The notes beneath the pieces are model-generated. The model made no database searches, was not told the origin of the DNA, and worked only from the letters and a program-made list of their open reading frames with translations. Made by a program: the position numbers and the translations under genes. Below, piece after piece: positions 1 through 64,000 of a stretch of DNA of 64,000 nucleotides (position 1 is the stretch's first letter; each line of letters opens with the position of its first letter). This DNA comes from Leptodontidium sp. MPI-SDFR-AT-0119 (lineage: Eukaryota > Ascomycota > Leotiomycetes > Helotiales > Leptodontidiaceae). Where the stretch lies: contig JAHLEZ010000006.1 in the NCBI GenBank assembly GCA_020726505.1, forward strand, positions 2,294,001-2,358,000, given 5' to 3'.

Positions 1-1719
1 GACCGTAGCCGGCTAAGCACTGGTCTGGATTTTTCCTTCAATGCGGGTTTGGCGCTCTTATGGTCGGCGATCGAGGTTGATGTAGCTATCCTCGGTGCAT
101 CGATCCCGACTCTGGTTCCATTGCTCAAGCGACTTATCCCGATGAATGGACCTGAGTCGCAGGCAGGGCCTAATGGCACTGTTTTTCTCAATGAGCTGCC
201 ACGTCGACCCAGCTGGACAGCTGATCCTGGTTCCAAACCGCCCTTCAATTCAATATCCACGTCGCTCCCTCGAGAGCAGGAGTCGCCTGCGAATACGATC
301 GAATTTTCTGTCACGCAATCCACAGAAACAGGGACCCAACAACTATGGGCATGTTCGACCCCTCGACTTGGCGAACACTCCTCCCCCTTTGGATTCATCA
401 ACATGGATCCGACTAAATGCATAGCCGATATGCGAGGCTCCGAATCGGTCAAATACTGCGCCATTATCAACACTTGCATGTTCTTAAACGGATTCACCTA
501 TACGATGCTGTTCTCTGTCAACGGAAACATCCCAATAATACACAATCGTATCCAAGCTATAGGCATATCCTCAGCCTCCTACGGCGGCGCTGGGATTTTC
601 AGCCCATTCTTGGGATATGCGATTTTACACGTTTTCGGATTTAAGACCACTATCTTAGCCTCTTTAGCCATTTGCTGCGCCGGCACGCTGATGTTCTGGC
701 CGTCCGGCGCCTTGGGTTCCTATGCCGCCTTTATCATCTCTAATGTGGTTGTCGGCATTTCTTTGACCTGTTTAGAAATGGCCGCCGACACCTTCAATGC
801 GCTCTGCGGACCACCGGAATTCGCAGAAATCCGAGTTCTCTTGGGTACCGGGACAGAAGGCATGGGCGGAGTGTTGAGTTTGATACTCGCAAAATACGCC
901 ATCTCTATTAACACGGACGACACGCGCAGTTTGATTTCCCTTCAGTGGGCTTTCTTTGTGATTACGTTATTCACTGTTGTGCTCGGGCTTGTCTTCTACT
1001 ATATACCCCTGCCCGAAGCAACTAGTCAGGACCTACAACGTCGACAGGACCTCTTGTGGACAGACCCTTCAAAGAAATACCTCAGAAAATTCCCTGTTAT
1101 CTTTGCTCCTTTGGCACTAGCCGCTATGTCTTCGTTCTTTACAGCCGGGGCATTGGCAAGCTTAAGAAGCTTCATTGGCAGTGTCTTGTCTAGCATTTCA
1201 ACTAGCTCGAAGACCGCTCCGATGGTTACTATCTCGGATTTCCAGCTTCTCCTCACAGTCATTTATGCTGTTGGCTCATATTTCTTCGCCTTCTTGTGTT
1301 TTCTCATACCCCCACGTTACATCCTGTTCTGGGCGCATGCTTGTGGGATCGTCTTCGCGGTGCTGATCACTCGAGTCCAATTCTCCTCGGTTCGCAGTGT
1401 TCAAGTGTTAACGTTGGTCCTTTCGATCTTCCTGGGGCCGACACCCAACCTAAGTTTTGGTATCGCATTTCGGGGTCTCGGTCAGTGGACCAAGCTCGCA
1501 GGGTGCATAGTGATAGGAATTTCGAGTCTCGGAGCCTGTGTCTGGCCATGGGTCATGTTGGCCGTTGCGACCAGCCATTCTGCACGATATGCCTTCCATA
1601 TTATTACCGCTCTCTTTGGGGCGGGGATTTTTCTCCCCATTTACCTCATCCTAACACGTGCGACACATCATCGACCGCCAGGCTGGCGGGCTGTGGCCAA
1701 GGTATTCCAACGGGCATGA
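1..1719 (+). CDS. Rhodopsin-like C-terminal segment in frame with a FucP-like MFS transporter (5' partial)
   Basis: The frame is open from the first base, so the true start lies upstream. The first ~45 residues (LWSAIEVDVAILGASIPTL and neighbours) resemble the last membrane helix of the fungal rhodopsin-type integral membrane family (PF20684), followed by a polar tail. From the ATG at 403 (MDPTKCIADMRG) the remaining 438 residues read as a complete MFS protein of the L-fucose-permease type: several hydrophobic helices, an FGFKTTI loop, MFWPSG, then MAADTFNALCGPPEFAEIR. That is close to the usual full length of the family. No stop separates the halves. Either this is one fused protein or two genes lie in the same frame with the MFS starting at 403. 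The MFS assignment is fairly secure; substrate is unknown; the fusion is unproven. Confidence 0.7.
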   Translation, partial: DRSRLSTGLDFSFNAGLALLWSAIEVDVAILGASIPTLVPLLKRLIPMNGPESQAGPNGTVFLNELPRRPSWTADPGSKPPFNSISTSLPREQESPANTIEFSVTQSTETGTQQLWACSTPRLGEHSSPFGFINMDPTKCIADMRGSESVKYCAIINTCMFLNGFTYTMLFSVNGNIPIIHNRIQAIGISSASYGGAGIFSPFLGYAILHVFGFKTTILASLAICCAGTLMFWPSGALGSYAAFIISNVVVGISLTCLEMAADTFNALCGPPEFAEIRVLLGTGTEGMGGVLSLILAKYAISINTDDTRSLISLQWAFFVITLFTVVLGLVFYYIPLPEATSQDLQRRQDLLWTDPSKKYLRKFPVIFAPLALAAMSSFFTAGALASLRSFIGSVLSSISTSSKTAPMVTISDFQLLLTVIYAVGSYFFAFLCFLIPPRYILFWAHACGIVFAVLITRVQFSSVRSVQVLTLVLSIFLGPTPNLSFGIAFRGLGQWTKLAGCIVIGISSLGACVWPWVMLAVATSHSARYAFHIITALFGAGIFLPIYLILTRATHHRPPGWRAVAKVFQRA

Positions 1720-4598
1720 CTATTGGTAGAAGGAGGTGTGCTGATATAAAATTTTGCGTTCTTCTGAGCGGAGTCTGATTCTGAGATGGCGCAATAGCGA
1801 CCCGAAGGTAGAGTGGGCGAAACCTGTAATAAATAGTCTTGAAAATATATAGATTTTCGCAAGTCCTTGGTCTCTGCTAGCTCGTAGTTCACTTACCTAT
1901 GCCTTGTGAATGCGCTTTACAGGCTGATTTCCACTCACCTTAGGCGAACCGTAGAGTAACCATGCCATTGGACGCGTCATAGAGTTTACAGCAGTGCTTC
2001 ACGACTATGTTGTCTGTGATGGCGAGAACGATGCATAGGTCGAGCCTTGAATTCAAAGCTTTCATATTACCTTGAAGGATTCCAAGTTGAAAACAGAACT
2101 GCCTAACCTAGTGTTCGACCATTTGAATGCAAGATTACTCATCAACTTAACTCGCTTGGCAGCTCCTCATGCGAATGCTCCCATTTGATACCAGGGTTCG
2201 AAGGAGGAAGGGCGGTATCGAGGGAACTAAAGTTAGTCTTGAATCAATACGAGCTAGATAGTAGCAAAAGCTACTAATAAGTGTTATAGTAAGGACATGT
2301 GAAAGTAACTTCCAAAAAACGTATATGCATAAATTTTTAGAACAGTAGTAAACTTTCATAATGTTATACGGCCTCTGCAAGCCATTCTCATTGAGGAGTC
2401 CGCAATTGACTTCTATTCACTTGCCCTGGTTATCTCAGCCAGCGTGATACGTATATGCCATTCTAGATACGCTCTTGTATCCTTTGTCTACCCTAATCGA
2501 CCGACCAGTCCGAATCATATATAGGGAAATTCTTTAACCAAGAGCGTTATAGAGCTTCTCTAGTACTCGTTTTCATAATCGGGTCGACAATTAGAAGACT
2601 CCTAATAAAGTCAATACACCCTCGTTCAATAGACATTTCGGCTTTCTAGATTTTTCGGAGGAGCGTAACGGCGAAGGGGAGGAGTTTCTAGATTGATTTG
2701 TTTTTGTCAATACCAAGCACACACTGAGAAATAAACGGTTCTGGATTTGGACACCTACCATTCAAAGACATTGGTTTTCCTATCTCAGTGTACTTTCTTG
2801 CTCCCTACAAAGCTGAGAAAGCAGGTGTTTGTGAGGCTCGAACGAGTGTTTTGCTCTTTCTAAGATCTGAGATCGACCAGAATAGAACGAGAGCGAGCAT
2901 GCGCCCTACCCCTCCCAAGTTGCTTTAGGTATTCCAAAATCCTGAAGCACTCTAGGCAAATAGATCATCAGATCGGCCGGGGCCGATATTCGTGAGCGGA
3001 GGAAGAGGGGAATGCAGTTTCTTAAAATTCGTAGAATAAAGCCGTGTGATTCCGCAGTGTGGTCGACTTCTTAGTGAGACTATGCTCAGACTTGACGTTG
3101 GATAATTCAATCTTCATCTGGCGGTGGCTGAAGCTACAATAGACATTTGAATCATTAGCCAACACTCCATGGAGAGTCTCCAGTTCACCCTCGAGATTTA
3201 GCCCACCAAGACCTGCCCCTTGATCAATAACCACATGGAAGCATGTATGTCAAGTCCTACGTCGGCGAAGTCATCTCTATCCATAGCAGCGTCGCGAAGT
3301 CGATCTCCACAGGTAGCTGTTAGGCCCAGAACTGTTGGCAAAGGAAAGCGAAAAGGCAAGTGGTGTATCAAATTGTATGAATGTGATGCTATTTCCGCTG
3401 TCAGACTATCTCAAGCTTGTAGACTCAGCTTATGGCGTTCCGAAAGGCCAACATATGCCTTTTGATGACTAGAAATGTATTTCTTATATTGGGTGGGTGT
3501 CCTTGGAAGAACGGGGTTGACAAATGAGAAGATGATATGAATGTCGGCCATTTTATCGATACTACCCAGAGCTGAGGGCGATCTTCTCGACCCGGATCTC
3601 TGCGCCCAACTGGGAAAAAAAGTACAAGATCCCACATCCTTAGGCCAATAGTGGCAGCTCCAGTAGTAGGTGACCACTGCTGCAAGCAGCTAATAACCTT
3701 CAATGAAGTGATATTCGATGATATGACACAGGAGAGACTTTTTACAGCGTGCCAGGCGGCAGCGGCAGGATTGAGAAGCTAGTAAACCGCGCAGTGAATG
3801 CCATAGACGGCTGTAGCTCGCTTACCTAACTCGGCGACGAACTTCAGCCTTGTTCGACTGCCCTCAATTCTCGCCTACAAATATCGCACCAACTTCCCCC
3901 AACCTTCTTCCTCCCCAACAACAACCCCTTGGAAAACCAGTCCCATAGCTTATGGGCTGGTTTTAATGGACCACCTAGGCTGCTTCCAGTACCTATCGTC
4001 GAAAAATAGCTGAATAAGTTGAGCTCTGCAAGGTATGTCCCTCGCCTTCAACCACTGTCAGAATGCCGATTCACCCAGAGCACGAACATCTTCACCATCC
4101 AGAATCTATCTCGTCTGGTATTCGCGCACGATAGTCAATTGTATGACAATCACCAAATTGCCCTTGCTAACAGCTTCTGACAGCAGAAATCGCTCTTCCT
4201 TCCTGGCACTCGTCCCTACGAACTGAGGTCCGTGATTGAAAAGGTGAGTTGCAACCCCATCTCATTTCTCTACCATTGTGGTGGCAGAAGTGTATCGCTC
4301 TTTTCATGATCTAGAGACTGACAATTGATATTTTCAGTCATCAATTGCCAGTCAATCCCCGCCCTTTTCCGCTGCTAGCACAAACCCTACTCACCTAGCT
4401 GGACAACAAAACTGCCCTTGTGGGTTTCTATAAACGGTCTGAAGAACAACCAGATGAACTGACTAGTGCTCTCGAAGCTGCAACATCTCGAGAATGACCA
4501 TGGCCATTGGTGCTGCGATAGAGGAGTCCCGTGCTTTTCTAGGCTGGAATGGTGGATTTCGGCTGACTGGTTTGTAGTCAATCGGACTGATAAGAAAT
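1720..4598. other. Gene-poor intergenic DNA
   Basis: About 2.9 kb without a supported gene. Only short open frames occur, most lacking an ATG context or splice partners. A 70-codon minus-strand frame at 3022-3234 looks protein-like in composition but is not recognised. No tRNA, repeat or transposon terminus was seen. Confidence 0.5.
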
Positions 4599-5760
4599 AT
4601 GGCTAACCAGATGGCAGTGCCACGCATTCTGTCTCGCAGATCGTCAACTTTCCGAAATTTCAACGAATGTACTCCAGCCAAAAACAATCCTAGAACGTCT
4701 GCTGCAACGCCTGCTGCCTCGAGCACGACTCAGGACCTTCTGCAAAATTGGCGTACTGAAAGTGGATCTGCAATGAACGATGGCACTCACATCGAGAGGG
4801 TTGGGGCACTTGCGTAAGTACAAAATACCCCATACAGACCAGGACCTAATACGCCCAAGGTATGTTCCATACAACCGAAGCTCATACAACCACAGGAGAG
4901 AAAACCAGGCCAAAGATGACGAGAACGGTGGTTACAAGTGGGCCACAACCGGGAACATCTACGGCAGAAAAGGCGATGGCGGCAGAGATGAATCCAGGCT
5001 CTTGGCGCCGAGTGCTAGGTTTCCATTCCGAAGCAGTACCTACGACCGCAATGCTGCAACGTGGAGGACCTCAAGCCAACAATCCCTTGGGGAACGTGTC
5101 CGACTCTACACCGCAGAAGGAACAAACCAGCAATCTCCACTGCGACCATTCCTCAACGCGAACTACCGTGGTGATACCACCTCGCGGTATTTCATGGACC
5201 AAGTTCCGGGACTAAGAGATGAGCTCAACTGTGCCGTTTGGATAGAAGACCTCCCAGTTGGCATAACTACCGAATGGTTCTTGGAGAAGGTTCATACAGG
5301 AGCAGTCTTTGCGCTGCACATCAATGAATCAACGACCACCCAACAAAACTGGGCAGCCAAGTTGGTCTTCATGACGCATGTAGGAGCGGCGAACTTCCTC
5401 GAGTACATGGAGAGCCCAAATGGACAGCTAGATTTCGGTGGAGCTGCTCGCGCGAAGTGGAACCTACACGGCCATGTCGAATACCAAAACCAGGAGGAAA
5501 GTCGTGTTTTGAAGATTGTAGGCCGAACACCTTTCATGGATCTGAGATTCTGGATGGAATTCCTGGAAGGGATCGAAAATTTCAAATACCAGATAAGCCA
5601 CGCAGGACAATGGGACATGCCCGACGGTACAATAGCGGTGGAGATAGGATTTGGGCGCCTGGATTCTCAAGCAATGTTTGTTAGAAAAACCATCATGGAG
5701 GACATTTTCTGCGGAAGCTTTGCTGATGTCCACTGGGCCCAGGATCCATGTGCTCAATGA
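4599..5760 (+). CDS. RRM-like fold protein, paralogue 1 (two exons)
   Basis: Model: exon 4599-4813, intron 4814-4895 (GTAAGT..ACAG, 82 bp), exon 4896-5760, giving 359 aa. The two frames join exactly in phase. The C-terminal ~190 residues match the same family as the genes at 8851 and 11992: DELNCAVWIEDLPVGIT, a helix and strand region, an SRVL-type motif (ESRVLKIVGRTPF), and a C-terminal strand ending near DVHWAQDPCAQ. This pattern fits an RNA-recognition-motif-like fold common in filamentous ascomycetes, whose function is not established. The N-terminal half is low complexity and basic. Unlike its two paralogues it lacks the VSR-P-TLGEL and LPRDFFL modules. The start is uncertain; the C-terminal domain is solid. 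Confidence 0.65.
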
Positions 5761-8700
5761 TATGGCACAAGGACAGTAGCTTTCGCACTTTCTTCTCATA
5801 CTTTTCTTTGATACTTGCAGCATCAGCCCAAAAGGTTGGAAATAGGAGCTGCTACTTGGCGCTGTACAATAAAAACCATGATTCGGAAAGCATTAAGAAT
5901 CGAGACAAAACATCGAACTTGGCTTGTTGACTTTGGCCTTGACTGGGATTTTTGCTCCAAGAAGTGACGGATAGTAAAATCTACAAGGCTGAACTTGACG
6001 AGATTTTTGATGTTGACAGGCCCTCAGCGAGAGATTTACACCACCGCCAAAAGAATGCAGATGGGCAGGTATCGCTTTGGACAATCGTGGCCAAGTCGAA
6101 AATGCATGGCCCTCATAATGCCTCAGTCTTCCAAGACAATTCCTTAGAGTCATTAGAAACTGCTTTTGGCCCGTGAAAGGAAGTTCCCATGTATCTGTCG
6201 AGTTCACCCACGACCTTGATTGAAGAGGCGAGGTCGAGTGTACCACCCGGGTATGGCTTCTTACAGGTGGTACTTCGGATGCTTCCGTTCCTAAGCCCAT
6301 TCCGTAAAGATAGCTATTGAGAAAGAGTATCTTGAGATTTTTAGTGTTGAGTGGGTAAGAGATCCTTGTGCTTAAGCGGCGAGTGTGCGGCGTTCTCTGG
6401 GCGAGGGTGGGTCTGCGTGGGTAGTCTTCCTTGGTGCGATGGCCGATCATCTTATTGTGGTGTCCATCTTTGAATGTAGGAATAACGTGGTAATTGTCTG
6501 TCAGAGGAATTTCTGATGACTCTGTTTGATCGGATCTGAGATTTGCGGTTCGTACATCGTAGCTTTGAATTTGATGTGGTTATCCTTGTGTCCCTCCACA
6601 CAAAGAATCATGGTATCTTTCCGTGCTTCCTTGAGGTCTAAGAGGTCCCAAGTTCTTACGTCGTGATAATTCTCTGGGTCGTTCTCTCCATCTTTTGTGC
6701 CTTCTGCATACTCCCGTCCGAGGATTGATTGCTAGACTGCGCGGTCCAATTCTGCGCATAACGCGTCCGCTTTGGTTTGATGAATGAGGGTGATCTGCTG
6801 GATCCATAGACAGACATCATGTTAGATAGCCCTGGTACTGTGGTATAATTCAGATCGATCTGTCACGGTGTTGATGAGTTACAACTCGAAAGGTTGTGGA
6901 TTCGAAGGTGAGGTTTGAACCTCGAAGTTGACATGTCGTCACATTATTCCCTCGCTTCGAGTGTGGGACCAACGCTAGTCTCGATTGAGAACCCCTCTAA
7001 TGGTTCACTGCTTATTCTTGTTTTCTAAGGAGGGAGAAACAAACTCGTGAAGTAGGTGGTGGCTGGCCTCAAAGCAAAATGATTAAGACATTTTTGCTAT
7101 TGGACTGGTTGAATGCCCAAAAGCAAATCCCTCACTCCAAGCTAAGCTATAAAAGTGTCAAACCGCTCAATACCCACAGCTTGATTTGTACCATTTTGAG
7201 GGGCCTCTCTTCATGAAATTGCACCTTAGATTTTTGAACACTTTAGAAAATGTTGTCACGGTACTTGGAGCACGCATATTTTCTGTACTCGACTAGGCGG
7301 AGAAAGTGTAGAGTTGATATTGACTAGCACTGCATCTCATTTCTACTGGATCATGATAGCCAATCAGGAGAGTGTAAACAGAGCAGCAGAGTTTTTTCAA
7401 GGATTACTATGGGACCAAACAAAGTCTTGCGCAACATGCGGAGTATCAGTAACTTTGGGAGGTGTCATCAACTGCCGCCGCTGCTCTATTTTGACCGAGA
7501 TTGGCCACTTTAAGAGTATGTCTTACAGAAATTCAAATAAAGACTTGACCATTACCCCTTCAAGAGCGAGCTACTCTGGCTTTAGCTATCTAATTATTTG
7601 GGTTTCATCAGAGGCAGCGGCTACTCAAAGCTGGTAATACGGAAAACCCTTGCTAATCGGCAGACCTCTCCACTTCACAGACTACTATATCCCTACCCGA
7701 GTCAGAAAACTCTCCTGATGGTATGGGAGATTATCTCATTTTAGTGATGCCAAAGATTTATACACAAGCTTGAAAAGTCAACGGGTTATCTCGAATCTTT
7801 GGAAGTCATGCTAGTCACGTGTTCTTACTCGCTTCGCGTGCGCTAGTGTTTGTTTACTTCCAAGCTAACCAACTCCAGGTCCAAGAGACCCTTGATACAC
7901 TACAGGGAGAACCTCCTGTTGCTTAACAGCTAATCGGATTCTGCAGTCTTGGGTCAGAAATTACCATCCTTGGGCAATTTAAATTGCTTTTGTTCCCTCT
8001 GATGGAGGCAGTCCGACGAAATCTGCCCAATCACTTAGGCGAAGGGAGGCTTCAAAAGGGGACTTCTTTATTTCAGTGGACAGACAAGGCACAGAGGGAA
8101 TTCTGCCCTCACAATCCAGCCTCTAGACTACCAGGTGATAAGTAGGACTCAATTTGTTGGTTGGTAATACTTAATTCAACATAATAAACCATAGCAAATG
8201 TGCAACTAGGTAGTGAAACCACTTGTCTTGAGGTTGAGGCTGAAAGGTAAAAGCAATACAATATCTGAGTGAAACAACAAAGATATCTCTAATCACTACC
8301 ATTCACTCAAGACTATCAGTTGAACTCACAAGTATCGTTAGTTAAGAATAACTCCCCCCAAACAAAGGCTATAGAACCCTTGAAGTGATGTCAGGTCAAG
8401 TCCTCACACGTGATTTAGTCCACTCATCCGATCCCTTTCTATCCAAAGCAAAACAATCAATTGCTTAAGCCTTATGACGCACCGCACCGGCGCCAGAGTA
8501 TATCCGTTCTCCAGACACCCCGCATTCACCACTATCTCGCTTAGCCGGGCGGCCCTCCATCTTTGCCGGAGCATCTAGTTGCTCCAGATCGCGTTCCTCT
8601 CTTCGAACACCATCCGACAGTATTGACCCCGAAGCTCCCTCAAACCTTCCAAAAGCCTAGATGTACTCATTGTTACTTCTGGCTTCTCACAACACATCGA

Positions 8701-8850
8701 CGCGCTCTTTCTGGCTTCTTTTCGCTCCTTGCTTGCTTCGTTGTTCTCAATCTGCTTTGTGCGACTCGATCAGCCCTGAGGCTGTCTGTCCAAAATCTCA
8801 ACTAAAGTTAAATCGCTACACCATAAACCGAGGGTTGAGATTTCGTCGCA
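5761..8850. other. Gene-poor spacer between paralogues 1 and 2
   Basis: About 3.1 kb with no supported gene. It holds the 3' region of paralogue 1 and the promoter of paralogue 2. A 185-codon minus-strand frame (5893-6450) and a 107-codon plus-strand frame with two CxxC pairs (7314-7637, TTG start) were examined but lack support. Confidence 0.45.
8821..8832 (+). promoter_or_regulatory. Leader motif CCATAAACCGAG shared with paralogue 3
   Basis: This 12-mer lies about 18 nt before the ATG at 8851. The identical 12-mer sits at 11952-11963, about 28 nt before the ATG of the next paralogue. It probably reflects duplicated 5' leader sequence. A regulatory role is only a possibility. Confidence 0.35.
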
Positions 8851-11040
8851 ATGACTATTTCGGAGTTTGGTGAGCGTCTTGCGCGACGCGGTATTCGGTC
8901 AGCTCGTGGAGACAACTCGGCTTCGGAGGAGCGTGGTAAGTCGTACTTGGCAACTGTTCTGGACAAATTCCAACCCTCATCAGAGAATGATACAGCAGCC
9001 ATGGCGCGTCATTCTTATTCCAGTCGCCTTCAACCCGATACCATTCTTCGTAAGTCCGAAGAGATATCTGGTAGCTTCGTTATGCCGACATCATTCTCAG
9101 ATCTTGCACCATCCCAACCATCGGGAACAACCGTGAAGGATCTTAAAGTCGCTCATGCCGCTATCCAGATGAAGATAGTCAAGAGTAAGAATCAGAAGCA
9201 GTTTTGCACCGTAGAAGTTGCTGACTTAATGTAGCTGGAGTCTCCAGAAGCCCGCCAACGCTGGGGGAACTCTTGAGGATATTGGAGGAGCATCCAGGTA
9301 TTTTAACAACTATTATCCGTTTATCCGTGGAATTCTGCTGACGTGTATTTTTTGAATAGGGTTTGACCCCCGGAGCCACTTCATCGAACATCTCCCGCGG
9401 GATTTCTTCCTCAACCTCAGCGCCGCCGATCTCGAGCAAGGAGCCTGGAAATTCATCGACCCCAAGACCGCAGGTGCTGCGATTGTTGCCATGAGAGGAA
9501 AGCTCGACGCGAAGAACTCCACCCCTCCCCAAGCTTCAACAGGCCCCTCCTCAGCGAAACATCAGGGCATAGAGACTCGATTTACTCAGGGAGGTATGGC
9601 CGACAGCAATAGTTCGCCTTCGGCACTACTTTATAGACAGCAGGAACAAGGATTTGGACTGGGTCTGAGACCAGGTTATGAATATGGAAACGGAGTCACA
9701 GGACCGCCGCAGCTACCATTTGCCGTACCGTACACACATATTCAGAACCATGGTTATGGAGCCAAGGGTCCCGTAAGCAGCTACACCTCTCTCTTTCCGC
9801 CGAGCTGGGGTCCCACACCTACCACGGCGTATGAGACCACCATCCCCACGGAGCAAAGCCGCACCGGTGGAGACTCTGCTCAGGTATGCCAAGGTAGGGT
9901 CAACATAAACGGCTACCCATACCTCAACCACTATCCACCCACCTTTGCTCAGTATGTCGCTCCCCAAGTGTCCATGGTTGGATCTGCAAGCCCGTCGACG
10001 AGGGTCCCATACGATTTTCGCATGTACACTTCGAGATACTCGTATGTTCACGGGCCAGCACAGCACCACATGGTTCATGTGCATCAACGCCCTCCTCCAG
10101 GAATAGCACCACTCCAGTACGGTGTGAATCCATTCGGCGCTGGTTATGCGAGTCCTGCACCAGCTACCAGACCCATTGAGCCAAACCAGCCGGAAATGAG
10201 CATGAATGTGCAGCGCCCACTATGCAAGTCTGTTCCTTCTCACGCTATGACCACATCAACTGCTCACCTTCCATTTAACCCCTCCCGAAGCCGACAAGGT
10301 GTGGATCCTATTCTCACTCTAGAGACCCTCCGCCGAGCCATTGGCAACAACGTCATCATCAACCCCAACTACAAGGGTGAGATCGACAACTATGCCATTC
10401 GCAACGGCAGTTGTACAGATCAAATCAATTGTTCAGTTCACGTCGAGGGTTTCGATCCAAACATCACCCAGAAGGAGATGCTTTCGCTCGCCCAGTTCGC
10501 AAAAGTTGCTGCTCTGAACACCCATGAGCCACTCTTACCAAAACATCCAACGGTGGCAGCGGACTACACCTTCTTCAAAAGAATCGATGCTGAACGCTTC
10601 CTGTCGCTTGGTCTTCAGGGACAACTCTCACTGCCTGGTTGTCAGTTGTCGTTTAGATGGAACATGAATAAGGTCTGCCCGGCTTCGCGAGAGGAGCGCA
10701 CGCAAAGTCGTTTTTTGTCAATTGAAGGACCCAATGATATGATCTCTACGGATCAAATCATGCGTGTTCTGCAGGATAATCTGACATTCGACTTGGTGGA
10801 TGGTGAGGAGCAAGACCTTGGTGATGGCAGAAACCTGGTACGCTTGGAGTTCAGCCAGGTAAGCAAATCTCCTGGAAGATGATCTCCCAGGCAATTTTTC
10901 TTTTCCAATTTTCTCGAGGATTTTTAAAATTGACAGATGGACAATAGATTCGTGGCCAGTCGAGACCTGCTATGAAGTGTATCTGGGCGTACATCCACGC
11001 AAACGACATCTTGGATGCGACAGTCGTTTACAAGCACTGA
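8851..11040 (+). CDS. RRM-like fold protein, paralogue 2 (four exons)
   Basis: Model: exons 8851-9184, 9235-9297, 9360-10858 and 10948-11040, with introns of 50, 62 and 89 bp, all GT..AG and phase-consistent, giving 662 aa. The intron borders are confirmed by alignment with paralogue 3. In order it has a VKDLKVAHAAIQ segment, VSRSPPTLGEL, GFDPRSHF..LPRDFFLNLSAAD, a long Pro/Tyr/Gly-rich low-complexity middle, then the conserved domain: YKGEIDNYAI, DQINCSVHVEGFDPNIT, AADYTFFKR, WNMNKVCPASREERTQSRFLSIEGP and a final IRGQSRPAMK strand-helix. The architecture suggests an RNA-binding-like protein with a disordered linker. Biological role is unknown. The last intron is at a different site from that in paralogue 3. 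Confidence 0.8.
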
Positions 11041-11991
11041 GGGTTTGGAGTAAGAGCAATGGTTTTGTTTTCATGGATTAATGTTTTACTGGGGTCTCAT
11101 TTTTATTTCCTCCCAAAGTTGCATGCGTTCTTTTAACCGACATAGATTCGGCGTTGACTCTCTCATGCTTTTAGAGCAAGTTTCATGTGTCCCGTTTTGG
11201 CGCCAGTCCATAGCTTGATTTTTTTTGTTTCTTTAGAAGAACTCTTGGTTGTGAAAGCAGTCAGGAATGAATGAAAACTCAAAAAGCCTCCTCTATTTTC
11301 CGGCTGCGTCTAGTCACTTCTGCATTCGCCGTGGTCTAGAAAGGACTTGGTGTAACTATTACATCCCAGTCCTCCCTTCCATAACCCTCCAAGTCAGTAC
11401 TCAGAGAACAAGTTCCTCCGGATAATTTATAGATATATACCCCGCGCATAGCATAAAGCCCTGTGAAGTTAAAAACTTTTCCTCCCTGGTTAACCATCCC
11501 TGGATGTCTCATCATCCCGTGCTCGCCTATTCATTATCTGAATAACAACAATGAATGCCATGATTGTCGCGGCGCTGTACGCCTATGAAGCTACAAAAGC
11601 AGGCGCTATTGCACTAGTGTTCACTCCCGCTTATTCTGTTGCCTTCGATATACCTCAGCTAGGACTTCGTGCCAACCTATCGAACATTTTGTAACCATAA
11701 ACCCTGCCTTCAGAGCCACAACTACAGCCCGACTCAACTGATAATATCCCCAGGGCTTCAACCTGGACCATCAAAGCTATTGCAAAGTCTTCATTCTACC
11801 CTCTTAGGCCTTTCTAACAGAGTCCCTGTTACCGGTCTTTCCCCGACTTCGACTTCGAGGATCCCGACCAGCGCGTCAAAGGATAATACGCAGCATTTCG
11901 AATCAGAAACTTCTCTTCAACTCCACCTCATCCACTTACAATATTGCAACGCCATAAACCGAGCGACGGCTGAGTCTATCTTCTCCTGGAA
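11041..11991. other. Spacer and 5' region of paralogue 3
   Basis: About 950 bp holding the 3' UTR of paralogue 2 and the promoter/leader of paralogue 3. No additional gene was recognised. Confidence 0.5.
11952..11963 (+). promoter_or_regulatory. Leader motif CCATAAACCGAG, second copy
   Basis: Identical to 8821-8832 and likewise just upstream of the paralogue start codon (ATG at 11992). It supports tandem duplication including the leader. Confidence 0.35.
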
Positions 11992-13657
11992 ATGGCTGCT
12001 TCGTTTGCCACCAAGATGACCATGAAGGATGTCAAGGTTATCCACGCCCAGGTACAAAGCCAAGTCGTCCGAAACGGTAAGTCATTCTGACATTCTGACA
12101 TATTTTGCCTACCAGCAGTTCTAATTTCTCCTAGCCATGGCAAATCGTGTGTCCCGAGGTCCAGTAACACTGGGTGAGTTATGTGATGCTCTGTTCAAGG
12201 AGAGAAGTATGTCATCCATGTTGCTAGCCTGTAGGCGAATCTAACATTTCCAGCAGACTTTGACCCTTACGATCACTGTTTCCCAAGCCTTCCTCGCGAT
12301 TTCTTTCTTCAAATGACCGCTGCAGATCGCAACCAGGTGGCATGGAACTTCATCCAGCAATCAACCTCGACAGTTAGAGGAGCCATCGACAGTATGCAGT
12401 TCCGCAGTACTTCTGCTGAGTCGAGCAACCCCATCTTCAGTTCCAACGGTACAGACATTGGCCACGCAGCACCGCCTCCAACCGCAACCGGAGAAAGATA
12501 CAACGAGCCTCGCCCCACTGGTTATGACATGGTGACTGGTATTGAAATCAATACCCATCTTGTTGTGAACCATGAGATAGAACACAACGCAACGGTGCAG
12601 AATGGTTCGGCTGCCTCCACGATTCCGCACAGGATAAGTTATCAGCATCCGCCAGCCCAACTAGGCACGCCATTAAACACCAATTTGCCGTATGTCATAA
12701 GCATTCCTGTCGTTCAGGCTCCTTACGTGGTGTATCAAGTTGCTCCAACAGTGGTTCCGCAGGGGTTCTACGACTACCCAGTTGGTCCGATGGTCGTGGA
12801 AAAAACTGGCTCCAGCTTTGCTAAGAGTATAGCCCCAGTACCATCTTTCCCTCTCCCACAAGGATCTGGCCAAAATATCAATCCCGCTCCTGTCATCCAC
12901 CTTCAGTTCGCCACTTCCAGACACCGAATGGACAAGGAACGCTCCTTAAGCATTGAGACGGCCCAGAGAGCAATCATGGCTGGCGTCAACCCATTCTCAA
13001 ACTACAAGGGCGACTTCACTGAAGAAATGATTCGCCATGCTCAATGTCCGGACGAGTTGAATACTTCAGTTCACATTGAAGGATTCCCAGTTGGCACTTC
13101 CGAGGCCGATATCTTGTCGGTGATCCGCTTCGCAGCTGTACGCAACATCTGCATCCATCCAGCAGTCCCAGGTCGGTTCACGACGGCTGCTGCCGACATC
13201 ACTTTCTTCAAGCGTGAGGCGGCTGAGTACTGCTTCGACCGTGGTGCGGAGGGAAACTTCAAGTTTCGGGGAAAGACATTAAAGTTCTTGTGGAACAAGA
13301 ACAAGTGCCGCCCGGCTGACGCAGAAGAAATGAGACAGTCTCGGGTGCTTGTGATTGAGGGCCCTGAGCATGTTGTCTCGATACAGGCTGTAGAGAGTCT
13401 GCTCCATGAGAAGCTGGTATTCAAGCTCGTGGAAAGAAAGACCTGGCGAGCAAAGGAGGGCAAAATGATCATTTGGCTCGAGTTCTGCAAGGTGAGAGGA
13501 CAGGCTCGTTGTGCGAAGAAGGTCGGTCAATCAAAGTATCACAAAACTTTTAGGACATGACATACTGACTTTGAATTAGCTTCTTGAGGAGGTGATTATC
13601 AAGGCCGATCTTGATGTGGTGGTCTCGTTCGGCGAGGACCCCTGTGGACCACGCTGA
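11992..13657 (+). CDS. RRM-like fold protein, paralogue 3 (four exons)
   Basis: Model: exons 11992-12076, 12135-12206, 12257-13521 and 13580-13657, with introns of 58, 50 and 58 bp, giving 499 aa. Conserved modules appear in the same order as in paralogue 2: MKDVKVIHAQVQ, VSRGPVTLGEL, FDPYDHCFPSLPRDFFLQM, a Pro/Ser/Thr-rich linker, then YKGDFTEEMIR, DELNTSVHIEGFPVGTS, AAADITFFKRE, WNKNKCRPADAEEMRQSRVL and VRGQARCAKK. The last exon ends in the family's FGEDPC-type C-terminus, which links it to paralogue 1 (WAQDPC). The first two introns coincide with those of paralogue 2; the third is displaced downstream. Function is unknown; an RNA-binding-like role is inferred from the fold pattern. Confidence 0.82.
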
Positions 13658-14825
13658 TAGGCTTTCCTCTACAATCGGGCCTTTTTGTTTCTCTCTGTGT
13701 ATTCCTTTCTCATAGCAAAGAAGCCCTTGGGTTGTTCTGGATGTGTTCGGTTAGTTTCGTCGAGGCCTTAGTTTCGGAGTTCAACGACGGGATTTCTAAA
13801 TTCGGTGTTAGCGAAACACTTGCGAGTTTGGGAATGAAAACTTTACATGTAATACTTCGCGCGTTATTGAATATACCACCGGGTAAGTTTATTCGAGCAA
13901 AATGATGAAATTAACTCCCTTCTATTTCGTTTGCAAAAGTCGGAAGTGGGGGAGTTCGATGGTTACTTGGTGAGATTTATTCCATCTGATTCCACCTTCG
14001 AACATACATTGGAAAGATTTAGTGCTTTGCATTCTTATTAAGGCCAAAATTTAGATGTCACAGAAAAGGAGGACACTCCCATGTCATGAATTCTCTCCTG
14101 CTCTTGTTCTTCATCAACTCAGGCCCAAATTGAGAAGCCATTTCAAAGTTACCTCCCCTCTCCCCTTCTCTTCCACACACATGGGTAGTCTCAATATATT
14201 CCCTACCACTACATACCAGAGGATTTCCATTAGAACGTCGGTATAAGGGACGAAGATTCTCCAAAGGTCGGAGGAATACTCGAATGCGATGCGTGATAAT
14301 TGACGATCAACCAACAGCGAAAGATCAACATAGCTCAGTCCAAAACCAAACGATCAAATCTAAAGACTCCAAGGTTCTGATTAGTTCTCTTGAGGAAGAG
14401 GATGTCGTTGCAGGTATCTGTGACACACAGCAACCCCACTCTTAGGAGTCAGCAATGCCAAGACATAAGCAACATTCGACGAATGTCAACAAACCCAAGG
14501 CCGGCCCTCGACTTCAATCACCAAGCTGCATTCATGCACCATACTAACGCTGCCTGCAAGAGAAGATTGTTCATCGCTAACAGCTACACAGAAGTGATAC
14601 GAATGTAACAGTACAAAGTTTCCATACATGCCAGTATGCCCATATCCCATGTCCACCTCCTATCCCATATCAGGCATGTTATGGTAAGGCTGCATATGCG
14701 AGAGTTCTTCCGACATCATGATCATTCGAGAACACTGTTTCGTACTGAATACCGAAGAATAGCATATCCCTACGACTTAGATAAACGTTCAATCACCACC
14801 GACTCAGATGCGCAGACCAAACACA
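13658..14825. other. Intergenic region between convergent genes
   Basis: About 1.2 kb holding the 3' regions of the RRM-like paralogue and of the minus-strand exchanger. No gene or RNA was recognised. Confidence 0.5.
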
Positions 14826-16205
14826 TTATCCCATGCCCAGAAATTTCTGCGCATGCTCTGCAACAGCAAAAATACCACTACTGCCTTCGCCAATGGGGTT
14901 TGGGTAGAAATAAGCAGCCACAGCTATGTTGACATAGACGATTACACAAAGCGATCCCTCCAAGTAATTGCTCTTTTGGTCTCGCAAGAAGTTACCGACC
15001 ACAAGGATTGCCAAGATCAAGACGATGATGTTGAAGAGGTCGAAATTCAAATCCATTCTCTTTTGCAGCCCCCAGCCGATAAGAACAACGAGCGGACCAT
15101 TGAAGAGAGATGTTTGAATTGTAGCCCCAAGAACGTGGGCAAGTGCCATGTTGACCTGGTTGTCCCAAGCTTCGTCGATGGCAGTGAGATGTTCGGCAAA
15201 CTTCTCCACGAGAGGAACCAGAATCAAGCCAACGAAGCTATCCGATACATGGCGGGCCACAACGATGAACTCGATTTCCTCGACTAAACTAATGGCGATG
15301 ATGGTGACCAGAGTGATGGCGATGACAAGAGCGACGATGCATTCGGTAAATGTGAGCTTATCCTTGGATGCGCCTTCGTGCTCCGCGTGGTGTTCATCTT
15401 CTTGAAAGATTCCATCGTAGATACTCTCATTGGTTCGCATCTGAAAGTAGGTGTAGATGGCGTATGCCACGATCAACAGAATGGATGTGATGCGGGATAT
15501 GTGAAGGACTTTGTCGGAAACAACCTCGGGTGTGGTGTGACCATTGGCAGACACTGCAGTGAAAAATGCAGCAGGTACGATGAGTCCGAATCCGCTGGGT
15601 AATACCGTGTTAGCAAAGCGAAGCAATCGGTCGCGGCAGTCTTACGCAGTCAACAACAAATCGCTTCCAACTTCGCCAACAACCTCACTGAAGTTCAACT
15701 CGTTGTGACGGACACCTCCAACCACAAAACACATTCCGAGGCAGAGAAGCTGTGTCGCCAAAACAGATCCCAGTATTGCGGCTTGGATGACAGCAAATTG
15801 ATCGTTCTTGAGCAAGACAATGAACATGACGATCTCAACGACTGAACCGAGGGTGGTCTCTAGCAGGACACCGAGAACTTTGTGAAGCTTCCGTCCCAGT
15901 TCTTGACCGGCAAAACCAATCAAGTTGGCACAGGGAACCATGGCGATGTAATTGAGGATAAAGATGACCAGATGGAGGTCGTGGTGGGCGTATGTGACCC
16001 AGATGGCGGCTGGCACGACGGGCCAGAATATGTTGCAGATTCGAGAGGCTCTGCTTGTAGAGCGCCAACAGATTCTCAAGAAGCTTCCAATGTAGATGCC
16101 ACTCCTGCCACTCTCTCCTGCTGGTTGAATTCCAGTGGTGGTTCGGATAGCGTTGGAAATGGTATTGTGACGAGGCAACGTAGCTTGGACCGCGGTATGC
16201 TCCAT
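14826..16205 (-). CDS. Calcium/proton exchanger (CaCA superfamily, vacuolar type)
   Basis: Model: exon 16205-15646, intron 15645-15595 (GTAAGA..CCAG, 51 bp), exon 15594-14826, giving 442 aa. The protein has many hydrophobic helices and the two alpha repeats of cation exchangers. The first carries GQELGRKLHKVLGVLLETTLGSVVEI; the second carries LVEKFAEHLTAIDEAW and LGATIQTSLFNGPLVVLIGW. A long acidic and His-rich loop (EDEHHAEHEG) precedes the second repeat. Fungal members move Ca2+ into the vacuole in exchange for protons. In both repeats the usual Gly-Asn-x-x-Glu signature lacks its Asn, which fits a divergent fungal subfamily. The ATG at 16205 is the first in-frame Met after an upstream stop; a further 5' exon is possible. 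Confidence 0.88.
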
Positions 16206-16821
16206 ATCGTGATGACCGGATTCCGATCGAGAGGGACCCGTCTTGAGGTGATCTTCTTCTGGACCGGTGAAGAAGGACTGATTGTTGTGAAGGGGTTTGT
16301 ATTTGTTTCAGAAGATGTTGCAAGAATGTGCGCGTTATATGGAAGGTTCGGGTGGTTGCCCTTGCCTAAGTTCGTGGTTCTGAGAAACTCGCTGGGAAAG
16401 AACTTTGTATCTGGAGGCCACCAATGAATGGGCAACAGCTCTTGCTTCATGCGCTTATTCGAGGGGCCATGTTGTGAATTCCTAAGGAGGTACTGATGCT
16501 CGGTTGCAGTTCCTGGGCCGATTACGAAACAGGCAGGAAGTGAGGCTTCCAAGAGAGATTGCTCCCGAGGTCGACGGCGAGAGAACACAGTCCTCAAATA
16601 GGGACAGGTCTTTATTTGCTCTTTAAGGAGAAAGAAATAAATCAGAGACACGAAAGCACGCAAGAACCATATTGAATGAAGGTGAAGAAAAAACTCATGT
16701 TAGAAGCGGCAATCTGAGATGAATTCTCTTGCTGGTCGAACCCTTCAAAATGCATGTTTAGCACGTTCCAAAAAATTCACTAGAACACAACTCCAATACA
16801 TCAATTAACAAACCTCCTCGC
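16206..16821. other. Intergenic, 5' region of exchanger
   Basis: About 600 bp between the exchanger start and the end of the acetyltransferase. It could hide a short 5' exon of the exchanger: the frame stays open for some 30 codons above the ATG before a TGA. No other gene was seen. Confidence 0.4.
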
Positions 16822-17551
16822 TCATCTCAAGTCTTTATAAAACAACACCTCATCTTTTAACGACCCATCAAGAGGAGATATTTCATTCCCGGGAATCTCA
16901 CCAATCTAAAGAAATCAGCACCGTCAGTTGAAATGCCCTCCTTGGTAACTCAAAAATTCCCAGATCTTCATCAAAGTAGAAAATCATACCTTCACATACC
17001 CTAACTTAGGGTAAACCATCTCCGCCGGACTCCCCTTGGTAGTCCCAAGCATCTAAACATCACGCATCAGCTCTCCATCAAAGTCCTATCCCAACTCGCC
17101 TAAACCCCTCCCAACCGGCCAAAAAACAAACCAAAAAGAAAGGACAACTCACCAAAAGCCCCCTCCCCTCTCTCCTCGCGACCACCTCCAAAAACCCCAT
17201 AACCCTCCTCGCAACACCCCTCTCCCTCCACCTCGGACTAACCAACAATTTCTCCACACCACCTCTAAAGGGACCCGTCTCGTTCTCCGGCATATCAAGC
17301 ATAACATACCCAGCAACTTCCTCATTTCCAGTTTCCGGGTTCGTCGCGAGTTGCATGATGATATGTCGTGAACCGGCATTGACTTCTGCTGCTCGTGCTG
17401 TCCACCAGGCTTCCATGCGTGATGTGGAGAGAGGAGGGAGGAAGGTGGCGATTGTGTAGGGAGGTGAGGTGATGCATTCTGCGTGCAAAGTCGCGAGGGA
17501 GGAGATTAAATGTGAATGTTTGGTTGGGTCGTAGAGGATTGGTGCGTCCAT
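16822..17551 (-). CDS. GNAT-family N-acetyltransferase (three exons)
   Basis: Model: exons 17551-17153, 17052-16990 and 16905-16822; introns of 100 bp (GTGAGT..TTTAG) and 84 bp (GTATGA..TTTAG); 181 aa. The start is the first ATG (MDAPILYDPTK); the frame runs further up only with non-ATG codons. Strands EVAGYVMLDMP and VEKLLVSPRWRERGVARRVMGFLE contain the acetyl-CoA-binding Arg/Gln-x-x-Gly-x-Ala motif as RERGVA. The later exons supply KGSPAEMVYPKLGYVK and IGEIPGNEISPLDGS, ending FYKDL, which complete the fold. The substrate cannot be read from sequence. The splice model is supported because each added exon restores a known family segment. Confidence 0.85.
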
Positions 17552-17864
17552 TGTTAAGAGCGGAAGAGACTTAGTCTGATACAAATGGACGTAGGTGGAA
17601 TTCGCCCTGGGAATACTCGATATTAAGTAGGAGTTCGCTCACTTATACTCCGTATCTAATGGTACAAGGGATGAAGCGAGCAGGCTGTAACTGACGTAGG
17701 ATATTTCTTTGGCGGCGCCCTTCAGTTGACTTAGAATGTCGTTCTCCTTGAACAAAAGTGGGGTTCAAGCGTGTCAAGCGAGCTTTTCAAGGGCAAATAT
17801 TCTCACCTACATCTGATTATTCATATGACCTATTCAAAGATATCATTGCCTTCTGGACTTCAAC
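17552..17864. other. Short intergenic region
   Basis: About 310 bp between the acetyltransferase start and the RRN11 stop, both minus strand. Nothing else was recognised. Confidence 0.5.
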
Positions 17865-19346
17865 TCAAACACCTTCCCCACCATCATCAATCTCCTCATC
17901 CTCAGGGTCGTTCATCCCGAGGGAAAAGTCTCTGATATCCTCGTCCTCTCCTCCATCGCTAATAATCCTATCAAACAGCTTCGCAGCACGTTCCCGCTCC
18001 GCGCGTTTGACCTTCTGCCCTCGCTCATGCTCAGCGACTCGTTGTCGATAAAGGAACCTTCGTTCAATATTCTTGTCCAGTCCTCCGAGACGTTGACCTT
18101 TCCTCCCCATCGCTTCCTCGTCGTCTTCCTCGTCTTGATCGAGAGGCATGGCTGGTACACTGAGGTCACCAATATACAGTGCCAACATGCCTCGAAGCCT
18201 GAGCAAGTTATGGCTATCTGAGTACGGGGGTATAGTCATGACTTCTTCTAGTTTCGCTGCAATTTTCTCGGATGCCGCTAAAGCCCTCCGTCGGACGTCG
18301 TCTCTTTCTACCCACCGCTTTTCTGCGCGTTTTCGCCGCACTTTCTCTTTTCTTCTCTGGTTCATCGTGAAGATATCTTCTTCGGGATCTTCTTCTTCGA
18401 TCTCGTCGCTGTCCAGACTCTCATCACCACTCCCATCATCCTCGTCATCTTTCTCTTCTTGTTTCTCGACTTTCCGCAATCCTTCCTTCTGCTCTATTTG
18501 AACTCCATAGATCTCGCATCCGACCATCGCAGGCCAGAAGTCTAGGGCACTCACGCTCCTCTGGAACTGCCTATTGTAAGGGAATTCCAGGATTAAGCGT
18601 TCGTAATAGCTCTTGACCAATTCTAATCCCTCTCTACTTCCCCACCTCCTTTCTACTCCCGTGTCCTCCCCCACAGCCTCCTCTTCAACATCGCTCTCGT
18701 CATTTTCGTACGTGTATCTCCTCTTTTTATCCAAACTTCTCATCAACAACCCCGCGCCAATCTCCCAGTACCCCGTCGACCTAATATCGACCCCCTTTCC
18801 AGAAATCTGCATCCTCAACAGCATCGCCCAAGCTCGACTCGCTCGTTGTATATCGCCTTCACCCAAACACCTATGCAGGATCGTCGTGAGAACACTGAGA
18901 TGTTGATTCCTCAACCACGGCCCTCGACTTTTTCTCTCCGCTTCATTATCCTCTTTCCCCCCCTCTTCCTCCTTCTCTTCCCCCTCAATATCCAACTCCT
19001 CCACCGTCTCCCTACCCCACACCCTCCCCCTTTTACCCTTTGACCCAAAACTCTGCGGCAGTGCCCTATGCGGAAAGCCCTTGACCTCTGGTAACTCCTC
19101 ATCCAGCTCTAGCCCCGCTAACTGGTACTGCGCAATCTCCAGAGGCGTAAGACTTAACGGATTTGTAGCCGCTGGGGCCGCCGACTCGCCATCGAGAGAG
19201 GAATTCTCGTCATCGCTGGATTCCTCTGTCGCCCGCGGCCGTTTGCGTTTCCTGACTGGCAGATTTGAGAACTTCACGCGGGAGGTCTTGGAGTCGGCGT
19301 TTTGGGTTGTGGAGGAGGGCGCTAGGGGGAGGGCAAAGAGTGGCAT
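17865..19346 (-). CDS. RRN11: RNA polymerase I core factor subunit Rrn11-like
   Basis: A single-exon 493-aa protein starting at an ATG (MPLFALPLAPSST). Residues ~145-205 carry the family signature: RNQHLSVLTTILHRCLGEGD, IQRASRAWAMLLRMQISG, VDIRSTGYWEIGAGLLMR. These are the TPR-like helices of Rrn11 (PF04090), part of the core factor that recruits RNA polymerase I to rDNA promoters in the nucleolus. A second conserved block is YYERLILEFPYNRQF with FWPAMVGCEIYGVQ. Acidic tracts (EKEEEGGKEDNE, DSDEIEEEDPEED) and a basic segment follow, typical of fungal orthologues. It is preceded by a GT-rich region and followed by the acetyltransferase gene on the same strand. Confidence 0.88.
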   Translation of the reverse strand: MPLFALPLAPSSTTQNADSKTSRVKFSNLPVRKRKRPRATEESSDDENSSLDGESAAPAATNPLSLTPLEIAQYQLAGLELDEELPEVKGFPHRALPQSFGSKGKRGRVWGRETVEELDIEGEEKEEEGGKEDNEAERKSRGPWLRNQHLSVLTTILHRCLGEGDIQRASRAWAMLLRMQISGKGVDIRSTGYWEIGAGLLMRSLDKKRRYTYENDESDVEEEAVGEDTGVERRWGSREGLELVKSYYERLILEFPYNRQFQRSVSALDFWPAMVGCEIYGVQIEQKEGLRKVEKQEEKDDEDDGSGDESLDSDEIEEEDPEEDIFTMNQRRKEKVRRKRAEKRWVERDDVRRRALAASEKIAAKLEEVMTIPPYSDSHNLLRLRGMLALYIGDLSVPAMPLDQDEEDDEEAMGRKGQRLGGLDKNIERRFLYRQRVAEHERGQKVKRAERERAAKLFDRIISDGGEDEDIRDFSLGMNDPEDEEIDDGGEGV

Positions 19347-20466
19347 TGTCGCGTTGTGTTGTGTTGCGTTGTGGCCTCATCGTGATGTTCAAGCTTCGAG
19401 GTTCTGAAAGTCAAAAAATGAGGGAAGGCTGGAAGTCAGCCTCGCCAACCTGGAACACTCAAATATTTCTTCTGTGGAGCCATCACGTGTTGCTCCATAC
19501 GACTGTCTCAAAGAGGGGGTCTGTTTCAGACTTTCGGGTCCGAAAACCCTTGCAAGATCCATGAAAATTAATATCCTTGAAACTTCGGACGGGAAATCTA
19601 TTTGAGTGCGACCTACAGCGATGATGCAGGTCTGTTCAATCCCTGCTCTTGGATGTGGATGTGGACGGGGAGGACGGGAAGGATTACAGGATGGGCGGGG
19701 TACTTCTCTTGATTTTGAACTGGTTTAAGATTGAAAAGAAATTGGTAAGTACAAAGTAACCGTCAAATATGCATACTTTGGGTTTCAATTAGCGTTTACG
19801 TATTTGAAAGGATTAAAATCATGCGATAACCAGAGTTGGGCTTCAAGCAAGGACCTTGGATTGTAGTTCCTTTTTTATTTTTTTTTATTTTTATTTTATT
19901 TCAAGACAAATACAACAATTGGCCCAGGCTTATTGGAATATAATGACCTTTGGTTTCTCTGATTAGTTACTACTAGAGTTGGGATAAAACCATTTTAGGT
20001 TCTACTTGTCACTGTCAGAAAGCTAGAATCAGGAGCGTGAGATGTAAGTGAGATACGCACAGGGATCTCGAAAACTCATGTCACATCTTGAAAGTGCTAA
20101 TGATTGGCTGTAAATGTTTTTCATTTGAAATCGTTGCAAGATTTTTGAGAGTAGCATTCATATTTCCCAAGTGTTTAATTCCCTATAAGAAACCTTAAGC
20201 GAGACATGCCACAACAAGGGGACGATAATGTTTTGTTTGAATGCGCCAGCCAAAGTTATGCGAACAATGATTCTCAGCACTCAAATTCAAGTCTAAAGAA
20301 ACGTGCTCTCGCCCAGAGCAACCGAACAAATGTCAGAAGCTCCAAAAGAGAGCGAAAGAACAAAAGGTATATACAGTGAAGCCAGCTTTTCCCAACCAGA
20401 GCACCCCGACGAAGATTTCGTCCCAAGTTGTTGTAAAAGAGATGCGATGTAAAATACCGAAGAAGC
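19347..20466. other. Intergenic region with an A/T-rich tract
   Basis: About 1.1 kb between the divergent-side start of RRN11 and the end of the pectate lyase. A homopurine/homopyrimidine-like T-rich tract lies at about 19869-19912. No gene was recognised. Confidence 0.5.
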
Positions 20467-21591
20467 TTAAGAGCTTACAACGTCAGAGCCAAAGATGCAA
20501 GTGACTCCATCAGCACCCTCTGAGACCGTGGTGGGCTCTGATCCCTTGGCGACACCTTTGAAATTGGTGCAGACGCTCTTGACACCAGAAAGCTTGGAGT
20601 TGGTGATGGTAGCTAGATGACAGTTAGAGTGAATTCAAGAAATATACGAGTAGAAATGCTTACCGGTATCGCCGAAGTTTCCGTTGACACCAGCAAGGAT
20701 ATCTCCATCAGTGGCAGTGATATCGCTCATGATGACATGTCGTTCGAAACTTGAAGCACAGTTTCCGCAAGCACGGTACAGCTTTCCGAATTTACCGACA
20801 GTGAAGCCAGAGACATCGAGAGTTCCAGCACCGTTATGTTGGAGAACCTTATCTTCGGCACCGAATGCTCCACCTCCAATGATCTTGGTGGTTTCGCCAG
20901 AAGCTTGGTTCTTGATGGTGAATGCATCCTCACAGACCGCCGTCCACCAAACATTGGTCAGTGTGCATGCACCTTGGCAGTGGATACCCTCGATTTGGTT
21001 GGGACCGATGATGACATTGGAGATCGATCCACCGTTCTCAATCTGGAAGACGGCATCGGAATCTCCACCCTCTGCTTGGCCTGTGCAGGAAACGCCACGG
21101 TCGAACATGACCATTCCACCATCGAAAGATGCACCAGCTGCGATGGTTTGAGCGGCTGATAGAACGGATGTTCCGGAGGAGGCTGGGACGTCGCCTCCGC
21201 TTGATACAGTGCCGTTTCCGGTAGTAGGTGTACCAGTCGTTGCGGGAGCGTCGCTTGAAGGAACAGCACTACCAGCAGATCCGGTCTCTGAAGCATCGCC
21301 ACCGTCGGTGGCTGTCGGCTGCAAAGCCTCAGTTGTTGTCGCAGCTTCGCCAGATCCGGAGCCACCAGTTGCGGATGGCTTAGCAGCCTTGGTAGCCTTT
21401 GATGCCTTGGTGGTCTTAGTCTTAGACTTCTTGGTGCTTGAAGCCTTTGCGCTGACATTGGTGTCCAAGATAGCAGATCCAGTGGAGTTTGAGGGAAGCT
21501 CAAGGTCGCAATCACGACGAGCGACAGAAGGAGCGGCAGAAACACCGAGAGCAAGGACCAAAGCGGCCAATTGAATTGTAGAGAACTTCAT
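20467..21591 (-). CDS. Secreted pectate lyase, polysaccharide lyase family 3
   Basis: Model: exon 21591-20664, intron 20663-20613 (GTAAGC..CTAG, 51 bp), exon 20612-20467, giving 357 aa. Residues 1-20 form a clear signal peptide ([20 protein letters not shown]). Residues ~45-140 are a Lys/Thr/Ser/Ala/Gly-rich linker. From ~153 the PL3 beta-helix starts ([18 protein letters not shown]) and continues through [46 protein letters not shown] and [10 protein letters not shown]. The short second exon completes it ([17 protein letters not shown]). PL3 enzymes cleave polygalacturonate by beta-elimination in a Ca2+-dependent way outside the cell. The long basic/low-complexity N-terminal linker is unusual for a family that is often about 230-260 aa. 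Confidence 0.9.
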
Positions 21592-22889
21592 GTTGATGGT
21601 TGGTATGGAAAGTGGTAAAACTGATCTGGATGATACGAGTTGTTGAAGTTAAATGATAGACGATGCTCAGCAAAGTTGGAAGTAAATCGCAAAAGCCAGG
21701 CGTTGAAAGTGAAAGTGGAATGTAAAGAATGATAGACGAGTGAAGAACTTGAAGAGGAAGCTGTTGAAGAAAGAAGGGCATAACAGGAACAGGAGGGTAT
21801 ATTTGTACAGAGCATATTATCATGTGTGTAACCAAAAAGGAGGCTGTTTTCGAGAGTGTCGTCGTCCACCTCTCCACAGCCTCGTTTATTGTTGATTAAC
21901 ATTTATTAACAAGAAACATTGTGGATGTTCTGCCAAGATATCGTGGAGGGAAGATCACCTGAAGTATGAAACAAGATACTTGCCAATGCTTGCTCTTGAT
22001 CTTGGCGCCAAGTACACACACGCCATCAATCCATGCGGACTTAACCCAGGACGCTCGATCTGACAATGCACGGTACGTAAGTTGGCGCTGAAGGATTCTT
22101 TTTTGGCTTCAGCCAAGAGCACTGTCAGCTGCCCCTTAGTTTCTTTGAGACTTCGTCCCAACTCCCTGGGTGGCGAGAAGAAGAGCCTCTGCAAGGGAGG
22201 ATGCAGTAGCCAACTGTTGATCGATGGGGAAGCACTTCATCTCGAACAGGATCCAACAACTTCAAACTGTTGATCATTGTAGGATTTCGGCGACTCGTGC
22301 AGAAATGTCATCTCATCTCTTTAAATTTCTTGAATAAGGGGATATCTGCGTGGCAAAGACTCTGGTTCACTCATGCCAATTGTCATTTGTGGATTCTTCA
22401 AAGTGCTTTCGTCCAAACAACAAGAATGGAGTTCGTCGAATCTATCTGCGAGTGATCTGAAAAGGCGGGTCTCGATCCAATGTCTGGCTTGATGCAGAGT
22501 CAAAGATGAGGGAAAGTTTCTTCGACATGGAGCTGCCGAGTAAATAAAAGGAGGCGCATGCAAGAAGCCCCAACTACCGAGCGGATACGTGTGAAAAGTA
22601 CTGCGTAGAAAAGGTAGGATATCTTTCGGTTCTCTGAAATTCTAGAACGCGTTGTTGAAGATTGTTGAGATGTCAAGATGAAGAGTAAGAAGAGGAGTTT
22701 CCTACCGGTCGTTTCAAGTCGCTTTGGTGGAGGTGTCGGCTTGGCGCTTGTTTCGGGCTTGAGGTGATGTCGTTACCTGCCACGTGACAATCACCTCTTG
22801 TCTTGGTGCTGCTTGCTGCTTCGCATCTCGCATCAAAATTGGGTATTATTAGTTTTCTGTTTCATTACCACTATTCATGCGGCTGCATA
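21592..22889. other. Intergenic region, pectate lyase promoter
   Basis: About 1.3 kb. It contains the 5' region of the pectate lyase and the 3' region of the oxidoreductase. Short open frames here have no recognisable product. Confidence 0.5.
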
Positions 22890-24189
22890 TCAATCTATCT
22901 TGATGACCAATTTCCTTCCGCTGACACCGGCCTTCAACTTGTCAAACGCTGTTTGAGCAGCGTCAAGTCCGCCCGGAACAACCTCAATCTTCGGTGCAGG
23001 GACAATGGTTCCATCTGCTAATGCCTTCTGGAGATAGTCATTAAATAGCCACTCTCCAATCACAGACTGGTCTGCGCCGTGGCGAAAAGCCATGGTCTGA
23101 GAAATTTCAAGTCCTTCTGGTTTGGTGATATTGCCAGGCCACTCTCCCGCCAAGACTAGCTTCCCCCCATTGCCACCCGAAGACAAAACTACCTCCGAAC
23201 TCCTCTGTGCTGTGTCTCCCTCTGTTATAGTGTCAAATGCAAGGCTTATAGGCGTACCAGATGCCTTCGCTGAGGCGACGATCTTGTCAACCACTGACGG
23301 GTCACGATAATCAAAGACCTCGAAGGCTCCAAGAGACTTCAGATATTGGTGATGAACTGAACTTGCAGTCGCAAATATCTTGAAACCCAAGTTCTTTGCA
23401 ATCTGAACCGTGGTAGTTCCAACGGATGAGGCCGCACCCCAGACAAGAAGCCCAGAGCTCGGAACGGAAATCGGCATATTTGGACGCGGAATTCCAAGGT
23501 CTACGAAGATCGCCATGCCTGAAGTCGCAACTGCCATTGGGAACACAGAGCCTTCTTCAAACGACATGGAGTCCGGGATCTTCGTTGTGGCGATGTCTTT
23601 GAGAATTGTGAATGTCTGGAAAGCACCGTGATCATTTTGTTGAATGTATATGACCCCGGCAAATCCAGTCACTATTTACAGGAGGAAGGCTAAGGTTAGC
23701 ATGAAGATTCAAGCCTCTAGAAATGTTTGGGAGTTTTGTGAAGGTGGTTTTGTTTTGTGTGTGGGCAGGGGCGGAAGTGTTTAATGGCAGCTCACCTCGG
23801 TCTCCAACTTTGAATTTGGTCACTGAGGACCCAGCCGAAGTAACAACGCCGCAGACGTCACTACCTAAAACGACAGGATATGATTTTATCGCAAAATTGT
23901 AGTCTTGCATCTTCCACTAGAGCAAAATTAGACATACTGGTCTATGTGAGGAATCAAAAAACAGATGAATAAGAGCGTGTGGTTAAGAGACAGAGTGGAT
24001 TGATCTCCTGCCACCCAGCATGAAAATGGACCTGGAATAACTTTTACTTACGTCGGCAGGATTTGCAGCAATTGCATGATTGCGAACGACGAGTTCTTTT
24101 GGCCCTGGGCTAGGAATCGGTCGAGTGACGGTCTTCATTCTCGCATGGGGCGCGTCAACGACAGCAGCATAATTGAGCTCGGCAGACAT
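22890..24189 (-). CDS. Medium-chain dehydrogenase/reductase (zinc-less ADH / enoyl-reductase type)
   Basis: Model: exons 24189-24052, 23916-23796 and 23671-22890; introns of 135 bp (GTAAGT..CTAG) and 124 bp (GTGAGC..ATAG); 346 aa. The N-terminal GroES-like half reads RPIPSPGPKELVVRNHAIAANPAD, then YPVVLGSDVCGVVTSAGSSV and KVGDRVTGF. The Rossmann half has LLVWGAASSVGTTTVQIAKNLGFKIFATAS, a Gly-rich NADPH-binding loop, and ends AFDKLKAGVSGRKLVIKI. The structural Cys cluster and catalytic Cys of zinc ADHs are not seen, so a quinone-oxidoreductase or trans-enoyl-reductase-like NADPH enzyme is likelier. Substrate unknown. There is no neighbouring PKS or NRPS in the window. Confidence 0.88.
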
Positions 24190-24920
24190 GACTCCCGAGT
24201 AATTTTCAGAGTTGAGTTGATCTTATGAAGTTGTGTGAAGTGAATGGTCAGAGAGATTCCCAGGCATATATACTCGTAAAATGAGAGCGCGATGGCTGTC
24301 TGCTGGGTTGATGTTAGGGTTGACGTCAAAAGCGTCGCTTATCCTCCGTCTATCCTCCTCTTGCCAGGTTGGGTGACCGGTACTGTGGGATTATGCCAAT
24401 AAAAACCCGCCTTTGTTTCCACCTGTGCCTTGCACGTGCATCTCGCCGAGTATAATTCTTACCCTTTCATGTAACGGTGAGAGGATCAGTACTCCTCGGT
24501 CAAGTAGAGTAATTAATTCTGCCATGAATTGCGTTGGGCAAATTCGCCGGGAGATAGTGCTTATCTCCCTAATATCCGAAATACGAACAAAGATTTCCAT
24601 TCACACTTCGCTCTATGAAAACTAGGCAGGTGGTAGTAGAAAGCCTAAGTGACACAGAGGAGAGTAGTAAAAAGCGGAATTGACTATTGCCACCATGCTG
24701 TTTCGATTTCAAGTTTTTCCAAAGCAACAAAGGAAGCGAGGGAAACAGGCGGCCTGGCCCAGCAACAACATTTCCCTCCATGCTGATTGGCCAGCCTGCC
24801 AAGCTTGAACATGTTCAACGACACCATCATCGCTGACCTCATCAGCCGCAACAACCCCACCCGCCGAGGCGTCCGCGAATTGTCCTGAATCTGTAGTCGC
24901 CATTAATACCGGAAAACCTC
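24190..24920. other. Divergent promoter region
   Basis: About 730 bp between the divergently transcribed oxidoreductase and 2EXR genes. No gene is supported. Confidence 0.5.
24264..24273 (-). promoter_or_regulatory. TATA-like box of the MDR oxidoreductase
   Basis: The minus strand reads TATATATGCC about 75-85 bp above the ATG at 24189. The position and sequence fit a TATA element; no experimental support. Confidence 0.4.
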
Positions 24921-26677
24921 ATGATGATGGAGACAGACACGCCGCTGGCCTCGTGCAAGGATGACCTTGTCAGAACCCACTCAGACCCCGTGAAGCCGGA
25001 GAGCTCCTCAACAGCGCAATCAGAATCGGAATCGGTCAAGTCAAAGGATCTCATACGCATACCAGAGTCGCAACTTCCAGAGTTTATTAGACATAGGTAC
25101 CGCGCAAATGCCTCTCGTGGGTTCGCCTTGGGACATTGCTCGTGTAGGAGGCTGACAGCTTGCAGCAAATAGCTTCGAGCACAACCGTCGCATACCCTTG
25201 ATATGTCTTGAGAACGTTCGAGGCCGACTGGATCATCTCATCGCCAAGAATATAGCAATCACTACAAAGCTCACCACATTCAGAGAGTCTATCATACGCG
25301 ACCTGTACTCTCAGTTCAAGATTCGACACGTAGCCGCGGGGCAGTTAACGCGTTCTGATGCCGCAAGTGACCTCCGTGAGCTTTGTATCGATACGCTGAA
25401 AACTAGGAAAGAGCTCATAATAGAGAAGCAAAACGACCTGCAGTGCGTTGATGAAGCGATACAGGGTCACGAGACCTTCCTGCATTATTCAACAGAAGCT
25501 TTCCATGAAGTTCTTGCGAACATACATCTCCTGGAAGCCAATTCAACCACGCAGTGCGATTATGTCGGTGGCAGTAGGTCTTCCCAGTCGCTTTCAGACA
25601 CATACTTACCACTGACCCCATGCAGGGTTTCCCATAGATTTTCCCTGCATGACTGCTCTAGCAAGATTGACAGCAGGTGAAGACTACGAAAGCATTCCCC
25701 CGACAGTTCCCAAGCCATCACCAAAGCCACTAGTACAGGCCTGCACAGAACGCCCCCGCTTCGCATGCTTTTCCAAATTGCCCGCGGAGGTCCGACTAAT
25801 GATCTGGAAGTTCTCCCTACCGGGCCAAAGGATCATCACGCACAGTCCCAGACACAACAAAAATCTATCGCTCCTGTCAACATGCCTCGAATCTCGTCGC
25901 CTCGTTAAGTCAACATACACACAAATCCTAAGCCCCACCTACAAGACCACAGCAACGAATGTGGAGTTTCTCTGGGTAGACCTCGACAACGATATCATAG
26001 TCCGTGATCTCTCGACACCAGACTCTGACAAGCCTGCCAGGAACCTCTTCAACCGAACGACTACAGAGTTCAACGCAGGCTGCTTTCGAGTCTTCACAGG
26101 TCTAGCAAAGGTCAAGCACCTCGCCGTAGCTTTCGATGTCCTACGCCAGAACGGCGGATCCTTCTTCGTAGCCCTGCAAGCTTGCGTCCCCGAGTTGGAG
26201 ACCTTAACTATCATCCCGAGCACGCAAATCGACGGGTCACCATTGAAGAAGCTCAAGATAGAAGCAAATGACAATGTACGTCTCATCGAACTGGATTCAA
26301 ATGTTCTCGACTACGTCTGCTTCCGAAAATCACGAGTAGGGGATAGAACTTTGAAGCAGAGAGCCTATCGGGGCGTCTCCACTCTCGCGACATATCTGAA
26401 CCATTCTCGTCAGTACAAGGCTTTGTTCCCAACTTTTGTAGCGTCTTCGGAAGGACATTGGAATCCAAGGATCAGTGTTGCTCTTGTGATGACGTGGAAT
26501 AGGAGATGTAAGGGTTGGCAGACAAGACATCTTGACAGGGACTACTACAACGGGAAGTATATTGGGGAGGATAAGAGGACATATTATGGGTTTGTTGAGT
26601 CTGGGATGATGTGTGGTTCTGATGGAGAAGTGTTGAGTCGGTATGATGGCATTGTGCGACTTTTTGAAGAGGTCTAA
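24921..26677 (+). CDS. 2EXR-domain protein with N-terminal helical region
   Basis: Proposed model: exons 24921-25096, 25173-25573 and 25674-26677, giving about 526 aa; the last acceptor could also be 25662 or 25677, all in phase. The secure part is the last exon, with FSKLPAEVRLMIWKFSLPG followed by NKNLSLLSTCLESRRLVKSTYTQ, the 2EXR motif (PF20150) of a large fungal family of unknown function. Later segments include VEFLWVDLDNDIIVRD and GLAKVKHLAVAFDVL, typical of the family. The middle exon is a charged, probably helical or coiled-coil stretch (ITTKLTTFRESIIRDLYSQF, TLKTRKELIIEKQNDLQ). If the introns are wrong, the ATG at 25649 would give a 342-aa protein holding the same domain. Confidence 0.7.
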
Positions 26678-26722
26678 TTGCCGCTGGTATGTTAGAAGAG
26701 TTATGTTTGTTCTACAGAGATC

Positions 26723-26767
26723 GCGGCACCAAGTGGCTGGAATACAGGGGACTCTCACTGTAACTCC
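26723..26767 (+). repeat. Left terminal inverted repeat of the Tc1-type element
   Basis: The 45-bp arm matches the reverse complement of 28752-28796 with a single A/G difference near its inner end. It may extend about 8 bp further out with mismatches. Confidence 0.85.
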
Positions 26768-26880
26768 ATTGAAGCTCCCTGTAGGTCTCATATAGCCCCT
26801 GAAGAGTAATTTGAGGTAATTCGCTTATCTTGATCGTCGTCAGGGAAGTGCGCCATAAGCACTAAAGAGTATTTCTCTAC

Positions 26881-28299
26881 CTAATATACAGTTACTTTCT
26901 CTTCTCCTTTCTTCTGTCCTTCTTTGTACTCGTTGCCACCTCCTAGTCGAATAACCTCTGTAATGTGGTGAGGTATTCGTTTAATCCATTCCTGAATCTT
27001 ATGCTGTGGCATCTTTTCCTAACACCCCTCCCACCTAGCCTTGAGCTTTGGACGACTACTTGTTGCGCCGTGTTTAGTAGTCTCCTTTTTTATCTAAAAC
27101 CACGTTGGCTCGATAGCGTTAAGGTCAGGAGAGTTGCTTGGCCATATGAGCCTCATAATCTCCCACAGGTTGTATACCTCTTGTTAATATTTAGAGGCAT
27201 GCGCAGGAGCGTTATCTTCTTGGACCAAAGTATCTGGCCTATCCTTTTGGCATTTTGCAGCGAATGGGAGTAGTTTCTCTCGCAAAATCCTCTGTTGGTA
27301 TCTGTACTAGTTGATGCCGCCTTTGCTAGGCTTACAAACAACAGCACTATTCTCTTTAGAATATACCCACTTTTTGCGTACCCCTCCGGGCTTGCGGCCG
27401 TGTTATTTGATATAAGATCGCAGCTATTCTCTTTGTTGCTTTACCTATCGAGCTTTATCGGCCTTCTTTGTGCGAGCATTCCTAGCATCTAAATCGGCTT
27501 TGCGGTCTCTCTTTTCTTGAGCATTTTCCGGTTCCTACACGTGACATAGGCCCTTCTTGTCGTACGAGAAACATCCCTAGAACATAAACTCAGAGAAGCC
27601 TTTCCACCGTCTTTTGATAACATGCTTATGAAAAGCCTCCCCCGGGAGTCTCCACACACGCCGGCGGCCTCTAGTCCCTCTTAATTGAACTAAAGTTTCG
27701 TCTGAGAAGATTACGTTTTTCTAATCCTCCAAAGTCTAATCCTTTCTTTCTATATACCACTCGTACCGGGTTTGCTTGTTAGTGGCATTTAAGCCAGGTT
27801 TTAGCGTAAGTTTACATTGATTGTAACCCCGGGCCTTTAATATCTTCTATATAGTTCTCGGTGTAACCTCAAAGCCGGCTTTCTTTACTTCCCTACTAAT
27901 CTGCGCTGTCGAATAACCTCTAGTTGTTGAGTTCTTCGTAACGACCTTCAAAACAGCTCTAATAGCTTCAATTGAGACCTGAGGTCTCCCTAATCTTGGG
28001 GCATTTGTAACATGCCACGTCTTAACGATCATGTTGTAATTTTCTTTCCATCCACGCTCTCTAGCTGTTGCGGCAAGTGAGTAAACACGGGACTTTCCTA
28101 TTCCGGTAATAATAGTAATCTTTGAAACAGGTGCGCGGTCGTTAAGCATTGTTACAGCCCGAATTCTAGTTTCGATAGAGAATTCCTTCTTGACCGAGGA
28201 AGTTGTTAATGCTCTAGATAGTACTAAAGCGTTGGATTTGCCCTTGCCCTTGGATTTGCTAGCGATTTGGGCTAGAATAGGCTCTTCTGGGGGATCCAC
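26881..28299 (-). pseudogene. Tc1/mariner transposase, inactivated by RIP-like nonsense changes
   Basis: From 28299 to the terminal stop at 26881 the frame is held for 473 codons with no net indel. The first 150 codons are open and include a helix-turn-helix region (DRAPVSKITIITGIGKSRVY) and HVTNAPRLGRPQVS. Further down, catalytic blocks are visible: IFSDETLVQL, QEDNAPAHAS and WPSNSPDLNAIEP, with 34 residues between the second Asp and the Glu. About 12 in-frame stops interrupt it. Nearly all sit where a Trp (TGG to TAG) or Gln (CAA/CAG to TAA/TAG) is expected, which are TpG-to-TpA or CpA-to-TpA changes. The frame is also open upstream of 28299 without a clear ATG. No active product is expected. 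Confidence 0.85.
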
Positions 28300-28751
28300 A
28301 TCTTCGTCCTTATCTTCGGAATCAGACGATAACTCGTACCATTCGGCGGCTTCTTTAGCATCCTTATTATCCGTCTCTCTAGAGACTATCGAATCAGGGG
28401 GATTAGAAAGTTCTGATTGGTCATCTGACAGCCTATAGTCTGCGTAGTCATAGACTCTTTTAGTGTCTATAACGATTCCTACTGTAATATAGCTTCAGAA
28501 TATTCGTGTAGTAAATTAAGTAATGTGTAGAGATAATAGAGGAGTTAAAAGAGGGGGAGGGACGTTACCCTTCCAAATAACCCCTCGCCGTTAGCGGAGC
28601 GCACCCCTGTAGTTACAAGGGAATCATGCCTATAAAGGGACATGAGCCTCCTGAATCGGTCAATATTACAGGGAGTCTACAGGGCGGTTCACTTGGCTAC
28701 AGGGTGCATTCGATGGCAAAGGCCTTATAGGCTCTTACAGGTAGTTATAGT

Positions 28752-28796
28752 GGAGCTACAGTGAGAGTCCCCTGTATTCCAGCCACTTGGTGCCGC
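28752..28796 (-). repeat. Right terminal inverted repeat of the Tc1-type element
   Basis: Partner of the arm at 26723-26767. It ends in the sequence complementary to GCGGCACC. Confidence 0.85.
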
Positions 28797-28806
28797 GTTC
28801 TTCGTA

Positions 28807-29505
28807 TGGCGTTGTGCTTCATGCCGATACCTCACTTGTGGCGTTCTCGTGGATTGGTATATGTCTTAGTTCTTGCGATATTCTTCGAGTGGTGCACCGG
28901 CAAGACTTGTACAAGAGCTGATTGGCTCTTTATGCAATACCTGAAAATCCATTGGCAACTGCTTCTACAGAGGTGGTAATTTGAACCACAATCAAATGTT
29001 ACTATTCAGTTGGAAGCTGCAACAATAATGGAGTATCATTCGAAATATAACAGCATTATCTATTCAGCGAGGTCCGCACTGTTCGAACCGTTCAACCGTC
29101 TCGGGTATCCCAACAAATAGCAAGGAATCATGTGGTAAGTTGATATCAAAACAACCCACATCCCAAATTATTTCCAGAAAGAATCGCTGAACGACTCATC
29201 ATAGGGGAAAGAAACAAAAATCCCATATATATCACTCAGTCTCATCGAATAAATGTAGAAACTTAGCCAAGAGTCTTCTCCCGAAACATCTCTTTGGGCC
29301 TTCCCGGGCAACGAATCATGCCAAGCTTCCACCACAAGTTTCGTAACTCGCTCGCAGCAGATTTCACTCCCGTCCATCGACAGAGAGAAGACTGTACTTT
29401 CGTTACGTTCGACGACCAAGAAACGGAGGTGTTCAGTGTTCCAGCCCATATTAAGGTTATCCTTCCCCATCAATCCACCCCTTGAACGTCCTTCCTCTCA
29501 ACCCT
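28807..29505. other. Intergenic region
   Basis: About 700 bp between the transposon and the 3' end of the bHLH gene. No gene is supported; the 3' UTR of the bHLH gene probably lies here. Confidence 0.5.
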
Positions 29506-30542
29506 TCAAGGAAGCACCACACCGCCAGACTCCACCCATCTCTCTGTCAATTCCTCCATCACATGTTCCAACTTCTCATTCTCCTCCTCCAACCTCCTCC
29601 TATCCCTTTCCAAATCCCGGATATGCTTCATGGCAAGTACCAGCACTTCAGCTTTACTGACTTTCTTCTCGTCACCGCCATCCCCATCTCCATCCCCAGC
29701 CTCTCTCGGTAAAGCCAATAACAACGTCTCGAATTGTCCATTTAGTCGATTCCGGTACTGCTTCTCGACTTGGTTGTGGTTGAGACGGATGTGCTTCGGT
29801 GGTGAGGTGGCGCCTTGTGGCGGTGTTGATGTAGTCAAGGGCCGAGAGTTCATGTTCTGAAGAGTTGATGTTGAACTCCATCGTTGGTGGGTGGAATTTT
29901 TGGCTTTTGGGGTCCGTATATCAACTTCGCGGCTCCTGGGTTTGGACTGTTTGCTGAGCCGGGGACTGTTTCTTGAACTCCTACGGCACGAAAGAGGTTT
30001 ACCCCGACTGGGCTGTACTACCTGCGGGGAAGAGGCGTGCGAATGCAGTGATGGGGAACATATATCTGGCACGCCTGCTGTTGTTTGGGATTCCGGGACG
30101 TAGTGGGGGTTCAGAGGAGCGATAGACCATTGCTCTACTCGTTGAGATTCGGCTGTGTTATTGAATGCGTTTTGGTATGCTGCAGAGGAAAATTCCTCTG
30201 AAGATGCGAACTCATTGTTCATGGAGTCTGGTGTCATCAGGGAGTCGAATGTTTGATCTGAAGTGTCCCAGCTGCGGTCTTGGTAGGTGCTTGATAGTTG
30301 CCTGTCGAAATATGGACTCTCTGGTGAAGGTAGTGGTGAGAAATTCCAGGAGTTGATGTCCATGGAACTGCTCAGTTGAGGACTTAAATCGTAGTCCATT
30401 TGAAGGAAGTTGCAGTATTCCTGGAGGATTGTTTAGCGAGGGAAGTGTGGTGTGAGGAGAGTGGGGTCTATAAACGAACCTTGTCAAAAAGATCGATGCA
30501 GCAGTCGTCGATAGACCTGATATTATTGCTGAGGGTCGGCAT
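29506..30542 (-). CDS. bHLH transcription factor (two exons)
   Basis: Model: exon 30542-30480 (MPTLSNNIRSIDDCCIDLF..), intron 30479-30421 (GTTCGT..CCAG, 59 bp), exon 30420-29506, giving 325 aa. The in-phase join and upstream ATG favour this over a start at 30399. The C-terminal ~70 residues form a basic helix-loop-helix domain: basic region RLNHNQVEKQYRNRLN (with the His/Glu/Arg pattern of E-box binders), helix 1 FETLLLALP, an acidic Gly/Asp loop, and helix 2 KVSKAEVLVLAMKHIRDLER, continuing into a leucine-zipper-like coiled coil. The N-terminal 200 residues are Ser/Pro-rich and disordered. Targets are unknown. Confidence 0.88.
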
Positions 30543-31541
30543 TGCGAGAAATGAAGTAATGATCTTGTGATGTCTTCACGTAATTCTTATCCGTCGACTT
30601 AGAAAATATGTCTCACTCGAGAAGTTTCGTTTCCAGATATAGGCAAATTGTTTTCGGCGCGAAGACAATCGAAGATCTCAAAGAAAGCATGTGGAATCCC
30701 GGGGATAGTTCTAGACTACTGCCAATAGTCATCAGCTGTTGTTCCCAAACTACCGATTGCCGGGCTTGGAAGTGACTGGTCCAGAAATCCGGGGTTCATT
30801 TCCCACGTGGATTAAACGCTCTCCCCATCTCTCCACAGTGACAGGCAGCTCAAGCCATCCATGTCCAAAACACCAGACATCTATGTTCATGGCTGTGTCC
30901 CCATCACGCTCGTCAGAGGTATAAATCCACTCGCTCGGTTCAAGCGACATCCTCATCGGGCAATCAACAGTCATCACCAGAGTCGGTGGCCTATTTTTGC
31001 TGATAACTAAGCGACCATACTTTCACTGAACAGCACGAGATAGAGAACAAAAGCAAATTCGCGGAAAACGGCGAAGTTCGATACCGACAATAAACGATCT
31101 CGAGCACAAAAGCCGATCTAGCAACTGCCAATGGGCAGACACGCACGAGGAAGTCTCGGGTTGGCGTGCAGCCTGCCCCTCAATACCATAACCCCTCCTA
31201 AAAATTATGCACACCAGCCGCATGTTATACTTGGAGTTCTCACCTTATTGGGCAATTCCCACTTCTGAAAACAAATCCTTAAAAGTTCCCCACAGTGGCT
31301 GGACAGTTTACAGTAACCCCCCTCCCCTGGGGTATTCTGTCGTACGACTGGTACCTGTCACGCCACATTGTCGCAATTGTGAGCCGATTCCCACAAGATT
31401 GCCATCGCTTGCTCTCCACACGACTGAGAAAGCCTAATTCTTATTTTACGAGAGCTGTTGGATGATCAGATAGTCGATCTGCGAAAAGTGGGGTGAGTCC
31501 TGTGTGCGTGTAGGCAGTGTTCGCAATAATGAAAACAGTAT
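30543..31541. other. Intergenic region left of the retrotransposon
   Basis: About 1 kb. It includes the promoter region of the bHLH gene and the left insertion flank of the LTR element. No gene is supported. Confidence 0.5.
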
Positions 31542-31826
31542 TGTGGTGGGGAAGGCTCTGGTAGCTCCTTTGTCACCTGACCGGATAGGCTCTTTCCACA
31601 TAAAAGGGTTCATCACTTGAAAACAACTCAACAACCAAGAACTTTTCATAGATATTATCTAATACACTTTTTTTCTCCTCCCCTCCCTCGACTTGTCATG
31701 CTCTTTGGATATGTATTATCTTTAGATTTGATCAATCCGCGATTTCCTACACCTAGAGTCTCCCCCCGTACCTCACTACATGCTACCCTCTTGTTGTGTG
31801 GTTTATTGGGCTTTTTCCCTCCCACA
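31542..31826 (+). repeat. 5' long terminal repeat
   Basis: 285 bp, TG..CA ends, identical by eye to 43326-43610. It contains a T/C-rich stretch (CTTTTTTTCTCCTCCCC) in its middle. Confidence 0.95.
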
Positions 31827-31832
31827 TATTTT

Positions 31833-31850
31833 TGGTGACCGACGCAGGGA
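31833..31850 (+). other. Putative primer binding site
   Basis: TGGTGACCGACGCAGGGA begins 6 nt inside the 5' LTR. The TGG matches the CCA end of a tRNA, as expected for minus-strand priming. The tRNA was not identified. Confidence 0.5.
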
Positions 31851-32666
31851 GTGAGTTCAGTACGAGGAAATAGAACTAGGTAAGTTATGCGGAAAGGGCC
31901 CTTTATGCTAATCACAAGCGTTTAGGGAGAATCAAGAAACGACAACTGCTTGAACTGAGGGACCTATTTAGTTAGTAACTCCTCAGCCTTCGAAAGCAAA
32001 AACAGCAGATATGGAGGCACAAGTATACGACAGAGAGAGCAGAGAGACACGAGGGAAGCAAGTGAACTTTCACAATACGTGGGGACACCTGGAGTACTGG
32101 AAAATCTCTTCTCTCTCAGCTCGAGGCTCTGTGCCCGCCATTCCGAAGACTTGTGCTCTACTATTTCACAATACTTCCCACAGTGATACGAGGCCCCATA
32201 GCATCAGACCGCCAAAGCCTGATATTATGAGGTACCGAGATTACTGTGTGAGAAGTTGGCTGAAGTATTATGGGTCGTGCTCTTTAGTTCGTCAGCTGAA
32301 GGCCGAAGTCTTACCTAGAGATTCGGCGGAAGTGTGTTCTAGGCTGGTCTAGAACCAGGCCTCAGTTATCTTTTTAGCGTTGTTTAATTTCCATCTACCC
32401 CCTGTTTATTGATTTGAACCCTCTGTAATTTCGGCGTATGGGGCCTAGGGCGCAGGCTGAGACCTCGCTAGAAGAGCCTATCGTTTGGCCCTTCGCTTAG
32501 AGAGGCGAGGCCCTGAATTCTTGTTTCCAGGGGGACGTTTCTTTACTTTCTTTACACAACAACACAACACTTATATACACCAAATCTTTTGTTACTTTCA
32601 TTGCTTTCGATCAAACGACTACACATATTCTTTCAAAAACCTCAAATCACATTCAACTCACCGATA
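31851..32666 (+). other. Untranslated leader of the retrotransposon
   Basis: About 820 nt between the putative primer site and the gag ATG. It has several short frames but no supported gene, and probably holds packaging signals. Confidence 0.45.
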
Positions 32667-33611
32667 ATGTCCGGCTACGGTAGACCAAACAACGCCAATA
32701 ATCAGAAGGGGGCTCCCTTTACCGACACCCCGGGACCTGCCACTGGAAGCAACTTTGGGACGATTGCAGGCGTTGGGCCTAGCGCTTCCCATGATTCAGG
32801 GACCTCTGATGGGGGTTCTACCCCTCATGACAACAACACTTTCCAGAGCTTGCTAGACAGTAAGAAGGGGAAAGGGAAAGGCAAAGGGAAGGGGTCCAGT
32901 GATGCCGGACCAAGTAACTCAGCTCCCCCTGCCAATATCGCTGAACCTGCCGCTCCTAACTCGACCCCGGCCATCACTGCAAATGATCTCAAGAATATCA
33001 AGGTCCACGTCAGTCAGCCGATGCCAATCCCTGGATCCCCGAATACTCCCATTTTCAACGGCATCGACGTCAGCACCTACTTCCGGACCCTTGACAGATA
33101 CTTCGCAAGCTACATGGTTACCAACGACCGGGAGAAGAAGGAATGGGTAGTCGACTATGCAACCCCTTCTCAAGCGTGGAACATTCGGAAGCTCCCTAGC
33201 TTCAAAACCGGAACATACGCTAGCCTCAAGAGGGAAGTGAAGCAAGACTATCAGGCCGACGACAGTGAGTATCGTTTGTATACGAATGCTTACTTGGACC
33301 TACTAGAGCAGGATTTCAAAGATGCTCAAATTGACGGCCAACCTTCCCCAGATCAATGCCGGAAGTTCCTTAGGGCCTTCAGAGAGGTAGCCCTGAACTG
33401 CGTCGACCGAGGCAATCTCACTAAAAAGCAAGCGTCGACTCGATTCATGCTTGCACTCCCCCGAAGCCTTCGGAATAAGGCCATGCAAGCTGCCTCTAAG
33501 AATGGAGAGTCGTTAAAAGACCTCAAGACGGATGCGTTCGACGACATTTACAGCGCTGTTAAAGCCCAGCTCAATTCGGAACGAGACTTGTATACTATTG
33601 CAGAGGAGTAG
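32667..33611 (+). CDS. gag: Retrotransposon Gag (capsid-like)
   Basis: 314 aa from ATG 32667 (MSGYGRPNNANN). The N-terminus is Gly/Ser/Pro-rich with a KGKGKGKGK tract. The central and C-terminal region has capsid-type helices (IFNGIDVSTYFRTLDRYFASY, WVVDYATPSQAWNIRKL, YRLYTNAYLDLLEQDF, FMLALPRSLRNKAM). It ends at TAG 33609-33611, but the same frame continues open for another 1.5 kb. It has no zinc knuckle; a CxxC..H..C pattern occurs in the next frame. Confidence 0.85.
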   Translation: MSGYGRPNNANNQKGAPFTDTPGPATGSNFGTIAGVGPSASHDSGTSDGGSTPHDNNTFQSLLDSKKGKGKGKGKGSSDAGPSNSAPPANIAEPAAPNSTPAITANDLKNIKVHVSQPMPIPGSPNTPIFNGIDVSTYFRTLDRYFASYMVTNDREKKEWVVDYATPSQAWNIRKLPSFKTGTYASLKREVKQDYQADDSEYRLYTNAYLDLLEQDFKDAQIDGQPSPDQCRKFLRAFREVALNCVDRGNLTKKQASTRFMLALPRSLRNKAMQAASKNGESLKDLKTDAFDDIYSAVKAQLNSERDLYTIAEE

Positions 33612-33632
33612 GGCATTACAAACCACCGATGG

Positions 33633-35150
33633 ATGCAGGCAAGTCGGCCTAATATCTTCGCTGAGACGTCTGATCACCGGGAGGAGAGGGTTCAGCCTGC
33701 GTCTATGGCTACACAGGGCCAGTCGACCCGAGCACCACTATCACAGTACCCGAATTTCCTAGGCTATAGAGATAACGCCCCAGGTGAAGAGATTCGCAAG
33801 GCCTTTGAGAGACAGGACAGAGAAGCTATGGCCAACTTAGACCCTGTGTTTCTTCCAACTTTGCAAAAGATCGCCAAAGACCCCGAGAGTACTATAGACA
33901 GAGACCTAGAGAACGTTTGCAACGGTCTAGGGCACATGAAGATCCTTGCGGCAGTAGTTGAGAGAGCCACGAACGCCAGATACACGGCCGAGATAAACAT
34001 CTTACGATTCACTAAAGAGGCTCAAGAGGTAACTAGCGTTAGCTATGGGACTAGCCATCTTAACTCTATTGCCTATAACAAGAAGGCAAGAGATGATTAT
34101 GGGTGCCGGTGGTGTATGAATCGTTGGGAGCCCGGGATGAGACCTCAAGCACGACATGAGTTCATAAATCAATGTTTTGATTACAAGAAGTTCATAAGTC
34201 TTGGGGTAATTCATGAAGCAGAGGATAATGGCTACATTTGTATGGGACCTTGGGAAGAAGGGAAAAAGTCGTACCCCGTACAGTTTCCTACTGATAGGAG
34301 ACCTAGACGAGAGTATATCCTCTCTCGTGTGTTAAACAGCCAATACTCTCCTGATCCCGAACGCAGAGCACAGGCGGTTAAAGAGTTGCTAGTATCGCAG
34401 TTAGAAGCGGCGCTTGCAAGAGAGAAGGGAGCAACTTCTGCAATTAATTGCATCGAATTCATCGATGAGCCCATCGACGCCGGCGAGTCTGTTATCTTAC
34501 AGCAGTGGGACTGTTCCGAAGAGCAAATCGTCCAAGTCCAAGCTCTCTTGTCTAATACGAAGGACAGCTCTGATTCCGAGGCAATGGTTGCCCCCATCGA
34601 GACCAGAGCCCGAAAGAAGGCCCCAGCATTTGAGCCATACAAGGGATCCGACAAGTTGCAAGACAAAATCAAAGCTCAGGCCTCATATGGCAAACCGAAG
34701 GTTCCTCTGGATGTTAGAGACGCTGTGCAGTTCACTGAAGTCATGGATGTGGACAGTCCTGAAGAAGCAAGGAAGACCCCTCAGCAGATCCTAGCCAGGA
34801 ACAAGTCTAAGATCTCCGACATGGTCTCTAAACCTGTTGTGCCAACCGCATCTAGGGCATTAGCTCGGAATACTGCAACCAGCTCTTCGGCGAAGAGGCG
34901 CACCGCGAAGCCTGAACCAACTGTGGTCCCCTCTAGAATCCCTAGACCCATCACGCGATCAACATCTTCTCGGAACCCCCGTGTACAAGAAGCACTAGAC
35001 CGGAACGGCTACAAGCTCGACAGGGTCCTCGACAAGCTGCTGTCTTTACAAGAATTGCCTGGCAACCTTACGTTAGGGGAAATAATGGTGCTCATTGACC
35101 CTCCCAGAGCTTCCCGAACGCCCGGTGGTGCAATTGATCGACAGATGTAG
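33633..35150 (+). CDS. Second Gag-like frame with zinc-finger-like Cys/His cluster
   Basis: 505 aa from ATG 33633, in the same frame as gag and separated only by the TAG at 33609-33611 and 7 codons. It contains YGCRWCMNRWEPG followed by His and Cys (C-x2-C-x13-H-x5-C), a possible nucleocapsid-like zinc site, then helical and charged segments and a basic Ser/Arg-rich tail with RIPRPITRSTSSRNPR. The last part (KLDRVLDKLLSLQELPGNLT) is helical. It ends at TAG 35148-35150 and again the frame stays open beyond. It may be made as an extension of Gag or by re-initiation. Homology outside this element type is not recognised. Confidence 0.7.
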   Translation: MQASRPNIFAETSDHREERVQPASMATQGQSTRAPLSQYPNFLGYRDNAPGEEIRKAFERQDREAMANLDPVFLPTLQKIAKDPESTIDRDLENVCNGLGHMKILAAVVERATNARYTAEINILRFTKEAQEVTSVSYGTSHLNSIAYNKKARDDYGCRWCMNRWEPGMRPQARHEFINQCFDYKKFISLGVIHEAEDNGYICMGPWEEGKKSYPVQFPTDRRPRREYILSRVLNSQYSPDPERRAQAVKELLVSQLEAALAREKGATSAINCIEFIDEPIDAGESVILQQWDCSEEQIVQVQALLSNTKDSSDSEAMVAPIETRARKKAPAFEPYKGSDKLQDKIKAQASYGKPKVPLDVRDAVQFTEVMDVDSPEEARKTPQQILARNKSKISDMVSKPVVPTASRALARNTATSSSAKRRTAKPEPTVVPSRIPRPITRSTSSRNPRVQEALDRNGYKLDRVLDKLLSLQELPGNLTLGEIMVLIDPPRASRTPGGAIDRQM

Positions 35151-36248
35151 AGGGAGCATGTTGCTAACGTTGAAGCCATTACCTTTGAAGACGACTACAG
35201 CCTCGACAGGGAAGAGGTTATCATATCACAGAGACTATTACCTGATTCTTCATGTACTTTCCCGAAGTCTACGCTATACGTAGATCAATTAGGGGGGTAC
35301 CCCTCAATAAAGCAAAGCAACATCGAAACAAAGAAGGCCCGCGGTTGGCTCACGGGGAGAACAGAATGGAAGAGGAGGGTCCAAGCATACCCTAAGATCC
35401 CCAGGAATCTTCTTGCCTTGAAATTTCAGGCCTATCAGCGGTGGTTCCGGAACAGTGTCTCTATAACACAAGAGTCGATGATTGAGAAGTCAGTGGTATG
35501 GCTGCTACTTAGCGCTATCCCATTGTTTGGGCCGGTCCTAGTACTCCTCCTCAGCATACTATTAGTGTATAGAGACTTAGTGCTAGAACTTCTTCGCTTA
35601 GTGCCTTCTACGTCACCTAGAACGATGCGGCGAAGTGCTCGACTAGCAAGAAACACTAGCTTGTGTGTTAGGATAGAGGCTATGAGCGGCTCCACGGAAA
35701 TAGGCAACTCGTTCTACTCGCCAGCGCCGAAGGTAGTGGTTACGATGCCTGGCCGCTCTAAGGTCAGCGATGTCAGGGCTACACTCGACACGGGGGCTGA
35801 AGTCAGTTGTATGACTCTTGAAGCAGCTAACCTCTTGGAACTGCCCATAACGAGAAGTCAAACGATGGCCTTGAAGACGATTACTGGTGTGAAGTCTCGT
35901 TTCGTCGGATTTGCTGATAATGTCACCGTTGCCATAGGCAACTGCGCGATCAACAATCGGTTCTATATCATGGACAGTCCCGGAGTTAAGGTCATCCTTG
36001 GTTTTCCGTTCTTCCGCAAAGCCAAAGTCACTTTCCGCTACCCAAGAGATTACGACGGAGGCATTGTGCTCGCTTCTTTGTGGGATCAGCGCTCTAGTCT
36101 CATCACCACAGTCAGGACCAACGATGCTACTGAGGAAGCGAAGGATGCTGAGGCACTGCGTGGAGAGAATGGAGTAGGGCTAATTTACCCTGAAGATTCA
36201 GAATCCGAAATTGGTTATGAAGAGGAAGACTTCTCGGGAAACGATTAA
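35151..36248 (+). CDS. Retropepsin-like aspartic protease frame with two hydrophobic helices
   Basis: Open for 365 codons in the same frame as gag, directly after TAG 35148-35150; the first clear ATG is not at the frame start. Around 35480-35600 two strongly hydrophobic stretches (VVWLLLSAIPLFGPVLVLLL, then ILLVYRD) look like membrane helices. The protease follows: ATLDTGAEVSCMT with the catalytic DTGA, and later VKVILGFPFFRKAKVTF as the flap/C-terminal strand. The frame ends at TAA 36246-36248, 3 nt after a GGGAAAC heptamer. Proteases of this kind cut the element's own polyprotein. Confidence 0.8.
   Translation, partial: REHVANVEAITFEDDYSLDREEVIISQRLLPDSSCTFPKSTLYVDQLGGYPSIKQSNIETKKARGWLTGRTEWKRRVQAYPKIPRNLLALKFQAYQRWFRNSVSITQESMIEKSVVWLLLSAIPLFGPVLVLLLSILLVYRDLVLELLRLVPSTSPRTMRRSARLARNTSLCVRIEAMSGSTEIGNSFYSPAPKVVVTMPGRSKVSDVRATLDTGAEVSCMTLEAANLLELPITRSQTMALKTITGVKSRFVGFADNVTVAIGNCAINNRFYIMDSPGVKVILGFPFFRKAKVTFRYPRDYDGGIVLASLWDQRSSLITTVRTNDATEEAKDAEALRGENGVGLIYPEDSESEIGYEEEDFSGND
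36236..36242 (+). promoter_or_regulatory. -1 ribosomal frameshift slippery site G GGA AAC with pseudoknot
   Basis: The heptamer is in register with the protease frame (..tcG GGA AAC gat TAA). A 5-nt spacer (36243-36247) is followed by an 8-bp stem, 36248-36255 pairing with 36270-36277 (one G-U). Loop bases 36261-36265 (CGAGC) are complementary to 36288-36292 (GCTCG), forming an H-type pseudoknot. Slipping by -1 enters a frame open to 36580 and, past one TAG, to the end of pol. GGGAAAC is an established -1 frameshift heptamer in retroviruses. Function here is inferred. Confidence 0.7.
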
Positions 36249-36304
36249 CTGGCTGTTACTCGAGCGCTGCAGTCAGTACACTTGAATGCTCGGACATCCC
36301 GACA

Positions 36305-36580
36305 TTGACGGAACTGGAAGAAGGACTTTTTGAAGGAGGAGACAGTCAACCTTATCGTCCTCGCCTCTTGCTACGAGACCGGGAACCTGCGAGCCTCAAG
36401 GGGATGGCGTACATTGAGTACATGGAGAGAGAATTCTGTGTGCCAAAATCGGTGATCAGAGACTTTCCACCTGGAGCACTCCTTGACTCGTACCGAGAGG
36501 AACCCCTAGTCTCCGAGCCCTTGTTTAGGGGAGCATTCAACGACGATTCCTTGTCTCTGGCCAGCCCAACGTTCGAATAG
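36305..36580 (+). CDS. Short linker frame between protease and pol
   Basis: 91 codons as tracked from a TTG, but the frame is open from 36221, so it is best seen as the -1 frameshift product of the protease frame. The sequence is acidic with no recognised domain (RLLLRDREPASLKGM, FRGAFNDDSLSL). It ends at TAG 36578-36580, after which the same frame runs into pol. Confidence 0.5.
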   Translation: MTELEEGLFEGGDSQPYRPRLLLRDREPASLKGMAYIEYMEREFCVPKSVIRDFPPGALLDSYREEPLVSEPLFRGAFNDDSLSLASPTFE

Positions 36581-36655
36581 ACCACCGACTACGACGAGCT
36601 CCCGATCAAGTCACCGTTCCGAGAAACGCAGAATACGGTAGCGCGAGTAGGAGCT

Positions 36656-39600
36656 ATGTACAAGTCAAAGGCCAAGAAGGTCCTGCCCGTTGATTTGGCT
36701 GACCCGAAAGGCGACCCCCCTAGTGGGAGGGAGGACTGGTACGAGCGTGCACGAGAACGAGGAACTCCCCAAGATCATGTCGGAAAGTATCGAGAACACC
36801 TGTTACCACGCTTCGCTAGCATACCCCGAAACTCAAGACTTACCCCAGAAAGGCTGGCTAAATTAGACGTGAGTAGCCTGTTGTGGCCGGAAGAGAGAGC
36901 CTTATTCGACGAAATGATGGTCAATCGGGAAGGAGCTATAGCTTTTGACTGGCCTGAGTGTGGCAAATTTCATGAAGATGTCTCCCCTCCCGTCATCATC
37001 AAGACTATTGAACATACGGCTTGGCAAGCTCCCAACTTTCCTTTGCCGCGGGCACTTGTTCCGGAGGTTACTAAGATGGTACAAGAAAGACTCGACAAAG
37101 GAGTCCTGGAGTACTCCGAGGGGCCCTACCGCAACGCTTGGTTCCTAGTTCAAAAGAAGGAGTCGGGGAAATACAGATTGATTAACTCGGCTACTATGTT
37201 GAATGCTGTCACCCGCAGAGACGCTAACCTCCCGCCATCTGTCGATGAGTTTTCTGAAGAGTTTGCTGGTTGCCATGTTGCAAGTCTCGTTGACCTGTAT
37301 TCCGGGTACGATCAACAAGTGCTTCATCAGTCCAGTAGGGATATGACTGCTTTTTATGTTCCTCACATCGGACTAGTCCGAAATACGACACTTCCACAAG
37401 GCGCCACTAATTCTATTGCACAATTTGTCCGAACGATTACACGTATCTTGAAGAAGCTAGTCCCAGCAGTTGCGATGCCATTCTTGGACGACATCGGTGT
37501 CAAAGGCCCGTACACAGACTACAACCAAGCTGAAGCCTTACCAGGGATCAGGAAGTTTGTCCTAGAGCATATCAAGAACCTCGACATGACTCTCGAACGC
37601 TTGGAGCGTGCTGGAGCTACGATTGGGCCTAAGTCACAATTTTGTCTTGATGGCATGGACATTGTGGGGTACGCCTGTAACTCCGGAGGGAGAGAACCAT
37701 CTGCGAGACACCTCGTCAAAATCAAGAACTGGCGGGAACCAGCGAATCTCACTGAAGTCAAGGCATTCCTAGGACTTGTTGTTTACTTCCGAATTTGGAT
37801 CAAGAACTTTCGCCTGATCGCTGAACCCTTGTACGCACTCTCACGGAAAGGGGTTAAGTTTCACTGGGAACCTGATTTGCAAGGCAAGGCTATGGCTGAA
37901 CTGCAGGACGCTTTATGCTCATCCCCAGTCCTATGTCGAATAGACTATGGAAAGGGAGCTGGTGAAATTGTAGTTGGAGTTGACTCTAGCGGAACTGGCT
38001 GGGGCGGCTTCCTTGGCCAAAGGGAGCTGACTTCAAACAAAATACGCCCAGCAAGGTACGAGAGTGGGTTCTGGAGCAAGACCGAAGCCAAATATGATGC
38101 CACCAAGAGAGAGTGCAAGGGTATGCTTCACATCTTGAAGAAACTGAAGATTTGGCTTGTTGGAGTGCACTTCGTTATGGAGACAGATGCCAATACACTT
38201 GTTGCACAACTAAACGGAGCAACTCACGATCACCCTAACGCGATGTTGACCAGATGGCTCGCTTGGATACGACTCTTCGACTTTGAGGTTCGACACGTCC
38301 AAGGAACGACACATGTAGTGGCAGACCAGTTGTCCCGGAGACCTAGGCACCCCGAAGATTCCCCAGAAGAAAGCAATGCTGACGAAGACTGGATTCTCTC
38401 TGAGCTTGGAGCTTACGAGATTTGTCCTATTAGCACCATAGGCGAAGAGGAGACTAGTGGTTCGGAATCAGACGGCGCATCAACGGACCCGGAACTTCGG
38501 AGACGGAATGGAATCCTTCAAGACATGAAATCTGTGGTCCAGAGACTTCGCGATGAGGGGGAACTTACTTCTTCCAGCGGTTCTGAGTCCTCTTCTGACG
38601 AAGGAGGCCTACCTATCATGATGAGCAAGTACGGGGAACGGTACCAGGAGATAGCTCGGTACCTAACGACACTCAAGACTCCGAAGTCAATGGATCGGAA
38701 ACAGTTCCGAGTATTTAAGCGTGAAGCACTAAATTACGGCGTGCATAGTCGCAGGATCTGGAGGTTGCCGTCAAAAGGGGCTCCAGTTAAGCTCGTCATC
38801 GACACAGCAAGAGAGAAAGAGGCAATACTTAGGAGTTGCCATAACAACTCGGGCCACAAAGGACGGGAAAGTACGTACTACCGAATCTTCACTCGATACT
38901 TCTGGAAAGGCCTGTACACAGACTGTATGAATTATGTTCGGACATGCCAGGATTGCCAACTCCGATCATCTAAACGCCAGGAGGAACCCCTCTACCCAAC
39001 AGCATCGAATGGCCTAATGGAGAAATGGGCGCTTGATATTGTGTTTATGCCGGCAGAACGCGGAAAGAAGTACCTAGTGGTTGCTAGGGACGACATGAGC
39101 GGTTGGGTTGAGGCAAGAGCCCTCGCTAGCAGAGAGGCTAAAGGGGTAGCTGACTTCATTTGGCAAGACATCATTTGCCGGCACGGACTGTTTTGGAGGC
39201 TTATTGTTGATGGTGGAACTGAGAACATGGGAGAAGTTATGGATTTGCTCAATAGAATGGAAGTCAACCGGATCCAAATCTCAGCATACAACGCCAGAGC
39301 GAATGGGATGATTGAGAGAGGACATGGCCCGATCAAAAATGCGCTTTCCAAAATGGGCGGACGCTGGCTTGACAACCTTCCAGCAGTGTTGTTTGCAGAC
39401 CGTACCACAGTACATCGCCCTACGGGGTACACTCCTTTCTACATGGTCTACGGGAGAGAAGCTATCCTGCCTATCGAGACAACAAACCCGACCTGGAGAT
39501 CATTGTTTACCGAAGAGATCAGGGACCGCTCCAAGCTCCTAGAACTCCGCGCTCTCCAGTTTCAAATGCGACAGGAACACATCGACGAAGCCATACTCAT

Positions 39601-40120
39601 GAAGACCCGTCGCCGTCAGGAAGGTAGAGAAGCATTTGATCTGAAACATGACATCCGCAAACGGCCATTCGTCAAGGGAGACTTAGTCTTGCGTTGGGAC
39701 TCCATTAGAGAGAGGGATATGTCCACCAACCGTGCTCTCGATTTCAGATGGCTTGGACCTTACGAGATCTATAAAGCCTATACAGAGAAAGGGTACTACA
39801 AACTCAAAGAGCTAGGCCCAGATGGCCCCCGACTTCGCCGGACTTTTGCTGGGAACAAGCTTAAGCTCTTTCACAAGAGGCACGACTTCATCTACAACGA
39901 CAGCGACGATGATGGACAGCTCGATGAAGAATTAGACGACAACCTCACGCCTAACCGTGAACCTGACATCGACATGCACGACCTCAGCGACCCCGAGTTC
40001 CTAGAGAACCCTGAGATTCCGACGATACAGCGTGTTCGGGATGATGGGATAGTGATTAGAGTCCCTGAGCTATCTCAACAACAGCGCAGTGAGTATCGAG
40101 TGGTGTCTGACTCGGAATAA
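36656..40120 (+). CDS. pol: Pol: reverse transcriptase, RNase H and integrase
   Basis: 1154 aa from ATG 36656 (frame open from 36581). RT: residues ~130-330 with YRNAWFLVQKK, YRLINSATMLN, LVDLYSGYDQQ, LPQGATNSI and the active site FLDD at ~276 in place of the usual YVDD/YIDD. RNase H: VGVDSSGTGWGG (~443), ATKRECKGML, METDANTL and HVVADQLSRRP. Integrase: a zinc site from CHNNSGHKG (~729) and CQDC, then the DD35E core with ALDIVF (~D794), IVDGGTEN (~D852) and GMIERGH (~E887). A GPY-type segment (FRWLGPYEIYKA) and an acidic tail follow. No chromodomain is evident. All catalytic residues appear present, so the product may be active. Confidence 0.93.
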   Translation: MYKSKAKKVLPVDLADPKGDPPSGREDWYERARERGTPQDHVGKYREHLLPRFASIPRNSRLTPERLAKLDVSSLLWPEERALFDEMMVNREGAIAFDWPECGKFHEDVSPPVIIKTIEHTAWQAPNFPLPRALVPEVTKMVQERLDKGVLEYSEGPYRNAWFLVQKKESGKYRLINSATMLNAVTRRDANLPPSVDEFSEEFAGCHVASLVDLYSGYDQQVLHQSSRDMTAFYVPHIGLVRNTTLPQGATNSIAQFVRTITRILKKLVPAVAMPFLDDIGVKGPYTDYNQAEALPGIRKFVLEHIKNLDMTLERLERAGATIGPKSQFCLDGMDIVGYACNSGGREPSARHLVKIKNWREPANLTEVKAFLGLVVYFRIWIKNFRLIAEPLYALSRKGVKFHWEPDLQGKAMAELQDALCSSPVLCRIDYGKGAGEIVVGVDSSGTGWGGFLGQRELTSNKIRPARYESGFWSKTEAKYDATKRECKGMLHILKKLKIWLVGVHFVMETDANTLVAQLNGATHDHPNAMLTRWLAWIRLFDFEVRHVQGTTHVVADQLSRRPRHPEDSPEESNADEDWILSELGAYEICPISTIGEEETSGSESDGASTDPELRRRNGILQDMKSVVQRLRDEGELTSSSGSESSSDEGGLPIMMSKYGERYQEIARYLTTLKTPKSMDRKQFRVFKREALNYGVHSRRIWRLPSKGAPVKLVIDTAREKEAILRSCHNNSGHKGRESTYYRIFTRYFWKGLYTDCMNYVRTCQDCQLRSSKRQEEPLYPTASNGLMEKWALDIVFMPAERGKKYLVVARDDMSGWVEARALASREAKGVADFIWQDIICRHGLFWRLIVDGGTENMGEVMDLLNRMEVNRIQISAYNARANGMIERGHGPIKNALSKMGGRWLDNLPAVLFADRTTVHRPTGYTPFYMVYGREAILPIETTNPTWRSLFTEEIRDRSKLLELRALQFQMRQEHIDEAILMKTRRRQEGREAFDLKHDIRKRPFVKGDLVLRWDSIRERDMSTNRALDFRWLGPYEIYKAYTEKGYYKLKELGPDGPRLRRTFAGNKLKLFHKRHDFIYNDSDDDGQLDEELDDNLTPNREPDIDMHDLSDPEFLENPEIPTIQRVRDDGIVIRVPELSQQQRSEYRVVSDSE

Positions 40121-43100
40121 ACATGCTTTGGTGTTAGGGAATTAGTGCGAGGACGCACCTCCGATATTTGAAGAGGGGGACGACATACTGTCGCACATCA
40201 AAATGATCACTAAGACGACTTTATATCACCAAAAACCACGATTCAGGACACCTCAGCACCACAACAAACACGAAGAAGAGCCTATGCAGCCCTAAACAAG
40301 TCAGAGAGAACATTGGCCCCGCGCTACAAGAACACCTATCTCTCAGAGCAAAGCTCAACAAGAAACCAGCGCCCTCATAAACTACCTGCCGCATGCGAAC
40401 ATACAACAGGTTTAGAACGAGACTGCCATCATCAAGCCGGCGATATTCTAGGCGGCAAAAAGTAACTTCGTTTGAATGGGCCAGTTGTCGGGCTCGATCC
40501 GCAGGACTAGATTCCAAAACGGCAGGTTGAACTTGTGGCCTAGGCCAGAAATTCGAGTCCAACGTGCTAGACACCCCGAAGAATACAGACGCAACATACC
40601 CAGGCGCCAACTCTCGGCAATTGATAAAAAGAAAGGAAACAACGAAGCAAGTCCATTGTTCCTAGGGACAAAGTCAACACCCACAGAGCCATTAACCCAA
40701 CCGTAGCGCACAGCGATCTATGAAGGACGACACCAAGAGCACCATTGACAAACTAGCCTTGAACTAGTAAGCAGATCACACGATCTATGTAAGGTAGGCA
40801 GAAGTCTAGGAAATCTCCCAGCGAAGAGCCAACAACACGCTCGGAATCAGAGCCGTGCTCTCTGAAACCTTAAGTCAACAACCACAATATAGCCAACGCC
40901 AACCCCACCCCACGTGCTAGAGATCTGAGCATGCCATCGGCCGACGACCCCTAGCTGGTGAACCTTTCAGGGATCGAGTATTAGTCGACTACCCCCAATT
41001 AGCTCTGTCCAAAGTCTCTCGCCTGCTAGGTCAGGGCCCCTTCTGCATATACGTCGATACCTCCCAGTCCCTTCCCGTCGGAAAGTCTGAAAGAATAAAG
41101 ACTTCTCTTGCCGTTCACTAGTGCTAGTAGACAAGAGGTAGCATACTTCGCACTCAGAGTGCTAGCAGGAGACTGCAAGTTATGGACAACTTTCAAATAT
41201 GGTACAATGGCTCTGCGACCATGACAGACCTGCAAGCAGGAGTGCCGCCATTCCAGGCTCGCATCAACATCACTGAAGCAATGAAGACTCCATACCCTCG
41301 ACCTCCAGCCAGGTTCAGCAATGAGTACTAGCAACCAATCAAGGCTAAGGGTGCGACCCTAGGTGTTCTCATGGATGTTTCGTCACCGCCTACTGCATCA
41401 TTCCGAGAGGTGTCGTTAGGTAGAACGGACAGGGACAAAGCCAACAACCCACAGAGCAACCGGTCAGGAGTCAAGTCTAGCTTCGACCTCAAGATCAACA
41501 AGTTCTTCAACCCCCATTAAAGAACCGAAGTAATCAAGAGACCTCAACCATGACCGAACCACCATTCCGAGAAGATCTCTAGCCAACGGGACCCCACAGC
41601 ATGCCATCCCATGCTTAGCTACTGCCAGCCCAACAGTGCTTGAGTTGATTAGACTCTTTTGTTTATCCCCAGAAAGCTCAGCTGTTTCAAAGACCCTCTG
41701 TTAGCTTCAACAACAGGAGGTGACTTACCTGTCAAGGGGAGAAGGGGCCATTTCCACCACACCGAGAACCAAGAACCTATTGTAGCCTCCCAACCCTGCT
41801 CGACGCATTACGACCATTAGTTTGCCCACTCCTCCCGGCTTCCTGCCATAAACCTTCGAAATTGGCGGATCCAGCCTCCACCCCATCCAACCAACCAATT
41901 GATGAGAGACTGGCGGAATGATGCCACCTATCTTCAGCAGTGTGACTTGCGCAGGTGCAACAAGAGCGTGTCTGTGGAGGGACCCGAAAGCTACTCAGTG
42001 ACCCATTACCAAGGGAAGATCAGTACGGCGCGACACGCACGTTCTTAGCCCAAGGGGTGGAGTTTGATGCGGGTAGTCGCACGAGGTGGCCTTGATTCCC
42101 ATTGGTTTACGAACCTGAAGAAGACAGATGGCATCGTTTCCTTGACCTGTAGAGAGAATGTAAGCACCGGCGCTGCGAAGAGGTTGGACAGTTTGATACT
42201 CAGCTAGATGACGTCAAGGTGAAGTTTTGGAGTTCACTTTGGTTACTTCTCAAAACACGAGTTGAGGATTGAAGACCGTGGCGGTACCTCAAATCGCCGC
42301 AGGAAAGGTGTTGGCATAATCTGTGAATGGCCAGTCAAGTACAAGAGGAAGAGATAGGAGCATAACTCACGAAGTTGAGGCGCGTTGAGACCTCCATAGT
42401 GTTGACCTTTGGTGTTGAAGCTGAGAGCGTTTGGGCTGAGATGAAGCGAACCGATTCTGATGGCACCTCCGAGGTGGCTGACAACGAAGGACTCTTCTTG
42501 AAGGTCTACGACGAGTTAGCAGAGCTCAGAATGGTGTTGTGGAAGGTCAACTTACAGCGTTGAGGCGACTTGGTTTCATGCTGAAGTTGTTGTTTAGAGA
42601 TCGAGGCACGGAGAGCTGAGGAGAGACTGCGCACAGGTCAACGCAGGTGTTGTGTTGAAGTTGTTGCTCGACAGGAAGAAAAGCAAGCAAGAAAGGCTCT
42701 CGACTACGTCACCTCTGCGACCAGGCAACAGCGAAGTTGAAGGTGTTGAGCTCTAATGGCGCGCTAGAGTTGATAGTGAAGGCCAAGGTTGTTGCCCTGA
42801 AAGGTACCGAATGGCGTGAAGTTAGCGGCAGAGAGACCTCTGAGGATACTGGAGTCATGGTAGCTGAAGTCTTCTTTGAATAGAGGGAGATCTTGCCTTG
42901 GTAGTGTGGGGAAGTGTGATGGTGAAGTCGATCTTGGCATGAGTTTGGCGGGGAAGTTTGTTTTCTTTGGAAAATTGAAGTGAGAAAAGGTGCAGGAGGT
43001 GTTGTTTGATTGGTAGGAGAAGGAGTGAAGAAGTTGAAGCATGTTGAGGTGCTCCATGGAAGGAATGGTGTTGAGGAGAGGTAGTTGTATTTGGAGAGTT

Positions 43101-43307
43101 GAAGTTGGAGAGTTGGTGGGGGAGAGTCAACCTTATGAAGGTAGGCTGGCGGCGCTAAGCGAGGCGATTGTTTGCTTCCAAAGGTGACAGGTCAACTGTC
43201 ACGGGACTTCTTCTTCACCAGGCTTCCTGCTGACAACGTTGATTTATGGAGCTTTTGATTGGTGGAGTGTTTCTCTTGTATTGAGTCGCTCGAGGGCGAG
43301 CATGATT
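40121..43307 (+). other. Non-coding 3' region of the retrotransposon
   Basis: About 3.2 kb after pol with no long frame on either strand (longest ~130 codons, antisense). The first part is rich in A and C on the plus strand; from about 42.0 kb the plus strand is rich in G and T with repeated GTTGAAG-like words. A copy of the polypurine tract stands at its left edge. Origin unknown. Confidence 0.6.
40167..40183 (+). other. Internal copy of the polypurine tract
   Basis: TTTGAAGAGGGGGACGA is identical over 17 nt to the tract at 43308-43324 and lies just after pol, followed by CATAC then TGTCGCAC. It may mark an earlier 3' LTR junction or serve as a second plus-strand primer. Confidence 0.6.
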
Positions 43308-43324
43308 TTTGAAGAGGGGGACGA
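43308..43324 (+). other. 3' polypurine tract
   Basis: TTTGAAGAGGGGGACGA ends one nt before the 3' LTR, the expected place for the plus-strand primer. Confidence 0.8.
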
Positions 43325-43325
43325 A

Positions 43326-43610
43326 TGTGGTGGGGAAGGCTCTGGTAGCTCCTTTGTCACCTGACCGGATAGGCTCTTTCCACATAAAAGGGTTCATCAC
43401 TTGAAAACAACTCAACAACCAAGAACTTTTCATAGATATTATCTAATACACTTTTTTTCTCCTCCCCTCCCTCGACTTGTCATGCTCTTTGGATATGTAT
43501 TATCTTTAGATTTGATCAATCCGCGATTTCCTACACCTAGAGTCTCCCCCCGTACCTCACTACATGCTACCCTCTTGTTGTGTGGTTTATTGGGCTTTTT
43601 CCCTCCCACA
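43326..43610 (+). repeat. 3' long terminal repeat
   Basis: 285 bp, reads identically to 31542-31826. It is followed by GTAT, also present before the 5' LTR. Confidence 0.95.
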
Positions 43611-44515
43611 GTATTTTGACTAAAGTGGTAATCGTACAACTTCAGAAATAAATCGTTGTAATGATATAGATTTGGAAATACTATAGCGTATTCCCATGAT
43701 ATTTGAGTGTTAAATACTACTGCGAAGTATACCAAAGTACAAAACTGAAGTAACCAAAAGAGTAGCGAGGGGATCAGGCGAGTAATTGTTATCGTTGAGG
43801 AGAGCAATGAGTGTAAACGTAGCCGAGAGATCTTCAACAGCTGCTACTGCTGGAGTGTTTACATGGCAATGCATGACAATGCATGTGAAGGCCGTCGCCC
43901 CTCTTGCTACAGACAGACGAGACATACACAGACAGAGCAGTCAATGTCTACTCTAGTATCGTGCTGACATGTTTCGGTGTATATGCTTTATTTTTCTTCG
44001 AGAAAGAACAAGACTGTCATGTGGACGCATTGGAGTCTTCTGAGAAAGGGCGGTTTTCTTGTTCTCTACTTGACAACCGGTTTGTAAGCAAAATACGAAA
44101 TCGGCCAGGCTCCTTATTTAAGTACTCTTGATCGAATATTTTCTTCACCATTAGTTCTCTATTCAGTTCTTTATTTAGAAGTCTTCAACAAGTAAACCTC
44201 TTCAACTGCCTCATTGGCTGCTGAATCTGTCATGTGATATCCACATTTCATGCCTCACTTGTCCTTATCTTGAAGCATCTACCGAGCAACCCCGGATTTT
44301 CCGACCCTGCATCTCATCCTCACATCACCGAACCCACCACGGCCTGGACAAGCTGCAGATTTGCTAGCCTCGATCAGCAAAGATTCTCATCTAACACCAA
44401 AGTCCAATCTCCTCTCAGCTTCTAGCGAACAGCCATCTAGACGTGGTGGCAGCTTATCGACGACCCCCACTTTTGAGGACATTTGAGCCAAAATAGGCAT
44501 GCAAAGTCAGAGGAT
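43611..44515. other. Intergenic region right of the retrotransposon
   Basis: About 900 bp holding the right insertion flank and the promoter of the Zn2Cys6 gene. No gene is supported. Confidence 0.5.
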
Positions 44516-46504
44516 ATGCAGAACATACAAGTAGCCAATTCCACATCAAAGGAGAAGAGTACTATTCCCCGCGAGGCTGCTATTCTTAATCCGAGGAGGG
44601 CTCCTAAGAGCCGCAATGGGTGTTTACGCTGCAAGGCGAAAAGAGTAGGTTGCTTGGCGCTATTCTCGAATTGTATTGACACTTCGTAGTTAAAATGTGA
44701 CGAAGCGAAGCCTGGATGTCAGCAGTGTGTTAAGAAGAATGTGGCATGTCCAGGATATAAGTCCAAGTCACTGGTTTGGTCTACCAAGCATGAAAAGATG
44801 CTGGCGTCGAATCAAGATGGTTCTTTTCCCTCGGCTTCGTCCATACCTGGTGTTGGACCATCTACATCGGCTCCTTCGATGCCAGAGAATCAAGTTCTAG
44901 ATTTCACTAAACCAGTATCCCAAGGAGAACTAGATACCAGTACCCTTCTGCCAATAGCAGAACCCCGATCACCTACCATCGACACGGGTGCAAGGAGAGA
45001 CTCGAATACAGCCACTGACAGTCTGTCAGCGATCCGTCAACAGCTACACCGCTCCACTGTCCCAGAATTTCTCTTACATCTACCCACTATGTTAGTTGAA
45101 TACTACTTCAGCTATGTCTGCCAGATCTTCTCGTCATTTGATGGCACACTAAATCCCTTCCGATCGACAGTTGGAAGGTTATGGGATGGCTCGGCTCCAA
45201 TCTACTATGCAATCCAAAGCATGGCGGCAGCATATCTAGCAAATCATTTCCCCCGAATGTCTCCTGTGGGCATGCAGATGCAACGAGAGACCTACAGATG
45301 TCTATACCAGGTCCCGCAGGGAGGAAAGAACCCCGCCGAGAACTTGGACAAGACACTTTTGACTGTACTCCTGGTAGGCCAAACGACGGCATGGCATGAC
45401 CCGAAGGATCTCGGCCTTGTCCATCTCAAAACGGCAAAGAGGCTGAATCGGAGGCGACTTGAGCAACAAGGTAGTGCAGTAGACAGTAGGGCGCGTCGGC
45501 AAAACGAGTTCTTTGAACAATGCATCCTGTACTGGGACATGCTTGCTGGGTTTGTGGAAGAAGACATTGATGAATTTGGCTTCGGGGAGTTTGAGATCCG
45601 TGATACTAGTCCTTCCACATCACCAAAGAGCGATACTTCCGAAGAGGGCGACAAAGTCTTCCCTCATCCATGGACGGGCGTCGCTCCTAAAGTACAAAAG
45701 CTATTTGCACAAGTTGGCCGTCTCATCAGGAGCTACCGAAAACGTACCGCGCAGGAAGCTGGATCCCTCGATTTTCTCTCTTTAGATCTCGGTTTTAACA
45801 TGGAATTTCCCCAAGACTCAGCAGCAACAATCGAAGCAACAGCCAAAGCCCAAGCTCTAGAAGAAGAGCTCCTCGCATTCGAGCCGCCCTCAGCATGCAA
45901 CCTCGTCGATGCGGGCGACGAGAATACCCCAGTACATCAATACATCCTCCTCGCAGAATCCTACAAATGCGCCGCTCTCCTCGAAATCTACCGCATCTTT
46001 CCCTCCATCCTCTTTAAGCGGGTGCCCTTCACCTCCAACACATTCGCCTCTTCCTCCCTCGACCCAGCCATCCAAAACCTCCTCCCAATACCCACGACCC
46101 AGCCCCCCTCTGATTTCCTCATCTCACTAGCTATGCACACAATCTCCCTTCTCGAAAAACTCCCTTCAACATCCGGCACCCGTTGTCTCCAACCCATCGT
46201 AATCCTCGCCGCCGGTTCCGAACTCCGCTTCTCGCCAGCCTCAACAACAGATCCAATGTCCGGATTCATGCCAGCGACGTCGAGTTCGATTTTCAATAGC
46301 TTGACGAATAGAGAGGTGGATATCGCTTCCGCGAGACGATTCGTGACGACGAGGTTACAGGAGTTTCAGCTCTCGTTGCCGGCTAAACCGATTGTGAGGG
46401 CGCTCATGTTGGTGCAGGAGACGTGGGCGAGGGCTGATCTTGGGCAGGAGGTGTTTTGGATGGATGTTATGGATGAGATGGGGTGGAAAACTATTTTTGG
46501 TTGA
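44516..46504 (+). CDS. Zn2Cys6 transcription factor with Fungal_trans_2 domain
   Basis: Model: exon 44516-44644, intron 44645-44689 (GTAGGT..GTAG, 45 bp), exon 44690-46504, giving 647 aa. The splice restores a perfect C-x2-C-x6-C-x6-C-x2-C-x6-C cluster (Cys36, 39, 46, 53, 56, 63), with CLRCKAKR in exon 1 and LKCDEAKPGCQQC in exon 2. A Ser/Pro-rich linker follows, then the regulatory domain of the Fungal_trans_2 type (PF11951): LLHLPTMLVEYYFSYVCQIF, LWDGSAPIYYAIQSMAAAYLA, and helical repeats to the C-terminus near EVFWMDVMDEMGWKTIFG. It is a nuclear DNA-binding regulator. It lies convergent to a hydrolase and ~5 kb from aromatic-catabolic genes, so a pathway role is possible but unproven. Confidence 0.9.
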
Positions 46505-46909
46505 AAATCTGACTGTTTTGTTTGTTGCTCTCGGATCTTGCGAAACTGCGGAGAGGTGGTTGGCTTGATGGTTCTGCAGTTTGTGGTGGTGGGTATCTGA
46601 ACGGCGAAGTCAGGTTTCATGGCGTTCCGGGATGCTTGATGGATAATGAATGACGATTTGTTCGGGGGGTGGAGTGTTTATAATGTTAAAGTACAACAGT
46701 CGGAAGCAGTGGTTCTGCACTGAACACCTTTACATGCTGTTCCGGGTTTTGATAGGTGGAAATTTCTTCACATGGACTCATTGAATTGGACTCATAGGAA
46801 GCACTAGTATCCCAGCAGTAAAGGAGCATCATACGATTCGAATTCTGCCTCTGCCTCTCTTGAAGAATTATATCTCCCCTATCCACTTTTCCCCCTCAAT
46901 TCACCCATC
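46505..46909. other. Short region between convergent genes
   Basis: About 400 bp holding the 3' ends of the transcription factor and hydrolase genes. Nothing else was recognised. Confidence 0.5.
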
Positions 46910-47828
46910 TCATGGCCTTCCCAAAAATCCTCCCACCAATCTCGCAACCTCCTCAGAAGCTTCAACACAATGCCAATGCCCCACCCCCTTCAAGACCTCA
47001 ACCTTCTTCTCCCCGTCCTTTGTCCCATACTCCCTCGCAATCGCCTCAGACGCCGCCAACGGGGCCGTCTTATCGTCTTCTCCAGCAAGAATAAGTAATG
47101 GCACTTCAATACTCCCATAATCCGGTTTCGTCGCATTGGCAATAGCATTACAAAGCGAAATATACCCTTCAGGGGAAGTCCCCAGGATAAGAGATCGGAT
47201 GAAAGCATGATGCAGCGCCGTAGATTTCGATCCCGTAGCACCTGTAGGGATTGTATTCGCGAGTGGTTCGAGGCCGTCTATTCTCCAACATTAACATCCA
47301 TCCCCTCAAAATCAATATCTCATAACTCGGAGATTCGCATGTGAGATAACATTCTGCAAACATAACAAAGCATAACGTACCAGCCTTCACAACCTCAACC
47401 CTCTTCCCAAAAACCTCCTTAAAGCTCTCAGCTGGATTCACAGGCCCAAGCAACACCACGCCTTTAACCCTCTCTTTAAACCTCGCCGCCATGCAACTCG
47501 CTACGATCCCGCCCATCGAGTGGCCAATCACTACGATTTTTTCTCTCACGTTCAGAGCGTCCAGGAGAGTGAGTGCGTCTTCCGCTATAGTGTGGATGGT
47601 TTGCTCACGCTCTTGAGTTCCGAGAGAGGAGAGACCCGATCCGGGGGTATCAAGGGCGATACATCGGCTTTGAGATGTGAGTGCTGGGATTATGGTGCTG
47701 TAGAAACAGGAGGAGGAGCCGAGACCGTGGATAAAGAGGGTTGTGTTGGGTGTGGAGTTGGAAGAGGTGGATGTGCTGGGCGTGTCGGTGTAGAAAATGG
47801 ATTTGGAGTTTATGGTTTTGAAAGGCAT
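46910..47828 (-). CDS. Alpha/beta hydrolase (two exons)
   Basis: Model: exon 47828-47381, intron 47380-47278 (GTACGT..ATAG, 103 bp), exon 47277-46910, giving 271 aa. LFIHGLGSSSCFYSTIIPAL holds the HG oxyanion motif, IALDTPGSGLSS the strand-turn Asp, and VVIGHSMGGIVAS the nucleophile elbow (Ser104). The second exon supplies the acid LLILAGEDDKTAP and the His in GVGHWHCVEA. The triad is therefore complete. The fold resembles 3-oxoadipate enol-lactonase and related C-C or ester hydrolases, which would suit a nearby aromatic pathway, but the substrate is not determined. No signal peptide is seen, so it is probably cytosolic. Confidence 0.88.
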
Positions 47829-48160
47829 TTTGAGATACAGTGTTTTAGAATGAATGAAGATGAGATTTAGTGAGATTTTTCGAGTGAGTGTTGGAAGTGA
47901 GGAAAAGTTTGAGATGATGGAGGTTTTACCCCCTCGGAAGGAGGCTGCAATTGGCGTGCCCCACTTCCCGCGAGGCGGCGGGGTGAAAGTAAACATCTCA
48001 GTTTTTTCACTTACCTTAGGTAGTAAGTAGTTGTTTATGAGATATTTATGAGTCTCAGAGGATTCATTTTTGTGCGAACTACGGGCTGTGTGAGTTCTGG
48101 AATATGCGAAGGAATTGGAAAGGAGTATACATCTAACTCTCAACGAGCTGGGTAAAAGGA

Positions 48161-48173
48161 GTGCATTATCCGA
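48161..48173 (+). repeat. 13-mer GTGCATTATCCGA, copy 1
   Basis: First of three same-strand copies within 5.1 kb. It lies ~330 bp upstream of the alpha/beta hydrolase ATG. It is followed by ACATCGTCGG, giving a CCG..CGG pair. Confidence 0.5.
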
Positions 48174-49369
48174 ACATCGTCGGTTGCGGGGAGTTCATTC
48201 ATTCCTACCTACCTACCTATCAATTAACTTTAACCAATGAATTGACTTACTCTACGTCACAAGGTAACTGAATTTTCGTCTTGTTTATCAAAGCTTTGGT
48301 TAGGATGTTGCACCGTTGAGTGTTATACTAACTAAAGCGAAAAAAGTTGCTAATGACTAGCAAAGCGAGAATCGGGCTCGAAACTTTTTCTTTGATTTTA
48401 CAACCTCTTTTTATCGCAGAACCTTTTGCATGAAAGTCGAGAAGGTCATTAAAAGTTACTAAAGCAATGTTTAGAGTCTTCCCCTTTAATGTTAGAGGCT
48501 TTATTTGAGTCGTTGTTACGAAATATTATACGTTCGTACGGTCGCAACTCGCTTCACCGGTCACGAAATGATTTAGCCTCGAAGACTGGCAGGTTTTTGC
48601 GATGTGCAACAAAGCTTTTGGAGACTGGAAACACGTGATATTTTCTCACGTGCAGGTTTATTACATTTTTCGTATCTGCATTTTACTTCCTAGGTGCCTT
48701 AACTGTCCCGATAAACGGAAATCCATCTGAAGGATTTTCGGCCTGGTCAATTGTCTATCTGCTCAATCTGGATCTGACCGTAGCATTGCTTCTTCCAGAT
48801 CTTGTGGCTGGAAAGTTGAGCCTAGTGTTCAGCCACAGAGCTCTGGTTGAACAGGCTCCAAAGACTTTCTTTGCCCTCCTGATGTTTTTAATGCAATCGC
48901 ATGATATAGTCGTTTACTTTGATGATCATTCCAAACCATCTCAAAGTCTCGCACCTTCTGCTTTCGGTGCTGTTGAAATCATTTCACACTGGCAGATTTG
49001 GCATCTCAACGACGTATGTACGATCAAGTCAAAAGCTGCTTGAGAGGAAACCAAGTAAGTTGAGATGAAGTTACCAATGTTTGTAAAAAATTCAACCATT
49101 TGTTCCCTCGCTTACCACCTTCAGAAGCAAAACCCACCTCAGAACTTCAACACCATCTCTTCCCAATTGAACACCCCCTCCTCCCAAAACAAAAATCACA
49201 ACATCGCACCTTCCGCCCTACCCTTTCAACCAACCCATCTACCCTCTTCAAATAACCAAATAAGCAAATCTCCCATATCATCTCTCACAACCCTACCTCA
49301 AATTCATCCTATCCCTCTCTTCATCCCTCACCAAACACCCACAGCCATATCACTAACACCTCCCCCAGA

Positions 49370-49441
49370 GCCCAGTACAATTACCCAGAAGGGAAAATAA
49401 TTAGTGCCCAGCACAATGCCCAGAAAGGATACATAATTAGT
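49370..49441 (+). repeat. Tandem repeat, 2 x 36 bp
   Basis: Two imperfect 36-bp units (49370-49405 and 49406-49441), each starting GCCCAG and ending ATAATTAGT. Confidence 0.75.
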
Positions 49442-51399
49442 GCCAGCGAGAGAACCTCAACAAGTCCACCACAGAAAACATTCAAACTCACAAAAAAAAA
49501 ACTTCAAAAGCGAAAGAAAACTCAAGAAAAAAGGGCAGATTTAAGATACCACGAATTTGTTGCGGAGGAATTCCTTGTGAGTTACATCTTTCGTCTCTAT
49601 TGTGAATTACCCGAGTGGGTTGGGGTTGTGAGAGACTCATTCTTTTCTTTTCCCATTTTCTTTTCTTTTCTTTTTTGCTTTTTGTTGCTTTTGGAGATGC
49701 CGAAAAGCGTGAGGGGTTTGAGGTGCTGAGTCCTGATTCTGGGGGAGGTGCGAGGGGGCAGTTGCCCGATTTGAAAGCCCACCAAACTCGGCTTTTATCG
49801 CAACAGCCAGACAGGTCGCTGCCGATATGCACACTCAATCATGCAGGATGAGTACGTGTAAATACAATTCCCATTCCGCTGATACGTAGCCAACAATGAA
49901 AACAGACCACAATGGACAGATCTCAGAGCAGGTGAACTCACCATGCTCAAGAGTTCTGGTAAACAACATGGAGCCTTTCACTGCGATTACCACGTCTTAG
50001 TAACGTAAGTAGATCTAGGGTAATCAAGTGCAAATTAAGAAGGCAGTAAAGAAGAAGGCATGAGATAACATAAATCGTTGGAAAAGTGCTATCTTCGGCA
50101 ATAGCATGGTAGAGCGACAAAATTCAAAAACCTGACAAAAAAAATTCCAGACTATCTTTCCAAGTTCCCGTAAATTACCTCTCATAGACCCCGGCCAGCC
50201 AGAAGAATATTCAGCTTTGATCCCAGAGCCGTCGGGAAAGATTGCTGAGAATTCGATGACATGCTTGGAAAAGCTAGTCGCTCAGGAGTGGCAAGGCGGG
50301 CGTTGGCCAAGGGGTATTTTTGTAGCCCTGGTTCGGAACGACAAGACCTCTTGTACATCCGGAGACGGGCAAGGTGTGTTCTTCAAGTATACAAACGAGT
50401 GCACTACAGACCGGAAATATATAGAATGTGGGTACAAGTCTGATGTTGATTTGAGGGAATAGTGAATAGGGAAACGGATATTTCAACTCGAAACGACATC
50501 TTGCTGCTGAGGAGTGGTAGGTAGGTAGTGAATACCGAAACCGAGTTCGAGAGCTCGAAATTAGCGGGTAGAAGCTTGTAATCGATAGCCCGTTTATTCA
50601 ATAGCCTTGAACAGCGGCGTTTGAATCTGCTAAGAGGTTAAAGAGTATAAGAGTAAGTTGGCATGTTCAAATAAGTCCATGGCGCAAACGATTGGAGGAA
50701 CAACGCGAGAGCTTGATTGGAGATGCTGGCTGATGGGGACCACAGGCAGAGCATCGTCTCTTTCTCGCAAGGAAGAACTTATTCCTGATGGGCCCTATGG
50801 GCAGATTTTTCCAATTCTGAGCGAGCAGGCTCTGTCTTGGCGTTGACTGTATCTCACTTCAGAATCTTGAGAATAGGTGAATGCCAACGAAAGGCTAGTC
50901 GACAGCCAAGACACCACTTGACGATGATGACGGCAAGTTACAACTGTCTGGGGATATGAACTGCAAGTCAAAAGATCAAACAGAAACGAGATTAGGAAAG
51001 AGAGGCTCAAATAACAACTTAAAATCCTTTATTGCATATTCTCAACCAGCATCGAGAACCGTGCCAAGTGACAAGCAAATCTCACATTTGCAAGGATTCC
51101 CTTTTCACTTATCCCATCTTCAAACAGAGACCGCAAAATTGGTGGCTGTTGAACGCACCACTGGAATCAAATATTGAAAATGTCTTGAAAGTCAAAACTG
51201 CCGTTCAGATTTGCAGATTGTGCTTCAGCTGGGAGGGATATTTCGGCATCGGGGACAAGCTGACAAGCACCTCGCATAGGACAGAACTTCCCAGCACAAA
51301 AGCATAAAACAGCTCACTTGATTATAAAGTTCTCCGAGATCATCCGTATGCAAGACGTTTGAGTTTGGAAGGAGAGCCTCCGTAGGATGGGGAGAGAGG

Positions 51400-51412
51400 G
51401 TGCATTATCCGA
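51400..51412 (+). repeat. 13-mer GTGCATTATCCGA, copy 2
   Basis: Second copy, ~190 bp past the 3' end of the dioxygenase gene. It runs into CATGTTCGGAT, making a near-palindrome with CCG-N7-CGG half-sites. Confidence 0.5.
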
Positions 51413-51602
51413 CATGTTCGGATCTGGGCCGGAAGTGGGCTTTCCCACGAACATGGTCACGACATTTGAGAACAAGTGCAGAAGAAAAGAGGTTTGGCAG
51501 AGACTCGAATGAATTTGGTGAAAATGTCTCCGTGGCATGCTTAGTTGCAAGATTGATTTGAGAACGCTAACATCATATCTCCATAACTGGAAAAAACGGC
51601 AC

Positions 51603-52663
51603 TTATTGCGACCCTCCCTGAGGCGCGATTACAATGGGGTATTCCAGCTCCAAAGTAGCTTTAGGATTTCCCTTCAGAGGCTTGAAATCGACAATCAAAG
51701 ATTCTTTGACTGCGAATACAGAGTCGTTCTCGAGGTATTGATCGTCCTTGTCGAAGATCTGGGTTGTAACTGGTTTGTAGCCGTCACGTTGGGCCTGGTT
51801 CCGTTAGATATGAGCAGAACAGATGAAGGGATAGCTTACGATGAGATGGATGTGCGCTGGTCTGAATGGATGTCTATCCAACATCTCTAGGAGTTTGCCC
51901 GCAGGGCCTAGATATGTGTTAGTGCTTGTCCTGCGCAGGTGAATGTATTGGGAACCATACCATCATTTGGTACTGGGTATGGCGTAGGCCTCAAGCAGTA
52001 AAATCCATAATATCCCTTCTCATCCGTCTTGAACTTCCCCCGCAAATTACAGTCCTGCTGTGCATCATCTTGTTGCTCATACAGTCCATTCGTAGAAGCT
52101 TGCCAAACATCAATCCACACACCCGGCACTGGCTGCTTCGTGACTAGATCCGTAGCAATTCCATGCATGTACACAATTTGCCCATCGGAAGGCACGTCCT
52201 GCACGATTGTAGATTCGTTCTCGAGTATGGGAGCGTCGTGGCGGAAGAATGGTCCGAGAATAGCACTGGCTGTCGCAGAATCGTTCGTCTCAGCGGCCAA
52301 TTTGAAGGTTATTTCGTCTACGAGTCTGCGAAGCTGTTAGCACATTCTCTGCATAGTTTCTGTTCATCTCAGATTGGATATGCCGTACGATTCGAGTCCA
52401 ATAACATCACACACAAGCTGTCCCTCATTCCTCTTATTATCACTCATCTTCCCCGCCCAGTTCATCATCTCTACACCAGCCATCCACTCGTCAACCGTCA
52501 ACTCGTTCTCCCGTGCGAAATCATGGACATGTTTGATCAAGCTGCTCATCACTTTCCGCATCCGCGGTGTGGCTTTTGGGCCTGTGGCGTCAATGACATG
52601 TTGTGTGAAGTTTGGGTCGAATCGCGAGTCGGAGGCCACGCTGTTACCGTTTGCTGTTGCCAT
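51603..52663 (-). CDS. Intradiol ring-cleavage dioxygenase (catechol/hydroxyquinol type)
   Basis: Model: exons 52663-52389, 52325-51961, 51907-51840 and 51794-51603; introns of 63, 53 and 45 bp; 299 aa, all joins in phase. An N-terminal dioxygenase helical domain ([20 protein letters not shown]) precedes the catalytic domain: [70 protein letters not shown] and RPAHIHLI. The four non-haem Fe(III) ligands are visible as Tyr174, Tyr208, His232 and His234. The enzyme inserts O2 into catechol or hydroxyquinol and opens the ring to a muconate or maleylacetate precursor. Adjacency to a phenol hydroxylase on the same strand supports this role. Substrate choice cannot be fixed from sequence. Confidence 0.93.
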
Positions 52664-53767
52664 CGTGTAGAGGTATATCTAGGTATTTAGATAGAGGATA
52701 TTAGATCTCGTAGAGTAGAAGCAAATCTGGAGAGTAGGAAGTCGGTGGTAGAAGACAAGACGACAGAACTGCTAGTATTTAAGGGACGTCGTTGACCACA
52801 AGCCACCCACTACAACACTCTGTCCCCTGTTCCGAGACGCTGCTGGCTGACCATCGGCGTGCGCTTGTATGGTCTCCGCGCGAGAACCCGGCCGGGGATG
52901 TGATGGGTACAAACATAGGTAGTTTTCGTTAAAGAGATCGAGACAGTGGTGTGGTGGTATCAGTGGTGGCCGATTCGAAGAGCTTTGGAGTGAAGCTTGG
53001 AAAATACGGCGGGGTAATTGGCGGGGGGAACGACCGCTGAGGTAGGTGATCTTTTAGGGTGTAAGCTCGCTAGATGTGGGGGAAACTGCCCGGATAGTGC
53101 CCCTAGACTACCAACAATTCACACCCTGCCACTTGACATGCGCTGCGCGACTGGTAGGAATTCCCGAGTTGTATGTATGTCAAGCTTACTTTCTACGTGT
53201 CAGCACTGATAAATTACGAAGCGTCGGATCGAATTGGTGAGAGTATAAGATTGATGGGTGCATTATCCGATGGTCATAAGCAGAGTACGTACCCCCAGTA
53301 CGAAAGAGCAAATGGAGCAAACCTTGATGAGCCGGTTCAATTGAATCTCGCCGGAATTGCATGGAAGAGTTCTTATTTCTGGCAGGATTATAAATATCTC
53401 TCCATCAATACTGGAGTGGAAAGACATGTTTGAATGGCAATTAAATGCATTATTTTAGACTTTGGTCAACATCAAGCGAGTCCCTGTCTGACATGAGATC
53501 AATTGCTAGCGCTGATTGATATGCCCAAGGACGTCAGCGGTCAATTCGGAATACAGAGTCTAAATTCTACGTATTTGATGGATTCTGCATTATCATTGAG
53601 CGCATTGTACGAGAACTTGGAGATCGTTCAAGGAGTGACGTGAGAATGAAGTGCTACCTCACACAACGAAGATATGTACAGTCAGTCCACGCAAAATAGA
53701 AGCCGTATAAACCAAAATTAACGTAATAACAAAATTATCATCTCAAACCATGCCATACCCTTCGGAC
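52664..53767. other. Intergenic region
   Basis: About 1.1 kb with the promoter of the dioxygenase and the 3' end of the phenol hydroxylase. It contains the third GTGCATTATCCGA copy. No gene was recognised. Confidence 0.5.
53258..53270 (+). repeat. 13-mer GTGCATTATCCGA, copy 3
   Basis: Third copy, between the dioxygenase and phenol hydroxylase genes. It shares the longer word GGGTGCATTATCCGA with copy 2. Confidence 0.5.
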
Positions 53768-56195
<2,428 letters not shown>

Positions 56196-57296
56196 GTTAT
56201 TCTAGAATGTCGAATGATGAGTTGTGAGACTGTGTAGAAATGCTCCAATTTGCAAAGCTTATGTTGAAGAGCACGATCTGAGGAAAGGGGAATGCCGTGA
56301 ACTGACGAAGATTAATCTCGAATCAATGATGATATATAAAAGGCCTCTTCCGAAAGGATAAGATTTATCGGATCCTCCGAGAGACGTGAAGTGTTAGTTG
56401 GATGGTCGGGGCGGGAATAAGTTCAGCTCACAGCCAGCTGATTGAGACTGAGAGGTCTCAGATACACCTCACAAATACCGTCTTCCTCCCCGAATGGCGG
56501 GGTAGCTAAGTAGTCTCCTTTAGTGCGGGGTGCTGGCGTGGCACAATGGAATGGTGAGGGTCCGCAGGCCGCTCGCTTCCCCCTTATTTCCTTTACGAGT
56601 AGGTTACCTAGGCGGGCAGGCGAGTTTGGAGGAAAATAGTAGAAATACCACAGTCGACTTCCTCTTTTGTTATTTTTACGTGTCTTGATTGATGATGGTT
56701 AAAATTTCTTTGGTAATCTTCACTGTTTCTATAACATGTCTCTGTAATTTGTTGTTGTTTCTGTCTTTGCCTTGTACATCTAATGTGTGCTTTGCTGTGC
56801 TTGTTGAGTTTGAGCTCCGTCAGAACTACACATCCAGTTACAGTTCCGAAGAATAAATAGTCGAAAAATATGCAATATGTTTCATTGTCTTTCAAATACA
56901 TAATATCCTTCACATCCTTCTGTTAATTCGCAGGTAGGACATAAGCTAGGCCTGGATCACGTGACTGTTTGGTCATGTACCTACACATCGCAATAGCGGG
57001 CAACTTTGTATTCGACTCGTATCGTATTCAGTCCCCATGCGATTTATTTCCTGTGGGTATTTTTTGGAGCGGGACTTGATATTGGAAAGAATAGTTGATC
57101 ATGAGCAGAGGTTGAGGCTCCAGGAAGAGTGCGTCTGCTCCTTTCCCAGCCAATGACAACCGAATAAACTCACCAGTTATCATCATCTCAAGCAACTTCC
57201 ACTTGATCTCACCAGCCTCTGAATATCGACATCATCGCGCCTGTATGGTTACCAATTAGCTCTTATCACTTTATCCGCCAGTATCTATCGACTACG
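56196..57296. other. Divergent promoter region
   Basis: About 1.1 kb between the minus-strand phenol hydroxylase and the plus-strand HET gene. No gene is supported. Confidence 0.5.
56331..56341 (-). promoter_or_regulatory. TATA-like box of the phenol hydroxylase
   Basis: The minus strand reads TTTTATATATC about 140 bp above the ATG at 56195. Confidence 0.4.
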
Positions 57297-59294
57297 ATGT
57301 CTGCTCAGGTGTTTCCGTACTGTCCATTATCGGAGCCTGATTCATTCCGCATCCTTCACCTCCAGCCCTCTTCAGAACGAAGCGCTCAGATTTATTGCAA
57401 GCTGGAACACACACGTCTCAGTAGATACGACTATGATATCATCGATCCGTACACCGCGCTCTCCTACGTCTGGGGCGATTCCTCTGACCCTCGTACCATC
57501 CAGGTTGATGGGCAGCCTGTCGCGATCACCAGAAATCTCCACGACGCCCTCGAATGCCTCCGAGACGATAAGAGAGTCCTGAGTATGTGGGCAGATGCCA
57601 TCTGCATTAATCAATCCGATATACCGGAACGCAATTCTCAGGTGAAGCAGATGGGACGCATTTATTCCTCCGCCACTCATACCGTCATCTTTCTGGATTC
57701 TTCAAGTCGTGGTCTGGATGTTGTTCTTCGAGAATTCGGACAAGTAGTAGGAGACGAACCCGACATTTCCATTGAGCAACTTGAACTTGTGTGGTCTCAC
57801 TTTAGCCATATTATGTCCCAGCCGTGGTTTCGTCGAGTTTGGATCTTGCAGGAGTTAGTCTTGTCCAAAGACCCCTTTGTTCAGTGCGGAACGACTCGTG
57901 TGAGATGGAACATGTTTTGTTCTTTTGGGAAGATAATAGGAAGGCTTGAGGGGCGTTTCGTCGAATCGCGTTCCGGAGAAGACTCGGAAGAGGAAGTAGG
58001 GGGCGTCGCTCCACCAGGTTCACATATCGCCCAGCTACGACAGCAAAGGAATTCCAAATCCTGGGAAGAAAGAACTCCTGTGGACTTCCCAGTCCTGCAT
58101 GATATGTCAAGGACACGCGATAGCTATCACTGGGATACACTCGGACGTGCACGAGCGAGCGACAATACACTATCAATTCTTGTGGTGTCACGACGTGGAT
58201 ATGGGGCTTCTGATCCAAGAGACATCATTTATGCCCAGGTTAGTCTAGCCTCAAAAACGGTAGAAGACAATCCGACAAACATAGAAGTCGATTACAGCAA
58301 TTCAATTGCAAGAGTTTATGCAGAGATGTCTTATCACATGCTCAAGGGGGGGATCGACACATTCACATTGCTAGAGAGGAGAAATATAATTCTTCATCAT
58401 CTCGGTTTGCCGTCCTGGGTGCCAGACTGGTCAAAGTCATGGGACCCGACGCTCAGATGGCATGGCTCTAGAAGAAGTATCAAAGGCAAGCCCAAGATGT
58501 TAGACAATCTGCGCTTCCCCTCGTCGAGGCTTGTGTACCTGCCCAACGACAAGCATGCATTGGTAATGGAAGTGCTACTCGTTGGAGAAATTGTCCAAAT
58601 GGGGGGAGCTGCAGGACTAACTGTGGACCTACCAGAAGAAAAGTCAACAACTGACTATTTCGAGCCTGGAATGACACAAGACGAGATCCAAATATTGCTT
58701 GATGCGTGGGTTTGGCCACGGCCAGATTTGCGGGCAAGAGCAGGTGACAAGTCACACCTCATCGATGCAGGATTCGGAAGAATGCTACTCGCTTGGGCAT
58801 CTGCTATTGGATTACCTCAAGAGAGTTTACTGCCTCAAGACGATGTCCCTTGTATCGCCGAAGGGCTCAAAAAAGGTCTTTACGCTCAGCTTTGGCAATC
58901 GAAACGAATCCTCGATCGCCCTTTCCTGCTCCTTGCCTTGCATTACCAGTTCGTGATATCATCAGATTATGACCCCCTAGGCCACTGGAACCAGTTTCCT
59001 CTGATTGCAACAGACCGATTTTGTACAATCAAGTGCAAATATCCACACGAGGGGAAGGAGAAGCCATATCAAATCATTGTGGTACCAGAGACGTCACAAG
59101 TTGGCGATATGATTGCGAATATTGAACTTGAAGACCTCAGAAGTTTGGTGGTTATTCGTCCAATACAACTAATCGGGGTGGAGTCTGAAGCATTGCCACC
59201 TACTTACGAAGTTGTTGGAACTTGTCATTCAAACGCCGATATCAAAGGCACTCTTGCGATTCTCAGTCTCTCAGATTTAGTCGCTTTAGTTTGA
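57297..59294 (+). CDS. HET (heterokaryon incompatibility) domain protein
   Basis: A single-exon 665-aa protein. The HET domain (PF06985) occupies residues ~52-200 with its three motif blocks: YTALSYVWGDSSDPRTI, MWADAICINQSDIPERNSQV followed by KQMGRIYSSA, and later MSQPWFRRVWILQELVLS. The C-terminal half contains SRRGYGASDPRDIIYAQVSLAS, a typical continuation, and LPSWVPDWS. HET-domain proteins mediate non-self recognition and cell death in fungal heterokaryons; many are of unknown specificity. No NACHT, WD40 or other sensor domain is fused. Its location between two aromatic monooxygenases is probably incidental. Confidence 0.93.
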   Translation: MSAQVFPYCPLSEPDSFRILHLQPSSERSAQIYCKLEHTRLSRYDYDIIDPYTALSYVWGDSSDPRTIQVDGQPVAITRNLHDALECLRDDKRVLSMWADAICINQSDIPERNSQVKQMGRIYSSATHTVIFLDSSSRGLDVVLREFGQVVGDEPDISIEQLELVWSHFSHIMSQPWFRRVWILQELVLSKDPFVQCGTTRVRWNMFCSFGKIIGRLEGRFVESRSGEDSEEEVGGVAPPGSHIAQLRQQRNSKSWEERTPVDFPVLHDMSRTRDSYHWDTLGRARASDNTLSILVVSRRGYGASDPRDIIYAQVSLASKTVEDNPTNIEVDYSNSIARVYAEMSYHMLKGGIDTFTLLERRNIILHHLGLPSWVPDWSKSWDPTLRWHGSRRSIKGKPKMLDNLRFPSSRLVYLPNDKHALVMEVLLVGEIVQMGGAAGLTVDLPEEKSTTDYFEPGMTQDEIQILLDAWVWPRPDLRARAGDKSHLIDAGFGRMLLAWASAIGLPQESLLPQDDVPCIAEGLKKGLYAQLWQSKRILDRPFLLLALHYQFVISSDYDPLGHWNQFPLIATDRFCTIKCKYPHEGKEKPYQIIVVPETSQVGDMIANIELEDLRSLVVIRPIQLIGVESEALPPTYEVVGTCHSNADIKGTLAILSLSDLVALV

Positions 59295-60634
59295 AGATCT
59301 TAGAATAAGGCGTGAACCAATTTTAAACCGAGTTCAAGGATTCTGGTAGCTAAGATTGTAATTCTATAATATCTTTTGGAGAAGGATTAATTTCGTATCG
59401 CAAGGGGTGTTTCTGAGGGTTAAGAGGTAACTTCAGAAGCAAAGGGCTAAGCGATAATTAAATAATGTTTGATCTTTAGTTTCACTTTCACGACTTAAAA
59501 ATAAAAGCATAAGATATATCAATTTCAATTAGAACTTTCAATTAAAATACAAAAAGGAGTTAAAAAAAGAAATTACATTTTAGAAATACGAAAGGTGATA
59601 ACTCTTGTGTTTCAAGCAGTGTTTTTGTTTCTGATTCTTGTAGCCAAGCGGGTATAAGGAGGATAGATGGATTTTTTTTTTACTTACTTTGAAAGATCAT
59701 CTCCGAGTTAATATTAGCTGGTGTAAAACCGCTTGCAGTAAATGCATAAGATGATAAACATCTTTGAGATGAAGAACATCCCGATTCCCGAGTTGAGACA
59801 AGGACATATTTATCCAAACGAAGTTCGCTTGATGCTGAGTTTTAATCTCAAAGCACCAATTAACACAGCATAGCTGATTCCGACAGGCCTTAGAGGCTTT
59901 GATCCTGAGCAATGTTAGTATGTCAATAGTAAAATGTGTAAGTGAGTGAATCTTCTGCTTGGGCCACAAGAGAAGAATGGTGAACTCGTCTTTACTATTT
60001 CGCCCTATGTACCTTTTAATTTTGGATAGGAGGAACAAAAACCCATTTGTCAATGCAGTTCATCTTTGCTCTATAAAATTAATGACCAGTAATTCCAAAT
60101 CGTCGATGTTAGAATTGCGGTCTCTTACTCGGATTGTTTACTAATAACAAAGGCATGAAGACTTCTTCACTAATCCATAATCGTTCAATTCCCTTCAAGA
60201 CTAGACATCCAATCAACACTGTCTGTTATTAAATTATTGAAAGGATAAATAAATGGACTGATAAAGTGCCTGCTGGGGTATTCGATTTTGCTCTCAGGAT
60301 CGGAGGCCGCTACTCGAACCAATAATAGCGTCTACTTCTTAGCGAGGCTCGGGCTTTATTACAACCCGAAGAAAAAGGGAAATATACGACAATTCATATC
60401 GTGTCGTCATCATTCACAATGTTAGCCCGAATGTCGGGTCAAGATTCGGATTTTATGACAACCCGAACGCAGGCGAAGACAGAATTCTGTATCTTTTCCC
60501 CACAAGGCGACAACAAAATACACATGTATTTGAGAAGTATAAATGAAAGCGGTGCCCGAAAATGCTCATCACAACTTTCGAGTTCGAGCCAGCACCAACC
60601 TCTAGCCCTTGATATTACTTGATCATCAATACCA
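59295..60634. other. Intergenic region, A/T-rich
   Basis: About 1.3 kb, notably A/T-rich between 59440 and 59690 with homopolymer runs. No gene or RNA was recognised. Confidence 0.5.
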
Positions 60635-61888
60635 ATGTCAAATCTCAATATCCTCATCTCCGGCTCAGGTATCGCAGGCAGCGTTTTTGCATTCTGGCTG
60701 CTTCGTGCCTACCCAAATGCCAACATCACGATCGTGGAGCGCGACCCCTCTCTCCGACTGACTGGCGCCAGCGTCGACATTCGCAGTTCGGCCGTCGACA
60801 TCATCAAATGGATGGGAGTAGAGCACGAGATCCGGAAGAAGACCACCAAAGAGGAAGGCCTGCAACTCATTACAGAAAGCGGCAAGGAGATCGCAACATT
60901 TAGAGCGACCGGCAGAACAGACATCCAGAGTTTCACATCAGAGTACGAGATCTTTCGTGGAGAGCTGGCGAAAATCTTCATCGATCCCATCCTCGATCAG
61001 GTGAAAGTAATTTTTGACGAGACGGTCGAGGGATACGAGGAGCAGGATGATGGAGTGGTTATAACGTTGGCGAAGAGCAAAGAGATGAAGAAGTACGACC
61101 TCCTGGTCGCTGCGGATGGTCTCGGATCGAGGATTCGAGGTAAGATGCTCAACACCAAACCATCTGAACAACTCTACGACGAAGGTGTTCATATCGCATA
61201 CTTCACTATCAAAGGCGATCTTCTGCAGGGCGGTCTTTTGGCGAAAGCAACGAGCACAACAGGAGGTCGTGCCGTCTATCTCCGACCAGATCCTCATCCG
61301 GAGGGCAGGACGAGAGCGATGTTGATGAATGTGACTTGGAACTCCAACGTGGAGATGAAAGAGAGATTGAACAAAGCTCTTCGCGAAGGAAACGAAGCGT
61401 ACATGAAGCTGATGGAAGAGTTGTTCGCAGACGTTGGGTGGTTGACACCCGAGATCCTGCGGGGTATGCGCGAAAGCGACGACTTTTATTGCTCGTTGTT
61501 TGGTCAAATCAGATCTCCAAGACTACATGACAGTCGTGTAGTTCTCCTTGGAGATGCGGGATACGCGACACCTGGATTCGGAACCAGTCTGGCTATCATT
61601 GGGGGATATGCTCTTGCCGGGGAGCTGCTGAGCAATAATGGGGATGTCAAGAAAGCGTTGGGCGGGTATTCGGGGATCATGACCCCCTTCGTGAAGAGTT
61701 CTCAGGGTGGAGACTTTGCGATGCAACTGTTCCACCCACAGTCAACGTGGGGTATCTGGGTCAGGGACTTGGTCTTGCGATTTGTGACATCGTTACGACT
61801 TCCTCAGCTGGCGATGACTGTGGCGGCGACTCTGGGATTTACTGAGAAGAAGGCGCCCCTACCTGACTACCAGTGGCCAGTCAAATGA
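60635..61888 (+). CDS. FAD-dependent monooxygenase (PHBH/TetX-like class)
   Basis: A single-exon 417-aa flavoprotein. NILISGSGIAGSVFAFWLL is the N-terminal FAD Rossmann motif; TIVERDPSLRLTG ends the second strand. LLVAADGLGSRIR is the DG motif and VVLLGDAGYATPGFGTSLAIIGGYALA the GD motif contacting the ribityl chain. These define class A flavin monooxygenases, which hydroxylate small aromatic or polyketide-like substrates using NAD(P)H and O2. A hydrophobic C-terminus (LVLRFVTSLRLPQLAMTVAATLGF) resembles TetX-like relatives. It is near the phenol hydroxylase and dioxygenase but on the opposite strand with a HET gene between, so a shared pathway is only suggested. Confidence 0.9.
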   Translation: MSNLNILISGSGIAGSVFAFWLLRAYPNANITIVERDPSLRLTGASVDIRSSAVDIIKWMGVEHEIRKKTTKEEGLQLITESGKEIATFRATGRTDIQSFTSEYEIFRGELAKIFIDPILDQVKVIFDETVEGYEEQDDGVVITLAKSKEMKKYDLLVAADGLGSRIRGKMLNTKPSEQLYDEGVHIAYFTIKGDLLQGGLLAKATSTTGGRAVYLRPDPHPEGRTRAMLMNVTWNSNVEMKERLNKALREGNEAYMKLMEELFADVGWLTPEILRGMRESDDFYCSLFGQIRSPRLHDSRVVLLGDAGYATPGFGTSLAIIGGYALAGELLSNNGDVKKALGGYSGIMTPFVKSSQGGDFAMQLFHPQSTWGIWVRDLVLRFVTSLRLPQLAMTVAATLGFTEKKAPLPDYQWPVK

Positions 61889-62637
61889 AGATAGTTCTTA
61901 ACTGCGTTACCATGATCTCCCCACTTATGCAATAGAGACGTGATTCCGTTAATATAGATTTTATTTTGCGGCTTTCTTAGGCTTAGGATTGAGAAGGTCC
62001 ATTTAGCTCGGAGACCATAATCATTTTCCTTGTCTAGTTTTCCCAATAAAACTATCCCAACTTTGCAGGCTTTCGCCTAATCAAGGATGCTAATACAGAT
62101 CTCTAGTGTAGAGACGTTGCTTGGTTTGGAAATCAAGATCGATAGCTAACGAGTGGTGAGGTACCTCCTTCGAAGTTTTGATTCCTCAAGCCTGCATCGG
62201 ACTTTTACGTCAACGATCAGAAGGAGGATCGTAGAGCAATGGGCAGAAATCCTTTCATCCCCATCAATGCCCAGAAGACGGGCATGAAACTGGAGGGAGA
62301 TAAAAGTCTTGGAGCCTGGAAAGTGAACAAGGCTTCTATTTTCCTCCAGGCGTTTAGGTGTCTTGCCTCGGAAAATACTGGAGAATAGATTCTGAGTCCA
62401 ATGGCCAACTAGGATATGAGGATACCTAGTACTGAGAGAACGGTCGCCACAGTCATGCATTTACTTGGACATTTCAAAAGAATGCAATCTCATATTTTTT
62501 TTGGAGAACAGGGTCTCCGGTCGGCAAAGTTCCTACACGAGCAATACAACGAGAATGCTTCAAATTGACTTTACTCGTGACACTTTTGACTAGCAAATCG
62601 TTTCTGCCAGCAAGGACAAGAGGAAATTTCCCTAGCT
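61889..62637. other. Intergenic region between convergent genes
   Basis: About 750 bp. A 104-codon ATG frame on the minus strand (62146-62460) has no recognisable features. No gene is supported. Confidence 0.5.
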
Positions 62638-63746
62638 CTAGGCTTTGGTAGTTGATCCAATGTCACCCCAACGAATATTGGAAAAGACGACATGAGTATC
62701 GGGATGCTGAGACTGGATGTTGGAAGGACTGCCTTGTCCACTCGCGCAAGGTCCATTATTGCCAGAGTCGAGCCAAACCATGTTCTGAGCCGCATCGTTC
62801 CAAATACTCATGGCTAATACCACTACAAGATAATCAGATATTGATTGGACAAGGGAGGAAAGTGTCAAGGTTTAAAACCGATCTGAAGTAATTCGCGTTA
62901 CTTACTTCCGCGTCCAAGTGCCTGGCCCATACCAGTCATGCCACCGGTCGTCCCTTCATTTCCACAAGTAGATATGGTCCCTCCGTTTCCAATTTGCCGT
63001 CCATTCTGGATATATTTCCGTGTGATCTGAGCAAGCCTTCCTCCATTGGCAGCGAACTGCGTGATAACAGTGAATGGCTTGCTGGTATCAACAATCTTGC
63101 CAGGTCCCCAATAGTTCCTCTGACCGCTAGCATACGGGTTGTAGCCACAACCACCTTTATCGCAGGTATTCCCTTTACACGGATGAGGCGTCATTGCCGT
63201 AGCCATCGAGTTCGACTCGAGGATATCCATCTCATTGCAACAGAAACCTTGGCATTGTGCATCACAATATCCTTTTCCTGAACCTGCGCCGGAACCACCA
63301 CTTCCACCGCTTCCATCTGCAGCCATCTCCGACAAGTAGAAGGCGCCATTCTCGCCACATGGCAGTGTTGAAGTGTCGACATCCACAGAAAGTTCTTGGT
63401 TGAGAAGATTCATGAGGACGTATTTGCCGTCAGCACCCAGGAGGTAGAGTCGTGGTGTTGCGTTGTTGAGGCCGCTGCTTGTTTTGACGTAGTGATACAT
63501 TGTCAGGGCATTTCCTGAGGTTGAAACTCCCATAGCTGCATAGTCAGCGACTGTTCTTGATCCAGGAGCTCCTCGAGCAAATTTTGAGTCCTGGTCTAGG
63601 ACAACGAAAGTATTTTGCTGCACGCAACCTCCAGATGTGGTGCATTTCCATGTTGGGAGCGGAGGATATTCCTCAGCGGCATGAGCCACAGGCAATCCTA
63701 CAAGCAGTGACAAAGCAAAATTGAAGAGATGAAGCTTGAAAGACAT
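62638..63746 (-). CDS. Secreted GH7 endoglucanase, compact form
   Basis: Model: exon 63746-62906, intron 62905-62823 (GTAAGT..TGTAG, 83 bp), exon 62822-62638, giving 341 aa. Residues 1-23 are a signal peptide. The GH7 core shows [48 protein letters not shown] and [13 protein letters not shown], where Glu172, Asp174 and Glu177 are the catalytic set. The second exon ends the fold with [21 protein letters not shown] and [18 protein letters not shown]. The ending and the short loops fit an endoglucanase rather than a cellobiohydrolase. At 341 aa it is shorter than most GH7 proteins: Cys-rich loops after the first strands and before the catalytic strand are missing, and a Gly/Ser stretch replaces one. 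No cellulose-binding module is present. Confidence 0.92.
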
Positions 63747-63904
63747 GACTGCCGAGTTGAAATAATTCTCTTCGAGTTTCGTTCCAGTATGAGTCTGTAC
63801 TTAAGTCAGGTTCGATCCTTTCATGCATATATGTTCCTGAGTCTGTGCCTACATTTATTACATCTCCGCATTTGGTAAAATAATTTACCATCCTTTAGGC
63901 ACGA

Positions 63905-63912
63905 TATTTAAG
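63905..63912 (-). promoter_or_regulatory. TATA-like element of the GH7 gene
   Basis: The minus strand reads TTAAATAT about 160 bp above the ATG at 63746. Confidence 0.3.
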
Positions 63913-63960
63913 GCTTGCAATTAATATGCCTGTTCGGCATTTGATTGATTTGGTGTAAGG

Positions 63961-63977
63961 CTGGGGGTTATGCGGGG
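63961..63977 (+). promoter_or_regulatory. Paired CreA-type sites upstream of the GH7 gene
   Basis: CTGGGG (63961-63966) and GCGGGG (63972-63977) both match the carbon-catabolite repressor consensus SYGGRG, 5 bp apart and 215-230 bp above the GH7 start codon. Paired sites of this kind are known to mediate glucose repression of cellulase genes in other ascomycetes. Function here is inferred. Confidence 0.45.
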
Positions 63978-64000
63978 GAAATATATTAGCCTGTTGAAAG

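Follow-up and report, generated by a model that had tools for sequence, protein, structure and literature searches.

In the usual plan of LTR elements the protease is encoded in pol (PMC3248453), and in the fungal Gypsy elements of the literature examined it is scarce relative to Gag because, as a part of pol, it is made only after recoding. The pol frame lies at -1 in 28 of 51 animal LTR elements, and fungi are less skewed between +1 and -1 (PMC5009743). An earlier note on the DNA analysed here, made from its letters alone, had set a -1 signal against Ty3/Gypsy elements that usually rely on other recoding strategies or on single frames; this contrast was overstated, since -1 layouts are common among LTR elements, and what stands of it is the weaker skew in fungi and the different manner of shifting in yeast Ty3.

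Several described systems resemble the locus in part. VdLTRE2, VdLTRE3, VdLTRE4 and LTR-Gypsy-RtPc1 are also fungal Ty3/Gypsy elements with pol at -1, but they carry protease and chromodomain in pol (PMC3441728, PMC4427930), whereas our element has its protease in the Gag frame and a scan of the pol protein of its family B relatives (P0002) found no chromodomain at E <= 0.01, so that an assignment to the chromoviruses does not follow. PEG10, a mammalian gene of Ty3/Gypsy origin (PMC5009743), shares with it the heptamer GGGAAAC, a 5-nt spacer and a downstream pseudoknot (PMC2800197), but the PEG10 protease comes after the shift, in reading frame 2 (PMC7212762), and that of our element before it. 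The betaretrovirus MMTV likewise shifts at the end of the protease, but its gag and pro occupy different frames (PMC5009743), whereas here Gag and protease share one. The same plan as ours is found in Rous sarcoma virus, an alpharetrovirus, in which Gag-Pro is in frame 0, Pro-Pol is at -1 and the protease is made with Gag (PMC1224870). As for the heptamer, G_GGA_AAC is among those most prone to shifting on mammalian ribosomes (PMC5009743).

Here we analyse a window of 64,000 nucleotides from the fungus Leptodontidium sp. MPI-SDFR-AT-0119 (contig JAHLEZ010000006.1), and we are confident that a site in it is a signal for -1 programmed ribosomal frameshifting that belongs to a fungal Ty3/Gypsy family; a predicted pseudoknot would drive the shift, and the product would be Gag-Pro-Pol. 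At the level of the nucleotide sequence we document the heptamer, its spacing, the potential for pairing, a switch of the selected frame and conservation between families. Given that the mechanism is known, as are the heptamer and fungal pol frames at -1, the mechanism itself is ordinary, and the unusual part is its position behind the protease. In the literature searched, which mostly excludes subscription journals, we found no account of fungal Gypsy elements whose Gag frame contains the protease. The earlier note, which had proposed the signal, was silent on this feature and on the broken state of the copy in the window.

Results

The host is a 12,069-bp Ty3/Gypsy LTR retrotransposon (31542-43610), whose parts are collected in Table 1. 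Pfam domains follow in the order RVT_1, RT_RNaseH, Integrase_H2C2 and rve, the last with a score of 28.3, below its cut-off of 32.6. The protease is in the Gag frame and not at the start of pol, which is its usual place in Ty3/Gypsy elements, a common trait though not a defining one. Between pol and the 3' LTR about 3.2 kb (40121-43325) show a strong base skew and hold no forward ORF of 100 aa, and ORFs near the element encode HET and Fungal_trans_2 domains (Pfam), which suggest a filamentous ascomycete.

Table 1. Features of the element and of its frameshift region (window coordinates).
Feature	Position	Strand	Basis or remark
5' LTR, 285 bp, TG...CA	31542..31826	+	285/285 bases identical to 43326-43610; 4-bp target duplication GTAT
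Candidate primer binding site (TGG...)	31833..31845	+	by position, 6 nt past 5' LTR
ORF1, Gag-protease frame	32667..36248	+	TAG at 33609-33611 and 35148-35150 in this copy; open in family B
Hydrophobic transmembrane-like segment ahead of protease	35511..35567	+	Kyte-Doolittle mean 2.51, 19 residues
Aspartic protease domain (PF13975/PF13650), Gag frame	35769..36017	+	Pfam matches with E of 1e-7 and 1.3e-7, each passing its cut-off
Slippery heptamer G GGA AAC	36236..36242	+	sequence; canonical X XXY YYZ in 0 frame; canonical in 18/29 aligned rows
5-nt spacer, holding first two bases of ORF1 stop	36243..36247	+	equal length in families B and C
Stem 1, 5' arm	36248..36256	+	predicted pairing with 36269-36277; 9 pairs, -16.1 kcal/mol
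Stem 1, 3' arm	36269..36277	+	predicted pairing with 36248-36256
Stem 2, 5' arm	36260..36266	+	predicted pairing with 36287-36293; 7 pairs, -12.2 kcal/mol
Stem 2, 3' arm	36287..36293	+	predicted pairing with 36260-36266
ORF2, -1 frame: RT, RNase H, integrase	36236..40120	+	Pfam; TAG at 36578-36580 in this copy
Candidate polypurine tract	43311..43325	+	purine-rich run adjoining 3' LTR
3' LTR, 285 bp	43326..43610	+	identity to 5' LTR

Copies of the element and related families

A DNA search of the element's own genome, which comprises 77 Mb on 69 contigs, returned 50 matches (57 candidates, 40 scored), and most of these relatives of the window copy are decayed. The junction could be aligned in 28 rows of the window's own family (family A) and one row of a second family (family B), L029 being left out as its match begins downstream of the signal. 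GGGAAA followed by A, C or T is kept in 18 of the 29 rows, and the other 11 have G-to-A changes in the heptamer, as is expected of dead copies. A stop at the end of ORF1 is present in 28 rows, and the frame relation is kept in 28 as well, the exception (L028) being cut downstream. Searching the genome for the junction pattern with at most two mismatches returned 52 matches on one strand and 51 on the other, versus 17 and 23 for the reversed control, and many of the weaker matches are chance ones, as the counts of that control indicate. Among the pattern matches listed, the repeated sequence TCGRGAATCGAGTAACTR occurs at least six times, on contigs C13, C14 and C32.

Family B includes copies with both ORFs intact. 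It is 75% identical to the window DNA on the protease side and 68% over the matched part downstream, with 88-89% identity of the RT protein. All eight fetched copies share an identical 60-nt signal with the junction GGGAAAA-GAG-TAA, at which a Gag-protease ORF1 meets an RT-RNaseH-integrase ORF2 at -1; this is the alpharetrovirus-type layout, with Gag-Pro in one frame and Pol at -1. Seven of the eight copies have an uninterrupted -1 frame of 1,288 codons (300 in L033). In five the 0 frame upstream, measured from stop to stop, spans no fewer than 1,196 codons; in L036 it is open for 749 codons up to the fetched end, and in L032 and L033 it is interrupted. ORF1 of L034 has 1,170 codons from its first ATG. 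Over 5,103 compared bases L034, L035, L037 and L038 do not differ from one another, while L031 differs at 82 and L032 at 92. Eight further B-like copies are decayed (L039, L040, L066-L071); GGGAAAA is found in seven of them and the TAA in all.

A more distant family C (L057, L058, L059, L063 and L064, all decayed; L065 was left out for want of an alignment with it) has 38-49% RT protein identity in the four members matched. Translation places its protease and pol in the -1 relation in 5/5 members, and the shift site is followed by one codon and then TAA or TGA. The sites themselves, GGAAAAC in L058 and L059, AGAAAAC in L057 and L063 and GAAAAAC in L064, depart from strict X XXY YYZ; G_GA in the place of X_XX has been recorded in insect-specific flaviviruses, some umbraviruses and dianthoviruses, and mesoniviruses (PMC5009743). 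As computed for L058 and L063, the family C stem has 10 pairs, and its sequence is unrelated; the stems of L057, L059 and L064 were judged by eye, that of L064 with one mismatch.

The shift site and the predicted pseudoknot

The protease frame reads TCG GGA AAC GAT TAA, with the ORF1 stop at 36246-36248, one codon past the heptamer, exactly as the earlier note had it. Taken alone, a heptamer near the end of an ORF is evidence of little weight, because of the 119 stop-to-stop ORFs with at least 100 codons that the window contains four, including this one, have such a motif within four codons of their stop. The note's 5-nt spacer, its 8-bp stem (with one G-U pair) and the 5-bp pairing of the loop are all present, and the stems can be extended to the lengths in Table 1; they form a predicted H-type pseudoknot with loops of 3, 2 and 9 nt, which begins 5 nt after the heptamer, within the range of about 5-9 nt expected of -1 stimulators. 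The last base of the ORF1 stop is also the first base of stem 1. Scored by the stacking of both stems, the site reaches -28.3 kcal/mol, and an equal or better score with identical geometry was obtained at 4 of 7,988 sampled window positions and in none of 1,000 dinucleotide shuffles. It ranks first among the 228 canonical heptamers on both strands, ahead of a runner-up at -26.0. An Rfam search of the signal returned no relevant match, its one sub-threshold match lying outside the signal.

Stem 1 begins 5 nt past the shift site in families A, B and C. In family B it consists of 6 pairs followed by a U-U mismatch, and stem 2 of 8 pairs. Background positions as good as the family's own numbered 34 of 7,988 for B, and 31 and 112 for L058 and L063 of family C; shuffles as good numbered 0, 1 and 33 of 1,000 respectively, so that the structure of L063 is not clearly above shuffled sequence. 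Between the cleanest A and B rows five stem pairs are changed, of which four are still paired through one-sided changes and one (36254/36271) is broken in B, and no compensatory double change was found in the stems of these rows. Over 37 A and B sequences 88.0% of cells are paired, versus 22.0-37.8% with slid partners. We do not use covariation as proof of the pseudoknot, because RIP, by C-to-T changes on either strand, can turn G-C into A-U pairs through double changes in the decayed copies.

It is possible, though unlikely, that shifting would be stimulated by a plain stem 1 hairpin to which stem 2 is incidental, an arrangement that is compatible with the core of the frameshift model. Stem 1 is the strongest element in A and C, stem 2 of family C comprises 5 weak pairs, and folding of family B as a single structure yields a different fold. 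However, stem 2 is perfect in both A (7 pairs) and B (8 pairs), stem 1 of B is the weaker one, and the combined pseudoknot score is rare. The predicted pseudoknot is the probable stimulator.

In the frameshift model the majority of ribosomes would translate Gag and protease in one frame and terminate at the TAA one codon past the shift site, while the pseudoknot would cause some of them to move back by one base, from GGA AAC to GGG AAA. The slipped ribosomes would continue into RT, RNase H and integrase to give the Gag-Pro-Pol fusion. Since Gag and protease share a frame, the protease would be made at Gag level and only RT, RNase H and integrase would be rationed, as they alone are in alpharetroviruses (Gag-Pro in 0, Pro-Pol at -1).

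The change of coding frame and its other explanations

That protein-coding selection passes from the 0 to the -1 frame across the site is apparent from the differences between families A and B. Counted by position modulo 3 (2/0/1), they amount to 91/17/14 at 35700-36235, an excess at the third position of the 0 frame, and to 30/33/54 at 36249-36560 and 34/19/140 at 36560-37300, both with the excess at the third position of the -1 frame. The 58 nt at 36243-36300 hold too few differences (6/4/5) for a frame bias, and 36300-36399 aligns poorly and with gaps. Identity is 23/25 at 36225-36249 versus 9/25 at 36300-36324; this peak is not unique to the junction, because 23/25 is also reached inside the protease (36000-36024).

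Could pol be translated separately, by re-initiation or from an internal start past the ORF1 stop? ORF2 does have ATG codons downstream (at 36404 in A). But the first ATG of the -1 frame lies 156 nt past the stop in A and 396 nt past it in B, in differing places and with ATGs of other frames in between, and in family B it comes after pol residues that match family A. The -1 frame is, moreover, open from the heptamer onward, and we consider a separate start very unlikely.

An intron that joined ORF1 to pol, making frameshifting unneeded, appears slightly less probable still. A donor-like GTAACT overlies the GAG TAA CTG codons of family B, and two gene models of Penicillium atrosanguineum (P0114 and P0115) place protease and RT in one predicted protein. 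Yet the donor-like site is missing in A and C, and a simple consensus scan (donor, branch site, acceptor 40-260 nt from the donor, right frame) found no intron in either A or B.

Least credible of all is a fortuitous indel within a single dying copy, with a coincidental heptamer and pairing: the three premature stops of the window copy and the decay of most of its genome relatives would suit it, but the frame relation recurs in 28/29 rows and at 8/8 family B junctions and the third-position bias changes frame across the junction. Intact two-ORF copies with an identical junction rule out an indel or pseudogene origin.

The -1 programmed frameshift thus stays our preferred reading. The claim that a -1 signal links the protease frame to pol held for the sequence relation, which is kept across copies and families. 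Its companion, a -1 frame running toward pol, held in part: the frame is open from 36221 (the preceding stop being 36218-36220), and in this copy the TAG in ORF2 interrupts it before RT.

Layout in protein relatives and in other lineages

Ten ORF1 proteins were compared, P0001, which is family B itself, and P0003-P0011, among which P0011 is almost the same as P0001. The nine others contain a protease by construction, because they were found with protease-region queries. The informative observation is that all ten end soon after the protease and that the precomputed lists give no RT domain for any of them. They terminate in FSGKE (2), FSGNE (2), SENA (3), SENW, SENE and SEN; if N or K represents the A-site codon, one codon would precede the stop in nine of the ten and none in P0008, as judged from protein ends, with DNA for P0001 only.

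Pol relatives gave 409 database matches, and the matches listed (at least 120) include Podosphaera, Penicillium and Paecilomyces. Among the 120 matches listed of these 409, P0115 alone has a precomputed protease domain, and a fresh domain scan of 40 pol ORFs (family B P0002 and the best 39 of the 409 relatives) found a protease in none. The fused Penicillium gene model P0114, which lies outside these 40, proved on scanning to have a protease that the precomputed list had missed. The protein searches admitted lengths of 0.55-1.75 times the query, with upper limits near 2,270 aa for pol and 2,119 aa for ORF1, and because of these limits a full-size single-ORF Gag-Pro-Pol would escape them. A scan of IMG/VR with family B pol gave no match.

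Two other Ty3/Gypsy-like lineages of the genome, L060 and L062, with about 30% RT identity, carry recoding-like junctions at the end of Gag. L060 reads ACG GGA AAA GCT TAG, with the protease (RVP_2, Pfam) in the -1 frame after the shift, in contrast to the window element, whose protease precedes it. L062 reads TCA AAA AAC TAC TAG, the next frame being -1, and has, by eye, a protease-like stretch after the shift, in which Pfam found no domain. As both share the spacing, a stop one codon past the A-site codon is not special to the window clade.

A wider reading, to which we give an even chance, is that there is a fungal Ty3/Gypsy clade with recoding behind the protease, at the end of Gag-Pro and not of Gag, which reached the alpharetrovirus plan independently and in which G GGA AAN was replaced by G GAA AAC as the shift site, with the spacer, the position of the stem and the stop spacing retained. 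Alpharetroviruses are retroviruses of vertebrates, whereas the Ty3/Gypsy element of the window resides in a fungus (env was sought in the ORF lists alone), and the shared layout is likely convergent. If the clade exists as described, the ORF1 stop would itself belong to the signal, its last base being the first of stem 1. A protease at Gag level would change how particle maturation must be controlled. The numerous pol relatives are known in part as to their layout, and the signal is short; among the three families shift site and stem vary naturally while their spacing is fixed.

A hydrophobic segment before the protease is found in families A and B and also in P0003 and P0004 (means 2.04-2.96). 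It starts at 973 in P0001, 923 in P0003, 752 in P0004 and 248 in P0011; in P0005 and P0007-P0010 the maximum hydrophobicity anywhere is at most 1.32, and P0006 has its peak at the N-terminus. On the basis of this segment Gag-Pro may be membrane-anchored.

Damage in the window copy

Three premature stops, the TAGs at 33609 and 35148 in ORF1 and at 36578 in ORF2, interrupt both frames of the window copy, which therefore cannot make the full fusion unless they are read through, and probably does not make it. The signal accordingly matters at the level of the family. RIP leaves C-to-T changes at CpA, and all three stops fit this signature and look RIP-made; the codon formerly at 33609 and 35148 would have been CAG. 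Genuine TAG read-through, considered since a TAG splits Gag from protease here, was rejected: at both ORF1 places family B encodes Gln (CAA), and at 36578 seven other family A copies and family B have TGG; across the 29 rows this codon is TGG in 8, TAG in 14, TAA in 6 and not comparable in 1. The two LTRs are identical over 285 bases despite RIP-type stops in both ORFs, a combination that would be explained either by light RIP after a recent insertion or by the mobilisation of a damaged copy by helper proteins.
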